From Planomonospora sp. ID82291 (GTDB lineage Bacteria > Actinomycetota > Actinomycetes > Streptosporangiales > Streptosporangiaceae): 64,000 nucleotides of DNA. The stretch's first letter is position 1; each line of letters begins with the position of its first letter. Below the pieces are notes generated by a model, which saw only the letters and a list, made by a program, of their open reading frames with translations, was not told the DNA's origin and ran no database searches. The stretch is from positions 1-64,000 of the forward strand of contig NZ_JABTEX010000002.1 of NCBI RefSeq assembly GCF_015711645.1, written 5' to 3'. Below are positions 1-64,000 of the stretch, piece after piece. The position numbers were made by a program, and so were the translations under genes.

Positions 1-62
1 TTCTTGCTCGCGTCCACTAGGCAATTCTGAGACAACAGGCATCTGCTTGTGTGTTTCATGGG
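1..62 (+). other. 23S-5S rRNA internal spacer (partial)
   Basis: AT-richer sequence directly upstream of the 5S gene, with the GCGTCCACT-type processing-stem sequence that is common in actinobacterial rRNA spacers. The 23S gene itself would lie before the window. This is inference from position and resemblance; no coding sequence is seen. Confidence 0.6.
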
Positions 63-181
63 GTTACGGCGGTTATGGCGAAGGGGAAACACCCGGTTAC
101 ATTCCGAACCCGGAAGTTAAGCTCTTCAGCGCCGATGGTACTGCACTCGGGAGGGTGTGGGAGAGTAGGTCGCCGCCGGAC
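63..181 (+). rRNA. rrf: 5S ribosomal RNA
   Basis: The sequence carries the conserved 5S core: CCCGGTTACATTCCGAACCC, then GGAAGTTAAG, CAGCGCCGATGGTACTGC and GGGAGAGTAGG. The ends (ACGGCGG at about 66-72 and CCGCCGG at about 173-179) pair to form helix I. The length of about 119 nt is normal. The 5S RNA sits in the central protuberance of the large ribosomal subunit. The exact ends are estimated to within a few bases. Confidence 0.95.
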
Positions 182-194
182 ATTTTTTGTGGAG

Positions 195-223
195 AGGGCC
201 GTCCCTGTGGGGCGGCCCTTTCT
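195..223 (+). terminator. rRNA operon terminator
   Basis: Hairpin with arms AGGGCCG (195-201) and CGGCCCT (213-219) followed by a short T run. It lies 14 bases after the 5S gene, where an intrinsic terminator of the rRNA operon is expected. Confidence 0.75.
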
Positions 224-369
224 GTGTTTTCGGGGGGTTTCCCGGGGGTTCGGGGTGTCATCCGTTTTCCCGGGGTGTGCGGGGTCTGCTGGTCCGGGGT
301 GCCGTGCCGGCCTCCGGACTGCTCTCGGACACCGGCCGGGGGCGGGACCGTTCCGCTGTTCCAGGCGTC

Positions 370-1158
370 TCAGGCGTGGAGCTCGCCGGAGAGCACGGTC
401 ACCGCGCGTCCTGTCAGGTCGACCCGGTCGCCGCGCACGGTCGTGTGGATCTCGCCGCCACGCTCGGAGAGCTGTCGGCCGACGAGAGCGTCTCTGCCGA
501 GTCTGGCCGACCAGTAGGGAGCGAGCGCGCAGTGTGCCGAGCCGGTCACCGGGTCCTCGGGAACGCCGACCCTGGGCGCGAAGAAGCGGGACACGTAGTC
601 CGCCTCGTCTCCCGCGGATTCGGCGGTCACGATGACGCCACGGGCGTCCACGGCCGCCAGGGCGGTGAAGTCCGGTGAGGCGGACCGCACGGCTCCCTCG
701 TCCTCGAGCTCGATGAGGTAGTCCCACTCGTTCCTGTGGATTCGGACCGACTCGGCGCCGAGCGCCTCGATCAGACCTTCCGGAGGGGTCGCCTCCGTCA
801 CGGTCTTCGCCGGGAAGTCCATGGTGAGCAGACCGTCCGCGTCACGCGTCACGGAGAGGATTCCGCTCTTCGTCGAGAATTCGAGCGTCTGCGGGGCGGT
901 TCCGGTGGAGTAGAGCACGTGTGCGGTGGCGAGCGTGGCATGCCCGCAGAGGGCGACCTCGGTCGCCGGGGTGAACCAGCGCAGGGAATAGGGGCCGTTG
1001 CGCTCTCCTGCCCGAACGAAGGCCGTCTCGGAGTGTCTCATCTCGGCGGCGACGGACTGCATCCACGCATCGGGCATCGAACCATCGAGGAGGCAGACGC
1101 CCGCCGGGTTGCCACGAAAAACCCGATCGGTAAAGGAGTCGACAGTGTAGATGCGCAT
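370..1158 (-). CDS. PhzF family isomerase/epimerase
   Basis: A 262-residue cytosolic protein of the PhzF/DAP-epimerase fold. It shows the family hallmarks in order: an N-terminal DSFTDRVFRGNPAGVC stretch, the SETAFV segment that carries the catalytic Glu, the CGHATLATAHVL motif, and a C-terminal DPVTGSAHCALAPYW motif. In phenazine producers PhzF isomerises trans-2,3-dihydro-3-hydroxyanthranilate, but most genomic copies stand alone, as here with no phz genes nearby, and their substrate is unknown. The start is an ATG giving the usual MRIYTVDSF opening. It is transcribed towards the rRNA operon and divergently from the SepF-like gene. Confidence 0.9.
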   Translation of the reverse strand: MRIYTVDSFTDRVFRGNPAGVCLLDGSMPDAWMQSVAAEMRHSETAFVRAGERNGPYSLRWFTPATEVALCGHATLATAHVLYSTGTAPQTLEFSTKSGILSVTRDADGLLTMDFPAKTVTEATPPEGLIEALGAESVRIHRNEWDYLIELEDEGAVRSASPDFTALAAVDARGVIVTAESAGDEADYVSRFFAPRVGVPEDPVTGSAHCALAPYWSARLGRDALVGRQLSERGGEIHTTVRGDRVDLTGRAVTVLSGELHA

Positions 1159-1350
1159 GACGAGATACTAGGGGGGTCATCGACGGGGGATTGAAGGCAG
1201 GCCTGGGGGGCAGGCAGGCCTTGACGTTGACCGTACGAATTGGAATTACATGCTGGGCGTGTCGCGTGGCGAACTTCTGGGCGTCGGCTAGCGTCAAAGA
1301 TGTAGGGACACACGCCGGACGAGGCGGAGTCCTGCGGAAAGGAAGTGCCG

Positions 1351-1749
1351 ATGGGGGCAGTGCGCAAGGTGGCGACATACCTTGGCCTGGGCGGGGCAGA
1401 GCATTATGACGACTCCTACGACTACGAGTACGAGGAAGAGATCGAGGCCGAGGACGAGAACTGGCGGCCGGCTTCCGAGCGCGCGGCCAAGCGCTGGCGC
1501 GCGGTGAGCGAGCCCTCGCGGATCGTGATGCTGACGCCGCGCAAGTACAACGATGCCCCCATCATCGGACGGCACTTCCGCGAGCGGCAGGCCGTGATCA
1601 TGGATGTCAACGAGATGACCGCTGCAGAGGCGACGCGGATGGTCGACTTCGCGGCGGGACTGGCCTACGGCTGCGAGGGCCGCATCGAGCGGATCGCGGA
1701 GAAGGTCTTCCTGCTGGCCCCGGCCGACATGGAGATCACCACTGGTTGA
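1351..1749 (+). CDS. SepF-like cell division protein (short paralogue)
   Basis: A 132-residue protein with an acidic, Tyr-rich linker (about residues 17-35) and a C-terminal SepF fold recognisable by VMLTPRKYNDAP, RQAVIMDVNEMT and RMVDFAAGLAYGCEGRIERI. SepF anchors FtsZ to the membrane. The first residues (GAVRKVATYLGLGG) could form the short amphipathic membrane helix of the family. It is not in a division (dcw) cluster and is shorter than typical actinobacterial SepF, so it is more likely a SepF-like paralogue such as those known in Streptomyces than the essential SepF. The ATG at 1351 is preferred over the GTG at 1345 because GGAAAGGA (1336-1343) is then 7 bases away. Confidence 0.85.
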   Translation: MGAVRKVATYLGLGGAEHYDDSYDYEYEEEIEAEDENWRPASERAAKRWRAVSEPSRIVMLTPRKYNDAPIIGRHFRERQAVIMDVNEMTAAEATRMVDFAAGLAYGCEGRIERIAEKVFLLAPADMEITTG

Positions 1750-1921
1750 GACGGTGATCCACCGGTCGAGACCCTGATGTGAGACCGTCGCCGTCCCCCG
1801 GGGACGGCGGACCCCCCGCTCCGCTCCCGCCGCGGTCTCACGTCTGCGGTCCTTCCGGCCTCCCACGGCGTTCTCAGACCGCCGGTCCTTGTCCGCGCCG
1901 GTCGTGTTCTCCCGGCTCCGG

Positions 1922-3247
1922 TCAGCCGGCCCGGGGACCGCGACGCAGCAGACGGGTCAGTTCGGCCAGGTCCGAGGCGGCGGTCTGCGCGCGTTTCTCG
2001 GCCTCCCTGGCGTACTCGTGCAGGGCCCACACGGCTCCGTCGGCGAGTTCGTGCAATTCCCCGAGCCGGGCCGCGACGTGGTCGGCGTCCTCCTGCTCGC
2101 GGGCGCGCCGCTGCCAGAGCAGGTAGGCGCCCCCCGCCGACAGCAGGAGCGCGAGTGCCGCCGCCGGGAGCGGCGTCGGGATGAGGAAGGCCGCGGCCAG
2201 GAGCACCGCGCCGAGGGCGAACAATGCGTAGGCGGGCCAGGGGAGCCCTCGGGCGGGGACGCTCTCGGCCACCAGGTGCTTCTCGGCTGCGGCGAGCGAG
2301 GCGGGATCGGGGCCTTCCGGCCGGAGGGCCACGTCGTGGCCGAGCAGGGAGACGGTGACCGCCGACGGGGGGACGGCCCGGGTGGCCTCGACGAGCTCCT
2401 CTGCCGCGCTCCGCACGATCGGTGCGGCCACGTGCAGGGCGATGGCCGCGAGCCGGGAATCGGATCCGGGGCGCAGATCCGCCAAGAGGTAGTCGGTCAG
2501 GGAGCGTGCCCGGTCTTCGGTCTCTCCGGAGACGATCAGACGGCGCAGCACCGCCGACGGTTCGTCCTCGGAGACGGAAGAGGGCGGGCGGCGGGTCGTA
2601 CCGCCGGGGCCGCCGCGGTCTTCGCGGACCGAGGTGATCTCGACGCAGCGGCCGCGGAGCCGGGCCAGCTGGATGGCGGCGTGCACGGGCCGGGCCAGTT
2701 CGGGGAGTTGGGCGATCTCCGGGAAGTCGGCCAGGGACGGGGGGACCACGATCGAGGGTTCGTCGGGGGCCAGCGCGCGGAGCCAGCGGGCGGGGTCGGA
2801 GTCGGCGGAGAGGGAGACCGCGTCGAGCTTGCGCAGCACGAAGATCTTCCCTGCGGGACCGTACGCGCCCTGGGCGGCGGCGAGCCAGAGGGCCCGCTGA
2901 CCAGGGGTGACGGGCCGGTCCATGGAGAGGTCGCCGAAGGCGGTGCCGAACCAGGAGGCGTGGATCCGGTCGCCCTGGCCGGCGGCGGCGAGGGCGAGGC
3001 AGAGGAAGAGAGCGGTCCTGCGCTCGTCGCACTGGGCGGCGCGGCCGAGCGGGCCCAGCGCGTCGTCGCCTTGGACGAGGGCGGCCAGGGCCTCGACGGC
3101 CGGAGGCAGCCAGTGGTCGGGCGCGTCCGTGAGTTCCCGCGGCGGTGGCGCCGGGGGAGCGTCGGTGGAGAGACTCGCCAGGAGTGCGTCGGCGTAGCGG
3201 TGCAACTCCGCCCCGGCGTGGGGGGTCGCGGTCAGGTCCGTGCTCAA
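1922..3247 (-). CDS. Two-TM membrane protein of unknown function
   Basis: A 441-residue protein that I do not recognise. Residues 1-320 are soluble and helical, rich in Ala, Leu and Pro. Two adjacent membrane helices follow at about 330-375 (the first is LPWPAYALFALGAVLLAAAF, then a proline-containing turn). A charged C-terminal helix with coiled-coil character (AREQEDADHVAARLGELHEL) ends the protein. The predicted arrangement is a membrane hairpin with both large domains on the cytoplasmic side (inference). The apparent start is TTG at 3247, giving MSTDLTATPHAG, with no strong ribosome binding site. It lies downstream of argS but is separated from it by a hairpin. Confidence 0.7.
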   Translation of the reverse strand: MSTDLTATPHAGAELHRYADALLASLSTDAPPAPPPRELTDAPDHWLPPAVEALAALVQGDDALGPLGRAAQCDERRTALFLCLALAAAGQGDRIHASWFGTAFGDLSMDRPVTPGQRALWLAAAQGAYGPAGKIFVLRKLDAVSLSADSDPARWLRALAPDEPSIVVPPSLADFPEIAQLPELARPVHAAIQLARLRGRCVEITSVREDRGGPGGTTRRPPSSVSEDEPSAVLRRLIVSGETEDRARSLTDYLLADLRPGSDSRLAAIALHVAAPIVRSAAEELVEATRAVPPSAVTVSLLGHDVALRPEGPDPASLAAAEKHLVAESVPARGLPWPAYALFALGAVLLAAAFLIPTPLPAAALALLLSAGGAYLLWQRRAREQEDADHVAARLGELHELADGAVWALHEYAREAEKRAQTAASDLAELTRLLRRGPRAG

Positions 3248-3347
3248 GGGCGGGGAACTCTTTCGAAGTCGTGACCGTTGACCGCGCCAGCGTAGTCCGC
3301 TGCGGAGATCACCGTTGGGAGGCGCGCCGTACCGGTCTTTGCCGGAC

Positions 3348-3378
3348 GATCACCCGGATTTGACGAATCCGGGTGATC
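3348..3378 (-). terminator. Terminator hairpin after argS
   Basis: Perfect 13-bp stem, GATCACCCGGATT (3348-3360) and AATCCGGGTGATC (3366-3378), with a five-base loop. It lies 15 bases beyond the argS stop. There is no T run, which is usual for actinobacterial terminators. It separates argS from the membrane-protein gene downstream. Confidence 0.7.
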
Positions 3379-3393
3379 GCCCGGCGGGCGGGG

Positions 3394-5130
3394 TCACATG
3401 CGCTCGGGCACCGGGACGCCGAGGAGGTCCAGCCCGGTCTCCAGCACACGCAGGGTCAGAGCGCACAGCGCGAGGCGTGAGGCGCGGGTGGCCTCGTCGA
3501 CGCCCTCCTTCAGGACCGGGCAGTTCTCGTAGAACGCGGTGAACGCACTGGCGGTGTCGAAGAGATAGGCGCACAGGCGGTGCGGTTCGGCCAGGGCCCC
3601 GGCCTGCTCGACCACCGCGCCGAAGCCCAGCAGCTGCAGGGCCAGCCCGCGCTCGGCCGCATGGCCCAGCGTGATCGGACCGGTCGCCGCGGCGGGGTCG
3701 GCGCCGCCCCGGCGGAAGATGGAGCGGATGCGGGCCGTGGCGTACTGCATGTAGGGGCCGGTGTTGCCGGTGAACCCGAGCATGCGGTCGAAGTCGAAGA
3801 TGTACTCGCTGTCGTGGCTGACCGACAGGTCGGCGTACTTGACCGCGCCCATGCCGACGGAGTGGGCGATCTCGTTCTGGGTCGCCTCGTCGTAGCCGCG
3901 TTCGGCGATGGCCGCCCTGGCCCGGTCGACGGCCTCGGTGAGCAGCTCCGTCAACTTGACGGTCTCGCCGCTGCGGGTCCGGAACCGGCGGCCGTCGGCG
4001 CCCAGCATCATGCCGATCTGGATGTGCTCGGCGGAGACCGCGTCGGGCAGCCAGCCGGCCATCCGGGCCGCGGCGAAGATCATCCGGAAGTGCAGTGCCT
4101 GGTCGGCGCCGACGACGTACAGGATCCGGTCGACCTTGAGGTCGTTGACCCGGTAGCGGATGGCGGCCATGTCGGTGGTGGCGTAGCCGTACCCGCCGTC
4201 GCTCTTGCGGATCATGAGCGGGAGCGGCCTGTCGTCGCTGCCGGTGAAGCCGGGCGGGAAGACGCAGAGGGCGCCTTCGCTCATCGTCGCCACGCCCGAG
4301 GCCTCCAGGTCGGCGCAGGTCGTGGCGAGCATGGGGTTGTACATGCTCTCGCCGGCGATGTCCTCGTCGGTGAGCGTGACGCCGAGCATGGAGTAGATCT
4401 TGTCGAAGTAGCGGATGGTGGCGTCCATGAACAGGTGCCAGAGCCGCATGGTCTCCGGATCTCCGGCCTGCAGGGTCGACACGCGCTCCCGCGACCGCTG
4501 CTTGAACGCGGCGTCGGAGTCGAACTTGGCGCGGGCCTCCTGGTAGTACTCGCTGCCCTCGCCGGCTTCCAGCCGGGCGATGGCGGCGTCCTCGCCGATG
4601 TCCAGCAGGTGCTCGATGAGCATGCCGAACGGGGTGCCCCAGTCGCCGAGGTGGTTCTGCCGCACGACGCGGTTGCCGAGGTGTTCGAGCGTGCGGGCCA
4701 GGGAGTCGCCGACGATGGTCGTGCGCAGGTGGCCGACGTGCATCTCCTTGGCCGCGTTCGGCGCGGAGTAGTCGATCACGATGGTCTGCGGCGGAGTGGT
4801 GGTCCCGACACCGGTGCGCGGGTCGGCGAGGATCTCGGAGGCCCGGTCGGCGATCCAGGAGTCGTCGAGCGCGATGTTGAGGAAGCCGGGGCCGCTGACC
4901 TCGGCGGTTCCGGGGAAGGCGGGGTCCGCGGTGAGCCGGTCGGCGATCTCCTGGGCGACCTCCCGCGGGGCACGTCGCAGGCGCTTGCTCAGGCTCATCG
5001 CGACGTTCGCCTGGTAGTCGGCGAACTGCGAGGGGCGGATCAGCGGGTCTGCGTCGGAGTACTCGGCACCGAAGGCGGCGGCCAGCGCCTGCTGGACGCG
5101 CTCGGTGAGGACGAGCTGCGGGTCGGTCAT
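3394..5130 (-). CDS. argS: Arginyl-tRNA synthetase
   Basis: A 578-residue class I aminoacyl-tRNA synthetase that attaches arginine to tRNA-Arg using ATP. The N-terminal Add1 domain is followed by the HIGH-type signature MHVGHLR (about residue 131) after the YSAPNAAKEM motif. The catalytic core continues to MLGADGRRFRTRSG, the segment that replaces KMSKS in this enzyme, and the DALR anticodon-binding domain ends the protein with LLGVPVPERM. It is full length. The ATG at 5130 gives MTDPQLVLTERV, typical of the family. In many actinobacteria argS precedes lysA and hom; those genes are not beside it here. Confidence 0.97.
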   Translation of the reverse strand: MTDPQLVLTERVQQALAAAFGAEYSDADPLIRPSQFADYQANVAMSLSKRLRRAPREVAQEIADRLTADPAFPGTAEVSGPGFLNIALDDSWIADRASEILADPRTGVGTTTPPQTIVIDYSAPNAAKEMHVGHLRTTIVGDSLARTLEHLGNRVVRQNHLGDWGTPFGMLIEHLLDIGEDAAIARLEAGEGSEYYQEARAKFDSDAAFKQRSRERVSTLQAGDPETMRLWHLFMDATIRYFDKIYSMLGVTLTDEDIAGESMYNPMLATTCADLEASGVATMSEGALCVFPPGFTGSDDRPLPLMIRKSDGGYGYATTDMAAIRYRVNDLKVDRILYVVGADQALHFRMIFAAARMAGWLPDAVSAEHIQIGMMLGADGRRFRTRSGETVKLTELLTEAVDRARAAIAERGYDEATQNEIAHSVGMGAVKYADLSVSHDSEYIFDFDRMLGFTGNTGPYMQYATARIRSIFRRGGADPAAATGPITLGHAAERGLALQLLGFGAVVEQAGALAEPHRLCAYLFDTASAFTAFYENCPVLKEGVDEATRASRLALCALTLRVLETGLDLLGVPVPERM

Positions 5131-5426
5131 GTGTCAAGGATATCGGTAGTGCCGACCCGGCTCCGGGACATCACGCTCATATGTGATCATGGCCCGTCGC
5201 GATCGCCCGTGCGTCGCGGTTCCGGGGCCGGATCGAGGCCGGATCGAGGCCGGATCGGGGCCGTCCGGCGCGCTCCGTGTCGCCGTCGCCCCCGGTGCCC
5301 GCGGGTACGGTCGACCCGTTCGGGTTCACCTGGCCGGTGGCCGTCGTCGTGGTGCCCGCGGGTACGGTTCGCGCGGTGGTGCGGCCGGTGCGGTGGTCAC
5401 CAGAGGTGGTGCGGCCGGTGCGGTGG
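5131..5426. repeat. Intergenic region with two tandem repeat arrays
   Basis: This gap between argS and plsX holds no gene. Near 5225-5260 a GGATCGAGGCC-type unit of about 11-12 bases is repeated. At 5376-5454 a 30-bp unit (5376-5405, 5406-5435, then about 19 bases of a third copy) contains GTGCGGCCGGTGCGG and GGTGGTCACC. A segment containing GTGCCCGCGGGTACGGT also occurs twice (about 5297 and 5352). The second array runs into the 3' end of plsX. Confidence 0.8.
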
Positions 5427-6461
5427 TCACCAGAGGCGGTGCGGCCGGTGGGTGGGGCCGAGGCGCTCGCCGATGCGGGCCACCACGCCCCGGTGGGCCA
5501 GCGTGGCGGCCAGGGCGCAGGCGGCGCTCACGCCCGGCGCCCGGGTGGCCCCGTGCGCGATGACCACGGTGCCGTTCAGCCCGAGCAGTACGGCGCCGCC
5601 GTACGCCTCCGGGTCCAGCCGGCGGCGGAGTTCCAGGATGCGTTTGCGCTGCAGCAGCCCGCCCAGCCGGGCGGTGCGGCTCTCCTGGATCGTCTCGCGC
5701 AGCTCGGCGAAGGCGTAGCGGACGCTGCCCTCCATGGTCTTGAGCGCCACGTTGCCGGTGAAGCCGTCGGCGACGACGACGTCCACGGACCCGGTGAGCA
5801 GGTCGTGGCCCTCGACGTTGCCGGCGAAGTCGAGGCCGGGGGCGGCCGAGAGCAGTTCGTGCGCCCGCCTGACGAGCTTGTTGCCCTTCCCTGGTTCGCT
5901 GCCGATGGTCAGCAGGCCGATGCGGGGGCCGGTGACGCCGAGCGCGGTCTCGGCGTAGGCGGCGCCGAGGTGGGCGAACTGGACCAGCGTCTCCGGCTTG
6001 ACCTCGGCGTTCGCTCCGGCGTCCAGGAGGATGCGGGGGCGGGGGCGGGTGGGCAGGGCCACCGCGATCGCGGGCCGGAGCACGCCGGGCTGCCCTTTGA
6101 GTCGGAGCTTGCCGGTGGCCACGACGCCGGCGGTGGAGCCGGCCGAGACGACGGCGCACGCGTCGCCCCGCCGGACGAGGTGGCAGGCGACGGCGATGCT
6201 GGAGCGCGGGCGGCGCAGGCTGGCGAGGGCGCCCTCGTCCATGGCCAGTGCCTCCTCGGCGCGGACGATCGGGATCTCGGCGGTGGCGTCGTGCCGGGCC
6301 AGCGCCTCGTGGATCGGGCGGGGGGCGCCGACGAGGACGACGGGGATCCCGTGCTCCCGGACGGCCTGCACGGCTCCGGCGACGATCTCGCCGGGGGCGT
6401 GGTCGCCGCCCATCGCGTCCAGCGCGACGGGGGCGCCGGAGACGTCGGCGGTGTCAGGCAA
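5427..6461 (-). CDS. plsX: Phosphate acyltransferase PlsX
   Basis: A 344-residue enzyme that converts acyl-ACP and phosphate into acyl phosphate, the donor for PlsY in phospholipid synthesis. It has the defining VALDAMGGDHAPGEIVAGA motif near the N-terminus and the DALANAEV-like segment around LLDAGANAEVKPETLVQFA, and ends a little after ARIGERLG. I place the start at TTG 6461 because GAGGTG stands 5-7 bases upstream; a GTG at 6524 is also possible and would add 21 non-conserved residues. The usual partner genes (rpmF, fabD, fabH) are not adjacent. The last residues and the stop codon are encoded inside the 30-bp repeat array. Confidence 0.92.
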   Translation of the reverse strand: MPDTADVSGAPVALDAMGGDHAPGEIVAGAVQAVREHGIPVVLVGAPRPIHEALARHDATAEIPIVRAEEALAMDEGALASLRRPRSSIAVACHLVRRGDACAVVSAGSTAGVVATGKLRLKGQPGVLRPAIAVALPTRPRPRILLDAGANAEVKPETLVQFAHLGAAYAETALGVTGPRIGLLTIGSEPGKGNKLVRRAHELLSAAPGLDFAGNVEGHDLLTGSVDVVVADGFTGNVALKTMEGSVRYAFAELRETIQESRTARLGGLLQRKRILELRRRLDPEAYGGAVLLGLNGTVVIAHGATRAPGVSAACALAATLAHRGVVARIGERLGPTHRPHRLW

Positions 6462-6588
6462 GCGGTCACCTCGTACGGGATGGGGCCCCGCGTCGTAGGC
6501 GCCTCGGTGGCGGGCGGCGGTCACCTCGCGCGGAGTGGGATCCCCGCATCGTAGGCGCCGCGACCGGGCGCCACACAGGCGGGGGCGA

Positions 6589-6820
6589 TCAGGGAGCGCT
6601 CGGGATGTTCCCGTCGGTTCTCTCCCGGGAGACGACGACCTTGCCCGAGGTCACCCGGCCGGTGACCCGGATGACCGGGCCGTCGCGGTCGCCCGCGCCG
6701 CCGGAGACGCGCCGTTCGGCGAACGGCGAACGGCGAACCGAGCCGGCCGAGGACGGCGACCGCGCGATCGCGATCCGTGTCGGAGGCGCGGAGCGCGGGA
6801 GCGGGGATGGGGGCGGTCAT
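6589..6820 (-). pseudogene. Small gene broken by a heptanucleotide repeat (DUF1707-like ends)
   Basis: Two GC3-rich reading frames lie head to tail. From ATG 6820 the first frame reads MTAPIPAPALRASDTDRDRA..., resembling the start of DUF1707 proteins. The second frame gives a beta-rich tail with VIRVTGRVTSGKVVVSRER and stops at 6589. They are out of frame because GTTCGCC (minus strand) occurs three times in a row at 6718-6738. With two copies the gene would be one open frame of 74 codons. A TAGACT box lies 7 bases before the ATG and there is no ribosome binding site, so a leaderless transcript is possible. The family link is tentative, and the usual middle of a DUF1707 domain is missing. Confidence 0.55.
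6718..6738. repeat. Three tandem copies of a 7-bp repeat
   Basis: Plus-strand GGCGAAC at 6718-6724, 6725-6731 and 6732-6738. Seven is not a multiple of three, so gain or loss of one unit shifts the reading frame of the small minus-strand gene that contains it. Confidence 0.95.
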
Positions 6821-6988
6821 GGCCCGAGTCTAGGCGAATTCGCGATATGTCGTGAGATGTGCGCCGGTGGAGTTCGGTATCGGATGGAACCGATCCTCCG
6901 GCGGGGGCGTCCGGTAGGTAAGCGCGATGGACGCGCGAATGGTCGAAGAGGTTTACGCATAAAAGGTAAAAGCGAGAGGAATCACTTA

Positions 6989-8311
6989 GTGATCTTTAAA
7001 GAGGCGTCCACCCGGGGGTTCCGCGCCTACACGGCGAAACACCTCGACGACCTGCTGCGACGGGCCGGTCTCGACGAGGAGGAGCGGCTCCGGGTCCGGG
7101 CGGTGGCGACCGTACTGCCCTTCCGCACCAACGCCTACGTGGTCGAGGAGCTGATCGACTGGTCGGCGGTGCCCGAGGACCCGATCTACCGGCTGGTCTT
7201 CCCCCAGCCCGACATGCTGCCCGCCGCGGACGTCACCCGGCTGGCGGACCTGCTGCGCGACGGCGCCCCGAGCGCGCGGCTCCAGGCGGCGGCGAACGAG
7301 GTGCGGATGCGGCTCAACCCGCACCCGGCCGGGCAGCTCGACCTCAACGTCCCGCGCGTCGGGACCGAGCCCGTGCCCGGAATGCAGCACAAGTACCCGG
7401 AGACGGTGCTGTTCTTCCCCAAGCAGGGGCAGACCTGCCACGCCTACTGCACCTACTGCTTCCGGTGGGCGCAGTTCATCGGGGAGCCCGACCTGAAGTT
7501 CGCCTCCGACGACGTGGCCGCGCTGGTGTCCTACCTGCGGTCCCACCCCGAGGTGACCAGCGTGCTGCTGACCGGCGGCGATCCCATGATCATGGGGGAG
7601 GCGGTGCTCCGCCGCTACCTGGAGCCGCTGCTCGCGGTGGAGCAGCTGGAGTCCATCCGGATCGGCACCAAGTCCCTGGGGTACTGGCCGCAGCGGTTCG
7701 TCTCGGACCCGGACGCCGACGAGACCCTCAAGCTGCTCGCCTCCGTGGTGGACGCGGGCAAGAACCTCGCCTTCATGGCGCACTTCTCCCATCCCCGGGA
7801 GATGGACTCCCCGCTGGTGGAGGCGGCGGTGGCCGGGATCCTCGGCACGGGCGCGGTGATCCGCACCCAGGCGCCGCTGATCAGGTCGGTCAACGACGAT
7901 CCGGCCGTCTGGTCGTCGATGTGGCGCCGGCAGCACGTGATGGGCATGGTGCCGTACTACATGTTCGTCGAGCGGGACACCGGGCCGCAGGACTACTTCG
8001 CGGTGCCGCTGGCCCGGGCCCACGAGATCTTCCGGGACGCCTATGCGGGCGTCTCGGGGCTCTGCCGCACCGTGCGCGGCCCTTCGATGTCGGCCACCCC
8101 CGGCAAGGTCTGCGTCGACGGTGTCGCGGAGGTCGCCGGGCGGAAGGTCTTCGTGCTCCACCTCATCCAGGCCCGCGACCCCGATCTGGTCGGGCGGCCG
8201 TTCTTCGCCGCGTACGACCCCGAGGCGGTGTGGCTCACCGACCTGCGGCCGGCCTTCGCCGACCGCTTCCCCTTCGAGCCGGTCACGGCCGACGCGCGGC
8301 TGTCGGCCTGA
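6989..8311 (+). CDS. KamA family radical SAM protein (lysine 2,3-aminomutase-like)
   Basis: A 440-residue radical SAM enzyme. The cluster motif CHAYCTYC (Cys150, Cys154, Cys157; CX3CX2C) sits after the HKYPETVLFFP stretch typical of the KamA family, followed by LLTGGDPMIM. Near the C-terminus SMSATPGKVCVDG contains a Gly-Lys in the region where lysine 2,3-aminomutase binds PLP. Known relatives interconvert alpha- and beta-lysine or similar amino acids with SAM, a 4Fe-4S cluster and PLP, but the substrate here cannot be read. No partner genes are adjacent. The start is GTG 6989, with GAGAGGA (6974-6980) 8 bases upstream; upstream codons in frame lack coding bias. Confidence 0.85.
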   Translation: MIFKEASTRGFRAYTAKHLDDLLRRAGLDEEERLRVRAVATVLPFRTNAYVVEELIDWSAVPEDPIYRLVFPQPDMLPAADVTRLADLLRDGAPSARLQAAANEVRMRLNPHPAGQLDLNVPRVGTEPVPGMQHKYPETVLFFPKQGQTCHAYCTYCFRWAQFIGEPDLKFASDDVAALVSYLRSHPEVTSVLLTGGDPMIMGEAVLRRYLEPLLAVEQLESIRIGTKSLGYWPQRFVSDPDADETLKLLASVVDAGKNLAFMAHFSHPREMDSPLVEAAVAGILGTGAVIRTQAPLIRSVNDDPAVWSSMWRRQHVMGMVPYYMFVERDTGPQDYFAVPLARAHEIFRDAYAGVSGLCRTVRGPSMSATPGKVCVDGVAEVAGRKVFVLHLIQARDPDLVGRPFFAAYDPEAVWLTDLRPAFADRFPFEPVTADARLSA

Positions 8312-8753
8312 CCCCGTCCGGTCAAGCCGGTCCCCGCGGACGGGAAAGTCCGGGGCGGTGGTCCGTGAGGGTCGTTTTCCCCCTTCTTTCCCCGCGGTCC
8401 GTCCCGTGCGCGGAAAGGCCCTTCCCGATTTCCGGGATGTTCCCGGCGTACGGGGGTCACATCGTTCTCGTTCGTTGGGACATTTCCGTTTTCACGGTCT
8501 CGCGGGACGGGCCTCCAGGCCCTCCCGTGCAGGCGGAAAGCCCTCCCTGGCCTTGCTTCAACAGGTGCTCTGGTCATCGTAAACAGGCCGGAACGCCCGA
8601 CGCGGCGGTGATAGAAATTCGCAGGACAGCTTCCGGTCGGTGCGCCCCCCGTAATCCTCGCAAACCGCGCCACCGGCGAAAAACGGAGTCTTGGGGCCCG
8701 CATTCTCTGAAACGGCAGGGGGAGCGGGCCGATCACGAGCTGGGAAGGCAATC
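8312..8753. other. Intergenic region without a recognised gene
   Basis: 442 bases between the radical SAM gene and the secreted-protein gene. A GC-rich dyad (CCCGTCC at about 8313 and GGACGGG at about 8338) could terminate the upstream transcript. Around 8560-8690 the sequence is less GC-rich (for example CATCGTAAACAGG and GTGATAGAAATTCGC), which suits a promoter for the downstream gene, but I cannot pick convincing -35 and -10 elements. Confidence 0.5.
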
Positions 8754-9533
8754 ATGAAGCGAGTCATCAAGGCGGCCGTGGCCGTTGCGACACTGGGGCT
8801 GGCGGCGGCGATCTGCACGCCCGCCCAGGCGCAGGCGATCCCGTCCCTCGGCGGTCAGGACGCGGCCGAGACGGTCTCCATGGCGATCCGGGGGCTCGCC
8901 GGCGGCCTTACCGGTGGCCGGCTGGACGGTCTGGCGGGCGGTCGGGGACTGGAGGGCCTGACGGGCGGGCAGGGCGCACCGCCGCTCACCGAGGGCGTGT
9001 TCGGGAGGGCCTCGGCCGCCGTGGAGCGGCTGCTGGGCGTCCCCGTCGAGCATCTGACGCAGGGCGGCGCCCCGCTGCGGGGCCTCACCGGGGAGACCCC
9101 GCTGCGGGGCGTCACCGGTGAGGCCGGACCGCTGGCCGGGACCACCGACAGCGCCGGGCACCTCGTCGGCACGGCGAACGGGCTGACCCACACCGGGGCG
9201 CGCTCGCTGGAGAACGTCCAGGGGGCCGTGGAGGGCGCCGAGGGGTTCACCCACCAGCGGCCCCGGGTCGAGGGTCTGGTGGACGGCCTGAACCAGGCGA
9301 TCCCGCAGGGGGCCGAGCGGGCGGGCACCGTCGCCCCGCTCGTGAGCGGCCTGGCCCCGGCCGAGGCCCGTCCGCTCGTGGGCGCGGTCGAGCCGGTCAC
9401 CCGCTCGGCCTCCATCGACGAGCTCTCGCCGCTGCTGGGCAACCGCAGCGCGCAGAGCGGCGAGGCCGCGGCCGGGATGCTCGACTCGGTGACCGGCGCG
9501 GTCCGGGGCGTCACGGAGAACCTCTCCCGGTAG
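8754..9533 (+). CDS. Secreted Gly/Leu/Thr-rich protein of unknown function
   Basis: A 259-residue exported protein. A clear signal peptide (KR, then AAVAVATLGLAAAICTPAQA, cleaved near AQA) is followed by low-complexity repeats: GLAGGLTGG, GLAGGRGLEGLTGG, and then LRGLTGETPLRGVTGEAG. The second half is helical and Ala-rich. There are no cysteines beyond the signal region and no catalytic motif that I recognise. The composition resembles cell-wall-associated or hydrophobic surface proteins of filamentous actinomycetes, but this is only a resemblance. The ATG at 8754 has GGGAAGG (8742-8748) 5 bases upstream. It is monocistronic, ending at a strong hairpin. Confidence 0.75.
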   Translation: MKRVIKAAVAVATLGLAAAICTPAQAQAIPSLGGQDAAETVSMAIRGLAGGLTGGRLDGLAGGRGLEGLTGGQGAPPLTEGVFGRASAAVERLLGVPVEHLTQGGAPLRGLTGETPLRGVTGEAGPLAGTTDSAGHLVGTANGLTHTGARSLENVQGAVEGAEGFTHQRPRVEGLVDGLNQAIPQGAERAGTVAPLVSGLAPAEARPLVGAVEPVTRSASIDELSPLLGNRSAQSGEAAAGMLDSVTGAVRGVTENLSR

Positions 9534-9574
9534 CCGCCCACCGGACGCTCCGCGCGGAGGTCCGGGCATACGGG

Positions 9575-9612
9575 CGAAGAGACCGGCCGGTGCGCACCGG
9601 CCGGTCTCTTCG
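9575..9612. terminator. Bidirectional terminator
   Basis: A perfect 38-bp palindrome with arms of 19 bases (the right arm is GCACCGGCCGGTCTCTTCG). It lies between two convergent genes, the secreted protein ending at 9533 and the small protein ending at 9638, so it can serve both strands. Confidence 0.85.
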
Positions 9613-9637
9613 TGTGATCGTCCAGGACGGGGGCCGC

Positions 9638-9817
9638 TCAGCCGCCGGGAGTCCGGACGGAGGTGCGGCGGGCGATCTGGGCCTGGAGCCTGGCCATCTG
9701 CCAGTGCAGCTCGATGAGCTGCTGGGTGAGCTGGAGATGGGGGATCTCGGACGGATCTTCTGCGGCCAGGTGGTCGATCGCGGTCGACAGCTCTCGCATC
9801 GCGCGCCCCCACTCCAT
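9638..9817 (-). CDS. Small helical protein, 59 residues
   Basis: A short open frame from ATG 9817, with GGGAAG 6 bases upstream. The product (MEWGRAMRELSTAIDHL...) is almost entirely amphipathic helix with Leu/Ile at heptad-like spacing (LQLTQQLIELHWQMARLQAQ) and a basic tail. This fits a coiled-coil dimer or a partner-binding helix. I recognise no family. The strong ribosome binding site and the codon bias support it being real. It lies just downstream of the PEBP gene, ending at a bidirectional terminator. Confidence 0.6.
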   Translation of the reverse strand: MEWGRAMRELSTAIDHLAAEDPSEIPHLQLTQQLIELHWQMARLQAQIARRTSVRTPGG

Positions 9818-9929
9818 GACGGGCTTCCCGGTAAGAAGGCTGATCGAAACAACGTTCGAATCATAACCGAACGCCGGTCCCGATGTCAGTCGATCGCCCC
9901 AGGACACGCCGGTGCGCCGTCCGCGGCGG

Positions 9930-10454
9930 TCAGCCCGCCTCGTAGACGGGCGCGAGGTGGCCGCGGGCGAGGGTGGCGGCGGTGATGTTGAAACCGACCA
10001 CGGCCGGCGGGGCGTCGGCGTCCACGCCCAGCTTCTCCACACTCAGGGCGTGTACGGCGAACAGGTAGCGGTGCGGGTGGCCGGGCGGTGGGGCGGCGCC
10101 GCCGTACTCCTTGGTGCTGTAGTCGTTGCGGCCGTGCAGGCCGAGGCGGGTGTCGGCGGTGCCCGCGCCCCGGGGCAGCTCGGTGACGTCGGCGGGGATG
10201 TCGTACAGCAGCCAGTGCCAGAACCCGCTGCCGGTGGGGGCGTCGGGGTCGAAGCAGGTGACCGCGTAGCTCCGGGTGCCCTCGGGGGCGCCCGACCAGC
10301 GCAGGTGCGGGGAGACGTTCCCGCCGGACATGCCCCAGCCGTCGAAGACGTGGGCCTCCGGCAGGGTCTCGCCGTCGCGGACGTCGTCGCTCTCGACGGC
10401 GAGCGCGGGGACGGGCGGCAGGAAGTCGTACGGGACGGGTGGCCGTGGGGACAC
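9930..10454 (-). CDS. YbhB/YbcL family PEBP (Raf kinase inhibitor-like) protein
   Basis: A 174-residue cytosolic protein of the phosphatidylethanolamine-binding fold. Conserved motifs: [34 protein letters not shown] (the DPDAP ligand-site loop), then [13 protein letters not shown] and the GLHGRNDY...[15 protein letters not shown] region (the PPxGxxHRY site). Bacterial members have no firmly established role. The start is GTG 10454 with GGAGGTG a few bases upstream, full length for the family. It is transcribed away from the exporter genes that precede it on the same strand, with only about 50 bases between. Confidence 0.92.
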
Positions 10455-10508
10455 CGTTCACCTCCGGTGAGGAACGTCGTTTCGGACGCTCCTCATCCTG
10501 CCCCCTCG

Positions 10509-11357
10509 TCAGCCCTTGTTGTAGGCGGCGAGCACCGTCTTCGGGTCGCCGTCCATCTTGATCTTGCCCTTGTGCAGCCAGATGACCCGGTTGCAGGTCT
10601 CCTCGATCACGTCGAGGTTGTGCGCGACCAGGAAGACCGTGCCGGCCTCCTCGCGCATCTTCTTGATGCGCTCCTGGCTCTTGCGCTTGAAGTCGCGGTC
10701 GCCGGTGGCCAGGGCCTCGTCGATGAGCAGCACGTCGTGGGCCTTGGCGGAGGCGATGGCGAAGCGGAGCCGGGCGCCCATGCCGGAGGAGTAGGTGGAC
10801 ATGGGGAACTGGACGAACTCCCCGATGCCGGAGAAGTCGACGATGTCGTCGTACTTCTCCCTGACCTGCTGGGGGTTGAGTCCCATCGCGTAGCAGCCGA
10901 GCACGATGTTGCGCTCGCCGGTGAGCTCGCGCATCAGGGCGGCGTTGACGCCCAGCAGGGACGGCTGGCCGTCGGTGTAGACCGCGCCGGAGTGCGGGGG
11001 GAGCAGGCCGGCGATGGCGCGCAGCAGGGTGGACTTGCCGGAGCCGTTGCGGCCGACGATGCCGATGGCGTCGCCGTGGTAGGCGACGAAGGAGACGCCG
11101 CGGACGGCGTGCACCTCCTTCATCTGGGGGCGGCCCTGGCGCTTGAGCAGGCGCATCAGGGCGTTGGCCGCGTTGCCCTTCTCCGCCTCGGTGGCGGCGC
11201 CGTACACCCGGTAGATGATGTGCAGGTCGTCGACGACGACCGTGGGGGTGCGGGGCGCCTGCGGGGGCTCGGGGGCGGGGTGCACCCGGACGTCCGTGCG
11301 GGGGGCGCCGGGTTCCTCGGCCTTCACTCGGGACAGCTCCTCGGTCGACTCAGCCAC
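10509..11357 (-). CDS. Polysaccharide/teichoic acid ABC exporter, ATP-binding protein
   Basis: A 282-residue ATPase of the TagH/Wzt/RfbE type. A Pro-rich N-terminal extension (about 35 residues) precedes the domain VVVDDLHIIYRVYG. Walker A is GRNGSGKST, the signature is STYSSGMGARLRFAIA, Walker B is VLLIDEALATGD, and the switch His is in FLVAHN. It lacks the long C-terminal carbohydrate-recognition domain of Wzt, so it resembles TagH/Wzm-Wzt systems that do not read the glycan end. The GTG start at 11357 overlaps the permease stop by 8 bases, so translation is probably coupled. Confidence 0.9.
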   Translation of the reverse strand: MAESTEELSRVKAEEPGAPRTDVRVHPAPEPPQAPRTPTVVVDDLHIIYRVYGAATEAEKGNAANALMRLLKRQGRPQMKEVHAVRGVSFVAYHGDAIGIVGRNGSGKSTLLRAIAGLLPPHSGAVYTDGQPSLLGVNAALMRELTGERNIVLGCYAMGLNPQQVREKYDDIVDFSGIGEFVQFPMSTYSSGMGARLRFAIASAKAHDVLLIDEALATGDRDFKRKSQERIKKMREEAGTVFLVAHNLDVIEETCNRVIWLHKGKIKMDGDPKTVLAAYNKG

Positions 11358-12285
11358 GGCCGTACTTCTCCTCGGCTCGCCAGAAGTACCAGAAGCCGCC
11401 GATCAGGGCGAACACCGCCCAGAATACGCAGACGGACCAGATGTACGGCCGCGGTTCGTGGGTCTGCATGAGCAGGTCGCGCATGAGTTCGATGTAGGCG
11501 GCCGCCGGGTTGGCGTACATGGCGTCCGCGACCCACTGCGGCAGTCCGGCGGAGTCCACGACCTTGTCGCCGATGGAGAAGAAGACGCCGGAGGCGTACA
11601 GCCAGGTGCGCATGATGAAGGGCAGGAGCTGGTTCAGGTCGCGGGCGGTGGCGCCGACGCGGGCCAGGACCAGGCTGGCGCCGACGTTGAACATGGTCTG
11701 CAGCAGCAGGGCCACCGGGATGAGCAGCCAGTACCAGGTGACCGCCTCCTGGGTGGCGAGCACCAGGGCGAAGAGCACGCCCATGGAGATCAGGAGCTGC
11801 TGGAACTCCTGGATCGTGTAGGCCAGCGGGAGCGCCGCGCGGGGGAAGTGCAGGGCGCGGATCAGCGACAGGTTGCCGGAGATCGACTTGGCGCCGCCGC
11901 TCACCGAGCGCTGGGTGTAGGTGAAGACGAACATCCCGGTGATGAGGAAGGCCGGGTAGTTCTCGATGTCCTTGCTCGCGCCGAGGATCAGGCCGAACAT
12001 CAGCCAGTAGATCGCGGCGTTGAGCAGCGGGGTGAGGACCTGCCAGAGCTGGCCCAGGGCGGAGTTGCTGTACTTCGAGACGTTGCGCGAGGTCGCGTAC
12101 GTCATGACGAAGTGCCGACGCTCCCACAGCTGTCGCAGGTAGGCGGGCAGGCTCGGGCGTGCGATGGCACGCCGAAGACCGTGACGCGCGGCGAGCTCGG
12201 CCAGCGGCTCCTGCCCCTTGGCGGGGGTGCCGTCACTAGGGCCGCCCGCCTGGGCGTCCGCGATGGCGGATTCCGGCTGGCTCAT
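11350..12285 (-). CDS. Polysaccharide/teichoic acid ABC exporter, permease
   Basis: A 311-residue ABC-2 type permease (TagG/Wzm family). A soluble N-terminal stretch ends in SLPAYLRQLWERRHFVMTYATSRNVSKYSNSALGQLW, the characteristic interfacial helix. About six membrane helices follow (for example AAIYWLMFGLILGAS, FQQLLISMGVLFALVLAT, SVCVFWAVFALIGGFWYFW). With the ATPase it exports an undecaprenyl-linked cell-wall glycan. No glycosyltransferase genes are adjacent. The start is ATG 12285 (MSQPESAIADAQ); the ribosome binding site is weak. Confidence 0.9.
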   Translation of the reverse strand: MSQPESAIADAQAGGPSDGTPAKGQEPLAELAARHGLRRAIARPSLPAYLRQLWERRHFVMTYATSRNVSKYSNSALGQLWQVLTPLLNAAIYWLMFGLILGASKDIENYPAFLITGMFVFTYTQRSVSGGAKSISGNLSLIRALHFPRAALPLAYTIQEFQQLLISMGVLFALVLATQEAVTWYWLLIPVALLLQTMFNVGASLVLARVGATARDLNQLLPFIMRTWLYASGVFFSIGDKVVDSAGLPQWVADAMYANPAAAYIELMRDLLMQTHEPRPYIWSVCVFWAVFALIGGFWYFWRAEEKYGRG

Positions 12286-12804
12286 GGCAAGGACTCTATT
12301 GGATGGTGGTGGATGACATGCCTGCGGCGGTGGGCCCGCCGCACATTGGACGGGATCACCGGCCTGAAGGTTCCATGTGGATTGTGTGGATTCTTCCCGG
12401 ACTCCGGCTCCCACCTCCCGGTCGACGGTAGCCCGGGTGCCGGCCGGGTGCCGGTCGAGTGCGGGCCGGGGGCGGGCCCCAGTATGAGCACCTCGGTCGC
12501 GACGGTATCTTGACGAGGCCATTCCTGTGCCACATATGCATTAATGTCTCTTTTGTATGCATGTGGGAGCCTGCGTCACGCGGAGCGGTCACCATGTGAC
12601 ACTCGGCAGCGCGCGCGTGACCGAACTGCAACGCCACGGAGACGACCCGGTGGGGAGCGGTGCGGAATAGTCGCGTTCGACCGGTGTGGCGTCAGTGCGA
12701 TGGCCGGGTCGATCGGAGCCGGGGTGCGCGCATCCTCCGTCCGGCTGCCCCGGGCATCGGAGCTCAGTGTCGACGCCCACCTGTAAAAGGAGGATTTACC
12801 ACCA
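12286..12804. promoter_or_regulatory. Divergent intergenic region with AT-rich dyad
   Basis: 519 bases between the exporter and importer operons, with no believable gene. An AT-rich island at 12531-12565 holds an inverted repeat: CACAT-AT-GCAT (12531-12541) against ATGCATGTG (12557-12565), the left arm with a two-base bulge. It is the least GC-rich spot for several kilobases and is a plausible promoter/operator for one of the flanking operons. The importer ribosome binding site AAAGGAGGA lies at the right end. Confidence 0.5.
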
Positions 12805-14430
12805 ATGCGTGTCACCAAGGGCGCGAAGTTCATCGCCGGTACCGTGCTGCTCGCGCTGGGGCTCGCCGCGTGTGGCAGCGGGACCTCCGAGGGCGGGGCC
12901 ACCGGTGCCGACCAGCCCGTGCGCATGAAGATCGGCGAGCCGCGGAACCTGTTCTCCCCCGCCGACACCACCGAGGCCGAAGGTGGTGAGGTCATGGCGG
13001 CGATCTTCGCCCCGCTCGTGAAGTACGACGAGAACAAGCAGGTCATCGACTTCGTCGCCGACTCGATCTCGTCGACCGACAACAAGGTCTGGACGATCAA
13101 GATCGAGCCCGGGTTCACCTGGCACAACGGCGACAAGCTGACCGCGCAGAACTACGTGGACGCGTGGAACTACGCGGCCAACCAGGAGAACGCGCAGAGC
13201 GGCAACTACTTCTTCGCCCGCATCCTGGGCTACGCCGACCTGAACCCGGGTGAGGGCAAGACCCCCTCCACCACGGAGATGAAGGGCCTGCGGGTCATCG
13301 ACGACGAGACCTTCCGGGTGACCCTCAGCCAGCCGTTCTCGCAGTTCCGGACGATGCTCGGGTACACCGTGTTCTACCCGCTGCCCAAGGTCGCCTTCGG
13401 CGACGACGGGAAGATCACCGAGGCGTACGCCAAGCAGCCGATCGGCCAGGGCTACTTCAAGATGGACAAGCCCTATGACAAGGGCACCGACCAGACGATC
13501 AACCTGACGCGCTACGAGTACTTCCCCGAGGTCAAGCCGAAGTTCCAGAAGCTGCAGTTCAGGATCTACACCAGCGCCGAGACGGCCTGGAACGACCTGC
13601 AGGGCGGCACGATCGACATCCTGGAGCAGCTGCCGCCGTCGGCGATCTCGACCGCCAAGGAGCTCGGCGAGCGCTACATCGACCAGGCCGACGCCGGCGT
13701 GGGCTACGTGGGCTTCCCGCTCATGGCCAACAAGGCGTACGAGAACCCGCAGATCCGCCGGGCCATCTCGATGGCCATCGACCGCAAGACCATCACCCAG
13801 ACGGTCTTCTCCGGCACGCGCGCCCCGGCCGACGACTTCATCAACCCGCTGCTGGACGGCTACCGCCCCGGCGCCTGCACGGCCTGCTCCTACGACCCGG
13901 CCCAGGCCAAGCGGCTCTACGACGAGGCCGGCGGGCCGAAGCGGCTGGAGCTCGCCTCCAACATGGACGGCGGCCACAAGGAGTGGATCGAGGCGGTCGC
14001 CAACAACCTCCGCTCGAACCTGGGCATCGAGGTCACGGTCAGGCCGTTCGAGAAGCTCCAGCAGATCCTGGAGGAGCTGTACAGCAAGAAGTACGGCGGC
14101 ATGTACCGGATGGGCTGGAGCATCGACTACCCGTCCCCGGAGAACTACCTGACCCCGATGTTCTCCACCGGCGCCATCAAGACCGGCTCGAACTTCTCGG
14201 GCTACTCCAACACCGAGTTCGACGATCTCGTGGCCAAGGGCGACACCGCCGGCAGCCAGGAGGACAGCCTGAGGTACTACCAGAAGGCCGACGACCTGCT
14301 CCTGCGCGACCTGCCGATGATCCCGATCTTCTTCTACCGGTTGAACGCCGCGTTCTCGGAGCACGTCCGGGGAGTCAAGATCAATCTGATCAACCAGGTC
14401 GAGTGGACCACGGTCGAGAAGGCCGTCTAG
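12805..14430 (+). CDS. Oligopeptide/dipeptide ABC transporter substrate-binding lipoprotein
   Basis: A 541-residue family 5 extracellular solute-binding protein (OppA/DppA type). The signal sequence ends in the lipobox LAAC (Cys at residue 23), so the mature protein is lipid-anchored outside the membrane. Typical motifs are EPRNLFSPADTTEAEGGEV, FTWHNGDKLTAQNYVDAWNY, and YPSPENYLTPMFSTGA near the C-terminus. It delivers peptides to the permeases encoded downstream. The ATG at 12805 has a near-perfect AAAGGAGGA 11-12 bases upstream. It is the first gene of a five-gene operon. Confidence 0.95.
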   Translation: MRVTKGAKFIAGTVLLALGLAACGSGTSEGGATGADQPVRMKIGEPRNLFSPADTTEAEGGEVMAAIFAPLVKYDENKQVIDFVADSISSTDNKVWTIKIEPGFTWHNGDKLTAQNYVDAWNYAANQENAQSGNYFFARILGYADLNPGEGKTPSTTEMKGLRVIDDETFRVTLSQPFSQFRTMLGYTVFYPLPKVAFGDDGKITEAYAKQPIGQGYFKMDKPYDKGTDQTINLTRYEYFPEVKPKFQKLQFRIYTSAETAWNDLQGGTIDILEQLPPSAISTAKELGERYIDQADAGVGYVGFPLMANKAYENPQIRRAISMAIDRKTITQTVFSGTRAPADDFINPLLDGYRPGACTACSYDPAQAKRLYDEAGGPKRLELASNMDGGHKEWIEAVANNLRSNLGIEVTVRPFEKLQQILEELYSKKYGGMYRMGWSIDYPSPENYLTPMFSTGAIKTGSNFSGYSNTEFDDLVAKGDTAGSQEDSLRYYQKADDLLLRDLPMIPIFFYRLNAAFSEHVRGVKINLINQVEWTTVEKAV

Positions 14431-14472
14431 GTCCCACCGGGCCCCGAGGGGCTCCCGGACGGCGCGGCCCGG

Positions 14473-14502
14473 CCCGGCGCCCTCCCACGAGGAGGCGCCG
14501 GG
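14473..14502 (+). terminator. Intercistronic hairpin after the binding-protein gene
   Basis: CCCGGCGCCCTCC (14473-14485) pairs with GGAGGCGCCGGG (14491-14502) with one bulged base. Such hairpins between a binding-protein gene and its permeases usually protect or partly terminate the transcript, giving more binding protein than channel. That role is inferred from position. Confidence 0.6.
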
Positions 14503-14538
14503 CGGTCCCGCCCGTCCCCCGTTGACGAAAGGCCACCC

Positions 14539-14580
14539 GTGAAGCGCCTCCCCCGCCGGTCGATCCCGGCACGCCCCTAG
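14539..14580 (+). CDS. Possible 13-codon leader ORF before the permease gene
   Basis: GTG at 14539, with GAAAGG about 7 bases upstream, opens a 13-codon frame (VKRLPRRSIPARP) that ends at TAG 14578-14580, nine bases before the permease ATG. The permease itself has no recognisable ribosome binding site, so translation may be handed over from this leader. It may be chance; no homologue is known to me. Confidence 0.3.
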   Translation: MKRLPRRSIPARP

Positions 14581-14589
14581 CCGGACCCG

Positions 14590-15531
14590 ATGGGCCGCTA
14601 CGTCATCCGGCGCCTGCTGCAGGTGATCCCTGTGCTGCTGGGCGCCACACTGCTCATCTTCTTCGTCGTCTTCGCCCTGCCGGGCGACCCGATCGCGTCG
14701 CTGTCCGGCGACAAGCGGACGCCGCCCCACATCGCCGCCGAACTCACCGCGCGGTACCACCTGGACGACCCCTTCCTCGTCCAGTACGGGCACTACCTGG
14801 CGGGACTCCTCCGGGGAGACTTCGGCGAGACGTTCTCGGGGGTCCGCGTCTCGGAGATCGTCGCCGGCAGGTTCCAGATCTCGCTGAACCTCGCGCTCAC
14901 CGCGCTGGTCATGGAGGCCGTCATCGGCGTCGGCCTCGGCTTCTACGCCGCGCTGCGCCGGGGCCGGGCCCAGGACACGCTGGTGCTGGCCGCCACCCTC
15001 CTGCTGATCTCCGTCCCGACGCTGGTCACCGGCTTCGTGCTGCAGCTCCTGCTCGGCGTCGAGCTGAGGCGGAGCACCGGGATCGACTTCTTCCCCATCT
15101 CCGGGGCCTTCGACGGATGGCGCAGCTACCTGCTGCCGGGCTTCGTGCTCGCCGGGACGTCGATCGCCTACCTGACCCGGCTCACCCGGACCACGCTGGC
15201 GGAGGTCCTGCGCGCCGACTACGTCCGCACGGCGGTGGCCAAGGGGCTGCCCCGGCGCCGGATCGTCGGGCGGCACGCGCTGCGCAACGCGCTCGTCCCC
15301 GTGGTCACCTACCTCGGCGCCGACCTCGGCACCCTGATGGGGAGCGCGGTGATCACCGAGACCATCTTCAACCTGCCCGGTCTGGGACAGGAGCTGTTCC
15401 GCTCGATCTACGAGCGCCAGCAACCCGTCGTCGTGGGCATCGTGACGCTCCTGGTCCTGGTCTACGTGCTGGCCAACCTGGTCGTCGACCTGCTCTACGC
15501 CGTGCTCGACCCGAGGATCCGCTATGAGTAG
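14590..15531 (+). CDS. Oligopeptide/dipeptide ABC transporter permease (DppB type)
   Basis: A 313-residue inner-membrane channel subunit with six helices. It opens with MGRYVIRRLLQVIPVLLGAT and the FALPGDPI motif characteristic of DppB/OppB. The EAA loop that docks with the ATPases is ADYVRTAVAKGLPRRRIVGRHALRNALVP. The C-terminal helix is followed by DPRIRYE. It lies second in the operon and its stop overlaps the next start (ATGAGTAG). There is no clear ribosome binding site, see the leader ORF upstream. Confidence 0.95.
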   Translation: MGRYVIRRLLQVIPVLLGATLLIFFVVFALPGDPIASLSGDKRTPPHIAAELTARYHLDDPFLVQYGHYLAGLLRGDFGETFSGVRVSEIVAGRFQISLNLALTALVMEAVIGVGLGFYAALRRGRAQDTLVLAATLLLISVPTLVTGFVLQLLLGVELRRSTGIDFFPISGAFDGWRSYLLPGFVLAGTSIAYLTRLTRTTLAEVLRADYVRTAVAKGLPRRRIVGRHALRNALVPVVTYLGADLGTLMGSAVITETIFNLPGLGQELFRSIYERQQPVVVGIVTLLVLVYVLANLVVDLLYAVLDPRIRYE

Positions 15532-16477
15532 CGCCGCACCCGCCAAGGGCGCGCCCCCGAACACCCGGCGCGCCCGGCACGCCAGGTCCTCCCGGCCTCC
15601 GGGCCGCGGCGCCCGGACGGCCAGGCCCGCCGGGCTCTGGCGCGACGCCTGGCACGACCTGCGCCGCCGTCCGCTCTTCGCCGTCTCGGCCGTCCTGATC
15701 GCGGTGATCCTGGTGATGGCCGCGGCGCCCGGGCTGTTCACCTCCGTGGACCCGTACGACGCGGCGGGCTGCGTGCTCGGCGAGGCCCGCGGGGGACCGA
15801 GCGCCGCGCACTGGTTCGGCACCGACAACCAGGGCTGCGACACCTACGCCCGGACCGTGTACGGCGCCCGCAACTCGGTGCTGGTGGGGCTGAGCACCAC
15901 CGTGCTCACCGCGCTCGCCGGCGGGCTGCTCGGCCTGGTGGCCGGGTTCCGGGGCGGGTGGCTCGACGCGGTGCTGTCCCGGGTGACGGAGGTGTTCTTC
16001 GCGATCCCGTCGGTCCTCGGCGCGCTGCTGATCCTGTCGGTCTTCCGGACCGGCACGGTGTGGACGGTCACGCTGGCGCTGGCCGTACTGGCGTGGCCGA
16101 TGACGTTCCGCATCATGCGGGCGTCGGTGATCACGGCCAGGGGCCAGGACTACGTGGTCGCGGCCCGGGGGCTCGGCGCGTCCGCGGGGCGGCTCATGTT
16201 CCGGCACATCCTGCCGAACGCGATCGCCCCGCTGATCGTGGTCTCCACCATCAACCTCGGCGTGTTCATCGCCGCCGAGGCGGGCCTGTCGTTCCTCGGG
16301 CTCGGCGTCCAGTCGCCGGACATCACCTGGGGGCTGATGATCGCCGACGCCCGGGCGCGCTTCCACGAGGCCGCCGGGCCGCTGCTGTTCCCCGCGGGAC
16401 TGCTGAGCGTCACGGTGCTGGCCTTCATCATGCTGGGCGATGCGGTGCGCGACGCCCTCGATCCGAAGCTGCGGTAG
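15524..16477 (+). CDS. Oligopeptide/dipeptide ABC transporter permease (DppC type)
   Basis: A 317-residue second channel subunit. A long basic, Ala/Pro/Arg-rich N-terminus (about 40 residues) precedes the first helix LFAVSAVLIAVILVMAAAPG. It has the DppC landmarks HWFGTDNQGCDTYART and GARNSVLVGL, and the EAA loop GQDYVVAARGLGASAGRLMFRHILPNA. It ends in GDAVRDALDPKLR. Its start lies 8 bases inside the preceding gene, which indicates translational coupling. Confidence 0.95.
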   Translation: MSSAAPAKGAPPNTRRARHARSSRPPGRGARTARPAGLWRDAWHDLRRRPLFAVSAVLIAVILVMAAAPGLFTSVDPYDAAGCVLGEARGGPSAAHWFGTDNQGCDTYARTVYGARNSVLVGLSTTVLTALAGGLLGLVAGFRGGWLDAVLSRVTEVFFAIPSVLGALLILSVFRTGTVWTVTLALAVLAWPMTFRIMRASVITARGQDYVVAARGLGASAGRLMFRHILPNAIAPLIVVSTINLGVFIAAEAGLSFLGLGVQSPDITWGLMIADARARFHEAAGPLLFPAGLLSVTVLAFIMLGDAVRDALDPKLR

Positions 16478-16486
16478 GGGGAGAGC

Positions 16487-17542
16487 ATGACCGGCATCAC
16501 GGGCGGAACGCCATCGGTGCTGCCCGCCTGGGAAGGCGGCGCCGCGCCGCGCCGCGAGCCGCTGCTGGCCGTCGAGGACCTGCACGTGGAGTTCGCCACC
16601 CGGCAGGGCGTCGTGCAGGCGGTCAACGGGGTGGACTACGCGCTGGAGGCGGGCCAGACGCTGGCCGTGCTCGGCGAGTCGGGATCGGGCAAGTCCGTGA
16701 CCGCCCAGGCGATCATGGGCATCCTCGACACGCCCCCGGCGCGCGTCACCCGGGGGCGGATCCTCTTCCGGGGCACGGACCTGCTCGGGCTGAGCGAGGA
16801 GAACCGGGCGCGGGTCCGGGGCCGCCGGATCGCGATGATCTTCCAGGACGCGCTCTCCGCGCTGAACCCGGTCTTCACCGTGGGGTGGCAGATCGGCGAG
16901 ATGTTCCGGGTGCACCAGGGCGCCTCCCGGCGCGAGGCCGAGCGCCGGGCCGTCGAGCTGATGGACCGGGTCCGCATCCCCGGCGCCGCCCGCCGGCTGC
17001 ACGACTACCCGCACCAGTTCTCCGGCGGCATGCGCCAGCGCATCATGATCGCGATGGCGGTCGCGCTGGAGCCGGAGCTGCTGATCGCCGACGAGCCCAC
17101 CACGGCGCTCGACGTGACGGTGCAGGCGCAGATCATGGAGCTGCTCGCCGAGATCCAGCGCGAGAGCGGCATGGGGATGATCCTGATCACCCACGACCTC
17201 GGCGTGGTGGCCGACGCGGCCGACCGGATCGCCGTCATGTACGGCGGGCGGATCGTCGAGCACGCCCTCGTGCACGACGCCTACCGGGCCCCGGCCCACC
17301 CCTACACCCGGGGTCTGCTGGACTCGATCCCGCGCGTCGACCGCAAGGGACGCGAACTGCACGCGATCACGGGCCAGCCGCCGAACCTGCTGGACCTGCC
17401 GCCGGGCTGCTCCTTCGCCCCGCGCTGCCCCTACCGGCAGGGGGACTGCGCCGTCGAGGCGCCGCCGCTGCACCGGATCGGCCCGACCCGCGGCAGCGCC
17501 TGCCACTACTGGAGGGAGGTCCTCGATGGCAGCCACGGGTGA
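16487..17542 (+). CDS. Oligopeptide/dipeptide ABC transporter ATP-binding protein (DppD type)
   Basis: A 351-residue cytoplasmic ATPase. Walker A is [10 protein letters not shown], the signature is [16 protein letters not shown], Walker B is [12 protein letters not shown], and the switch His is in LITHDLG. The C-terminal oligopeptide-transporter extension has Cys residues in [21 protein letters not shown], a pattern that coordinates an iron-sulfur cluster in some Dpp ATPases. It pairs with the DppF-type subunit, whose gene overlaps it by 17 bases. The ATG at 16487 follows GGGGAGAG. Confidence 0.95.
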
Positions 17543-18542
17543 CCCGGTTCTCGAGGTCCGCGACCTGGTCAAGCACTTCCCGGTGACCCAGGGGGTCCTG
17601 GCCAGGAGGCAGGTCGGCGCGATCAGGGCGGTGGACGGCGTCTCCTTCGACCTGCGCCGGGGCGAGACGCTCGGCATCGTGGGCGAGTCCGGCTGCGGGA
17701 AGTCCACCCTGGCCAGGCTGCTGACGGCGCTGGAGCGGCCGACCTCGGGATCGGTGCGGGTCGGCGGCCGGGAGATCACCCGGATGAAGGGCGCCGAGCT
17801 CAAGCGGGTCCGCCGCAACATCCAGCTGGTGATGCAGGACCCGTACACCTCGCTGAACCCGCGGATGACCGTCGGGGACATCGTCGGCGAGCCGTACGAG
17901 ATCCACCCGGACGTGGTGCCCGCGGGCCGGCGCCGGCGCAGGGTGCAGGAGCTCCTGGAGATCGTGGGCCTGGACCCCGACCACGCCGACCGCTACCCGC
18001 ACCAGTTCTCCGGCGGGCAGCGCCAGCGCATCGGCATCGCGCGCGGGCTGGCGCTCCGGCCGGAGGTCATCATCTGCGACGAGCCGGTCTCGGCGCTCGA
18101 CGTGTCGATCCAGGCGCAGGTCGTCAACCTGCTGGGGCGGCTGCAGCGCGAGTTCGGCCTGTCCTACGTCTTCATCGCCCACGACCTGTCGGTGGTCCGG
18201 CACATCTCCGACCGCGTCGGCGTGATGTACCTCGGCACGATGGTCGAGCTCGGCCGGGACGCCGACATCTACGGCCGGCCGGAGCACCCCTACACCCTGG
18301 CGCTGCTGTCGGCGGCCCCGGTCCCCGACCCGGACGGGCGCGAACGGCGTGAGCGGATCGTCCTGCGGGGGGACCCGCCCTCGCCGGCCGACCCGCCGTC
18401 GGGCTGCCGGTTCCGCACGCGGTGCTGGAAGGCGCGGGACGTCTGCGCCCAGCAGGAACCGCCGCTGCAGGTACGGCCCGGCGCCTCGCACGAGAGCGCC
18501 TGCCACTTCCCCGAGCTGTACGCGGGGCCCCGTCCCCGCTGA
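17526..18542 (+). CDS. Oligopeptide/dipeptide ABC transporter ATP-binding protein (DppF type)
   Basis: A 338-residue cytoplasmic ATPase and last gene of the importer operon. Walker A is GESGCGKST, the signature is [16 protein letters not shown], Walker B is [12 protein letters not shown], and FIAHDLSVV carries the switch His. The C-terminal extension [20 protein letters not shown] repeats the four-Cys pattern seen in its partner. The start at ATG 17526 has GGAGGGAGG about 9 bases upstream, inside the preceding gene. Confidence 0.95.
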
Positions 18543-18656
18543 CCTCCGCTCCCCGCGCCGTGCCCGGCGCCCCGCACGGGAGCGCCTGCGGCCTCCTTCA
18601 GCCGTCTCCTTCAGCCGTCTCCGCCGGTCCCCGTCTCCGCCGGACTCCTGCGCGGG

Positions 18657-19820
18657 TCACCGGCCGCGGTGGGCGGGGGAGCGGCGCCGCCGGGTCAGCC
18701 GGTGGACCGTCAGGGCGAGGGCGAGCAGGACCGGCAGGACGCAGACGGCCCGGCGGGAGAGCGCCGCCTCGGCGAGCAGGCCGGGCGGGCTCCACTGCGG
18801 GGCGGAGGCCCGGAGCGGCCGGCGGCGGATCCCGGCCGCCTCCTCCAGAGCCCGGGCGGCGTTGACCACGCCGTGGCCGTAGACCGGGTCGTGCCCGTCC
18901 GCCGGGGCGTGCACGGTGCCGCGCTCGACGGCCCGGCGGACCTCGGCGGGCTTCAGATCGGGGAAGGCCGCCCTGACCAGCGCCGCCACCCCGGCGACCA
19001 GGGCGGCGGCGGAGCTCGTGCCGTCCCCCACCATGTAGGAGTCCGGCCCGTCGGCGGTGAGGATCCCGCTGCCCGGCGCGACCACCGACAGGTAGCCCTG
19101 CCGGTTGGAGAAGGACGTCACCCGCATCCGCTCGTCCACCGCGCCCACCGCGATCACCCCCGGATAGGCCGCGGGGAAGTTCCGCCGGTTCGGGCCCGCG
19201 CCGTCGTTGCCGGAGGAGGCCACCAGCACCGCGCCCCTGCCGAGGGCGTACCGCACCGCCCGCTCCTCGGCCGCGGAGCCCTTCCACGATCCGCCGCCGC
19301 CGCCCAGGGACATGCTGATCACCTGGGCGCCGTGGTCGGCGGCGTAGCGGATGCCCCGGGCCAGCGCGTCCTCGCCCCGCGCGCGGTCCCGGCCGCGCCG
19401 GGGGTCGTCGTTCTCCAGCGCGACCCGGACGGACAGGACCGTCACGGCGGGGGCGACCCCGGTGACGCCCGGCGAGCGGCCGTCGCCGTGCCCGCGGCCG
19501 GCGATGACGCTGGCCATGGCGGTGCCGTGGCGCCCCCACAGCGCTCTCCTGCGCGCCGTGCCCGTCAGGTCGGGGCCCTCGACCACCGCGCCCGCCAGGT
19601 CGGGGTGGGAGGCGTCGACCCCCGTGTCCAGCACCGCGACGGTCACCCCCTCGCCGCGGGTGGTCCGCCAGGCGTCCCGGGCCTCCAGCGCGGTCAGCGC
19701 CCACTGCGGCTCCGTCCGGCTCCGGGGCGCGGGGGACCCGTCGGCGGGGGCGGCGGGCCAGGTGAACGCGGTCAGGACGGTCACGGCCAGAGCGGCGCCG
19801 AACGCGCGTGCAGAGGACAC
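18657..19820 (-). CDS. S8 family subtilisin-like serine protease (mycosin-like), membrane-anchored
   Basis: A 387-residue exported protease. A signal peptide (to about residue 27) is followed by the catalytic triad: Asp65 in AVLDTGVDASHPDL, His98 in GRHGTAMASVIAG, and Ser269 in GDGTSSAAALVAG, with the oxyanion Asn in VASSGNDG. A C-terminal membrane helix (AVCVLPVLLALALTVHRL) with a basic tail anchors it, as in mycosins of ESX secretion systems. No ESX genes are adjacent, so its substrate is unknown. The start is GTG 19820. Confidence 0.92.
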   Translation of the reverse strand: MSSARAFGAALAVTVLTAFTWPAAPADGSPAPRSRTEPQWALTALEARDAWRTTRGEGVTVAVLDTGVDASHPDLAGAVVEGPDLTGTARRRALWGRHGTAMASVIAGRGHGDGRSPGVTGVAPAVTVLSVRVALENDDPRRGRDRARGEDALARGIRYAADHGAQVISMSLGGGGGSWKGSAAEERAVRYALGRGAVLVASSGNDGAGPNRRNFPAAYPGVIAVGAVDERMRVTSFSNRQGYLSVVAPGSGILTADGPDSYMVGDGTSSAAALVAGVAALVRAAFPDLKPAEVRRAVERGTVHAPADGHDPVYGHGVVNAARALEEAAGIRRRPLRASAPQWSPPGLLAEAALSRRAVCVLPVLLALALTVHRLTRRRRSPAHRGR

Positions 19821-20129
19821 GGCGACCTCGTCAAAGGGGGAGGGGAGATGTCACGGGGGATTCTGACACGTGATCACCGGGTCGGTCCGGTGCTTTCAGT
19901 AAACGAGACAATACGGATGGTTATGACCTTTAGTCACACCGGCATCATCGGTGAGGCGGCGTGTGCCGTATGCGGTGTATGGGCCGGTAGGAGGGCCGGC
20001 ACCGGGCGTCGGGTCCGGTGCGGGGACCGGTGCGGGCCGCACGCGGGCTCCGGACGGCGGGCCGGACGGCGGGCCGGACGGTGGACCGGACGGTGGACCG
20101 GTACCGGGCACCAGGGGCCGGCGCCGGGC
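19821..20129. repeat. Intergenic region with 12-bp tandem repeat
   Basis: The protease promoter should lie in the AT-richer part at 19860-19960. At 20051-20098 a 12-bp unit occurs four times: two copies of CGGACGGCGGGC, then two of CGGACGGTGGAC. The array lies just beyond the 3' end of the SAM hydrolase gene. No gene is seen. Confidence 0.75.
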
Positions 20130-20936
20130 TCAGGGGGCCGGCGCGAGCCGCACGTGGGCTCCGGGCGGGAGGCCGAGGCGCTGCGAGGCGTCGCCGGAGT
20201 GCACCGCCAGCGCGATCAGCCCGGCCGAGTCGGTGAAGGCGACCAGGTCGCCCGGGGGGACCGCGGCGAACGTCTCGCGGAACGGCACCGCGATCTGCCG
20301 CCTGCCCAGCCGGACCGCCAGCACGCTGCCCGCCCGCACGCCCAGGGAGCCCAGGTCGCCCGAGCTGATGGAGAGCTGGACGTTGCCGTAGCGGTCCACC
20401 GACAGCACCTCGCCCTCCACGGCGCCCTCCCGGAGCAGGGAGGCCGGGGCGGGGAAGGCGAACAGCCGGTCCGGCGGGATCGCCGGGCCGAGCTCGGCCG
20501 GAGCGCGGCCGGTCGCCAGGTGGGCGGCCACGGGGGCGAAGACGTCGCGTCCCTGGAACGTCGGCGAGACCCGGTCCAGGAAGAACTCCGGGCGGACGAG
20601 CTCGTGGGCCGCCCGCGCGCCGCCGGCGGCGTGGACCGCCCAGGACAGCACCCCGTTGTCCGGACCGAGGAAGACGTGGTCGCCCGCCTCCACCGCCACG
20701 GCCCGCCGGGAGCCGCCGGGGCCGGGGTCGATGACGGCGACGTGTACGCCCGCGGGGAGATAGGGAACCGTCTGTGCCAGGATCGCCGCGCCGCGCCGTA
20801 CGTCGCCGGAGGGCACGAGGTGGCACACGTCGATGATGCGGATCCCCGGTGCGATCCCGGCGATGACGCCGTGGCACATGGCGACGTAGCCGTCTTCCAG
20901 CCCGTAGTCGGTGAGGAGGGTGATGACAGAGGTCAC
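20130..20936 (-). CDS. SAM hydrolase / S-adenosylmethionine hydroxide adenosyltransferase family protein
   Basis: A 268-residue protein of the DUF62 family, related to fluorinase and chlorinase. It opens with ITLLTDYGLEDGYVAMCHGVI, the family signature, and contains VAVIDPGPGG, FLGPDNGVLSWAV and FQGRDVFAPVAAHL. Family members hydrolyse SAM to adenosine and methionine using water activated by an Asp-Arg-His set. Halogenase-specific loops are not apparent. I choose GTG 20936 because the conserved domain begins four residues later; there is no good ribosome binding site, so a leaderless start is possible. Confidence 0.88.
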   Translation of the reverse strand: MTSVITLLTDYGLEDGYVAMCHGVIAGIAPGIRIIDVCHLVPSGDVRRGAAILAQTVPYLPAGVHVAVIDPGPGGSRRAVAVEAGDHVFLGPDNGVLSWAVHAAGGARAAHELVRPEFFLDRVSPTFQGRDVFAPVAAHLATGRAPAELGPAIPPDRLFAFPAPASLLREGAVEGEVLSVDRYGNVQLSISSGDLGSLGVRAGSVLAVRLGRRQIAVPFRETFAAVPPGDLVAFTDSAGLIALAVHSGDASQRLGLPPGAHVRLAPAP

Positions 20937-21052
20937 ATCAGGTGACTGTACGTCCGACCATCTGCCATGAACAGCCGGAAATTCCCGACTATCCTGGCAT
21001 CGGGCCGCGTGCGCGCGGTGGATCACCGTGCGCCCGACCGAGGAGGACACCC

Positions 21053-21535
21053 ATGGACACTGCGCCGATCCCCGGTGACGGTGCTGCTCCGGACGCCGTC
21101 CGGCACGCCGCTCAGGACGGCGCCCGGGAGGCCGCTCAGGACGGCGCCCGGGACGGCGCCCGGGAGGCCGCTCAGGACGGCGCCCGGGACGGCGCCCGGG
21201 AGGCCGCTCAGGACGGTGCCCGGGACGGTGCCCGGGAGGCCGCTCAGGACGGTGCCCGGGACGGTGCCCGGGAGGCCGCCGCGCGGGCCCTCACCGAGCG
21301 GGAGCGGGAGCTGCTCGCCTTCGAGCGCCAGTGGTGGCGCTACGCGGGCGCCAAGGAGCAGGCCATCCGCGAGGCGTTCGGCCTGTCCGCCACCCGTTAC
21401 TACCAGTTGCTCAGCGAGCTCGTCGAGCGGCCCGAGGCCCTCGCCCACGACCCGATGCTGGTCAAGCGCCTGCGCCGGCTCCGCGAGAGCCGCAGGCGCG
21501 ACCGCGCCGCCCGGCGGCTGGGCTTGCGCCCCTGA
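21053..21535 (+). CDS. DUF3263 protein with an N-terminal tandem repeat
   Basis: A 160-residue protein. The C-terminal half is the conserved actinobacterial DUF3263 domain (LTERERELLAFERQWW...AFGLSATRYYQLL...MLVKRLRRLRESR), a helical domain that resembles a DNA-binding fold but has no established function. The N-terminal 75 residues are repeats of AAQDGARDGARE encoded by 36-bp units (see the repeat entry); typical members lack this. The ATG at 21053 has AGGAGG 6 bases upstream. Confidence 0.88.
   Translation: MDTAPIPGDGAAPDAVRHAAQDGAREAAQDGARDGAREAAQDGARDGAREAAQDGARDGAREAAQDGARDGAREAAARALTERERELLAFERQWWRYAGAKEQAIREAFGLSATRYYQLLSELVERPEALAHDPMLVKRLRRLRESRRRDRAARRLGLRP
21107..21274 (+). repeat. 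36-bp in-frame tandem repeat in the DUF3263 gene
   Basis: One short copy (21107-21130, 24 bases) then four full 36-bp copies (21131-21166, 21167-21202, 21203-21238, 21239-21274), each starting GCCGCTCAGGACGG. The last two have GGTGCC where the earlier ones have GGCGCC. Unit length is a multiple of three, so copy number changes keep the frame. Charged, helix-compatible residues are encoded. Confidence 0.95.
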
Positions 21536-21642
21536 TCCGCGGGTACGGCACCGGCGGCCCCGTCCCGGCGGGCACCCCGGGGGTACGGGATCCGGCAGGA
21601 CGGGCAGCGAACCATGATCTTCAACAGGACGGGTGGCGAAGC

Positions 21643-22413
21643 ATGATCGAAGCACTGGAGGCGATCGTGGCCGACCCCGCCGGAGCGGTGGTCGGCCTCG
21701 ACTTCGACGGCACGCTCGCGCCGATCGTGCCCGATCCGGAGGCGGCCAGGATCCACCCGGCCGGGCCCGGGGCGCTGGCCCGGCTCGGCGGACTGGTCGG
21801 CTCCCTGGTCGTGGTCACGGGCCGCCCGGCGGCCACGGCCGTCGAGTACGGCTCGCTGGCCGCGGTGCCCGGCCTGGTCGTGCTCGGCCACTACGGCCTC
21901 GAACGCTGGGAGGGCGGCGAGCTGTCCAGTCCGCCGCCGCACCCCGGCCTGACCGCGGTCAGGGCCGAGCTGCCCGCGCTGGTCGCCGGGATCGCCGGGG
22001 TGCGGATCGAGGACAAGGGGCGGGCGGTGGCCGTGCACACCCGGCGGACCGCGGCGCCGCAGGCCGCGCTCGACGCACTGGCCGGACCGGTCGCCGCGCT
22101 GGCCGCCGAGACGGGCCTGGCGGTCGAGCCGGGCAAGTTCGTGCTGGAGCTCCGGCCGCCGGGCACGGACAAGGGGCTGGCGCTGAGCGGCTTCCTGCGG
22201 GAGCGCTCGGCGCGCTCGGTGCTGTTCGCCGGGGACGACCTGGGCGACCTGGCGGCCTTCGAGGCCGTACGGACCTGCGGGCTGCCCGGCGTGACGGTGT
22301 TCAGCGGGTCGGCCGAACTCAGCGTGGCGGCCGACGTCGTGGTGGACGGGCCCGCCGGCGTCGTCGAGCTGCTCGACGCGATCAGCGACGCGATCATCGC
22401 GCGCCGGTCGTGA
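21643..22413 (+). CDS. otsB: Trehalose-6-phosphate phosphatase
   Basis: A 256-residue HAD-superfamily phosphatase that removes phosphate from trehalose 6-phosphate. HAD motif I is GLDFDGTLAPIV (nucleophile Asp), motif II includes VVVTGRP, and the metal-binding motif IV is FAGDDLGDLAAF. EPGKFVLELRP and GTDKGLAL are trehalose-phosphatase features. The ATG at 21643 is preferred; the ribosome binding site (GGGTGG) is moderate. Its biosynthetic partner otsA lies about 2 kb away on the other strand. Confidence 0.93.
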   Translation: MIEALEAIVADPAGAVVGLDFDGTLAPIVPDPEAARIHPAGPGALARLGGLVGSLVVVTGRPAATAVEYGSLAAVPGLVVLGHYGLERWEGGELSSPPPHPGLTAVRAELPALVAGIAGVRIEDKGRAVAVHTRRTAAPQAALDALAGPVAALAAETGLAVEPGKFVLELRPPGTDKGLALSGFLRERSARSVLFAGDDLGDLAAFEAVRTCGLPGVTVFSGSAELSVAADVVVDGPAGVVELLDAISDAIIARRS

Positions 22414-22474
22414 TCCGGGGCGGCACAACCGGCCGTCAAGTCGGCGGCAAGTGGCGGCCGGTAGCTTGCCCGGC

Positions 22475-23131
22475 ATGAGAAAGCGATCTTTCGTCCTCGC
22501 CGCGCTGGCCGGCGTCACCGTGCTCGCCGCCCCGGTCACTGCCTCGGCCGCCGCTGGAGCCGCTCCCGGGGCCGCTTCCGGGGCCGCTTCCGGGGCCGCT
22601 TCCGGGGCCGCGGAGACCTCGGGGCCGACGGCCGCGCAGGCCGCGGGGACCCGGACCGTCTCCTTCCGGGGGATGAGGCTGCGGGTGCCCTCCGGCTGGC
22701 AGGTGCACCGCCAGGGCGACTGGATGCTGGTGCAGACGGGCCGGTGCGACCGGCCCGCCTACTTCGCCCCCGGGTGCAAGGGCTTCTGGGTGCTCGGCCC
22801 GAAGGCGATCAAGTACGGCCGCGAGGGCTTCGGCCCCTACAGCGGCGAGCAGCCCTTCTACCCGGCCAGTGACGTGCAGTCCTGCCCCTTCAGCGCCAAG
22901 ACCGGCCAGGTCCTCGGCAAGCCCACCGCGGTAGGCCTGCGCCGGGTCGGGCCCGGGCACACGGCGAAGTACGTCTCCTGGTTCGGCCGGTGCGTGACGC
23001 ACCAGGGCGGGCGGCAGACGGCGACCTTCGCCCAGCGGGAGTGGTTCCTGCCCACCTCGAAGATCCTGGTGGTGGACGTGTGGAACACCCCGGGGCTGTC
23101 GAAGGTGCTGAAGAACGCCACCTGGAGCTGA
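22475..23131 (+). CDS. Secreted protein of unknown function
   Basis: A 218-residue exported protein. The signal peptide (MRKRSFVLAALAGVTVLAAP...ASA) is followed by a short Ala-Ser-Gly repeat (GAASGAASGAASGA), then a compact domain beginning FRGMRLRVPSGWQVHRQGDW with four cysteines (CDRPAYFAPGC, QSCPF, GRCVTH) that probably form two disulfides. I recognise no family. It follows otsB by about 60 bases and may share its transcript. Confidence 0.75.
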   Translation: MRKRSFVLAALAGVTVLAAPVTASAAAGAAPGAASGAASGAASGAAETSGPTAAQAAGTRTVSFRGMRLRVPSGWQVHRQGDWMLVQTGRCDRPAYFAPGCKGFWVLGPKAIKYGREGFGPYSGEQPFYPASDVQSCPFSAKTGQVLGKPTAVGLRRVGPGHTAKYVSWFGRCVTHQGGRQTATFAQREWFLPTSKILVVDVWNTPGLSKVLKNATWS

Positions 23132-23188
23132 CCGGCGGGGAGGCGGGACCGGGCCGGCGGGGCGCTGCCCCGCCCGCCGCGGGGCCGG

Positions 23189-24346
23189 CTACCGGCCGCC
23201 GGCCAGGATCCCGCCGACGGCCAGGCCGATCAGCACGGGGACCATGAGGAAGGCCCGCTGGGCGCCGAACCCGTCGGCCAGCGCGCCCAGCACGAACGGT
23301 CCGGCACCGATGGCCAGGCCGGAGAAGACGGAGGCCACGGCCGAGGCCCGGTCCGGGCGGCCGCCGGAGGCGGCGAGCAGCCGTGAGAGCGCCAGCGGGA
23401 AGTGCAGCGCGACACCGGTCCCGGACAGCACCAGGCCCAGGTAGGACACGACGGGGTTCCCGCTCGCCCAGAAGACCGCCCAGCCCGCGCCGGTGAGCGC
23501 GAGCGCGCCGACGAACAGCGCGGCCGGCGCGACCCGCAGGGCCAGCCGGGCGCCGCCCCACCGGCCGACGGCCATGCCGGCGGTGAACGCGGTCAGGGCG
23601 GTCGCCGCCACCGCCGGGGACAGCCCCGTCTGGTCGGCGACCAGTTTCGCCGCCCACAGGTTGAAGCAGAACTCCATCGCCACGCAGCAGAACAGCACCG
23701 TGCCGGCCAGGTAGAACCGCCCGCCGAACCGCCGCCCGGCCACCGGGGCCGCGCCGTCCGCCGCGGGACCGGCTCCGGGGAACCGGACGCGGCCCATGGC
23801 CAGGACGAGCAGGACGCTCGCGACCGGGGTGGCCAGCAGCGCGGCCCGCCAGCCGAGCGCGCTCTGCGCGGCCAGGCTGACCAGGAACGGCACCGCCACG
23901 CCGACGGTCACGCACACCGCGTTGGCCTCGCTGATCGCCGCGGGACCCGCCGGGCCGTGGTGGTCGCTGAGCACGGCCATGCCCGAGTAGAGCATGATCG
24001 AGGCCATTCCGCCGGCGACGGCGTACCCGAGGAGGGTGACCGGCAGGACGCCGCCGGACAGCACTAGCAGCACGCCGGCGTTCATCCCGGCCAGGCCGGT
24101 CCAGGTGACGGCCCGGCGGCCGATCGCGCGGGTCAGCCGGGGCAGCGCGAGTCCGGTCAGGACGGCGCCGGCCGCCATGGCGGTGCCGTGCAGTCCGGCG
24201 ACCGCCTGGGTGAGCCCCAGGTCGAGGCGGAGCAGCGGCAGGACCGCGCTGAGACCGTACAGGTAGGTGGCGAAGACGCCGAGCTGGAGGTAGACGAGCC
24301 AGGTGGCGCGGTCACGGACCAGCCGGACGGACGTGATCGCGGTCAC
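23189..24346 (-). CDS. MFS transporter (sugar/cyanate-type exporter fold)
   Basis: A 385-residue major facilitator protein with about 12 hydrophobic helices. The loop between helices 2 and 3 has GLALPRLTRAIGRRAVTWTGLAG, matching the MFS signature region, and a similar loop after helix 8 reads GRWGGARLALRVAP. The substrate cannot be inferred. It starts at GTG 24346 with GGGGGAA upstream, about 40 bases after otsA on the same strand, so the two may be cotranscribed. Confidence 0.85.
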   Translation of the reverse strand: MTAITSVRLVRDRATWLVYLQLGVFATYLYGLSAVLPLLRLDLGLTQAVAGLHGTAMAAGAVLTGLALPRLTRAIGRRAVTWTGLAGMNAGVLLVLSGGVLPVTLLGYAVAGGMASIMLYSGMAVLSDHHGPAGPAAISEANAVCVTVGVAVPFLVSLAAQSALGWRAALLATPVASVLLVLAMGRVRFPGAGPAADGAAPVAGRRFGGRFYLAGTVLFCCVAMEFCFNLWAAKLVADQTGLSPAVAATALTAFTAGMAVGRWGGARLALRVAPAALFVGALALTGAGWAVFWASGNPVVSYLGLVLSGTGVALHFPLALSRLLAASGGRPDRASAVASVFSGLAIGAGPFVLGALADGFGAQRAFLMVPVLIGLAVGGILAGGR

Positions 24347-24388
24347 CGGTGTTCCCCCAGCGGACGGAAGGCGAGATGTCCACCGAAA

Positions 24389-25834
<1,446 letters not shown>

Positions 25835-25991
25835 CTGATTTTTCCTCGTCTAGGACATGCCCCTTGTCCCCTGCCTACTGCGGACGGCGGCCGGTCGGTC
25901 CGTCCCGGGGCACGCTTGCCCCAGAGGTTAACCAAACATTGCCGCCGCCCATAGGATGTCCACCGACTGTGATCGCTGATGGGGGCTCGGG

Positions 25992-26549
25992 ATGGCGCTG
26001 GACGAGACGACCGAGGCACTCGCCCGCGCGGCCGCCCAGGGCGACCACCGCGCGCTGGGCGAGCTGCTCAAGCGGATCGAGCCCGAGGTGCTGCGGCACT
26101 GCGGCCGGATCCTGCCCTACCGGCAGGACGCCGAGGAGGCGTGCCAGGACACCCTGCTGGCGGTGGCCCGCAACATCGGCCGCTTCGAGGGCCGGGCCCG
26201 GTTCACCACCTGGCTGCACATCGTCACGGCGAACTGCGCCCGGACGACCTACCGCTCGCTGAAGCGCCGGGCGGCCGAGCAGAGCTCCGACGAGCTGCCG
26301 CTGCAGAAGCCCGACGTGGCCCGGGTGAGCGTGATCGCCGGGTCCCGGCTGGACCTGCTCGACGTGATGGAGGCGCTGGAGGCGGAGAAGCCCGAGCTGG
26401 CCCAGGCGCTGGTGCTGCGCGACATCTGCCAGCTCGACTACAACGAGGTGGCCGAGCAGCTCGGCATCCCGCTGGGCACCGCCAAGTCCCGCATCCACCA
26501 GGCGCGCAAGTACGTCCAGAACGCGCTGGGCGACGCCTACGGCTTCTGA
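25992..26549 (+). CDS. ECF-type RNA polymerase sigma factor
   Basis: A 185-residue sigma-70 family protein with only regions 2 and 4. Region 2 includes LPYRQDAEEACQDTLLAVARNI, which contacts core RNA polymerase, and FTTWLHIVTANCARTTYR for -10 recognition. Region 4 has LDYNEVAEQLGIPLGTAKSRIHQARKY, the -35 helix-turn-helix. No anti-sigma gene is adjacent, so its control is unknown. The ATG at 25992 follows a GGGGG run. A 14-bp repeat array begins right after its stop. Confidence 0.92.
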   Translation: MALDETTEALARAAAQGDHRALGELLKRIEPEVLRHCGRILPYRQDAEEACQDTLLAVARNIGRFEGRARFTTWLHIVTANCARTTYRSLKRRAAEQSSDELPLQKPDVARVSVIAGSRLDLLDVMEALEAEKPELAQALVLRDICQLDYNEVAEQLGIPLGTAKSRIHQARKYVQNALGDAYGF

Positions 26550-26554
26550 ACGCC

Positions 26555-26680
26555 GGTCCGGCGGCCCCGGTCCGGCGGCCCCGGTCCGGCGGCCCCGGTC
26601 CGGCGGCCCCGGTCCGGCGGCCCCGGTCCGGCGGCCCCGGTCCGGCGGCCCCGGTCCGGCGGGTGCGGTCCGGCGGGTGC
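26555..26680 (+). repeat. 14-bp tandem repeat array, nine copies
   Basis: Seven perfect copies of GGTCCGGCGGCCCC (starts 26555, 26569, 26583, 26597, 26611, 26625, 26639) and two variant copies ending GGTGC (26653, 26667). The array begins 6 bases after the sigma factor stop. Each unit contains the near-palindrome CCGGCGG, so the transcript could fold into several hairpins and may serve as a terminator. Confidence 0.95.
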
Positions 26681-26798
26681 GCGGGGCGTCCGCCGACCGG
26701 CATGTCCCGTCTCGGGAGATGAGACGGATGGCCGAAGCGGTGAACGGCCGGGGTAGAGTGCTTGCAACCTGCTCAGCAGGTTCGACAACTGAATATTG

Positions 26799-26935
26799 CT
26801 CATCCAGAGGGGTGGAGGGACCGGCCCTGCGAAGCCCCGGCAACCCTCCCGGCGCACGACCCGTGATCTGACGGGGTCGGCCGGGACAGGTGCCAATTCC
26901 GGTCTGCGACCACGGTGGCCGCAGACGAAGATGAG
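26799..26935 (+). promoter_or_regulatory. SAM-I (S-box) riboswitch upstream of thrC
   Basis: The leader has the S-box core: CCAGAGGGGTGGAGGGACCGG, then CGAAGCCCCGGCAACC and CAGGTGCCAATTCC, which are the invariant SAM-binding and pseudoknot segments. P1 is formed by CTCATC (26799-26804) and GATGAG (26930-26935). The P1 3' strand abuts and partly overlaps the GAGGGAAAGG ribosome binding region (26933-26942) of thrC, so SAM binding probably blocks translation initiation (inference). A 17-bp palindrome (AACCTGCT-C-AGCAGGTT, 26766-26782) lies just upstream. Confidence 0.92.
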
Positions 26936-26951
26936 GGAAAGGCCTCGCTTC

Positions 26952-28241
26952 ATGGCGCTTGCAAGCACCGAAACCACCACCTCGCCCCTCCGTGCCGGAG
27001 ACGCCCGTGACGGGGACTTCGGTCCGGCCGTCGCGCTCTCCTGTCGCGAGTGCGGCGCACGATCACCGCTCGGCCCGGACTTCGCCTGTACCGAGTGTTT
27101 CGGCCCCCTGGAGATCGCCTACGAGTTCCCGAAGGTCACCCGCGAGGAGATCGCCGCGGGACCGGCGAACATCTGGCGCTACCGCGCGCTGCTCCCCGTC
27201 CCCGCGGACGTGGCCGCCAAGCGCAACATGGCCCCCGGCTGGACCCGGCTGGTCAAGGCCGACAACCTCGCCCGCGAGCTGGGCCTGCGCTCCCTGCACG
27301 TGAAGGACGACTCCGGCAACCCCACGCACTCCTTCAAGGACCGCGTGGTGGCCATCGCGGTCGAGGCGGCCCGCAACTTCGGCTTCCACACCCTGTCCTG
27401 CTCCTCCACCGGCAACCTCGCGGGCGCGGTCACCGCCGCCGCCGCGCGGGCCGGACTGGACGCCTGCGTGTTCATCCCCTCGGACCTGGAGCAGGCCAAG
27501 ATCGTCATGGCCTCGGTGTACGGCGGGCGCCTGGTGGCCATCGACGGCAGCTACGACGACGTCAACCGCTTCTGCTCGGAGCTCATCGGCGACGAGCTGG
27601 GCGACCGGTGGGGCTTCGTCAACGTCAACCTCCGCCCGTACTACGCGGAGGGCTCCAAGACATTGGCCTTCGAGATCGCCGAGCAGCTCGGCTGGCGGCT
27701 CCCCGACCAGATCATCGTCCCGGTGGCCTCCGGCTCCCAGCTGACGAAGATCGACAAGGGGTTCAAGGAACTGGTCGCCCTCGGCCTCGTCGAGGACCGG
27801 CCGTACAAGATCTTCGCCGCGCAGGCCGAGGGGTGCTCGCCGGTCTCGGCGGCCTACAAGGCCGGCCACGACGTGATCCGCCCGGTCAAGCCGGACACCA
27901 TCGCCAAGTCGCTGGCGATCGGCAACCCGGCCGACGGCCCGTACGTCCTGGACATCGCCCGGCGCACCGGCGGCGCGGTGGAGGACGTGACGGACGCCGA
28001 GATCGTCGACGCGATCCGGCTGCTGGCCCGGACCGAGGGCGTCTTCGCCGAGACCGCGGGCGGCGTCACCGTCGGCGTGCTCCGCAAGCTGGTCGCCGAG
28101 GGCAGGCTCGACCCCGACGCCGAGACGGTCGTCCTCAACACCGGGGAGGGGCTCAAGACCCTCGACGCGGTCGCCGACCAGGCGCGGCCCACCGCGGTCA
28201 TCCGGCCGTCCCTTGACGCATTCCGCGCCGCCCTCGCCTGA
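26952..28241 (+). CDS. thrC: Threonine synthase
   Basis: A 429-residue PLP enzyme converting O-phosphohomoserine to threonine. An N-terminal zinc-ribbon-like segment, CRECG...CTECF, is followed by the PLP lysine motif NPTHSFKDRV, the SSTGNLAGAV phosphate loop, and VPVASGSQLTKI. The ATG at 26952 lies 9 bases after AAAGG. Control by a SAM riboswitch makes sense because threonine synthase competes with methionine synthesis for phosphohomoserine (in actinobacteria the branch is at homoserine), but such control of thrC is notable. It is followed after 23 bases by the CysO-like gene. Confidence 0.95.
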   Translation: MALASTETTTSPLRAGDARDGDFGPAVALSCRECGARSPLGPDFACTECFGPLEIAYEFPKVTREEIAAGPANIWRYRALLPVPADVAAKRNMAPGWTRLVKADNLARELGLRSLHVKDDSGNPTHSFKDRVVAIAVEAARNFGFHTLSCSSTGNLAGAVTAAAARAGLDACVFIPSDLEQAKIVMASVYGGRLVAIDGSYDDVNRFCSELIGDELGDRWGFVNVNLRPYYAEGSKTLAFEIAEQLGWRLPDQIIVPVASGSQLTKIDKGFKELVALGLVEDRPYKIFAAQAEGCSPVSAAYKAGHDVIRPVKPDTIAKSLAIGNPADGPYVLDIARRTGGAVEDVTDAEIVDAIRLLARTEGVFAETAGGVTVGVLRKLVAEGRLDPDAETVVLNTGEGLKTLDAVADQARPTAVIRPSLDAFRAALA

Positions 28242-28264
28242 GAACTCCTGAAAGGTACTGGACT

Positions 28265-28540
28265 ATGAGCGTTTCTGTGCGGATTCCGACGATTCTTCGC
28301 ACGTACACCAATGGCGCGGCCGAGGTGAGCGGTGAGGGGGCGACGCTGCGGGAGGTTCTGGAGAAGCTCGACGCGGACTTCCCCGGCATCGGCGCCCGGA
28401 TCCTCGATGAAACGGGCAAGATCCGGCGTTTTGTCAACGTTTATGTGGGAGAAGAGGACGTCCGTTTCGCCGACAACCTCGACACCGCCACGCCCTCCGG
28501 CGCGCAGATCTCCATCATCCCGGCGGTCGCCGGAGGCTGA
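28265..28540 (+). CDS. MoaD/ThiS-like sulfur carrier protein (CysO-like)
   Basis: A 91-residue ubiquitin-fold protein ending in the diagnostic Gly-Gly (IIPAVAGG). It opens with SVRIPTILRTYTNGAAEV and contains FVNVYVGEEDVRF, very close to mycobacterial CysO, which carries a C-terminal thiocarboxylate for cysteine synthesis. It is in the same operon as thrC behind a SAM riboswitch, and no CysM or Mec partner is nearby, so its sulfur acceptor is open. I believe the same thrC-carrier order occurs in Streptomyces. Confidence 0.9.
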   Translation: MSVSVRIPTILRTYTNGAAEVSGEGATLREVLEKLDADFPGIGARILDETGKIRRFVNVYVGEEDVRFADNLDTATPSGAQISIIPAVAGG

Positions 28541-28976
28541 TCCTCCGGGCCGTCCCCGGCCGCTCGTCGTCCCCGTATGAGGCCCGCGCGAGGCCCGCGC
28601 GAGGCCCGCTTGAGGCCCGCTTGAGGTCCACGGGACGCCCGCACGACACCTGCGTGACACCGCGCGACACCTGCGTGATGCCGCCGACACCCGCACGCCG
28701 CTCCGGCCGCGTGCGGGTGTCGTGCTTTGTGGCGCCCGCTCATATCTGGGGCGTGAGGAAACAATGCAATATTGAACCAAACGGTACGAGGTTAAAACGT
28801 TGTTCTCCCGACAAAGGCGGGAGTGGAGGGACGATTAGCGGATTGACTCTGTTGCCCTACGGCGTCCCACAGGTATGGTCGAGAACGATCGATGCGGACA
28901 AGGTCTTCACCGCGGAGATCGAAGGCTTCGCGAGTGGAATGGGCGTGGTCTTCAAGGCCGGTAAGAGGAGTCAGAA
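28541..28976. promoter_or_regulatory. Intergenic region / long cold-shock leader
   Basis: 436 bases with no gene. The first third has short direct repeats around 28575-28625 (GAGGCCCGC at about 10-base spacing) and GC-rich hairpins that could end the thrC operon. A less GC-rich stretch (28755-28815, with CAATATTGAACCAAACGG and GAGGTTAAAACGTTG) could hold a promoter. TTGCCC (28850-28855) and TATGGT, 16 bases apart, is another candidate. If transcription begins there, the cold shock gene has a leader of about 90-100 bases, as is usual for csp genes. Confidence 0.45.
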
Positions 28977-29177
28977 GTGGCGCAGGGCACCGTCAAATGG
29001 TTCAACGCGGACAAGGGCTACGGCTTCATCGCGGTAGACGGTGGTAAGGATGTCTTCGTCCATTACTCCGCGATCATGATGGACGGCTATCGCGCGCTCG
29101 AGCAGGGCCAGCGGGTCGAGTTCGAGATCACCCAGGGGCAGAAGGGCCCGCAGGCGGAGTCCGTCCGGGCCGTCTGA
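28977..29177 (+). CDS. Cold shock protein, CspA family
   Basis: A 66-residue single-domain nucleic-acid chaperone. RNP1 is KGYGFIAV and RNP2 is VFVHYSAI, both with the aromatic residues that stack on single-stranded RNA or DNA. The opening [14 protein letters not shown] is canonical. The GTG at 28977 has AGAGGAG about 8 bases upstream. It sits between the thrC operon and groEL, the order I recall for Streptomyces. Confidence 0.95.
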
Positions 29178-29531
29178 AAGCGACCGGGCGGCCGTCCGCG
29201 CTTTTCCCGAAGCGACCGGGCGGCCGTCCGCGCTTTTCCCGAAGCGGTCGGGCGGCCGTCCGGGTCTTCCGGGCGGTCGGGTCCTCCGGGAGCGGTCGGG
29301 CGGCCGTCGGAGCCGTCCGGAGCCGTCCGGAGCCGTCCGGAGCCGTCCGGAGCCGCCGGGGGTCCGGGCCTCCCGGGGGCGGTCGGGCGGCGGGCGGGCC
29401 GGAGACGGCCGGAGACGGCTGGAGACGGCCGGAGGCGGCTGGAGATCCGGTCGCGAGGAGATCCGTTCACCGGGTCTTCGCCGCGCGTTGACGCCTTCGC
29501 CCTGAGCGAATCCCAGCTCAGGGCGGCGTGG
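29178..29531. repeat. Repeat-rich spacer between csp and groEL
   Basis: No gene. A 32-bp unit starting GCGACCGGGCGGCCGTCC and including GCGCTTTTCCCG occurs at 29181-29212 and 29213-29244 with a degraded third copy; its dyad plus T tract may act as a doubled terminator for csp. AGCCGTCCGG (10 bp) is repeated four times at 29311-29350, and GGAGACGGCC-like 10-bp units run from about 29401 to 29450. Confidence 0.8.
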
Positions 29532-31332
<1,801 letters not shown>

Positions 31333-31355
31333 TCCGGCGCCTGCTCAGAAGAAGA

Positions 31356-31385
31356 GGCCGGTCCCGCACGGGACCGGCCCTTTCC
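31356..31385 (+). terminator. groEL terminator
   Basis: Hairpin GGCCGGTCCCG (31356-31366), two-base loop, CGGGACCGGCC (31369-31379), followed by CTTTCCTCTTT. It lies 24 bases after the groEL stop and is a near-classical intrinsic terminator. Repeats of the CCGGTCTT type continue to about 31460. Confidence 0.88.
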
Positions 31386-31454
31386 TCTTTCCGGCCGGTC
31401 TTTCCGGCCGGTCTTCCCCGCCGGTCTTTCCCGCCGGTCTTCTGGGCCGGTCCT

Positions 31455-31889
31455 CTACGGTCGGTCTTCTCCGCTCAAGGGCTTGACCCAGCGGGCCCAC
31501 TGCGGCTGGGGGGCGTAACCGACGGCGCCCCAGGCGCGGTGGGCGGGCTCGTTGTCGTGCAGGACCATCGCGTCGGCCCGGAAGGCTCCGAACGCCGCGA
31601 AGCGCTCCTCGGCCGCCCGGATCAGCGCGCTCCCGATGCCCTGCCGCCGCCGGGCGGGGTCCACGGCCAGCCGGTAGAGGTGCGCCCGCCAGCCGTCCCA
31701 CCCCGCGATCAGCGTGCCGGCGGTCTCTCCGCCCACCTCGGCGATGAGGACGGCCTCGGGGTCGCGCTCGATGAGCGCCGTGACCTTGGCCGGGTCGTCG
31801 TGCCGGTCGGTCCCCTCCGCGGCAACGAGCCAGAAGGCCAGCAGCGCCTCGACGTCATCGATCCGCCCGTATCGGATGGCCACGTCCAT
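31455..31889 (-). CDS. GNAT family N-acetyltransferase
   Basis: A 144-residue acetyl-CoA-dependent acetyltransferase. It opens VAIRYGRIDDVEALLAFWLVA; the acetyl-CoA loop is LAVDPARRRQGIGSALIRAAEERF (the R/Q-x-x-G-x-G/A motif), and LHDNEPAHRAWGAVGY is the usual C-terminal motif. The acceptor is unknown. ATG 31889 is chosen because the conserved domain starts at once. It is convergent with groEL and lies downstream of the helicase gene. Confidence 0.88.
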   Translation of the reverse strand: MDVAIRYGRIDDVEALLAFWLVAAEGTDRHDDPAKVTALIERDPEAVLIAEVGGETAGTLIAGWDGWRAHLYRLAVDPARRRQGIGSALIRAAEERFAAFGAFRADAMVLHDNEPAHRAWGAVGYAPQPQWARWVKPLSGEDRP

Positions 31890-31924
31890 GACCGAGAAGG
31901 TACCAGCTCCGCCCGGCCGGGCGG

Positions 31925-34225
31925 TCAGCCGGTCAGCTCGGGCGGGAGGTCCCCGGCGTGCAGCACCGTCAGGGAGGTGACCGCGCGGGTCAGCACCACG
32001 TACAGCCTGGCCAGGCCCCGGGGCTCGGCCGCCACGATGTCGGCCGGTTCGACGACGACGACGTGGTCGTACTCCAGCCCCTTGGCCAGGCTCGCGGGGA
32101 CGACCAGGAGGCGGTGCTCCTCGACGGAGTCGGGCGCCAGCACGCGGTGGTCGAACCCGGACAGCGCCTCGGAGGCGGCGGCGACCCCGGCGTCGGCGAC
32201 GATGACGCCGATCGAGCCCTCCCGGGAGAGCGCCTGCGCGACCGCCTCGGCCAGGGAGGCGGCCGGGTCGGGCGCGTGCCGTACTGACAGGGAGCCCGCT
32301 CCGGGGCGGAGCGACCGGGGCGCGGCCAGATCCGGGGCGATCGAGGGCAGCAGGCGGGCGGCGTAGTCCAGGACCTCGCGGGGGACGCGGAAGCCGAGGG
32401 TCAGCTCGGTCACCGCGCCTCCGCCGCCTCCGCCGCCCCGGCCGTCTGCGCCGTCCTCCCCGCCGCCCGGCGGGAAGCCGAGGTGGTGCAGGACCTCGGT
32501 CCAGGAGCGCGCCGACCAGGGGGTGGTGCCCTGGGCGAGGTCGCCCAGGACGGTGGCCGACCCCGTACGGCACCGCCGTCCCAGGGCGCGCAGCTGCATC
32601 GCCGACAGGTCCTGGGCCTCGTCCACGACCAGGTGGCCGAGGGACGGCGTGCGCTCCATCATGTCCCCGAGCTCGTCCAGCAGCGCGGCGTCGGCCGCCG
32701 ACCACTTCGCCGAGCGGAACGACTTGGACGGCCTGGCCCACAGCAGCGCGGCCTGCTCGTCCGGGGTGAGGTCGTCCTTGGCCGAGGCGGCCAGGAACGC
32801 GGGGTCGCTCAGCAGCCGGTGCAGGACCTGCCGGGGGGTGAGCCTGGGCCAGACCTGCTCCACCAGCTGCTTGACCGGCTTGGAGCGGGCGACGGCGTCC
32901 TGCACCCGGTCGTCGGGGGACTCGCCGCGCTGCTCCATCCGGACCAGCACCAGGTGGGCCAGGCGCTGGGCGAGGGTCGCGCGGCCGGGGTCGTAGCGGG
33001 TGGTGCCGCGCAGGGCGGCGACGATCTCGCGGACCTCGTGGTCGGCCACCCGGTAGCGGTTGATCCCCCGGGTGTACAGCAGGCCCTCGGCCGGCTTGAC
33101 GACGTGCGCCCACAGCGCCCGCCGCAGCACCGGCACCATCCGGGCGTCGCCCTTGACCGCGGCCACCGCGGGGTCCTCCGGGGCGGCGTGGTCGCCCAGC
33201 ATCCCGGCGACCGTGGTCTGGTCGACCTTGACCTCGCCCAGCGCGGGGAGCACCGAGGAGATGTAGGACAGGAAGGCCCGGTTGGGCCCGACGATCATCA
33301 CCCCGGACCGGGCGAGCCTCTCCCGGTGGGTGAAGAGCAGGTAGGCGGCGCGGTGCAGGCCGACGGCGGTCTTGCCGGTGCCGGGGGCGCCCTGGACGCA
33401 CACCGTCCGGGTCAGGTCGTCGCGGACGATCTCGTCCTGGTCGGGCTGGATGGTGGCGACGATGTCGCGCATCGGGCCGGAGCGGGGGCGCTCGATCTCC
33501 TCGGTGAGGATCTTCGACTGCCGGAGCGCCTCCCCCCGGTCGAGCCGCTCGTCCTCGAAGGCGGTGAGCTCGCCGCCGTGGTAGCCGAACCGGCGGCGGC
33601 GGGAGACGCCCATCGGGTCGGCCGGGCTGGCCTGGTAGAACGCCCGGGAGACCGGGGCCCGCCAGTCGACGACCAGAGGGCGGCTGCGGTCGTCGTGGAC
33701 GTGCCGGCGCCCGACGTGGACGGTGCCCGGCAGGTCGTCGGTGACGGAGCGGTCCAGGCGGCCGAAGAAGAGCGGGGTGCCGGAGTGGTCGGCGAGCGCG
33801 GCCACCCGCTGGTCCAGCAGCGCCTGCAGGATCTGCTGGGAGACCCAGTCTCCGGCGGCGTCCGAGGACAGGGACTGCGCGTGCTCGCGCATCGCGCGCA
33901 GGGCGGCGCGGGAGGCGGCCAGGTGCGCGCGTTCGGCGGCGAGGATCCGGGCCGCGGACGCCTCGTCGGAGGTCGCGTCGGCCTCGTCGGAGGCCCTCTC
34001 GGAGACCCCCGGGGAGGCCTCCGGGGAGGCCTCCGGGGAGGCCCCCTCGGACGCTCCGCCGGGGGAGCGGGAGACGGGCGGACCGTCCGCGGAGGGACCG
34101 GAGGAGGACGGACCGGAGGAGGACGGACCGGGGGAGGACGGACCGGGGGAGGACGGACCGGAAGAGGGGGGATCGTCCGCGGAGGGGTCGGCGTCGGTGC
34201 CGGAGAGCAGTCGTTCGGCGGGCAT
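31925..34225 (-). CDS. HelD/HelR-like RNA polymerase-associated UvrD-type helicase
   Basis: A 766-residue superfamily 1 motor. The N-terminal 50 residues are Ser/Pro/Gly repeats (SSPGPSSPGPSSSGPSSSGP), then a long helical pair with HLAASRAALRAMREHAQ, as in the HelD arm. The ATPase core has VQGAPGTGKTAVGLHRAAYLL (motif I), VVDEAQDLSAMQLRALG (motif II), GFRVPREVLDYAA and LARLYVVLTRAVTSL (motif VI). HelD and HelR remove stalled or rifampicin-bound RNA polymerase from DNA. No rifampicin-associated element is seen upstream. ATG 34225 is the likely start, though the low-complexity region makes this uncertain. Confidence 0.88.
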   Translation of the reverse strand: MPAERLLSGTDADPSADDPPSSGPSSPGPSSPGPSSSGPSSSGPSADGPPVSRSPGGASEGASPEASPEASPGVSERASDEADATSDEASAARILAAERAHLAASRAALRAMREHAQSLSSDAAGDWVSQQILQALLDQRVAALADHSGTPLFFGRLDRSVTDDLPGTVHVGRRHVHDDRSRPLVVDWRAPVSRAFYQASPADPMGVSRRRRFGYHGGELTAFEDERLDRGEALRQSKILTEEIERPRSGPMRDIVATIQPDQDEIVRDDLTRTVCVQGAPGTGKTAVGLHRAAYLLFTHRERLARSGVMIVGPNRAFLSYISSVLPALGEVKVDQTTVAGMLGDHAAPEDPAVAAVKGDARMVPVLRRALWAHVVKPAEGLLYTRGINRYRVADHEVREIVAALRGTTRYDPGRATLAQRLAHLVLVRMEQRGESPDDRVQDAVARSKPVKQLVEQVWPRLTPRQVLHRLLSDPAFLAASAKDDLTPDEQAALLWARPSKSFRSAKWSAADAALLDELGDMMERTPSLGHLVVDEAQDLSAMQLRALGRRCRTGSATVLGDLAQGTTPWSARSWTEVLHHLGFPPGGGEDGADGRGGGGGGGAVTELTLGFRVPREVLDYAARLLPSIAPDLAAPRSLRPGAGSLSVRHAPDPAASLAEAVAQALSREGSIGVIVADAGVAAASEALSGFDHRVLAPDSVEEHRLLVVPASLAKGLEYDHVVVVEPADIVAAEPRGLARLYVVLTRAVTSLTVLHAGDLPPELTG

Positions 34226-34697
34226 GCGGAAAGCGCCTCACATTCGATAAACGGAGGTGGTGGTCATCAGGCAGCGAATCGACTAGCTTACCGAGGGGCC
34301 GGGCGGCGCTCAAAAGGATTGTTCCCGTGCCCGCGAGACCGGACGGCACGCCGTCGCGTGCGGCGGTACGGGCTCCCCGCCCACCGGGCGGAGGCCCGGT
34401 GCGGTGCGGGAACCCGGCCGATCAGGCGGAGGCGGCCGCAGCCGAACGGGATTCGTGAAAAGGCGCACGCTTCACCGGGGAAATGCGCGGCAGGTGACTA
34501 TTCGGTGACCGTCCGTCATTTCTCTGCGGGGGCGCCAAAAAGGTAGGCAAATCTGGTGAAGCGTGCAGAATACGGGGTATGCCGCCACTGTTTGTCGCGG
34601 TCCAAAGGAGGGGGTGGTTCCTTTGTCCAAGACCCGCGGGCTTTCGTGGATCTGACAGTGGATCTGACACGGCCATGCGGCGCTCGCCGGCGCGATC
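34226..34697. promoter_or_regulatory. Intergenic region with 12-bp inverted repeat
   Basis: 472 bases before the HelD-like gene, with lower GC than its surroundings. GCACGCTTCACC (34465-34476) and GGTGAAGCGTGC (34555-34566) form a perfect 12-bp inverted repeat 78 bases apart. In between lie TTGCCT and an AT-rich run on the minus strand that could belong to the HelD promoter. Short frames here have poor third-position bias, so I call no gene. Confidence 0.6.
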
Positions 34698-36353
34698 TCA
34701 GTCGCCGGCGAGCACGTCGTCCGCGTCGATGATCTGGTAGGCGTACCCCTGCTCGGCGAGGAACCGCTGCCGGTGCGCGGCGAACTCCTGGTCGACGGTG
34801 TCCCGGCTGACCACCGAGTAGAACCTGGCCCCGCCCCCGCCCGCCTTGGGCCGCAGCACCCGGCCGAGCCGCTGCGCCTCCTCCTGGCGCGAGCCGAACG
34901 TCCCCGACACCTGGACGGCCACCGACGCCTCCGGCAGGTCGATGGAGAAGTTGGCGACCTTGGAGACCACCAGGACCCGGATCTCCCGGTCGCGGAAGGC
35001 CTGGAAGAGCCGCTCCCGCTCCTTGACCTTGGTGTCCCCCTTGATCACCGGAGCGCCCAGGTGCTCGCCGAGCTCGTCGAGCTGGTCGATGTACTGCCCG
35101 ATGACCAGCACCTGCTCGTCGGGGTGCCGGTTCACCAGCGCCTCGGTGACCCGGGTCTTGGACGGCGTGGTGGCGCAGAACCGGTAGCGCTCCTCGGCCT
35201 CGGCCATCGCGTAGGCGAGCCGCTCGTCGTCGGTGAGCGTGACCCGGACCTCGACGCAGTCGGCCGGGGCGATCCAGCCCTGGTTCTCCATGTCCTTCCA
35301 CGGCGCGTCGTAGCGCTTGGGACCGATCAGGGAGAACACGTCGCCCTCCCGGCCGTCCTCGCGCACCAGCGTCGCGGTCAGCCCGACCCGCCGCCTGGCC
35401 TGCAGGTCGGCGGTCATCCGGAAGATCGGCGCGGGCAGCAGGTGCACCTCGTCGTAGATGACCAGCCCCCAGTCGCGGGCGTCGAACAGCTCCAGGTGGC
35501 GGTAGGCGCCCTGCCGCCGGGTCGTCATCACCTGGTAGGTGGCGATGGTGACCGGGCGGATCTCCTTCCTGGTCCCGGTGTACTCGCCGATCTCGTCCTC
35601 GGTCAGCGACGTCCGCTTGATCAGCTCCTGCTTCCACTGGTGGGCCGAGACCGTGTTCGTCACCAGGATCAGCGTGGTGGCCCTGGCGTGCGCCATCGCC
35701 GCCGCGCCCACGATCGTCTTGCCCGCGCCGCAGGGCAGCACGACCACGCCCGAACCGCCGTGCCAGAACGCCTCGGCCGCCTCCCGCTGGTACGGGCGCA
35801 GCTCCCAGCCGTCCTCGGCCAGGGTGATCGGGTGGTGCTCGCCGTCGACGTAGCCGGCGAGGTCCTCGGCCGGCCAGCCCAGCTTGAGCAGGAGCTGCTT
35901 GATGTTGCCGCGCTCGCTCGGGTGGACCGCCACCGCGCCGCCGTCGTCGCCGTCCAGCCGTTCGCCCAGCAGCGGCTGGATCTTCTTGGAGCGCAGCACC
36001 TCCTCCAGCACGGCCCGGTCGGTGCCGGTCAGGACGAGCCCGTGCGCGGGATGCTTCTCCAGCCGGAGCCGGCCGTAGCGCGCCATGGTCTCGGCGATGT
36101 CCACCAGCAGCGCGTGCGGCACCGGGTAGCGGCTGTAGGTGATCAGCGCGTCGATCACCTGCTCGGCGTCGTGGCCCGCGGCGCGCGCGTTCCACAGCGC
36201 CAGCGGGGTGACCCGGTAGGTGTGCACGTGCTCGGGCGCGCGCTCCAGTTCGGAGAACGGCGCGATCGCCTTCCGGCAGGCGTCGGCCTGCTCATGGTCG
36301 ACTTCCAGCAGCAGTGTCTTGTCGGACTGGACGATCAGCGGGCCGTCGGCCAC
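34698..36353 (-). CDS. XPB-type DNA repair helicase
   Basis: A 551-residue superfamily 2 helicase of the bacterial XPB family. Residues 1-190 form the N-terminal damage-recognition-like region; the RecA-like domains have GVVVLPCGAGKTIVGAAAM (motif I), LVIYDEVHLLPAPIF (DEVH box), LTATLVREDG (motif III) and QRLGRVLRPKAG (motif VI). The RED motif appears as TATLVREDGRE. Mycobacterial homologues unwind DNA 3' to 5'; the repair role is inferred. The ATG at 36353 gives MADGPLIVQSDKTLLLEVDH, standard for the family. The WYL/helicase-like protein upstream is its usual neighbour. Confidence 0.95.
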   Translation of the reverse strand: MADGPLIVQSDKTLLLEVDHEQADACRKAIAPFSELERAPEHVHTYRVTPLALWNARAAGHDAEQVIDALITYSRYPVPHALLVDIAETMARYGRLRLEKHPAHGLVLTGTDRAVLEEVLRSKKIQPLLGERLDGDDGGAVAVHPSERGNIKQLLLKLGWPAEDLAGYVDGEHHPITLAEDGWELRPYQREAAEAFWHGGSGVVVLPCGAGKTIVGAAAMAHARATTLILVTNTVSAHQWKQELIKRTSLTEDEIGEYTGTRKEIRPVTIATYQVMTTRRQGAYRHLELFDARDWGLVIYDEVHLLPAPIFRMTADLQARRRVGLTATLVREDGREGDVFSLIGPKRYDAPWKDMENQGWIAPADCVEVRVTLTDDERLAYAMAEAEERYRFCATTPSKTRVTEALVNRHPDEQVLVIGQYIDQLDELGEHLGAPVIKGDTKVKERERLFQAFRDREIRVLVVSKVANFSIDLPEASVAVQVSGTFGSRQEEAQRLGRVLRPKAGGGGARFYSVVSRDTVDQEFAAHRQRFLAEQGYAYQIIDADDVLAGD

Positions 36354-36448
36354 AGACTTCTCCCTCGTGTACGGCTACCGCCTGTCCAACGCCGGATGAC
36401 GCCTCCGCAGTCCCGGAACGGGCGGACTCCGGTCGGGCCCCGGCCGGG

Positions 36449-37108
36449 TCAGGCGCCGGCCGCCGTGGCGAACACGGCGACCAGGCCCAGCACGAGCAGC
36501 CCGATGTTGGCGCCGATGCCGATCCAGGTCCACGTGAGCAGTTTCCTGGCGTAGGAGGTGTCGGTCTCGACCTTACCGAGCGCGATCCCCGACAGGATCG
36601 CGCCGAGGAGACCGCCGAGGCTGACGAAGCAGCTCATCGCCAGCGTGATGCTGACGACCAGCGCGACGATCGCGTGCGTCCTGACGCCGTCGACGTTCCG
36701 GTGCGGCCGGGCGCCGTACGGGTCGCCGTAGCCCGGGGTCCCGTAGCCGGGATCGTACGCCGGCGTTCCGTAGCCCTGGGCTCCGTGACCCAGGTCGTAC
36801 GTGGAGGCCCCGTAGCCCGGGTCGTGGCCGGGGCCGTACGCGGGGGCCCCGTAGCCCGGGTCGTGGCCGGGGGACCCGTACGTCGGGGCGCCGTGGTCCC
36901 GCCCGTGTCCGGTCCGGCCGTAGGGGTCGCCGGGCGCACCGTAGGGGTCGCCGGTCCGGCCGTAGGCATCGCCGGGCGCGCCGTGCCCCTGCGGGTCGCG
37001 GTCGTGGGGCTGCGCGCCGTACCCCGGGACCCCGCCGGGGCCTGTGCGGTAGGGGCTCCTCCAGTCGTCCGGGTTCGGGCTGGGGCCTTCGGGGGTGCCA
37101 CTGCTCAC
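36449..37108 (-). CDS. DUF4190 membrane protein with Tyr/Gly/Pro-rich tail
   Basis: A 219-residue protein. The first 140 residues are disordered and repetitive (GYGAPAYGPGHDPGYG, GTPAYDPGYGTPGYGD), like many actinobacterial cell-envelope proteins. Two membrane helices follow: HAIVALVVSITLAMSCFVSLG...LSGIALG and WTWIGIGANIGLLVLGLVAV, matching the DUF4190 family of unknown function. It starts at GTG 37108 and lies between the two helicase genes. Confidence 0.85.
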   Translation of the reverse strand: MSSGTPEGPSPNPDDWRSPYRTGPGGVPGYGAQPHDRDPQGHGAPGDAYGRTGDPYGAPGDPYGRTGHGRDHGAPTYGSPGHDPGYGAPAYGPGHDPGYGASTYDLGHGAQGYGTPAYDPGYGTPGYGDPYGARPHRNVDGVRTHAIVALVVSITLAMSCFVSLGGLLGAILSGIALGKVETDTSYARKLLTWTWIGIGANIGLLVLGLVAVFATAAGA

Positions 37109-37252
37109 GGGGAACTCGCCTCACCTCTACGAACGGTCTGCCTCAACAGATACCACGACCGGGACGGAACGGTCGCAAGGATGCCGGGACGGACACCTCG
37201 CCCGGGGGCCGCCGGAGGCCGTGACCGGTCCGCGGCCGGACGCGGACCCGGT

Positions 37253-39700
37253 CTACGGCTGGACATCGGCCACCCCGGTGATGCGGTGCAGGGCGAAGCG
37301 GTGGACCGCCGCCCGCGTCTCGTCGTAGGCGGTGAGGTAGCCGCCCTCCATGCGGGCGGGCTCCAGGATGCGGCTGGTGGCGTTGCCCTGCGAGTCGAGG
37401 TAGCCGATCCAGACCTGCGAGCCCTGCCGGATGGCCTCGCGCAGGGCGCCGATCGTGGCGGTCGCCGGGGAGCGGGGCACCTGCCCGTCGGGGGCGGCGG
37501 CGGGCTTGCGCCGGGCCCGGTGGGCGGCGTCCCCGGCCCGCACCGCGCGGACCGCGGCCGTGATCACCTCGGCGTCCAGGCCGCCGGACACGGCCGGGGC
37601 GCGGAGCTGCGGCGGGCCCTCGGTCCTGCGCACGTCGAGCCTGGTGATGATCACGTCGCCCTCCAGCGACTCGGCCACCGGGGCGTAGCCCATCGCGCGC
37701 AGCGAGTCGACGAGGGCCGACCGGGCGGTCTTGGACGCGATCACGGTGGGCGCCAGGCGGCGCAGCCGCAGCGGGGCGGCCCGCCGGTCGGCCATCACCT
37801 CGTCGAGCGCGGAGGGGTCGTCGCAGCGCACGTAGGAGCCGGCCGTGCCGACCCGCATGCGGCCGTGGCGGCGGGCCACGTCGGCGACCAGGTAGCCGAG
37901 CGGCTGCGGGACCGGAGTGGTCGAGTGCCGTTCCAGCATGGCCAGCATCTCGTCGGCGCCCTGCCCGGCGTCCAGCGCCCGCCGGATCGAGTGCTCACCG
38001 AACCGGTAGACCGTCGCGCCGCCGGTGGACTCCACGTCGGCGGCGAGCGCCAGCCAGCGGCTCAGCTCGCCGGTGAGCGGGCCCGGCGCCACCGCGGTCA
38101 GGTCGGCCTGGAGCAGCACGTGGTCGAGCGGCACGGGCAGCAGCGGGGCCAGCAGCCCGGCGGCCGTTCCCGCGCCGGTCCCCGCGCCACTCCCCGGGCC
38201 CGCTCCCGTCCCGGACTCCGTACGGCCCGCGGCGTCGTCGCCGGCCCGCGCGGGCAGCAGGGCGCGGCCGTGGCGGGCGAGGGCGCCGAGACCGGTGACC
38301 CCGATCTGCTCGGCCTCGCGCAGGGTGAACTCCACCAGCCGGTCGCGATGGGGACCGCGGCGGCGCGGCTGCTCCCAGGCCAGGCGCTCCCGGACCGAGT
38401 CGAGGGTCGGCGCCAGCGGCGCGGTCGCGGCGTCCCCGGCCGTCGCCAGGACGCCGAGCACGGCCGCGCGGACCTCCGGCGCGGCGGCGCGGCGCAGATC
38501 GGGATGGAGCGCGTTGAGCAGCCGGTCGCGCTCGTCACGGTCGCCGATCACCCCGGGCACGCGGTCCGTGGCGAGCCAGGTCGACGCCAGCACGACCCAG
38601 CGCTCCTCGGTGGCGCGCACCCGCCAGCCGTCGTAGACGGGGGTGGGCATCCAGTCGCCGTCGACCGCGCCGCTCGCCGCCACCAGGCCGGCGGCGTGCG
38701 CCACCTCGATGACCAGCCCGGCCGCCCACTCGGGCAGGTCGAGCAGGGCCGCGGCGCGCTTCAGGTCGCGTACGGCCAGGCCGCCGCCGCGGAGCACACC
38801 GGGAGGTTCGGCGCCCCACCGTTCGCAGAGCTCCTCCACCGCGCGGGTGAAGGCGAACGCCTGCCCGGCGGCCGTCCGGTCGGTGAGGTCGCGGGTGCGC
38901 TCGGTGCCGGCGAGCGGCGGGGGGACGGGAGACAGCTCGCGGTGGATCCGGCCGCCGCGCAGGAACAGCCCGACCTCGCGCGGCAGCACGACGGACTCCT
39001 CCCCGGTCGCGCAGAGCAGCGCCCGGGCGAGCAGCTGCTCGATCGGCGACCGGGCGGTGGCGGCCCGCACCTCGCGGCGGGCGTTGGCCACCCGGCCGCT
39101 GGCCGGACCCCAGGCCAGCTCGTCGAGGGCGGACCGGGCCTGCGGGGAGACCTCTCCGACCAGCCGGGCGACGACCTCGGGGTCGGCCAGCAGCGCGCCG
39201 AGGGCCTCCGCGGTGTCGCCGCCACCGCCGAGGTCCCCGACCAGCTCGGCCAGGCGCTCGCGGTGGTAGTGCCGGAACGCCTCCCGCGCCGGAGGGCCCA
39301 GGCCCGCGGGGCCGTCCAGGACCTCCCGCACGCCGGGCGCCGGGGTCAGGGCGCGGTCGGGGCCGTAGACCAGGGCCAGCGTCCGCAGCCGGTCGACGGT
39401 CTGCCGGAACCGGGCCTCGAAGGCGGAGTCCGCCGGCCCGGACAGCGCGCGGGCGACTCCGGCGCGGAGCGGCCGGTAGGAGACCGGGGAGGGGAGCACC
39501 GCGAGCGTCTCCACGACCGCGAAGGTGAAGCGGTCGAGCCGGTCGAGCACCCGGCCGACCGCCGACGGGCTGCTCGCCCGCCCGGCCAGCCCCTCGACGT
39601 GGGCGGGGACGGGGGTGATGAGCTCGGGGCGCAGGGTGACGAGCTCACGCAGCTGCTCGTCGCTCCGGCCGCGCAACCACTTGGTGAACTCCGTGCTCAT
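37253..39700 (-). CDS. Helicase-C-terminal/XPB N-terminal-like protein with WYL-type end
   Basis: An 815-residue protein conserved in actinobacteria next to XPB. It opens with STEFTKWLRGRSDEQLRELVTLRPELITP and has a winged-helix-like region (VVETLAVLPSPVSYRPLRAGV), a central helical part, and MARRHGRMRVGTAGSYVRCD-like segments resembling the XPB/Ssl2 N-terminal domain. The last 65 residues (GSQVWIGYLDSQGNATSRILEPARM...HRFALHRITGV) look like a WYL ligand-sensing domain. No Walker motif is visible, so it is not a motor itself. A DNA-repair accessory role is inferred. ATG 39700 or GTG 39706 could be the start. Confidence 0.82.
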   Translation of the reverse strand: MSTEFTKWLRGRSDEQLRELVTLRPELITPVPAHVEGLAGRASSPSAVGRVLDRLDRFTFAVVETLAVLPSPVSYRPLRAGVARALSGPADSAFEARFRQTVDRLRTLALVYGPDRALTPAPGVREVLDGPAGLGPPAREAFRHYHRERLAELVGDLGGGGDTAEALGALLADPEVVARLVGEVSPQARSALDELAWGPASGRVANARREVRAATARSPIEQLLARALLCATGEESVVLPREVGLFLRGGRIHRELSPVPPPLAGTERTRDLTDRTAAGQAFAFTRAVEELCERWGAEPPGVLRGGGLAVRDLKRAAALLDLPEWAAGLVIEVAHAAGLVAASGAVDGDWMPTPVYDGWRVRATEERWVVLASTWLATDRVPGVIGDRDERDRLLNALHPDLRRAAAPEVRAAVLGVLATAGDAATAPLAPTLDSVRERLAWEQPRRRGPHRDRLVEFTLREAEQIGVTGLGALARHGRALLPARAGDDAAGRTESGTGAGPGSGAGTGAGTAAGLLAPLLPVPLDHVLLQADLTAVAPGPLTGELSRWLALAADVESTGGATVYRFGEHSIRRALDAGQGADEMLAMLERHSTTPVPQPLGYLVADVARRHGRMRVGTAGSYVRCDDPSALDEVMADRRAAPLRLRRLAPTVIASKTARSALVDSLRAMGYAPVAESLEGDVIITRLDVRRTEGPPQLRAPAVSGGLDAEVITAAVRAVRAGDAAHRARRKPAAAPDGQVPRSPATATIGALREAIRQGSQVWIGYLDSQGNATSRILEPARMEGGYLTAYDETRAAVHRFALHRITGVADVQP

Positions 39701-39784
39701 TTCCACAATGGTAGGAGTCCCGGCCGACAGCGCGCGGACCGGTACGGTCCCGGGAGACGGGCCGGGGCGGGACCGGCGGCCGGA

Positions 39785-40408
39785 TCAGCCGATCGCCTGC
39801 ACGGCGGGACGGGGCATGAGGCCGAGCGCGAGCCGTACCCAGGAGTCGACGAAGCGGTCCCTGTCGGCGCGGCCGGGGGGCTCGCCGACGGTCTCCTGGA
39901 ACAGCCGGTAGTGGATGACCGCGCCGCCCAGCACCGCGCCGATCGCGGGCCAGTCGAGGTCGGCGCCGGCGTACTCGGGCTGAGCCCGGAACCACGTGGT
40001 GATCGCGTCGAACATGGGCTGCAGCAGCCCCTCGCGCACCACCGCGACCAGCTCGGGGAACTGGCTGAGGTCACGGAAGAAGACGCGCGTCAGCTCGCTC
40101 TCCTCGCGCACCTTGGCCAGCCCCGACCGGCACAGGTGGGCCAGGCGCTCCTCGATGGCCAGGTCCGCCTCGACGGTGCTCATCTCGGCCAGCGTCTCGG
40201 CGATCTGCGTGCTGGTCCGGGCGGCGTGCTCGTTCATCGCCGCGGCGAGCACCTCGTACTTCGACTTGAAGTGCCGGTAGAGCCCTCCGGCGCCGGGGGA
40301 CAGCCCGGAGGCGGCCTCGATCTCGGCGACCGAGGTCGCCGAGTAGCCCCGTTCGGCGAACAGGCGCAGGGCCTCGTCGATGATCCGCTCGCGCGTCGAT
40401 CTGGTCAT
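39785..40408 (-). CDS. TetR/AcrR family transcriptional regulator
   Basis: A 207-residue repressor. The N-terminal helix-turn-helix is RERIIDEALRLFAERGYSATSVAEIEAASGLSPGAGGLYRHFKSK, a textbook TetR domain. The C-terminal ligand and dimer domain (residues 60-207) does not reveal the ligand. The start is ATG 40408. No transporter or enzyme gene stands divergently beside it, so its target is unclear. Confidence 0.92.
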   Translation of the reverse strand: MTRSTRERIIDEALRLFAERGYSATSVAEIEAASGLSPGAGGLYRHFKSKYEVLAAAMNEHAARTSTQIAETLAEMSTVEADLAIEERLAHLCRSGLAKVREESELTRVFFRDLSQFPELVAVVREGLLQPMFDAITTWFRAQPEYAGADLDWPAIGAVLGGAVIHYRLFQETVGEPPGRADRDRFVDSWVRLALGLMPRPAVQAIG

Positions 40409-40833
40409 TTGTCTGCCGATACCTCCGTCATGACCCTATCCAGTCGCAACCCGTCAGGATGCGGTTCACCGGATGCAACCGGTGGACCCGGGTGCGGCGG
40501 CGCACCGGTGGTCCACCGGTCGGGGGAGTAAGCGACCCCTTTTGCAAAGGGTTGCACAGCCGTCGCGGCGGCGTACAGGGAGGGGGGCTCCGGGGACGCG
40601 GGACGGGCGGACGCCGGGTCGGGGCGTCCAGCGGCGGCGCGGTGGCGGTGGCGGTGGCGCGGTGGTGGTGGCGCGGTGGCGGTGGCGCGGTGGCGGTGGC
40701 GGTGGGAGTCGGCCGAGATACCCGGAGCCGCCGCGGCCGGTTGATTCGTCCCTTTTTACACGGTCGCTCTGGGCGGCCTATGGGCATAACCTACTTCCAT
40801 CCCCTACACCACAGTCTGAACGAGGTCACCCCT
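40409..40833. repeat. Intergenic region with GGCGGT-type microsatellite
   Basis: 425 bases before the cold-shock-domain gene. From about 40630 to 40705 the sequence is a GGCGGT/GGCGCGGT hexamer-like repeat. Two TTTTGCAAAGGG or CCCTTTTTACACGG stretches are the only AT-rich points; TTTACA at 40755 may be the -35 element of the downstream gene. No gene is supported. Confidence 0.6.
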
Positions 40834-41232
40834 GTGCCGAGTGGCAAGGTCAAGTGGTACGACGCCGACAAGGGTTTCGGCTTCCTCACCCGCGACGACG
40901 GCGGTGAGGTCTTCGTGCATTCCTCCGCGCTGCCCGGCGGCGTGGACTCCCTCAAGCCGGGTCAGAAGGTCGAGTTCGGCGTGGCCGAAGGGCGCCGCGG
41001 CCAGCAGGCGCTCTCGGTCCGGGTGATCGACCAGCCCCCGGTCCTCGACAGGACCGCCAAACCGAAGGGCAAGCGCAAGAAGCCCGACGAGATGGTGGTC
41101 ATCGTCGAGGACCTGATCAAGCTCCTCGACACGGTCTCCATGTCCTACCAGAAGGGCAAGCACCCGGACGCCGCGCACGCCAAGAAGATCGCGACCGTGC
41201 TCCGCGCGGTCGCCGACGACCTGGACGGCTGA
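40834..41232 (+). CDS. Cold-shock-domain protein with C-terminal helical extension
   Basis: A 132-residue protein. Residues 1-65 are a cold shock domain (GKVKWYDADKGFGFLTRDD with RNP1 KGFGFL and RNP2 VFVHSSAL). A basic linker (AKPKGKRKKPDE) leads to a helical C-terminal half ending KIATVLRAVADDLDG. Similar two-part proteins are conserved in Streptomyces. It presumably binds RNA or single-stranded DNA. The start is GTG 40834, with GAGG 8 bases upstream. Confidence 0.92.
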   Translation: MPSGKVKWYDADKGFGFLTRDDGGEVFVHSSALPGGVDSLKPGQKVEFGVAEGRRGQQALSVRVIDQPPVLDRTAKPKGKRKKPDEMVVIVEDLIKLLDTVSMSYQKGKHPDAAHAKKIATVLRAVADDLDG

Positions 41233-41281
41233 CCCGGACCCTGGACGGCCGGCCCGGACTCTGGCTGACCCGGCCCCCGGC

Positions 41282-42991
41282 TCAGCCGTGGGGGTTGGTC
41301 AGGGGCTTGGTCCGCTGCTCGGCGGGCGGTTCGCCGCGCCGTACGACGGCGGTCGTGGTGCCCGCGGGCCGCTTGCCCGGGCGCGCCTTCCCCCGCCCGC
41401 GCCCGGCGGCCTCCGGGCCGGGCGGCGCGGGCGCGGGTCCGGACTCGGGCGCCTCCTGCGGGTCGCGGCGCCCGGGGTCATCCGATCCCTCCGGGCCCTC
41501 CGGTCCCCGGGAGGAGTCCGCGGCGGCGGCGCGGGCGGCCCGCGCCCGCGCGTCCCTGGCCCGGACGCGCGCGCGCCGCCGTACGACCAGCCAGCCGAGT
41601 GAACCGGCCAGCAGCGCGGCCATCGCGGCCAGCCCGCCGGGCCCGGCGGCGAACAGCGAGAGCAGCAGCCCGATCAGCCCGCCGACCACCCAGGCGATCT
41701 GCAGGAACGCCTCGACCACGCCGAAGGTGGACGAGCGGATCTCCTCGCCGATCTCGCGCTGCACGATCGCGTCCAGCGCGAGCTTGCCCAGTCCCTGGGA
41801 GAAGGCGGCCGCCAGCGCGACGGCCACCGCGGTCCACAGGCCGAACACCGCGGCCGCCACGACCGTGACCGCGCCCGACAGCGCGAGCGTGGCCAGCACG
41901 ATGACCTGCGGGGAGTGGCTCCGCGCCCACGAGGCCACCCCGGCCCCGGCCAGACCGCCCGCCCCGGCGGCCAGGGCCAGCACGCCGATCGCCACCGCCG
42001 GGGGCATGCCGGGCAGCTTCTTCTCCTGCACCAGGAAGAGCAGGTAGAACAGCAGGAAGCCGGAGTGGAACCGGATCGCCACGTTGGCCAGCATCGACTC
42101 GGCGACCACCGGGCCGACGTTGATCATGGTCCGCCAGCGCGGCGGGCGCTCCTCGCCCTCCTGCAGCTCGTCGAGGTCGGGGGAGTCCACGTGGCGCGGG
42201 AGCCGTACGGCCAGCACGCCCTGGACCAGGAAGAGCACCGTCGCCGCGCGCAGCACCCACTCGGCGCCGAGCCAGGCGCTGACGCCCGCGCCGAGGGGCA
42301 CCGCGACCCCCGCCGAGACCAGGGCGAACAGGGCGACCCGGGCGTTGGCGGTGACCAGGGCGATGTCGGCGGGCAGCACGCTCGGCATGATCGCGGCCCG
42401 GGAGACGTTGTAGGCCTTGGAGAGCACCAGCACGGCCAGCGCCGCGGGGAAGATGGTGAAGACGTCGCCGGGGGCGACCGCCGCGGCCATGGCGAAGCAG
42501 AGCAGCCCCCGGCCGAACAGCGTGCCCGCCATGACGAAGCGGCGGCCGGAGCGGAACCGGTCGAGGACCGGGCCGACGAACGGCGCGACCACCACGAACG
42601 GGATCATCGTGATCAGCAGGTAGAGCGCCACCTGGCCCCGGGCCTCGTTGACCGGGAGCTTGAACAGCGTGCCGGCCAGGGCCGCGGTGACCAGCGCGTC
42701 GCCCGCGCTGTGCGCGGCGGTCAGCTCGATCAGCTGGCCCAGCCCGGTGCGGCCCGCTCCTTGGGCGTGGGTCAGCCGGCGCGCCGCCCTGCCGACCCCC
42801 AGGGTCGCGTCCGCCGCGCCGCGCCCGGCCCGCCCGGCCGCCCGGCCGGTGCCCCGGGCCGCCCGCGCGGCCGCCCGGCCCGCCTGGGCGCCCGCCCGGC
42901 CCGCCCGCGCGGCGGCGCGGCCGACGCGGCGGGAGGCCTCCCCCGCACTCCGCCGTGCCCGTTCCCAGTCCGCTGCCACGCCTCCAGTCAT
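41282..42991 (-). CDS. MFS transporter with Ala/Arg-rich N-terminal and charged C-terminal extensions
   Basis: A 569-residue membrane protein. The first 80 residues are an Ala/Arg/Gly repeat (RAAARAGRAGAQAGRAAARA) with no hydrophobic helix. A 12-helix MFS core follows (residues about 85-480), with VGPVLDRFRSGRRFVMAG in the signature loop. A disordered tail rich in Arg, Pro and Glu ends the protein. The transport substrate is unknown. Its place between a cold-shock-domain gene and DUF3027 is, as I recall, conserved in actinomycetes. It is convergent with the former and divergent from the latter. Confidence 0.88.
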   Translation of the reverse strand: MTGGVAADWERARRSAGEASRRVGRAAARAGRAGAQAGRAAARAARGTGRAAGRAGRGAADATLGVGRAARRLTHAQGAGRTGLGQLIELTAAHSAGDALVTAALAGTLFKLPVNEARGQVALYLLITMIPFVVVAPFVGPVLDRFRSGRRFVMAGTLFGRGLLCFAMAAAVAPGDVFTIFPAALAVLVLSKAYNVSRAAIMPSVLPADIALVTANARVALFALVSAGVAVPLGAGVSAWLGAEWVLRAATVLFLVQGVLAVRLPRHVDSPDLDELQEGEERPPRWRTMINVGPVVAESMLANVAIRFHSGFLLFYLLFLVQEKKLPGMPPAVAIGVLALAAGAGGLAGAGVASWARSHSPQVIVLATLALSGAVTVVAAAVFGLWTAVAVALAAAFSQGLGKLALDAIVQREIGEEIRSSTFGVVEAFLQIAWVVGGLIGLLLSLFAAGPGGLAAMAALLAGSLGWLVVRRRARVRARDARARAARAAAADSSRGPEGPEGSDDPGRRDPQEAPESGPAPAPPGPEAAGRGRGKARPGKRPAGTTTAVVRRGEPPAEQRTKPLTNPHG

Positions 42992-43155
42992 ACCCGACCG
43001 GTGGCCGCCCTGTCCGATGCGGCGTGCCGGCCGGGGACGGGCGGTCGGCGGGGAGGGGCGGCGGACCTCCGATGATCATTTGATATCGGGACGAGCCGGT
43101 GCACAGCGGGACGTCGTCCGGTACGCGGTGCCGTTCGCTCCGGGCATAGGCGAGA

Positions 43156-43995
43156 ATGAATTACGTGACCCGTACTCGATCTCGCGCTGTAGCTCTCGAC
43201 CAGGCCTGCGTCGCCGCCGTCGATCTGGCCCGCTCCGCGATCGAGGAGAACGTCAGACCGGATCAGATCGGCGAGCACCTGGGGGTCGAGGGCGAGGGCG
43301 ACCGGGTGGTCACCCACCACTTCGCCTGCCTGGACCGCGCCTACCGGGGCTGGCGCTGGGCCGTCACCGTCGCGCGGGCCTCGCGGGCCCGCAACGTCAC
43401 GGTCAGCGAGGTCGTGCTGCTGCCCGGTCCCGGCGCTCTCCTGGCGCCCCAGTGGGTGCCGTGGAGCGAGCGGCTGCGCCCCGGCGACCTCGGCGTGGGC
43501 GACCTGCTGCCCACCGGCGAGGACGACGACCGGCTCGCCCCCGGCTTCACCGACACCGGCGACGAGACCGGCGGCGAGATCGACCACCAGATGATCTTCG
43601 AGTACGGCCTCGGCCGGGCCCGGGTGCTCTCCCCGATCGGCCGCGACCTCGCGGTGCGGCGCTGGCACTCCGGCGAGGCCGGTCCGCACACCCCGATCGC
43701 CCACGCCGCTCCCGCCCAGTGCTCCACCTGCGGGTTCTACTGGCCGCTGGCCGGTGCGCTGCGCACCGGGTTCGGTGTCTGCGCCAACGAGTACGCCCCC
43801 GACGACGGCCGCGTGGTGGCCGCCGACCACGGCTGCGGCGCGCACTCCGAGGCCACCGTGGTGCCGCACCAGGTGGTGCCCACCTCGCCGATCCTCGACG
43901 ACCACCTCTACGACGTCGAGGAGGAGGCGGGGGAGGCCGACCTGGCCGGTTCCGTGGACGACGGCTCCTCCGACGAGCCCCTGGGCCACTCCTGA
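43156..43995 (+). CDS. DUF3027 family protein with putative zinc site
   Basis: A 279-residue actinobacterial protein of unknown function. Conserved pieces are HHFACLDRAYRGWRWAVTV, WVPWSERLRPGDLG and the segment CSTCGFYWPLAGAL...GVCANEYAPDDG...ADHGCGAHSE, whose Cys and His residues could bind a metal. The acidic C-terminus is probably disordered. The ATG at 43156 opens MNYVTRTRSRAVALDQACV. It is followed by the GHKL ATPase gene on the same strand; the pair probably form a unit (inference). Confidence 0.85.
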   Translation: MNYVTRTRSRAVALDQACVAAVDLARSAIEENVRPDQIGEHLGVEGEGDRVVTHHFACLDRAYRGWRWAVTVARASRARNVTVSEVVLLPGPGALLAPQWVPWSERLRPGDLGVGDLLPTGEDDDRLAPGFTDTGDETGGEIDHQMIFEYGLGRARVLSPIGRDLAVRRWHSGEAGPHTPIAHAAPAQCSTCGFYWPLAGALRTGFGVCANEYAPDDGRVVAADHGCGAHSEATVVPHQVVPTSPILDDHLYDVEEEAGEADLAGSVDDGSSDEPLGHS

Positions 43996-43999
43996 CCCG

Positions 44000-44190
44000 A
44001 CCGGTCCGGCACCGCCCCGCGCCCCGCCGGGGCCGCCGGTTCGCCTCCGCTCCGGTCCGGTTCGCCTCCGCTCTGGTCCGCCTCCGCTCCGGTCCGCCTT
44101 CGCTCCGCTCCGGTCCGGTCCGCCGGGCCGTCTCCCGGTCCGGTCCGCCGGGTCGCCGGGCCGCCTTCCGCACCGGTCCGCGCCACCGTG
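44000..44190. repeat. Degenerate direct repeats between the DUF3027 and ATPase genes
   Basis: The stretch is built of repeated GGTTCGCCTCCGCTC / GGTCCGCCTCCGCTC units of about 15 bases (44040-44110), then CCGGTCCGCCGGG units. No coding signal of its own is evident. Confidence 0.6.
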
Positions 44191-44223
44191 GTGACCGGGG
44201 CCCTGACCTTTGGGAACATCGCT

Positions 44224-47200
44224 GTGACTGACTTCTTCGGCACCGACCGCCTCCGCTCCGCCGTGCTCGCGGCGTGGACCGCCTCGCCCGCGCGCTTCCG
44301 CGAGGACGCCAACGCGGAGGAGGACTTCGCCCTCGGCGGTTACCGCGACCGGCTGATCGTCGAGCTGGCCCAGAACGCCGCGGACGCCGCGCTCCGCGCC
44401 GGGGTGCCGGGACGGCTCCGGCTGTCGCTGCGCGAGGGCGTGCTCTCCGCGGCCAACACCGGCGCGCCGATCGACGCCGCCGGGATCGAAGGGCTGTCGA
44501 CGCTGCGCGTCTCCGCCAAGCGCGGCGAGTCCGGCACGGCGGGCCGGTTCGGCGTCGGCTTCGCGGCCGTGGTCTCGGTCTGCGACGAGCCGGTGATCGG
44601 CTCCCTGGGGACCGGGGTGGTCCGCTGGTCCCGCGAGCAGACCGCCGCGCTGGTGGCCGCCGAGCCCGCGCTGGCCGCCGAGCTCGCCGAACGCGGCGGG
44701 CACGTGCCGCTGCTGCGCCTGCCGTTCCCCGCCGGTCCCGTGGAGATCCCCGCCGGGTTCGACACGCTGGTGCGGCTCCCGCTGCGCGACGGCGCGGCGG
44801 TGGAGGCCGTGCGGCGGATGCTCCACCAGGCCGGTCCCGCGCTGCTGCTGGGGCTGCCCGCGCTGGAGACGATCGAGATCGATGTGGACGGCGAGACCCG
44901 GGTGATCGTCCCCGGCGGCTGGCGGGTCGTCGCGGCCTCCGGGCAGTTCACCCCCGAGCAGGTGGCCGAGCTGTTCGCCGACCGGCCGACCGAGGAGCGG
45001 GCCCGGCCGTACTGGACGGTCCGCTGGGCCGTACCGGTCTCCCCGGAGGACGGCCCGGCGGGGGCCGAGCCCCGGCCGCTGCCGGAGCGGGTGCCGCCCG
45101 TGGTGCACGCGCCGACGCCGAGCGACGAGCCGCTGGACCTGCCCGCGCTGCTGATCGCGTCCTTCCCGATGGCCACCGACCGGCGGCACGTGGCCGCGGG
45201 GCCCCTGGCGGAGTTCCTGGTCGAGCGCGCCGCGGAGCTCTACGTCGAGCTGCTGTCGGGCCTGCCCCGGACGCCGAAGCTGCTCGACCTCGTCCCCGGA
45301 CTGATGGGCAAGGGCGAGCTCGACGCCCGGATCCGCCGGGCGATCCTGCGCCTGCTCCCGGATGCGCCGCTGCTGCCCGCGCTCTCCCCGCCCGCCGAGG
45401 CCCGGGAGGCGGCCGGAGCCGCCGCTTCCGGCGGCCCGGGTGGGTCCGGTGGGTCCGCCGGCTCCGGTGGCTCTGTCGGCTCCGGTGACGCGGTCGACGG
45501 CCGTCCCGGCGGCGGGTTCGTCGTGTCCGGCCGGCGGGCGAGCGTGGTGGCGGCCCCCGGCGAGCTGCTGGAGCGGATCGCCGGGACGGTCCCCGGCCTG
45601 CTGCCCGCCGGCTGGCCGGCCCGGCACCCCGCGATCACCACGCTCGGCGTCCGGCGGGTCGAGCTCGCCGACGTCGTGGACCTGCTCGCCGGGGACCTGT
45701 CGGGCGAGACGGCCGCCGGCCGGGACCCGGTCTGGTGGCGCTCGCTGTACGAGGTGCTGCCCGCCGACGACCTGGAGGCGCTGGGCGCGCTGCCGGTCCC
45801 GCTCTCCGACGGCCGCCTGGTCCGCGGCCCGCGCGGCACGCTGGTGCTGACCGAGCGCGGCGCCCTGGACCCGGACGTGCTCGCCCCGCTCGGACTCCGC
45901 GTGGTCCACCCGGACGCCGCCCACCCGCTGCTGCTCCGCCTCGGCGCCGCCGAGGCGACGCCGCGCACGGTCCTGGAGGACCCGCTCACCCGCAGGGCCG
46001 TCGCCGAGTCCCTGGAGAGCGCCGACCCCGAGCCGGTGGCCCAGGCCGTGCTCGCCCTGGTCGACGCCGCCGGGCTGACCGCGGGCGAGGCTCCGTGGCT
46101 GGCCGAGCTGGCGCTGCGCGGCGCCGACGGCGAGCTCTACCCGGCGGGCGAGCTGCTGCTGGCCGACGGCGCGCTGGCCGGGCTGCTGGACACCGCGACC
46201 CACTTCGGCACGGCCGCGCCGGAGCTGGTCGAGCGGTACGGCCCGCGGGTGCTGGCCGCGACCGGGGTGCTCGACGGCTTCGCGGTCGTCAACGACAGCG
46301 ACGTGATGATCGACCCGGACGACTGCGACCACGACCTCGACCGCGAGGACGAGTGGCTGGAGGCCGTGCTCGACCTGCTGCCGGAGCTGGACGTGCCCCC
46401 GGTCGCCAGGGAGTTCTCCGCCGTCCGCGACCTGGAGTACGTCGCCGACTGGCCCTCCGCGCTGGCGCTGCTCTCGCGCCCGCCGCTGCGGGCGGTCCTG
46501 CACCCGCTGCGCGTCGTGGCGGCGGGCGAGGTCGTGGAGGTGCCGTCCTACACCTCGTGGTGGCTGTCCACCCACCCGGTGCTCGGCGGGAAGCGCCCCA
46601 CCCAGCTGCGCCTGCCGGGCGGCGACCCGCTCCTGTTCGGCCTGTACGGCGACGCCCCGCCCGCGGCCGACGCGGCGGCGCTGGCGATGATCGGCGTGCG
46701 GACCACGCTGGCCGACCTGCTCGCCTCGCACGGCGGGCCGGACGAGCTCCTCGACCTGCTCGCCGACCCCTCCGTCGAGGTGGACCGGGCGCAGCTCCGG
46801 GCGCTGTGGGTGGCCCTGGCCGCCGTCGACCCGGCCCGCGTCGCGCCTCCGCGGGCGGTCCGCGCGGTCCTCGGCGGTGAGATCGTCGTCGCCGACGCCG
46901 AGGACGGCCGCCTGCTGTCCGGCGGTTCCGGGTCGGGTTCCCCGGTCGGTTCCGGCTCGGGTGCCGGGGCCGTTTCCGGGGCGGGCCCGGCGGAGGCGGG
47001 CGAGCCGGTCGTGGTCGAGGCCCCCGACCTGCTCCCGCTGGTCGCGGACCGGCCGCTGGTCCTGGCCCCGTTCGACCTGGCCGAGGCGCTGTCGGAGCTG
47101 CTCGACCTGCCGCTGGCGGGTGAGGAGGCGGCCGGCGAGGTGACGTCGGCGGGCGAGGTCCGGCAGGTCCCGCCCGCGGTGCGGTCGCTGCTGCCCACCG

Positions 47201-47439
47201 CTCCCGCGACCTACGTGGAGCACGAGAAGCTGCTCGTGGACGGCGTCCCCGCCGCCTGGCGGTTCTTCGAGGGCACGGTGCACGCCTCCGGCGTGGAGGG
47301 CCTGGCGCGCGGTCTCGCGTGGGCGTCGGGCCAGTGGGGCGACCGGCTCGCGGTCGCCGCGCTGCTGCGCGACCCCGCCGCGGTGCCGCTGCTGCTCGCC
47401 GAGGCCGACCTGGACAGCTGGACCGCCTCGACCACGTGA
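44224..47439 (+). CDS. Large GHKL/sacsin-type ATP-binding protein
   Basis: A 1071-residue protein. The N-terminal domain has the Hsp90/sacsin ATP-binding hallmarks: GGYRDRLIVELAQNAADAA (the Asn of the E-x-x-x-N box), LSAANTGAPIDAAGIEGLSTL and GTAGRFGVGFAAVVSV (the lid and glycine box). The remaining 800 residues are helical, Leu/Ala/Glu-rich, and interrupted by Gly/Ser linkers (GGPGGSGGSAGSGGSVGSG). Family members are conserved in actinobacteria and unstudied; a chaperone-like role is only a guess from the ATPase type. GTG 44224 is chosen as the start since TDFFGTDRLR follows; GTG 44188 is possible. Confidence 0.85.
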   Translation: MTDFFGTDRLRSAVLAAWTASPARFREDANAEEDFALGGYRDRLIVELAQNAADAALRAGVPGRLRLSLREGVLSAANTGAPIDAAGIEGLSTLRVSAKRGESGTAGRFGVGFAAVVSVCDEPVIGSLGTGVVRWSREQTAALVAAEPALAAELAERGGHVPLLRLPFPAGPVEIPAGFDTLVRLPLRDGAAVEAVRRMLHQAGPALLLGLPALETIEIDVDGETRVIVPGGWRVVAASGQFTPEQVAELFADRPTEERARPYWTVRWAVPVSPEDGPAGAEPRPLPERVPPVVHAPTPSDEPLDLPALLIASFPMATDRRHVAAGPLAEFLVERAAELYVELLSGLPRTPKLLDLVPGLMGKGELDARIRRAILRLLPDAPLLPALSPPAEAREAAGAAASGGPGGSGGSAGSGGSVGSGDAVDGRPGGGFVVSGRRASVVAAPGELLERIAGTVPGLLPAGWPARHPAITTLGVRRVELADVVDLLAGDLSGETAAGRDPVWWRSLYEVLPADDLEALGALPVPLSDGRLVRGPRGTLVLTERGALDPDVLAPLGLRVVHPDAAHPLLLRLGAAEATPRTVLEDPLTRRAVAESLESADPEPVAQAVLALVDAAGLTAGEAPWLAELALRGADGELYPAGELLLADGALAGLLDTATHFGTAAPELVERYGPRVLAATGVLDGFAVVNDSDVMIDPDDCDHDLDREDEWLEAVLDLLPELDVPPVAREFSAVRDLEYVADWPSALALLSRPPLRAVLHPLRVVAAGEVVEVPSYTSWWLSTHPVLGGKRPTQLRLPGGDPLLFGLYGDAPPAADAAALAMIGVRTTLADLLASHGGPDELLDLLADPSVEVDRAQLRALWVALAAVDPARVAPPRAVRAVLGGEIVVADAEDGRLLSGGSGSGSPVGSGSGAGAVSGAGPAEAGEPVVVEAPDLLPLVADRPLVLAPFDLAEALSELLDLPLAGEEAAGEVTSAGEVRQVPPAVRSLLPTAPATYVEHEKLLVDGVPAAWRFFEGTVHASGVEGLARGLAWASGQWGDRLAVAALLRDPAAVPLLLAEADLDSWTASTT

Positions 47440-47464
47440 CGGGCGGTGGAGGGCGGGCGCCGCC

Positions 47465-47902
47465 TCAGCCGGTGAGGGGACGGCCCGAGTCCTCGGAGGC
47501 GCCGGTGGACTCCGGCTCCGCGCCCGGGACGCCCGCAGTGGGCTCGGCGGGCCCGACGGGCTCGGCGCCCGGGATGCCCGCAGTGGGCTCGGCGGGCCCG
47601 ACGGGCTCGGCGCCCGGGACGGACGGCATGTGGGAGGCGGGCGGGACGGCCGTGGCGGGTTCCAGGGGCTCCTCGGCGGCGGGCAGCGGGGCGGGATGGT
47701 GACGGGGCCGGACGTACCAGAGGCCGAACACGCCGAGGACCAGACCCGACACGCAGGTCCAGATCCACCAGCGGTCCTGCGGGTCCGGTCCGAGCAGCAG
47801 GAGCACGACCAGGGCGATCGCCCACAGGACCATGCCCATGAGGATCGTGGCCGTGTCGTTGGTCTTCAACGGCTGGAGATCCTGACGGCGAGGCTGGTTC
47901 AC
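47465..47902 (-). CDS. DUF2530 membrane protein with repeated tail
   Basis: A 145-residue protein. After LQPLKTNDTATIL come two membrane helices (GMVLWAIALVVLLLLGP and WWIWTCVSGLVLGVFGLWYV), the pattern of DUF2530, with RPRHHP after the second. The C-terminal half is a disordered Pro/Glu/Ala region holding two copies of GAEPVGPAEPTAG, encoded by 45-bp units. The start is GTG 47902 with a close GGAG. It is divergent from the NCS2 permease, a neighbour pair I recall from other actinomycetes. Confidence 0.8.
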   Translation of the reverse strand: MNQPRRQDLQPLKTNDTATILMGMVLWAIALVVLLLLGPDPQDRWWIWTCVSGLVLGVFGLWYVRPRHHPAPLPAAEEPLEPATAVPPASHMPSVPGAEPVGPAEPTAGIPGAEPVGPAEPTAGVPGAEPESTGASEDSGRPLTG

Positions 47903-48035
47903 GTGCTCCAGCGTAGGCGACGACTTCTCACTATCCGCAAAACGGGCGCGGTGAAGGCGCGGATCGGTTGCGATCCCATCACCATCAGGGCGGGGACCTT
48001 CCTCGGGACGAGGTGCGATGTCACGCTGAACGCCC

Positions 48036-49493
48036 GTGAGTGATACCAAAACAAGCTCAATGAGCGCTCTTGACCGTTTCTTCCATATCTCTGCTCGCGG
48101 TTCCACGGTGGGGCGGGAGGTCCGCGGCGGTCTCGCGACCTTCTTCACGATGGCCTACATCGTGGTGCTCAACCCGCTGATCATCGCCACCGCCAAGGAC
48201 GCCGAGGGCCAGTACATCGCCGACGCGACCTCCGCGCCGATCCCCCTGGTCGCCGCGGGCACCGCCTTCGTCGCCGGCGTGCTGAGCATCCTGATGGGCG
48301 TGGTCGGCCGGGTGCCGTTCGCGATGGCGGCGGGCCTCGGCCTGAACGCCTTCGTCACGTTCGGCATCGCCACGCAGATGTCGTGGGAGGCGGCGATGGG
48401 CCTGGTCTTCCTGGAGGGCGTGATCATCGCTCTGCTGGTGCTGACCGGCTTCCGCACCGCGGTGTTCAACGCCATCCCGGCCCAGCTCAAGACCGCGATC
48501 AGCGTCGGCATCGGCCTGTTCATCGCGCTGATCGGCTTCGTGGACGCCGGTTTCGTCCGCAGCGGGTCCGGCGTGCCGGTGGACCTCGGCATCGGCGGCA
48601 AGCTGACCAGCTGGCCGATGGTCGTGTTCGTGGTCGGCCTGCTGCTGATCGCCGTCCTGGTGGCCCGGAAGGTGAAGGGCGCCATCCTGATCGGCATCGT
48701 CGCCACCACGATCCTCGCGATCGCCGTCGAGGCGCTGGTCAAGGCCGGCGGCTCCGGCACGCCGGACGCGCCGAACCCCCAGGGCTGGCGGCTCAACGTC
48801 CCCGCGCTGCCCGAGCGGGTCCTCGGCTTCGAGAACCCGCTCCGGCTCTTCACCGAGTTCGACCCCCTCGGCGCGTTCGGTTCGGTCTCGGTGACCCTGG
48901 CGGTGCTGCTCGTCTTCACTCTCCTGATCACCGACTTCTTCGACACCATGGGCACGATCGTCGGCGTGGGCACCCAGGCGGGGCTGGTCGAGGAGGACGG
49001 CTCGCTGCCCCGCACCCGCGAGATCCTGCTCGTCGACTCGATCGGCGCGGCGGTCGGCGGCGCGGGCTCCGTCTCCTCCAACACGACCTACGTCGAGTCG
49101 GCCGCGGGCGTCGGCGAGGGCGCGCGCACCGGCCTGGCCAGCGTGGTCACCGGCGTGCTCTTCCTGCTGGCGGTCTTCCTCTCGCCGCTGGTCGGGATCG
49201 TCCCGCACGAGGCCGCCGCCCCCGCGCTGGTCATCGTCGGCTTCCTGATGATGACGGCGATCCGCGAGATCGACTGGACCGACTACGAGATCGCCATCCC
49301 GGCCTTCCTGATGATCGTGCTCATGCCGTTCACCTACTCCATCGCCAACGGCATCGGCGCCGGCTTCCTCGCCTTCGTGCTGATCAAGGCCGTCAAGGGC
49401 AAGGCGCGCGAGGTCCACTCGCTGATGTGGCTCGTCGCGGCGCTCTTCGTGCTCTACTTCGCCCGCGGCGCGATCGAGGCGCTGCTCGCCTGA
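48036..49493 (+). CDS. NCS2 family purine permease
   Basis: A 485-residue transporter of the AzgA/GhxP/PbuG branch, which imports hypoxanthine, guanine or adenine with protons. It opens ARGSTVGREVRGGLATFFTMAYIVVLNPLI, the conserved AzgA start, and has AMAAGLGLNAFVTFGI, FFDTMGTIVGVG (substrate-site region) and SVSSNTTYVESAAGVGEGARTGLASVV. About 14 helices are predicted. The start may be GTG 48036 or ATG 48060; neither has a strong ribosome binding site. Confidence 0.93.
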   Translation: MSDTKTSSMSALDRFFHISARGSTVGREVRGGLATFFTMAYIVVLNPLIIATAKDAEGQYIADATSAPIPLVAAGTAFVAGVLSILMGVVGRVPFAMAAGLGLNAFVTFGIATQMSWEAAMGLVFLEGVIIALLVLTGFRTAVFNAIPAQLKTAISVGIGLFIALIGFVDAGFVRSGSGVPVDLGIGGKLTSWPMVVFVVGLLLIAVLVARKVKGAILIGIVATTILAIAVEALVKAGGSGTPDAPNPQGWRLNVPALPERVLGFENPLRLFTEFDPLGAFGSVSVTLAVLLVFTLLITDFFDTMGTIVGVGTQAGLVEEDGSLPRTREILLVDSIGAAVGGAGSVSSNTTYVESAAGVGEGARTGLASVVTGVLFLLAVFLSPLVGIVPHEAAAPALVIVGFLMMTAIREIDWTDYEIAIPAFLMIVLMPFTYSIANGIGAGFLAFVLIKAVKGKAREVHSLMWLVAALFVLYFARGAIEALLA

Positions 49494-49950
49494 GCGGCAC
49501 CCCGCCGGAGGGGCCGCCCGGCCGCGGGCTCCGGGCCGTACGGCCTGCGCCCGCGGCCAGGGTGGCGTCCGGTGCCACGTCAGGTGGTCCGGCGCCACGT
49601 CAGGCGGTGGTGGCGTCCGGTGCCACGCCAGGCGGTGCGGGTGCGGCAGGCCCGCCAGGGCGGGCGCGGATCCCCGCACGGGGGAATTCTTTGTCCGCGG
49701 GATGGATAAGCGGATTCGCCGGCCGGGTACGTACGCGGTCGGGCACCTATGTGGCCGATTGAGGACGTCGGCCGAGGTTGCCCGGAAGATATTCTCGCCC
49801 TAATATCGCAGGGCGAAAGAATTTGTGGCCGATCGCCGGCGAATTCTGGAGCGTCGATATCCGTTTCCGGCGGGGCGCCGATCCGACCGGTCCGCCGCTT
49901 CGCCGTGTCGAACGCCGCAGAACGCGGTGGACATTCCCAGGGAGACGTTC
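49494..49950. promoter_or_regulatory. Intergenic region with direct repeats and a dyad before the inhibitor gene
   Basis: At 49561-49638 a unit containing GGTGGCGTCCGGTGCCACG is repeated about three times; each is itself a GTGGC/GCCAC dyad and may end the permease transcript. Closer to the inhibitor gene, TTCTCGCCCT (49792-49801) and AGGGCGAAAGAA (49810-49821) form a near-perfect dyad in an AT-rich context. GTGGCCGAT occurs at 49751-49759 and again at 49826-49834. Confidence 0.6.
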
Positions 49951-50388
49951 ATGCGAATCCAGTCGTTCGTCCACGTCCGCGTCAGGTGGTTCACCGCGCT
50001 CTGCACGGCCTCCGCGGCGGGTCTGGCGGTGTCGCTCGGCGCCGTGCCCGCCGTGGCCGGAACGTTCGCGCCGGACGGACCGACCGGCTCCTACCTGCTG
50101 CAGGTGGCCCGGGAGGACGGCTCGGGGCCGACCAGGACGGCGACGCTGACCTGCGGTCCCGACGGCGGCACGCATCCCCGGCCGGTCCTGGCCTGCGGTC
50201 AGCTCCGCCGGGCCGGGGGCCGGGTGGAGGCCGTTCCCGAGAGGCCGGGGGCGTGCACGCTGGAGTACGTGCCGGTCCGCCTCACCGCCACCGGGACGTG
50301 GCAGGGACGGCGGTACCGCTACGCCGAGACCCATCCGAACCGGTGCGCGGCGATACGCGCCACGGGGGGCGTCCTCTTCGCTTTCTGA
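49951..50388 (+). CDS. SSI-type subtilisin inhibitor (secreted)
   Basis: A 145-residue secreted serine-protease inhibitor. A long signal peptide (FTALCTASAAGLAVSLGAVPAVAG) precedes the SSI domain: GSYLLQVARE, RTATLTCGPDGGTHPRPVLACGQL, then the reactive-site strand ACTLEYVPVRL, and WQGRRYRYAETHPNRCAA...GGVLFAF. Four cysteines match the two SSI disulfides. By alignment with SSI (CPMVY) the P1-P1' pair is Leu-Glu, which suggests inhibition of subtilisin or chymotrypsin-like enzymes. In streptomycetes such inhibitors control own extracellular proteases. The ATG at 49951 has AGGGAGA upstream. Confidence 0.92.
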   Translation: MRIQSFVHVRVRWFTALCTASAAGLAVSLGAVPAVAGTFAPDGPTGSYLLQVAREDGSGPTRTATLTCGPDGGTHPRPVLACGQLRRAGGRVEAVPERPGACTLEYVPVRLTATGTWQGRRYRYAETHPNRCAAIRATGGVLFAF

Positions 50389-50711
50389 TTCGTTGCCCAG
50401 TGGAATGTTTCCGGTGGAATGATTTACGGCCGGTCGTCCGGTGAAAGCCTTTTCCGGCTGACCGTCCGAAGGAATTCCCGCACGGGGCCGTCCTCCGGGA
50501 TCTGTTAATTCATCCGGAGGTCGCCGTCGGTTCACCGGTGGATTCGCGTCCGCGGATTCCCGGTGCCGTGACGCCCGGAGTCCGGGCTGAAACCGGATGC
50601 CCGGAGTCCGCGCCGCCCTCGTGGAAGCCGGGTGCGCCGGTGAACGCGCGCTCCGGTGTCTCGATCGTCCCGCGACACGTCCGCTCTTCCCCCACCGTTT
50701 GGAGACGACGC
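50389..50711. other. Intergenic region, nothing clear
   Basis: 323 bases between the inhibitor and a small gene. TTTCCGGTGG and TTTTCCGGCTG stretches near 50408-50460 and TCTGTTAATTCATCC (50500-50515) are AT-richer and may include a promoter for the downstream gene. No terminator or gene can be assigned with confidence. Confidence 0.5.
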
Positions 50712-50909
50712 ATGCAGCCCATCTACCACGAGCGGCCCGTCCAGGACGCGGCCGGCCTGCTGCACGACGCCGTGGACCGGGCCGTTCACGGCAGGCCGGG
50801 GGCCGACGCCCTGGCACTGGCGGGGATCGGCCTGGCCCTGGTGGATCTCACGACGGAGCTGAGGGCGGCGCGGGAGGGCTCCGGGAGGGGCTCCGGTCGC
50901 ACGGCCTGA
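50712..50909 (+). CDS. Small protein, 65 residues
   Basis: From ATG 50712, with GGAG 7 bases upstream. The product begins MQPIYHERPVQDAAGLLHDA and has a hydrophobic, probably helical core (ALALAGIGLALVDLTTEL) and a Gly/Ser/Arg tail. It is not clearly a membrane protein. I recognise no family. Good codon bias and the ribosome binding site support a real gene. Confidence 0.6.
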   Translation: MQPIYHERPVQDAAGLLHDAVDRAVHGRPGADALALAGIGLALVDLTTELRAAREGSGRGSGRTA

Positions 50910-51045
50910 GGGCGGCGCGGATCCGGCCGCGGGTTGGGGATCTCCGTCGTGTCTGACACGCTGTACGGCTCACGGGAATGAGACCCGGGCCGGAGGGAAT
51001 ACGGATGCGATCAGACATCGTTAGCAAGGGTAATGAGACCTGCTA

Positions 51046-51504
51046 ATGAGCTACCCCAACAAGAAGGATCCCGCCGCGAACCTGCGCAGCGACGCCGGTC
51101 TGGCCTCGGCGCTGCGCGTGTCACTGGCGCGGCTGACCCGGCGCCTGCGCAGGCAGGCCGCAAGTCACTCGCTGACCCCCACCCAGGTCGCGACGCTCGT
51201 CGCCGTGGAACGGCATTCCGGGATAACCCCCGGCGAATTGGCCGAGCACGAGAAGGTGCAGCCGCCCTCGATGACCCGCGTGATCGCCGCGCTGGAAGAG
51301 CGGGGGCTGGTGTCGCGTACCCCGCACCCGACCGACCGGCGGCAGGTGACCGTGACCGTGACCGAGGCGGGTTCGGCCCTGCTGAAGGAGGAGCGCCGCC
51401 GCAGGGACGCCTGGCTGACCCAGCGGCTGAAGGAGCTCACCCCCGAGGAGAGGGCGGTGCTCCGGCAGGCGGCGCCGATTCTGGAGAAGCTCAGCCGGAT
51501 CTAG
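51046..51504 (+). CDS. MarR family transcriptional regulator
   Basis: A 152-residue winged-helix regulator. The recognition helix region is ITPGELAEHEKVQPPSMTRVIAALEERGLV and the wing is PHPTDRRQVTVTVTEAG, the MarR signature. It is immediately upstream of an MFS exporter gene on the same strand, so it probably represses that transporter and itself, with a small-molecule inducer. The ATG at 51046 overlaps a TAATGAG. Confidence 0.93.
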   Translation: MSYPNKKDPAANLRSDAGLASALRVSLARLTRRLRRQAASHSLTPTQVATLVAVERHSGITPGELAEHEKVQPPSMTRVIAALEERGLVSRTPHPTDRRQVTVTVTEAGSALLKEERRRRDAWLTQRLKELTPEERAVLRQAAPILEKLSRI

Positions 51505-51629
51505 CCGAACCCGAGGAACCCTGCGCCTCGGCCGTCTCCGCGGCGGCCGAGGCACCGGCGGCGGCCGGGCGGGAGCCGCAGGCGGCCGGGACCGGGGGCG
51601 CCCCGACCGCAGCGGAGACCCGGGGCTCG

Positions 51630-52874
51630 ATGTTCCGGTCGCTGGGCAACCGCAACTACCGGCTCTTCGCGATCGGCGGCGTGGTCTCCAACGTCGGCGG
51701 ATGGATGCAGCGCACCGCGCAGGACCTGCTGGTGTTCGACCTCAGCGGGGGCAGCGCCGCCGCGCTGGGCGTGACCACCGCGCTGCAGTTCCTGCCGACG
51801 CTGCTGCTCGGCCTCTGGGGCGGCGTGATCGCCGACCGCTACCCCAAGCGGCGGCTGCTGTTCGTCGCCCAGTCCCTGCTGGGCGTGCTCGCGCTCACCA
51901 TGGGCGTGCTCACCGTGACCGGCGCCGTGCAGGTCTGGCACATCTACGTGATGGCGCTCGTGCTCGGCCTCATCGCCTGCGTCGAGGTGCCGACCCGGCA
52001 GTCGTTCGTGGTCGAGATGGTCGGGCGGGAGGACCTGCCCAACGCGATCGCGCTGAACGCCTCCAGCTTCAACCTGGCCCGCGTGGCCGGCCCGGCCGCC
52101 GCGGGTGTGCTGATCCACCTGTACGGCGGCGCCGGACCGATCTTCCTCATCAACGCGGTCTCGTTCCTCGCCGTGCTCGGCGGCCTCGCCCTGATGCGCG
52201 GCTCCGAGCTGACCGTCCCCGAGCCGGTGCCCCGGGCCAAGGGGCAGATGCGCGAGGGCCTGCGCTACGTCAAGGACCGGCCGGACCTGCTGCTGCCGAT
52301 CCTGCTGGTCGCCTTCGGTTCGCTGACCGCGCAGTCGTTCGCGATGTCCATCGTGCTGATGGCCCGCGGGGTCTTCGCCGCGGACGCGTCCTCCTTCGGC
52401 GTGGCCTCCAGCATGTTCGCCGTCGGCGCGCTGGCCGGCGCCCTCATGGCGGCGCGGCGCACCGAGCCCAGCCGGAAGCTGCTGATCGGCGGAGCGGTCG
52501 CGTTCGGCCTGTTCCAGATCGTCGCGGCGCTGGCCCCGTGGTACCCGCTCTATCTGCTCCTGCTCATCCCCGCGGGGCTCGCGCAGATCACCCTCAACAC
52601 CACCGCCAACGCCAGTGTGCAGCTCGCCGCCGCGCCGGAGATGCGCGGCCGGGTGATGGGCCTGTACGTGCTGGTGTTCACCGGCGGGGCCCCGGTCGGC
52701 GCCTCGCTGCTCGGCTGGATCGCCGAGGTCGGCGGCCCCCGGGCGGGCATCATGGTCGGCGGGGCGCTCACCCTGGTCGGCGTCGGCGCGGCGATAATGC
52801 TGACGAAGGCGATCGGCAGGAGGACGCATGCGGCTGTTCGTGGCGTTGCTGCCGCCGCGGCCGGTGCGCGATGA
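51630..52874 (+). CDS. MFS exporter (EntS/drug-efflux type)
   Basis: A 414-residue 12-helix transporter. SLGNRNYRLFAIGGVVSNVGGWMQRTAQDLLV is the typical opening of the MFS_3 (EntS-like) group, with GGVIADRYPKRRLLFVAQ as signature loop and LNASSFNLARVAGPAAAG afterwards. MarR control suggests efflux of a toxic or signalling compound. ATG 51630 is used; the open frame extends upstream without any start codon before the MarR stop. Its 3' end overlaps thpR by 47 bases. Confidence 0.88.
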   Translation: MFRSLGNRNYRLFAIGGVVSNVGGWMQRTAQDLLVFDLSGGSAAALGVTTALQFLPTLLLGLWGGVIADRYPKRRLLFVAQSLLGVLALTMGVLTVTGAVQVWHIYVMALVLGLIACVEVPTRQSFVVEMVGREDLPNAIALNASSFNLARVAGPAAAGVLIHLYGGAGPIFLINAVSFLAVLGGLALMRGSELTVPEPVPRAKGQMREGLRYVKDRPDLLLPILLVAFGSLTAQSFAMSIVLMARGVFAADASSFGVASSMFAVGALAGALMAARRTEPSRKLLIGGAVAFGLFQIVAALAPWYPLYLLLLIPAGLAQITLNTTANASVQLAAAPEMRGRVMGLYVLVFTGGAPVGASLLGWIAEVGGPRAGIMVGGALTLVGVGAAIMLTKAIGRRTHAAVRGVAAAAAGAR

Positions 52875-53586
52875 GCTCGCCCGCGCGCTCGCGCCGCACC
52901 GGGAGCACTGGCCTCGGTTGCGCTGGACCGATCCGGACGACTGGCATCTGACGCTGGCGTTCCTGGGCGAGGTGGCCGAGGAGCTGCTGCCCGCGCTCCG
53001 GACGCGCCTCGCCCGTGCCGCGTCGCGGTACGAGCCGATGACGCTGGCGTTCGCCGGGGCCGGGGCGTTCCCCTCGGCCCGGCGGGCCCGGGTCCTTTGG
53101 GCCGGACTGCGCGGAGGCGGATCGCGTGGGGGCGACGCGCCGTACGGCGGTGACGCGCCGCACGGAGGCGGATCGCGTGGGGGCGACGCGCCGTACGGAG
53201 GTGACGCGCCGCACGGAGGCGGATCACGCGGGGACGACGCGCCGTACGGCGGTGCGGCGGGCGGGGACGCCGGGCCGCGCGGGGGCGGCTCGCACGGCGG
53301 CCGGTCCGGGATCGTCCGCCTGGCCGACTCCGTCGGCGCCGCGGCGCGGCGCGAGGGCATCGCGGTGGACGAGCGCCGGTTCCGGCCGCACCTCACCCTG
53401 GCCAGGGCCAGGACCAGGGGCGACGTCGATCTGCGCCCGCTGGTCGAGGCCCTGGCGCCGTTCGCGGGCGGCCCGTGGGAGGCGGACGCCGTGCATCTGA
53501 TGCGGAGCCACCTGGGCGGCCGGGTCCGTTACGAGACGGTCGAGAGATGGCCGCTCAGGGCGCGGGCATCCCGCGGGCAGGGCTAG
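52828..53586 (+). CDS. thpR: RNA 2',3'-cyclic phosphodiesterase (ThpR/LigT family) with repeat insertion
   Basis: A 252-residue 2H phosphoesterase. The two catalytic motifs are HLTLAFLG (about residue 46) and HLTLAR (about residue 191). The family hydrolyses RNA 2',3'-cyclic phosphates. Between the motifs lies a Gly/Asp/His-rich insertion of about 65 residues (GGGSRGGDAPYGGDAPH repeated) that normal members of about 180-190 residues lack. The ATG at 52828 follows GGCAGGAGG and overlaps the MFS gene. Confidence 0.9.
   Translation: MRLFVALLPPRPVRDELARALAPHREHWPRLRWTDPDDWHLTLAFLGEVAEELLPALRTRLARAASRYEPMTLAFAGAGAFPSARRARVLWAGLRGGGSRGGDAPYGGDAPHGGGSRGGDAPYGGDAPHGGGSRGDDAPYGGAAGGDAGPRGGGSHGGRSGIVRLADSVGAAARREGIAVDERRFRPHLTLARARTRGDVDLRPLVEALAPFAGGPWEADAVHLMRSHLGGRVRYETVERWPLRARASRGQG
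53113..53256 (+). repeat. 51-bp in-frame tandem repeat inside thpR
   Basis: Two full copies (53113-53163 and 53164-53214) and a partial third (from 53215), each beginning GGAGGCGGATC. Within each unit GGCGACGCGCCG-like 18-24-bp subrepeats are visible. Unit length 51 keeps the frame. Confidence 0.95.
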
Positions 53587-53596
53587 GCTCCAGGGC

Positions 53597-53680
53597 GTGG
53601 ATCGTCCCCGTCGCTGGCTGCTGCCCACGGTGCTCGCACTGCTCGTGCTCCTCGTGGTGGTCGGAGCCCTGGTCTCCTAG
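53597..53680 (+). CDS. Possible 27-residue single-TM peptide
   Basis: GTG 53597 opens 27 codons ending TAG 53680. The peptide begins MDRPRRWLL and is then one uninterrupted hydrophobic helix (PTVLALLVLLVVVGALVS), with positive residues before it, as in many real small membrane proteins. It starts 10 bases after the thpR stop. The ribosome binding site is poor (CCAGGG), so this is uncertain. Confidence 0.4.
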   Translation: MDRPRRWLLPTVLALLVLLVVVGALVS

Positions 53681-53783
53681 CGTCCCGTCCCCCGGTCGGA
53701 GCCCTGGTCTCCCGGAGCCTCCGGGGCGCCGCCCTCCCGGGAGGGAGCCCTCCGGGGAGGGCGCGCCCGTCGGCCGGTGCCCG

Positions 53784-54752
53784 CTACCAGGCGTACTCCT
53801 CCGGAGCGGTCTTGAAGCCGGGGAAGATCTCGTCGAGACGGGCCAGGGCCTTCTCGTCGAGCGTGACCTCCAGGGCCTTGACGGTCCCGTCGAGCTGCTC
53901 CAGCGTGCGCGGGCCGATGATCGGCGCGGTGACGGCCCGCTGGTGGAGCAGCCAGGCCAGGCCGACGTTGGCCGGGTCCTCGCCGAGCTCGTCGCAGAAC
54001 GCCTCGTACCGCTCGATCTTGTCGCGGTGCCTGTCCAGCTCCTTGACGATGGTCTCCGAGGCCGAGCGGCCCTTGTCGATCTTCCGGAGGACGCCGCCGA
54101 GCAGGCCGCCCGCGAGCGGGCTCCACGGGATCAGGCCGAGGCCGTAGTCCTCGGCTGCCGGGATGACCTCCAGCTCGGCGGCCCGGACGATCAGGTTGTA
54201 GTGGGACTGCTCGGAGACCAGGCCCACGGTGCCCCGGCGGCGGGCCTCCTCCTGGGCCTTGGCGATGTGCCAGCCCGCGAAGTTGGACGACCCGACGTAC
54301 AGGATCTTGCCCTGCTGCTTGAGGATGTCCATGGCCTCCCAGAACTCCTCGAACGGGGTGTCCCGGTCGACGTGGTGCGCCTGGTAGAGGTCGATGTGGT
54401 CGGTCTGCATGCGCTTGAGCGAGGCGTCGCAGGCGCGGCGGATGTGGAGCGCCGAGAGCCGGCCCTCGTTGGGCCAGTCGCCCATCGGGCCGTAGAGCTT
54501 GGTGGCGATGACCGTCTTCTCCCGGCGGCCGCCGCCCTGGGCGAACCAGCGCCCGATGATGTTCTCGGTGATGCCCTCGCCCTTCTTCCACCCGTAGACG
54601 TCGGCGGTGTCGAAGAAGTTGATCCCCAGCTCGTGGGCGTGGTCCATGATCGCGAAGGAGTCGTCCTCCGTGGTCACGGGGCCGAAGTTCATCGTGCCGA
54701 GGCACAGGCGGCTGACCTTCAGGCCGGTACGGCCAAGCTGCGTGTATTCCAT
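53784..54752 (-). CDS. Aldo/keto reductase
   Basis: A 322-residue NADPH-dependent oxidoreductase with the TIM-barrel AKR fold. Catalytic residues are visible: Asp and Tyr in FFDTADVYGW, Lys in VIATKLYG, and His in DLYQAHHVD. The cofactor end has PIIGPRTLEQLDGTVKALEV. It resembles the YajO/IolS-like subgroup; the substrate is unknown. ATG 54752 has AGGGTGGA 4-5 bases upstream and is preferred over GTG 54761. It is a single gene, divergent from the next. Confidence 0.92.
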   Translation of the reverse strand: MEYTQLGRTGLKVSRLCLGTMNFGPVTTEDDSFAIMDHAHELGINFFDTADVYGWKKGEGITENIIGRWFAQGGGRREKTVIATKLYGPMGDWPNEGRLSALHIRRACDASLKRMQTDHIDLYQAHHVDRDTPFEEFWEAMDILKQQGKILYVGSSNFAGWHIAKAQEEARRRGTVGLVSEQSHYNLIVRAAELEVIPAAEDYGLGLIPWSPLAGGLLGGVLRKIDKGRSASETIVKELDRHRDKIERYEAFCDELGEDPANVGLAWLLHQRAVTAPIIGPRTLEQLDGTVKALEVTLDEKALARLDEIFPGFKTAPEEYAW

Positions 54753-54874
54753 GTGTTCCACCCTAGGGACCTGGAGTGTGCTCCAGGCGAGTCCCTTCGG
54801 ACGTACCGGACGCGCGGTGCCCGATCGCCGCGGGGGTCGCCCTGGACGGGCGGTGGGCGGGGCATGATGGCTGA

Positions 54875-56110
54875 ATGCGCAGCAGACCGGGGGAAGTCCT
54901 GATTCGGGTGCTCGCCGCGGCCGGGGTGGTCGCGGCGACGGTGTTCGCCGGACCCGGCGTGCAGGCGGTGGGACGTACGGCGGGCCCGCAGACGGCGGAC
55001 GCGGGCGGCGGGCGGACGGCGGCGGACGGCGGCGGGCGGACGGGCGGCGCCGGGGTGACGGGCGGCGGCGGGCGGACGGCGGACGCGGGCGGCGTGCGGA
55101 CGGCGGGCGCGGGCGGTGCCGGGGCGGGCGGGCCGACGGAGCCGGCAGGGGACGGCGAGGCGGACCGGGTCCTGTTCCGCTTCGCGGACGAGCGGATCAC
55201 CGAGTCGAGCGGGCTGGCGGTCTCGCCGACCCACGAGGACGTCTACTACACCCACAACGACAGCGAGGCCGGAGCGGTCTTCTTCGCGGTCGGCGGGGAC
55301 GGGCGGACCCGGGCGGTGTTCACCCTGCGGGGCGCGGGCGCCCGCGACTGGGAGGGGATGGCGGTCTCCAAGGACCCGAAGACGGGCCGGGGAGTGCTCT
55401 GGTTCGCCGACATCGGCGACAACTTCGACGGCGCCTGGCCGGACGTCTCGGTCTACAAGGTGGCCGAGCCCGCCGCGCTGAAGGACGCCGTGCTCCCGGC
55501 CGTGCGCTACCGCTTCCGCTACGAGGACGGGGGGCACAACGCCGAGGGCGTCATGGTCGACCCCCGGAGCGGGCGGCTCCACATCGTGACCAAGGAGTTC
55601 GCCGGGGCGGTCTACGCGGCGCCCAAGCGCCTGCGCACCGGGCGGGTCAACGTGCTGCGCAGGGTCGGCTCCGCGCCGATCATGGCGACCGACGCCGCCT
55701 ACGCGCCCGACGGGTCGAGCTTCGTGGTCCGGACCTACATCTCCGCGACGGTCTACCGCGACTTCGACGAGCAGCTCGCCCGGGTCTCGATGCCCCCGCT
55801 GGAGCAGGCCGAGTCGATCGCCTACACCGCGGACGGCAGGGCCCTGCTGACCGGCTCCGAGGGCGCCGACAGCCCGGTCCACCTGGTGCCGCTGCCCGAT
55901 CGGGTCCTGGAGGCGGTCGCCCCCGCGCCCACGCCGACCCCGGAGGGTACGGCGCGCACGGAGCCGGCCGGTCCGGCGGGCGCGGTCGAGGACGCCGGGG
56001 AGGACGGTGAGGAGGACGCCGGGGTGCCGGTCTCGGCGGTGCTGCTCTGGCTGCTCGTGGCCGTCGGAGCCACCGGCGTCATCGTCTTCATCGCCCGCCG
56101 TACCGGGTAG
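54875..56110 (+). CDS. Exported, membrane-anchored beta-propeller-like protein
   Basis: A 411-residue protein. A signal sequence (VLIRVLAAAGVVAATVFAG) is followed by a Gly/Ala/Thr/Arg low-complexity linker (residues 32-90, GGGRTAADGGGRTGGAGV). The main domain (about 95-345) has repeated strand motifs such as ESSGLAVSPTHEDVYYTHND, DWEGMAVSKDPKTG and NAEGVMVDPRSGRLHIVTKE, which suggest a beta-propeller similar to esterase-like or SMP-30-like repeats. A C-terminal helix (VLLWLLVAVGATGVIVFI) plus RRTG anchors it. Function unknown. Confidence 0.75.
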   Translation: MRSRPGEVLIRVLAAAGVVAATVFAGPGVQAVGRTAGPQTADAGGGRTAADGGGRTGGAGVTGGGGRTADAGGVRTAGAGGAGAGGPTEPAGDGEADRVLFRFADERITESSGLAVSPTHEDVYYTHNDSEAGAVFFAVGGDGRTRAVFTLRGAGARDWEGMAVSKDPKTGRGVLWFADIGDNFDGAWPDVSVYKVAEPAALKDAVLPAVRYRFRYEDGGHNAEGVMVDPRSGRLHIVTKEFAGAVYAAPKRLRTGRVNVLRRVGSAPIMATDAAYAPDGSSFVVRTYISATVYRDFDEQLARVSMPPLEQAESIAYTADGRALLTGSEGADSPVHLVPLPDRVLEAVAPAPTPTPEGTARTEPAGPAGAVEDAGEDGEEDAGVPVSAVLLWLLVAVGATGVIVFIARRTG

Positions 56111-56148
56111 GCACGTCGTACCCGGCGTGCTGCGCGGGGCGGGGACCG

Positions 56149-56892
56149 TCAGCGGCGGCGCCTCCGGCGGAGCGTGAGCAGGACGGGGAGGACGACGACG
56201 GCGGCGCCGATCAGGAGGCCCCCGACGAAGTCCAGCCCGAACTCGTGGTCGCCGCCGGAGAGCGGGCCGATGCCGGAGACGACGCCGACGGCGAGGGCGG
56301 CCATGAAGAGCGTCCAGACGACGATGAAGACGTAGAAGCGCCGGCCGAAGAACACCCGGCGGGCGGGAACGGCGGGGGCGTCGTCGAGCTCGCCGGCGGG
56401 CCCTTCGGTGACGGCCTTGGGGCGCTTGAAGTACAGGAAGTACATCCAGTCGCCGCAGGGCTCCCAGCCGTCCGGGGCCAGGCGCGCGACGAGGGCGTCG
56501 TGACGCGCCGGCAGCGCGGTCTCGCGGCGGTACTCCCAGCGGAGCGGGTGCTCGGGGGCGCGGCGGCTGACGAAGCGGCCCAGGTGGTCGATGCGCTCGA
56601 CCTCCCAGCCCTGCTCGCCGTACCTGTTGAGGTAGGCGCGGTCCCGGAAGGCGTCGGCGGTCCAGACCCAGGTCTCGGCGACCGGGTCGGGGTGGCTCTC
56701 CGGGGCGGCCTCCTCCGCGGCGGGGGCCAGGGTGGCGGCGAAGCCGGCCGCGGGGCCGAACTCCTCCTCCGGGTCGGCGCCGCTCTCGGCGGCGTAGGCG
56801 GCGAGGTCGTCGACCGTCGCGGCGACCTCCTCGGCGGGGACGCCGCGCTCGCGCAGGAGCGCGGCGAGGTCGTCGAAGTAGGCGGTGGTCAT
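56149..56892 (-). CDS. Membrane protein with N-terminal HAAS-like domain
   Basis: A 247-residue protein. The first 60 residues (YFDDLAALLRERGVPAEEVAATVDDLAAYAAESG) resemble the HAAS/DUF1700 domain that is typically encoded next to PadR regulators. A central domain has YGEQGWEVERIDHLGRF and GDWMYFLYFKRP, similar to DUF2812. Two C-terminal membrane helices follow (FYVFIVVWTLFMAALAVGVV and GLLIGAAVVVLPVLLTL) and a poly-Arg end. Its ATG overlaps the PadR stop (ATGA), so it is translationally coupled. A regulator-sensor pair is inferred. Confidence 0.82.
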   Translation of the reverse strand: MTTAYFDDLAALLRERGVPAEEVAATVDDLAAYAAESGADPEEEFGPAAGFAATLAPAAEEAAPESHPDPVAETWVWTADAFRDRAYLNRYGEQGWEVERIDHLGRFVSRRAPEHPLRWEYRRETALPARHDALVARLAPDGWEPCGDWMYFLYFKRPKAVTEGPAGELDDAPAVPARRVFFGRRFYVFIVVWTLFMAALAVGVVSGIGPLSGGDHEFGLDFVGGLLIGAAVVVLPVLLTLRRRRRR

Positions 56893-57224
56893 CGGACGCC
56901 TCCCCGGGAGAGCGCGGAACGGACGGATTCGTCGAAGGTCAGCCAGAGCGCGCCCTGCTCGGCGAGCGTGTCGCGGCCCTGTCGGGTGAGGGTGTAGTAA
57001 CGGCGGCCGGGGCCGCGCTCGGTGGCGCGGAACTCCGCGGTGACCAGGCCGGCCTCCTCGAGCCGGTTGAGCACCGGGTAGAGCGTGCCGCCCTTGATGT
57101 CGAACCCGATCTCGGCGAGGCCCTTGGCGATCTCGTAGCCGTAGTTCTCGCCCTCGGTGAGGCCGGCGAGCACCAGCAGGTCGAGGACGCCCTTCAGCCA
57201 GCTGGCGCGGCGGTCGGTCGCCAT
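56889..57224 (-). CDS. PadR family transcriptional regulator
   Basis: A 111-residue winged-helix repressor. The PadR signature is WLKGVLDLLVLAGLTEGENYGYEIAKGLAE, GTLYPVLNRLEEAGLVTAEF and GPGRRYYTLTRQGRD. It is the second gene of a three-gene operon, between a small membrane protein and a HAAS-like membrane protein. PadR regulators usually repress their own operon; see the dyad at 57547-57571. ATG 57224 lies just after the previous stop. Confidence 0.93.
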   Translation of the reverse strand: MATDRRASWLKGVLDLLVLAGLTEGENYGYEIAKGLAEIGFDIKGGTLYPVLNRLEEAGLVTAEFRATERGPGRRYYTLTRQGRDTLAEQGALWLTFDESVRSALSRGGVR

Positions 57225-57228
57225 GGGG

Positions 57229-57456
57229 CTAGCGGCGGCCACGGGCGAACTGCCAGACCAGGGCGATGGCGGAGACGGTGAAAAGACCGGTCAGGAACCC
57301 GGAGAGGAAGTCCTGGTCGACGTACCGGCCGACGATGATGCGGGCCGTGCTGAGGATCCAGAAGGCGGCGAAGGTGTACTGGAAGCGCCTGTCGGAGAAG
57401 AGCGCGCTGCGGGCGGGGGCGGCCGGGGTCGAGGAGGCGGGCTGTGCGGCGGTCAT
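57229..57456 (-). CDS. Small two-TM membrane protein, first gene of PadR operon
   Basis: A 75-residue protein. After a Pro/Ala/Ser N-terminus come FQYTFAAFWILSTARIIVGRYV and LSGFLTGLFTVSAIALVWQF, probably two short membrane helices, ending in ARGRR. I recognise no family. It is followed directly by the PadR gene (4-base gap), so it is likely controlled by it. Confidence 0.75.
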   Translation of the reverse strand: MTAAQPASSTPAAPARSALFSDRRFQYTFAAFWILSTARIIVGRYVDQDFLSGFLTGLFTVSAIALVWQFARGRR

Positions 57457-57535
57457 GTGATCTTCCCCTTGGGGTGTCGGGCGGGCGGATTCTTCGACGG
57501 CCGGCTCCGGAGGAGCCGTCGCCTTCGCTACGTAG

Positions 57536-57564
57536 AAATTACAGCCATCTAGTTAGGAATGCAA
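57536..57564 (-). promoter_or_regulatory. Promoter of the PadR operon
   Basis: On the minus strand TTGCAT (57559-57564) and TAATTT (57536-57541) are separated by exactly 17 bases, a good match to a housekeeping -35/-10 pair. It is the most AT-rich patch of the region and lies about 80 bases before the first gene of the operon. Confidence 0.7.
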
Positions 57565-57571
57565 CATAGAT
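57547..57571. promoter_or_regulatory. Candidate PadR operator
   Basis: Inverted repeat ATCTA (57547-57551) and TAGAT (57567-57571) centred on the -35 element of the promoter. Its position would block RNA polymerase. Binding by the PadR protein of this operon is an inference from position only. Confidence 0.4.
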
Positions 57572-57599
57572 TGCTGCGGAGCCATCCACTGGAGCCCCG

Positions 57600-57818
57600 G
57601 CTCGCCGGGCCGCCGCCGCCTCCGCCGTCCTGGCCGAGCGGACCGCCACCCACGCGGCGCTCGTCCGCCTCCTGCTCGTCTGGGCCGCGGCCGCCCTCCT
57701 CACCAGGACGCGGGCCGTACGCCTCCTCGGCACCGGGCTCGCGGCGGTGTTCGCGGGTGGCGAGATCCTGGCGGTCGAGGCGTCACTGGGCTGGCCGGCC
57801 CGGCAGGCGGCGTTCGGA
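57600..57818 (+). pseudogene. Remnant of a membrane-protein gene
   Basis: In one frame the codons from about 57600 to 57818 nearly all end in G or C and encode LAERTATHAALVRLLLVWAA followed by a second hydrophobic stretch (LLGTGLAAVFAGGEILAVEA). That reads like two membrane helices of an actinobacterial protein. The frame has no usable start codon after the TAG at 57567 and continues without bias into the next gene. I interpret it as the 3' end of a deleted gene; the family is unknown. Confidence 0.35.
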
Positions 57819-57897
57819 TGCGGTGACCGGAGATCGCCGTTAGCTTTCGAAGAATGTGTGCTCCCGGGAGGGGACATCCTGTTTCGGAGGTCGTGTC

Positions 57898-59088
57898 ATG
57901 GACGTCGGGATCGTGGGGGCCGGCATCGTCGGCCTGGCGGTGGCCAGGGAGCTGGCGCTGACCCGCGGTGCGCGGGTGACCGTCCTGGACAAGGAGGACC
58001 GGGTCGGGGCCCACCAGACCGGGCACAACAGCGGGGTCGTGCACGCCGGCCTCTACTACCGGCCGGGATCGCTCAAGGCGGAGCTCTGCCGGGAGGGCAT
58101 GGCCCTGCTGCGGGAGTACTGCGCCGAGCACGCCATCGCCTACGACGAGGTCGGCAAGCTCGTCATCGCCGCCACCGCCGCCGAGCGGCCCGCCCTGCGG
58201 GCGATCGCCGAGCGGGCCAGGGCGAACGGCGTGTCCGGCGTCGCCGAGCTGGACGCGCTGGCCCTGCGCGAGGTCGAGCCGCACGCCGTCGGGGTGGCCG
58301 CCGTGCACTCCCCGCGCACCGCGATCACCGACTTCCCCGCCGTCGCCCGCCGGCTGGCCCGCGACGTGGAGGAGGCCGGCGGCGCCGTACGGCTCGCGCA
58401 CCCGGTCCGCGCGCTGCGCCAGACCGCGGACGGGGTGGAGGTGGTCGCCGCAGGGAGCAGGATGCGCTTCGACCGGCTGGTCGTCTGCGCCGGGCTCGGC
58501 ACCGACGCGGTGGCCCGGATGGCCGGGTCGCCCGGTGAGGTGCGGATCGTCCCCTTCCGCGGGGAGTACCGCGCGCTCGCCGGACGGGCCAGGGACCTGG
58601 TCCGCGGCCTGGTCTACCCGGTGCCCGACCCCCGCTACCCGTTCCTCGGCGTGCACCTGACCCGCAGGATCGACGGGGAGGTGCTCGTCGGCCCCAACGC
58701 GGTCATGGCGCCGGCGCTGGAGGGCTACTCCTGGCGGGACGTCGACCTGGCCGACCTGCGCCGGGTCGCGGCCTGGCCGGGGACCCGGCGGCTCGCCGCG
58801 CGGCACTGGCGGACGGGGGTCGCGGAGGCGCTCGGCTCGCTGTCCGGGTCCGCCTTCCTGGCGGCGGCGCGCCGCTACGTCCCCGCGATCACCGCCGCCG
58901 ACCTCGTCCCGGCCGGAGGCGGGGTCCGGGCGCAGGCCGTGGCCCGCGACGGGAGCATGCCGGACGACTTCGTGATCGACGTGCACGGCCTGGTCACCCT
59001 GGTGCGCAACGCCCCTTCGCCTGCGGCGACGTCCAGTCTGGCGATAGCCAGGCATCTTGTCGGGATAACCTCTGTTCTGACTTTTTAA
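57898..59088 (+). CDS. lhgO: L-2-hydroxyglutarate oxidase (FAD-dependent)
   Basis: A 396-residue DAO-family flavoprotein. The FAD-binding Rossmann motif VGIVGAGIVGLAVARELAL is at the N-terminus, followed by VLDKEDRVGAHQTGHNSGVVHAGLYY, the LhgO signature, and KAELCREGMALLREYC. The C-terminal part has GPNAVMAPALEGYSW and FVIDVHGLVTLVRNAPSPAATSSLAIA. It oxidises L-2-hydroxyglutarate to 2-oxoglutarate. The ATG at 57898 has GGAGG 7 bases upstream. Confidence 0.93.
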   Translation: MDVGIVGAGIVGLAVARELALTRGARVTVLDKEDRVGAHQTGHNSGVVHAGLYYRPGSLKAELCREGMALLREYCAEHAIAYDEVGKLVIAATAAERPALRAIAERARANGVSGVAELDALALREVEPHAVGVAAVHSPRTAITDFPAVARRLARDVEEAGGAVRLAHPVRALRQTADGVEVVAAGSRMRFDRLVVCAGLGTDAVARMAGSPGEVRIVPFRGEYRALAGRARDLVRGLVYPVPDPRYPFLGVHLTRRIDGEVLVGPNAVMAPALEGYSWRDVDLADLRRVAAWPGTRRLAARHWRTGVAEALGSLSGSAFLAAARRYVPAITAADLVPAGGGVRAQAVARDGSMPDDFVIDVHGLVTLVRNAPSPAATSSLAIARHLVGITSVLTF

Positions 59089-59123
59089 CGGCTTTCTCAT
59101 ACGGGCGGGTGAGGATGGTTCTC

Positions 59124-59840
59124 GTGAACGAATCCCCCGAGGCCCGTCTGCTGATCGTCGAGGACGAGCCCAACATCCTCGAACTGCTGGCGGCGAGCCT
59201 GCGGTTCGCCGGCTTCGGAGTGAACACCGCGGGCAACGGCGCCGACGCCGTCGCCGCCGTGCAGCGCCACCGCCCGGACCTGATCGTGCTCGACGTGATG
59301 CTCCCCGACATGGACGGCTTCGACGTGGTGCGGCGGCTGCGCGGCGGGGGGACCGACACGCCGGTGCTCTTCCTCACCGCCCGGGACGCCACCGAGGACA
59401 AGATCCGCGGGCTGACCGTGGGCGGGGACGACTACGTGACCAAGCCGTTCAGCCTGGAGGAGGTCGTGGCCCGCATCCGGGCCGTGCTGCGCCGTACCGG
59501 CGGGGGCGACGCGTTCGCCCGGCCGCCCCGGCTCACCTTCGCCGACGTCGAGCTCGACGAGGAGAGCCACGAGGTGTGGCGCGGGGGCCGGGCGGTGGCG
59601 CTCTCGCCGACGGAGTTCAAGCTGCTGCGCTACTTCATGGTGAACGCGGGCCGGGTGCTGTCCAAGGCCCAGATCCTCGACCACGTCTGGGACTACGACT
59701 TCCGCGGCGACGTCGGGATCGTCGAGTCCTACGTCTCCGTGCTCCGCCGCAAGATCGACAATGCGGATCCCCGGCTGATCCACACGCTGCGCGGGGTCGG
59801 CTACGTGCTCCGCTGCCCGCCGGGTGCGCCGGGTTCCTGA
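59124..59840 (+). CDS. OmpR-family response regulator
   Basis: A 238-residue regulator. The receiver domain has the acidic pair in LLIVEDEPN, the phosphoacceptor Asp57 in LIVLDVMLPDMDG, and the Lys in YVTKPFSLEE. The C-terminal winged helix shows LSPTEFKLLRYFMVNAGRVLSKAQILDHVW and RKIDNADPRLIHTLRGVGYVLR. It is coupled to the sensor kinase gene (TGATG overlap). I choose GTG 59124 since GAGG (59111-59114) is 9 bases upstream; GTG 59109 and ATG 59115 are alternatives. Confidence 0.95.
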   Translation: MNESPEARLLIVEDEPNILELLAASLRFAGFGVNTAGNGADAVAAVQRHRPDLIVLDVMLPDMDGFDVVRRLRGGGTDTPVLFLTARDATEDKIRGLTVGGDDYVTKPFSLEEVVARIRAVLRRTGGGDAFARPPRLTFADVELDEESHEVWRGGRAVALSPTEFKLLRYFMVNAGRVLSKAQILDHVWDYDFRGDVGIVESYVSVLRRKIDNADPRLIHTLRGVGYVLRCPPGAPGS

Positions 59841-61228
59841 TGTTCGCCCGCAGCCCTCTGCGCGTCCGGCTGATCGGCGTCATCCTGGTCCTGCTGGCGA
59901 TCGCGCTGGTCCTGATCAGCGTCGGCAGCGTCTCGATCATGCGGGGCTACCTGATCGACCGGGTGGACAACCAGATCGCCCTGACCACCGCGACCGTCCT
60001 GCGCCGCCTGCACACCCCGGGGCCCTTCACCCTGACCGGCAGGGCGCTGCCGCCCGACATGAAGGTGGAGCTCCGCGGCGCGGAGGGCCGGGTCCTCGTC
60101 ACGGTCAGCGGAGGGGACGCGGAGGGCCGTCCGATGCCGGCGGTGCCCCGCGATCCGGGTCCGGAACCGTTCAACGACGGTGAGTGGCGGATCCGGGTGA
60201 CCCCGCTGGACACCGGAGAGAGCATCGTCGTGGCCGTCGGCCTGGACGAGGTCCGGCAGATCGTCGGCCAGCTCGCGCTGGTGGAGCTCCTCGGCGGCGG
60301 CGGGCTGATGCTGGCGCTGGCGCTGGTGGGCGTGGTGGTCATCCGGCGGAGCCTGCGCCCGCTGGAGGAGATCGAGCACACCGCCGAGGCCATCGCCGCC
60401 GGGGACCTGAGCCGCCGCGTCCCCGACGCGGACCCCCGCACCGAGGTCGGACGCCTCGGCCGGTCGCTGAACGGCATGCTCGCGCAGATCGAGGCGGCCT
60501 TCCGGGCCAGGTCCGAGTCCGAGGCCGCGGCCCGCGGCTCCGAGGAGCGCATGCGCCGGTTCGTCGCCGACGCCTCGCACGAGCTCCGCACGCCGCTGAC
60601 GTCGATCCGGGGGTTCGCCGAGTTCTACCGGCAGGCGCCCGGGATCGACGCCGCGCCGCTGATGCGCCGGGTGGAGTCGGAGGCGGTCCGGATGGGCCTG
60701 CTCGTGGACGACCTGCTGCTGCTCGCCCGGATGGACCGGCAGCGGCCGATGTCCATGCGTCCGGTGGATCTGCTGGCCATCGCCGCCGACGCCGTCCACG
60801 ACGCCCGGATCCTCGCCCCGGGGCGGGAGGTCTCGCTCTCCGTCGACGGCGCCGCGCTGATCGTCTCGGGCGACGAGGTACGGCTCCGCCAGGTCGTCGG
60901 CAACCTGATGAACAACGCGCTCGTCCACACCCCCGAGGGCACGCCGGTGCGGGTGCTGCTCCGCGCCGAGGACGGCGCGGCCGTCGTGGAGGTGGCGGAC
61001 GAGGGGCCGGGCCTGACCGCGGAGCAGCGCGAGCGCGTCTTCGAGCGGTTCTACCGCGTCGACTCCGCCCGTGGCCGCCGCGCCCCGGAGGACGGCGGCA
61101 GCGGGCTGGGGCTGGCCATCGTCGCGGCGATGGTCGAGGCGCACGGCGGCACGGTGTCCGTCGACTCCGCGCCCGGCGAGGGGGCCGCCTTCAGCGTCCG
61201 GCTCCCTCTGGCGCCCGACCTCGGCTGA
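59840..61228 (+). CDS. Sensor histidine kinase
   Basis: A 462-residue membrane kinase. One helix (LIGVILVLLAIALVLISVGS), an extracytoplasmic sensor region of about 130 residues, and a second helix (LVELLGGGGLMLALALVGVV) precede a HAMP domain (RRSLRPLEEIEHTAEAIAAGDLSRRV). The H box is FVADASHELRTPLTSIRGF, the N box is LMNNALVHTPEG, and the G boxes are DEGPGL and GGSGLGLAIV. Its partner regulator overlaps it. The signal is unknown; the adjacent efflux-adaptor genes suggest an envelope or drug stress. Confidence 0.95.
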   Translation: MFARSPLRVRLIGVILVLLAIALVLISVGSVSIMRGYLIDRVDNQIALTTATVLRRLHTPGPFTLTGRALPPDMKVELRGAEGRVLVTVSGGDAEGRPMPAVPRDPGPEPFNDGEWRIRVTPLDTGESIVVAVGLDEVRQIVGQLALVELLGGGGLMLALALVGVVVIRRSLRPLEEIEHTAEAIAAGDLSRRVPDADPRTEVGRLGRSLNGMLAQIEAAFRARSESEAAARGSEERMRRFVADASHELRTPLTSIRGFAEFYRQAPGIDAAPLMRRVESEAVRMGLLVDDLLLLARMDRQRPMSMRPVDLLAIAADAVHDARILAPGREVSLSVDGAALIVSGDEVRLRQVVGNLMNNALVHTPEGTPVRVLLRAEDGAAVVEVADEGPGLTAEQRERVFERFYRVDSARGRRAPEDGGSGLGLAIVAAMVEAHGGTVSVDSAPGEGAAFSVRLPLAPDLG

Positions 61229-61258
61229 GACCGGTCGGGTCGGGCCTCCGGCCTTCTC

Positions 61259-61293
61259 CCGGCGCCGTGCCGACGGAGTCGGCACGGCGCCGG
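61259..61293. terminator. Bidirectional terminator
   Basis: Perfect 16-bp stem, CCGGCGCCGTGCCGAC (61259-61274) and GTCGGCACGGCGCCGG (61278-61293), with a three-base loop. It stands between the convergent kinase and adaptor genes. Confidence 0.88.
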
Positions 61294-61306
61294 CCGGGCA
61301 CGGGGG

Positions 61307-63190
61307 TCAGGGCGCGGCGGGGGCCGCGGTGGATGCGCCTCCCGGCCAGCCGCCGTCGGGGAAGCCACCGGAGGACGCGCCGCCGGGGAGCACGACCTGG
61401 TCGTTCTCGGCGAGGCCCTCGACGATCTCGATGTACCGGTCGCCGCGGACGCCCGTCCGCACGACCCGCTGCCTGCCGTCCTGGACCGTCACCACCGGCG
61501 ACCCGTCGGAACCGGTCCGCACGGCCTGCGCCGGGACGTAGAGCGCCTCCTGCGCCTCGTCGACCGTCACCGTGATCGAGGCGCTCTGGCCGATCATGAG
61601 GTCCTCCGGGGGGTCGTCGAAGGCGACCGTGACGGCGTATCTCACGAGCCGGTCCGTGGTCGTCGCGGTCGGCGCGATGTGCGTGACCGTGCCGGCGTGC
61701 TTCTCGCCCGGCCGGGTCGCCAGGGTGATCACCGCACGCCCGCCGAGTTCGAGGCGGCCGATGTCCGACTCGGTGAACATCGCCGCCACCTGCAGTTCGT
61801 TCAGGTCTCCCAGGGTGACGAACGCGCCGGTGCCCGCGCTGTCACCGACGGCGCCGGAGACGGACAGGACGGTCCCGTCCTTCGGCGCGACGATCCGCAC
61901 GCCCGCCAGCTCCTCCTCGGCGTCGGTCACCTCGGCCTCGGCGCGCTTCATCTCGGCCTCGGCGTGCTCCACGCCGAGCACGTCCCGCCCGCCGGCCGCG
62001 TCCGTTCCGATGCCGGCGGCGTCGCGTGTGCCGGTGCCGGTGCCGGTGCCGGTGCCGGTGCCGGTGCCGGTGTTTCCGGTGCCCCGGCCGCCGGGCCGCT
62101 CCGTGCAGGCGGGGGTGGCCCGCGGGGTCGCGGTCCTCCCTGTGCCGGGTTTCGCGCTCGGCGTCGCCGTGCCCGCGGACCTTCCGGTGGCGGTGGGCCG
62201 CGCGGCGGCGGAATCGCCCTGTCCTCCGCGTCCGCCCTGTTGTTCCCCGCGGCCGGAGGGGCCCGCGTCCGCCGCACCCGGCGGGGCCACCGTCACGGTC
62301 ACAGTGGCGGTGGCGGTGGCTGTGGCGGTGGCGGTCACGGTGGCGGTGGCCGTCACGGTCACCGCCGGGGCCGCCGTGGCGGTCACGGTGGGGGGAACCG
62401 GAGGATCCGAGGGGACGGGGGTGGGAGTCGGGGTGATGGCGGGGGGCCGGGAGGGGGTCACAGAGAGGGACGGGGCAGGGTGGGGGACGTACGCGGCGGG
62501 TGCGACACCACCGGCGGGGAGGACCTCCGCAGGTGCCCGCCGTCCCGCGGACGGCGCCGGGGAACCGCCCTGAGCGGAGGCGGTGGGGCGGGCGGAGCCT
62601 CCGGCCGCGGTGGGGCGGGCGGAGACGGGGGCGGTGGGGCGGCCCGAGGCTCCGGGAGTGGTGGTGGGGCGGCCCGAAGGGGTCGGCCCGCTCGCGGGAG
62701 CGCAGGCCGTACCGGCGGAGTCCGAGCCGGACGGGGTTCCGGCGCCCGTCGCGCCTCCGGTCCCGCCGGTCCCGCCGGAGCCTCCCGTCCCGCCGGAACC
62801 GGTGGAGGCGCTCGCGCTCTCGGCCTCCTCCAGGGACTCCTGTGCGGCGGCGAGGCGCGCCCGGGCGGCGGTGAGGCGCTCGCGGGCGCGGGTGGAGTCG
62901 ATCCTGGCGAGCACGTCGCCCTCATCGACCTTGCTCCCCGGCCTGACGTAGACCCTCGTGACCTTCCCCGAGGAGCCGAAGCCCAGTTCGCGGGTGTCAC
63001 CGTCGACGGTGCTGCCCGCCGCGGACACCGCGGCGGTCACCGTTCCCCGCCGGGCGGCGGCGAGCTCGATGCCCGGAGCCTCGGCCGCGTCGTCACCGAG
63101 CACGTAGAACGCGCCGGTCCCCACCAGGACGAGGGCGGCCAGGGCCAGTCCTCCCGTCCGCAGGGTCTTCGGGAGATCGGTCGGTCTCAT
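61307..63190 (-). CDS. HlyD/MacA-like efflux adaptor with a very large low-complexity insertion
   Basis: A 627-residue membrane-fusion protein. An N-terminal helix (GLALAALVLVGTGAFYVLG) is followed by a biotinyl-lipoyl half (VTRVYVRPGSKVDEGDVLARID), a coiled-coil arm (ARERLTAARARLAAAQESLEEAE), about 280 residues of Ser/Thr/Pro/Gly/Ala repeats, the returning arm (HAEAEMKRAEAEVTDAEEEL), the second lipoyl half (VRIVAPKDGTVLSVSG), a beta-barrel (DRLVRYAVTVAFDD) and a membrane-proximal domain (EALYVPAQAVRTG). Such proteins work with MacB-type ABC transporters. The insertion replaces the hairpin tip. The start is ATG 63190. Confidence 0.88.
   Translation of the reverse strand: MRPTDLPKTLRTGGLALAALVLVGTGAFYVLGDDAAEAPGIELAAARRGTVTAAVSAAGSTVDGDTRELGFGSSGKVTRVYVRPGSKVDEGDVLARIDSTRARERLTAARARLAAAQESLEEAESASASTGSGGTGGSGGTGGTGGATGAGTPSGSDSAGTACAPASGPTPSGRPTTTPGASGRPTAPVSARPTAAGGSARPTASAQGGSPAPSAGRRAPAEVLPAGGVAPAAYVPHPAPSLSVTPSRPPAITPTPTPVPSDPPVPPTVTATAAPAVTVTATATVTATATATATATVTVTVAPPGAADAGPSGRGEQQGGRGGQGDSAAARPTATGRSAGTATPSAKPGTGRTATPRATPACTERPGGRGTGNTGTGTGTGTGTGTGTRDAAGIGTDAAGGRDVLGVEHAEAEMKRAEAEVTDAEEELAGVRIVAPKDGTVLSVSGAVGDSAGTGAFVTLGDLNELQVAAMFTESDIGRLELGGRAVITLATRPGEKHAGTVTHIAPTATTTDRLVRYAVTVAFDDPPEDLMIGQSASITVTVDEAQEALYVPAQAVRTGSDGSPVVTVQDGRQRVVRTGVRGDRYIEIVEGLAENDQVVLPGGASSGGFPDGGWPGGASTAAPAAP
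62031..62072 (-). repeat. 6-bp tandem repeat inside the adaptor gene
   Basis: CCGGTG is repeated seven times in a row on the plus strand; on the coding strand it encodes an alternating Gly-Thr run. A related GTGGCG/GTCACGGTG array at about 62290-62370 encodes alternating Thr, Ala and Val. Confidence 0.95.
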
Positions 63191-63234
63191 GGCGGACCAT
63201 CCTGGTCCCTGTGATTCCCATCCCCCTCAGGGGG

Positions 63235-63256
63235 ACCTGAGGATCACCTGAGCGTC
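63235..63256. promoter_or_regulatory. Candidate OmpR-type operator (tandem 11-bp direct repeats)
   Basis: ACCTGAGGATC (63235-63245) and ACCTGAGCGTC (63246-63256), identical at 9 of 11 positions and joined head to tail, lie in the 146-base gap between the divergent adaptor genes. Eleven-base spaced direct repeats are the usual target of OmpR-family dimers. Control by the neighbouring two-component system is inferred. Confidence 0.5.
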
Positions 63257-63336
63257 CCGCCTCCCCGCGGCGCATGCAGCGAACACTCAGCTCGAGCCGG
63301 GTCATCCCCCAGCCTCATGCGTCAGGGTCTGGTGTC

Positions 63337-64000
63337 GTGAAGCTGTCGACCAAGCGCAGAGCGCTGATCGTGAACGGGACCCTGGGGGTCCTGTTGCTGG
63401 GCGGCGCGGGGATCGCCTACGGCTCTCTCGGCGCCCCGGCCTCGCCCGTCGACGCCGGGTCCGCGACCGGATCCGGGACCGCGGTGCGCACCGTGAAGGT
63501 GGGCCGGGCCACGGTGACCGCCTCCGTATCGGCGTCCGGGAGGCTGGAGAGCGGCCGGGCGAGATCGCTGGACTTCGGGTCGAGCGGCACGGTGGAGAAG
63601 ATCTACGTCAAGGCGGGGGACGAGGTCGAGAAGGGCCGGGTCCTCGCGCGACTGGACGACACCGCCGCGCGGGAGGGCCTGGACGCCGCCGCCGCCGCGC
63701 TGGACGCCGCGGACGACGACACCTCGACGGCCGCCGGGTACGCCCGGTACGTCGAGGCGAGGAACACCTACCGGGAGGCGCGTCGCGTCGTGGCCGGGAC
63801 GGTGATCAAAGCTCCGTTCGCCGGTACGGTCACCGCCGTCAACGGCACGGTCGGCGGCTCGCCGGGATCCGCTGCCTCGTCGGGTTCATCTGGTTCCGGC
63901 GGTTCTGGCGGTTCGGATGATTCGGGTGGTTCGGGCGGTTCGTCCGGAGGCTTCGTCGAGCTCGCCGACGTGGGGAGGCTCCAGATCGTCGGGACCTTCA
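63337..64000 (+). CDS. HlyD/MacA-like efflux adaptor, partial
   Basis: The frame from GTG 63337 (MKLSTKRRALIVNGT) runs off the window end after 221 codons. It has an N-terminal helix (GTLGVLLLGGAGIAYGSLG), the first lipoyl half (VEKIYVKAGDEVEKGRVLARLDD), a short Ala/Asp helical arm, the second half (GTVIKAPFAGTVTAVNGTVG) and a Ser/Gly linker before GFVELADVGRLQIVGTF. It is a paralogue of the divergent 627-residue adaptor but without the large insertion. ABC transporter genes are expected further downstream. Confidence 0.85.
   Translation, partial: MKLSTKRRALIVNGTLGVLLLGGAGIAYGSLGAPASPVDAGSATGSGTAVRTVKVGRATVTASVSASGRLESGRARSLDFGSSGTVEKIYVKAGDEVEKGRVLARLDDTAAREGLDAAAAALDAADDDTSTAAGYARYVEARNTYREARRVVAGTVIKAPFAGTVTAVNGTVGGSPGSAASSGSSGSGGSGGSDDSGGSGGSSGGFVELADVGRLQIVGTF

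Follow-up and report, generated by a model that had tools for sequence, protein, structure and literature searches.

The SAM-I riboswitch, the gene annotated as thrC and the small sulfur-carrier gene that follow one another at 26797-28540 of the window (the whole 64,000-nucleotide stretch of Planomonospora sp. ID82291 that was analysed) very probably form a riboswitch-controlled metM-metO operon making homocysteine. The observations behind this reading concern the aptamer, the identities of the genes, the genomic complement and the conservation of the metM-metO locus, and they describe a well-conserved, known methionine operon with a known riboswitch in a new genome. In Streptomyces, MetM is said to make homocysteine from O-phosphohomoserine with the downstream-encoded carrier MetO (work attributed to Hasebe and colleagues in 2024), and the enzymology and metM genetics of this pair have reportedly been established there by others. 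A further paper, which cites Hasebe et al. (2024), presents MetM as a novel homocysteine synthase and metO as the gene of a sulfur carrier, and describes S. albulus metM with an upstream SAM riboswitch (PMC12172450). The initial annotation had considered the pathway open; since the route was published for Streptomyces in 2024, riboswitch included (PMC12172450), the locus adds one more instance of a known system. Its features in the window are:

26797..26937, forward strand: SAM-I (S-box) riboswitch aptamer (RF00162, 70.3 bits; P1 formed by 26797-26804 and 26930-26937)
26927..26951, forward strand: predicted alternative (anti-P1) hairpin GAAG-A-UGAGG-[GAAAGG]-CCUCGCUUC, from folding prediction, with the Shine-Dalgarno sequence in its loop
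26937..26942, forward strand: Shine-Dalgarno sequence GAAAGG of metM, which meets P1 at its 3' end (from sequence)
26952..28241, forward strand: metM, putative PLP-dependent threonine-synthase-like homocysteine synthase, annotated thrC (TIGR00260/PALP, clade and motif)
28250..28255, forward strand: Shine-Dalgarno sequence GAAAGG of metO (from sequence)
28265..28540, forward strand: metO, MoaD/ThiS-fold sulfur-carrier protein of 91 aa with a C-terminal Gly-Gly (Pfam ThiS; PDB 3dwg_C)

A covariance-model search of the leader with RF00162, proposed as a check in the initial annotation, bore out its SAM-I riboswitch upstream of the supposed thrC: the match at 26797-26937 (+) reaches 70.3 bits (E 2.2e-14; gathering score 44.4) and covers the whole model (1-108) with the conserved core intact, which places the leader in the SAM-I class both by curated threshold and by core. 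The 7.58-Mb genome has no other SAM-I match, and the aptamer ends 14 nt from the metM ATG. In two close relatives there is a further, short SAM-I match, at 59.6 bits in one and 45.7 bits in the other, which has no counterpart in the window's genome:

L136, G151:C1:1504714-1504804: short second SAM-I match directly 5' of a GNAT-type acetyltransferase-like gene (judged by eye)
L137, G055:C13:31549-31638: short second SAM-I match

The region that separates the riboswitch from an ECF sigma factor gene contains, at 26553-26676, a 14-bp unit (CCGGTCCGGCGGCC) in nine near-perfect copies, and several other short G+C-rich arrays occur at 28578-28691 and 29178-29445.

As to its mode of action, the metM leader fits direct translational control without a terminator. 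Direct translation attenuation has been described for actinobacterial SAM-I riboswitches, with no more than 15 nt from aptamer to start codon, a ribosome-binding site at the P1 3' side and no terminator (PMC2258182); the window's leader has the 14-nt spacing, a Shine-Dalgarno sequence at P1, and no intrinsic terminator found in a scan of 26540-28990. Transcription attenuation was rejected, the terminator being absent and the leader having no room for one. The same scan, whose outcome carries little weight in an actinomycete, found no sigma-70-like promoter at 26540-28990; the initial annotation had named a promoter belonging to the carrier alone as grounds for giving up its view. In all 47 leaders compared, the start codon lies 6-18 nt past P1, and the Shine-Dalgarno sequence is usually inside or beside the P1 3' strand; the junction between P1 and the downstream sequence mostly reads GAUGAGGA followed by G, or GAUGAGGG followed by AAAGG, so that the Shine-Dalgarno sequence overlaps or touches that strand. 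In the window, GAAAGG starts on the last base of P1 and abuts it more than overlapping it. When SAM is plentiful, it would bind the leader and P1 would form, rendering the adjoining ribosome-binding site less accessible and lowering metM translation; metO would be expected to follow through co-transcription. By analogy, P1 with bound SAM is taken as the OFF state; for this organism, both the direction of the switch and its action at the level of translation are inferred. The predicted anti-P1 hairpin (-11.6 kcal/mol, z about -3) is present in the predicted MFE fold of the unliganded leader and, in the folding prediction, contests the UGAG with P1; its GAGG..CCUC pairing was seen in 24 of the 47 leaders, including those of the window's family, and it could in principle reverse the logic of the switch.

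Conservation was surveyed in 198 genomes of the class; a SAM-I riboswitch was present in 141 of them and a clear MetM in 137. Because 135 of the 146 SAM-I hits lie directly upstream of a metM homologue, the arrangement is not due to chance; the carrier is directly downstream in 98 of the 137 genomes with MetM, the survey of such pairs having been suggested beforehand. Named relatives with MetM include Streptosporangium, Nonomuraea, Microbispora, Nocardiopsis, Kitasatospora and Streptomyces. The riboswitch was kept in 20 of 20 named relatives tested. Of 80 named-relative loci, 78 have MetO (72 by pattern and six more by tblastn), and the other two are on contigs that end too soon. MetM without MetX was found in 73 genomes, MetX without MetM in 53, both in 64 and neither in eight, an uneven distribution (Fisher p 5e-8, kinship uncorrected). 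Mec is present in 133 of 137 MetM genomes vs 30 of 61 others (kinship uncorrected and confounded with CysO), and the four MetM genomes lacking it are drafts under 90% complete. Further downstream, a cold-shock-protein gene (28977-29177) stands between metO and groEL (29705-31332), which is thus two genes downstream of metO and preceded by a perfect CIRCE-type inverted repeat (TTGGCACTC-N9-GAGTGCCAA, 29567-29593), as expected for HrcA control; a cold-shock gene or groEL also lies 3' of metM in several other families.

The product of metM (429 aa; ATG at 26952, stop ending at 28241) is a PLP fold-type II (PALP) protein, named threonine synthase by NCBIfam above cut-off (TIGR00260, 282 bits vs 167), and its closest solved relatives are threonine synthases (E 1e-52). 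Furthermore, a MetM homologue of Microcystis is reported to act in vitro both as a threonine synthase and as a threonine deaminase (PMC12172450). These data speak for a true second threonine synthase, with SAM balancing the threonine and methionine branches and the carrier as a bystander, a reading that we nonetheless regard as improbable. The motif around the predicted PLP lysine K129 is NPTHSFKDR, and not the canonical NPTGSFKDR present in four solved bacterial-type threonine synthases and in the genome's own ThrC (HTGSFKD in the Arabidopsis-type chloroplast enzyme). NPT[HN]SFKDR occurs in 187 of 187 MetM sequences (183 with H, four with N; two sets in which the same genomes may recur), and both the motif and a tree with a long outgroup branch group the window protein with Streptomyces MetM, apart from canonical ThrC, in a clade that we take to be the MetM family. 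A second thrC-like gene, on another contig and beside a homoserine-kinase (ThrB)-type ORF, carries NPTGSFKDR and, judged by its sequence, is evidently the threonine synthase of the genome; because this canonical thrC-thrB pair exists, the gene at 26952-28241 is very probably not. The frequent position of the carrier directly 3' of metM across the class, the failure to find either MetX or MetA to feed another route and the homocysteine synthesis reportedly shown by others for the Streptomyces orthologue also count against a second threonine synthase. The initial proposal, a threonine synthase adjusted to the needs of the methionine branch, therefore gives way to a MetM-type enzyme. If this gene is MetM, working with the carrier MetO, then the sulfur-inserting partner, previously thought not to be adjacent, adjoins the carrier and is the supposed thrC itself.

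The genome, 99.7% complete, yielded neither a MetX-type nor a MetA/HTS-type homoserine acyltransferase. It encodes four ThiS-fold carriers and one MoeZ that combines ThiF with rhodanese domains (above cut-off for NCBIfam PRK07878), a single enzyme that, from its domains, can probably charge all four, and it holds Mec (Prok-JAB), CysO and CysM intact in one separate operon (C7:413-416 kb). In the metM-metO pathway, the MoeZ-type E1/rhodanese would activate the C-terminal Gly-Gly of MetO to a thiocarboxylate; MetM would take O-phosphohomoserine and, instead of adding water to give threonine, would add sulfur from MetO-COSH to give homocysteine, which methionine synthase would methylate. The JAMM protease Mec probably helps, either by trimming carrier tails or by releasing the product; since many carriers of the MetO type in the loci read end in GGC, not GG, a tail-trimming protease is plausible. 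Because the genome's own CysO (L008, G000:C7:414817-415086) carries Ser-Arg after its GG, a protease has to expose the Gly-Gly, and Mec, encoded next to it, is the presumed candidate. A cystathionine gamma-synthase (CGS)-type protein, PRK07811, and two further PF01053 proteins make a second homocysteine route possible. The presence of this CGS equivalog and the lack of any homoserine acyltransferase found would suit a CGS-type enzyme making homocysteine from O-phosphohomoserine as in plants, with MetM-MetO as an auxiliary, but we hold this to be very unlikely: it leaves the genome's only SAM riboswitch on metM unexplained, and the PF01053 family occurs in 193 of the 198 class genomes irrespective of MetM and may serve reverse transsulfuration.

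The carrier ends in ...PAVAGG and, as the initial annotation had measured, starts exactly 23 nt after the metM stop, with its Shine-Dalgarno sequence inside the gap. We judge the earlier suggestion that it serves methionine or homocysteine synthesis to be right. The description of it as CysO-like is apt with regard to similarity, its best solved relative being M. tuberculosis CysO (3dwg_C, E 2e-23) and its identity with the genome's own CysO being 53%, but it is not CysO, as the Mec-CysO-CysM operon is elsewhere and MetO is encoded with neither Mec nor CysM. Least probable among the alternatives is that this likeness marks a second CysO for cysteine synthesis, merely co-located with a methionine gene, given that the true CysO accompanies Mec and CysM and that MetO stays with metM, their stop and start codons overlapping in many relatives.

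Compared with known systems, the ThrC-like gene, Gly-Gly carrier and SAM riboswitch reproduce the MetM/MetO layout, with the same gene pair, order and upstream riboswitch as in named Streptomyces loci and 74-80% identity of the window protein to Streptomyces orthologues; the difference is that the window comes from another family, known here from sequence, its nearest named relative being Streptosporangium (90%). MetM shares with canonical ThrC its fold, TIGR00260 and, as proposed for the window protein, its substrate, but it differs by H or N, not G, beside the PLP lysine motif, by dozens of residues specific to its clade and by an N-terminal Cys4 segment (C31, C34, C46, C49) that the alignment with bacterial ThrC does not reach. 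The M. tuberculosis CysM-CysO-Mec system also combines a PLP fold-type II enzyme, an O-phospho amino acid and protein-thiocarboxylate sulfur; CysM uses O-phosphoserine, whereas the ThrC-type enzyme of the window would use O-phosphohomoserine, and the window's genome has the CysM system beside MetM/MetO. The MetY-type route of Wolinella uses O-acetylhomoserine. In this HcyS/HcyD/HcyF-MetY route of Wolinella succinogenes (Krishnamoorthy and Begley, 2011, as cited in PMC5764234), homocysteine synthesis likewise depends on a protein thiocarboxylate, but the carrier is linked to a MetY-type enzyme (PF01053), whereas the neighbour of MetO is ThrC-type, with O-phosphohomoserine as its proposed substrate.

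Riboswitch and metM are present with no MetO found adjoining in about 34 of the 137 MetM genomes, a count that leaves out loci on contigs ending early; the absence was read directly in 19 of these loci and, for the others, from the position of listed carrier hits. To our knowledge, such an arrangement has not been reported. It occurs in the families labelled f7, f9, f13, f17, f21, f22, f31, f35 and f37, often with groEL or a cold-shock gene 3' of metM instead, and in more than one group on the MetM tree, where well-supported branches force at least two changes (the root being unsure because of the long outgroup). The MetM motif is kept, and no residue separating metM with metO from metM without it was found among the conserved MetM columns searched; thus, the enzyme gives no sign of a changed partner. 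MetX was not found in 14 of the 34 genomes, nor MetA in any of those 14, which suggests CysO as a shared sulfur donor, and in eight of the 34 the carrier listed is a neighbour of Mec, which identifies it as CysO. Tentatively, MetM in these genomes may draw its thiocarboxylate from CysO, one pool supplying cysteine and methionine, or may use free sulfide, a proposal that we put forward with some reserve. The simplest explanation is that CysO is shared; alternatively, MetO may be distant or relocated, sulfide may be used, or an unrecognised route may operate.

Taken as metM-metO, the locus removes the anomaly of a SAM riboswitch on a threonine synthase. In many actinobacteria, automated annotation conceals the methionine pathway, and genomes without MetX or MetA resemble methionine auxotrophs yet carry metM. 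Since the SAM-I riboswitch is almost dedicated to metM in this class, it is a good marker of the pathway. Furthermore, the metM lineages without metO make it possible to test directly whether two amino-acid pathways can share one sulfur carrier.
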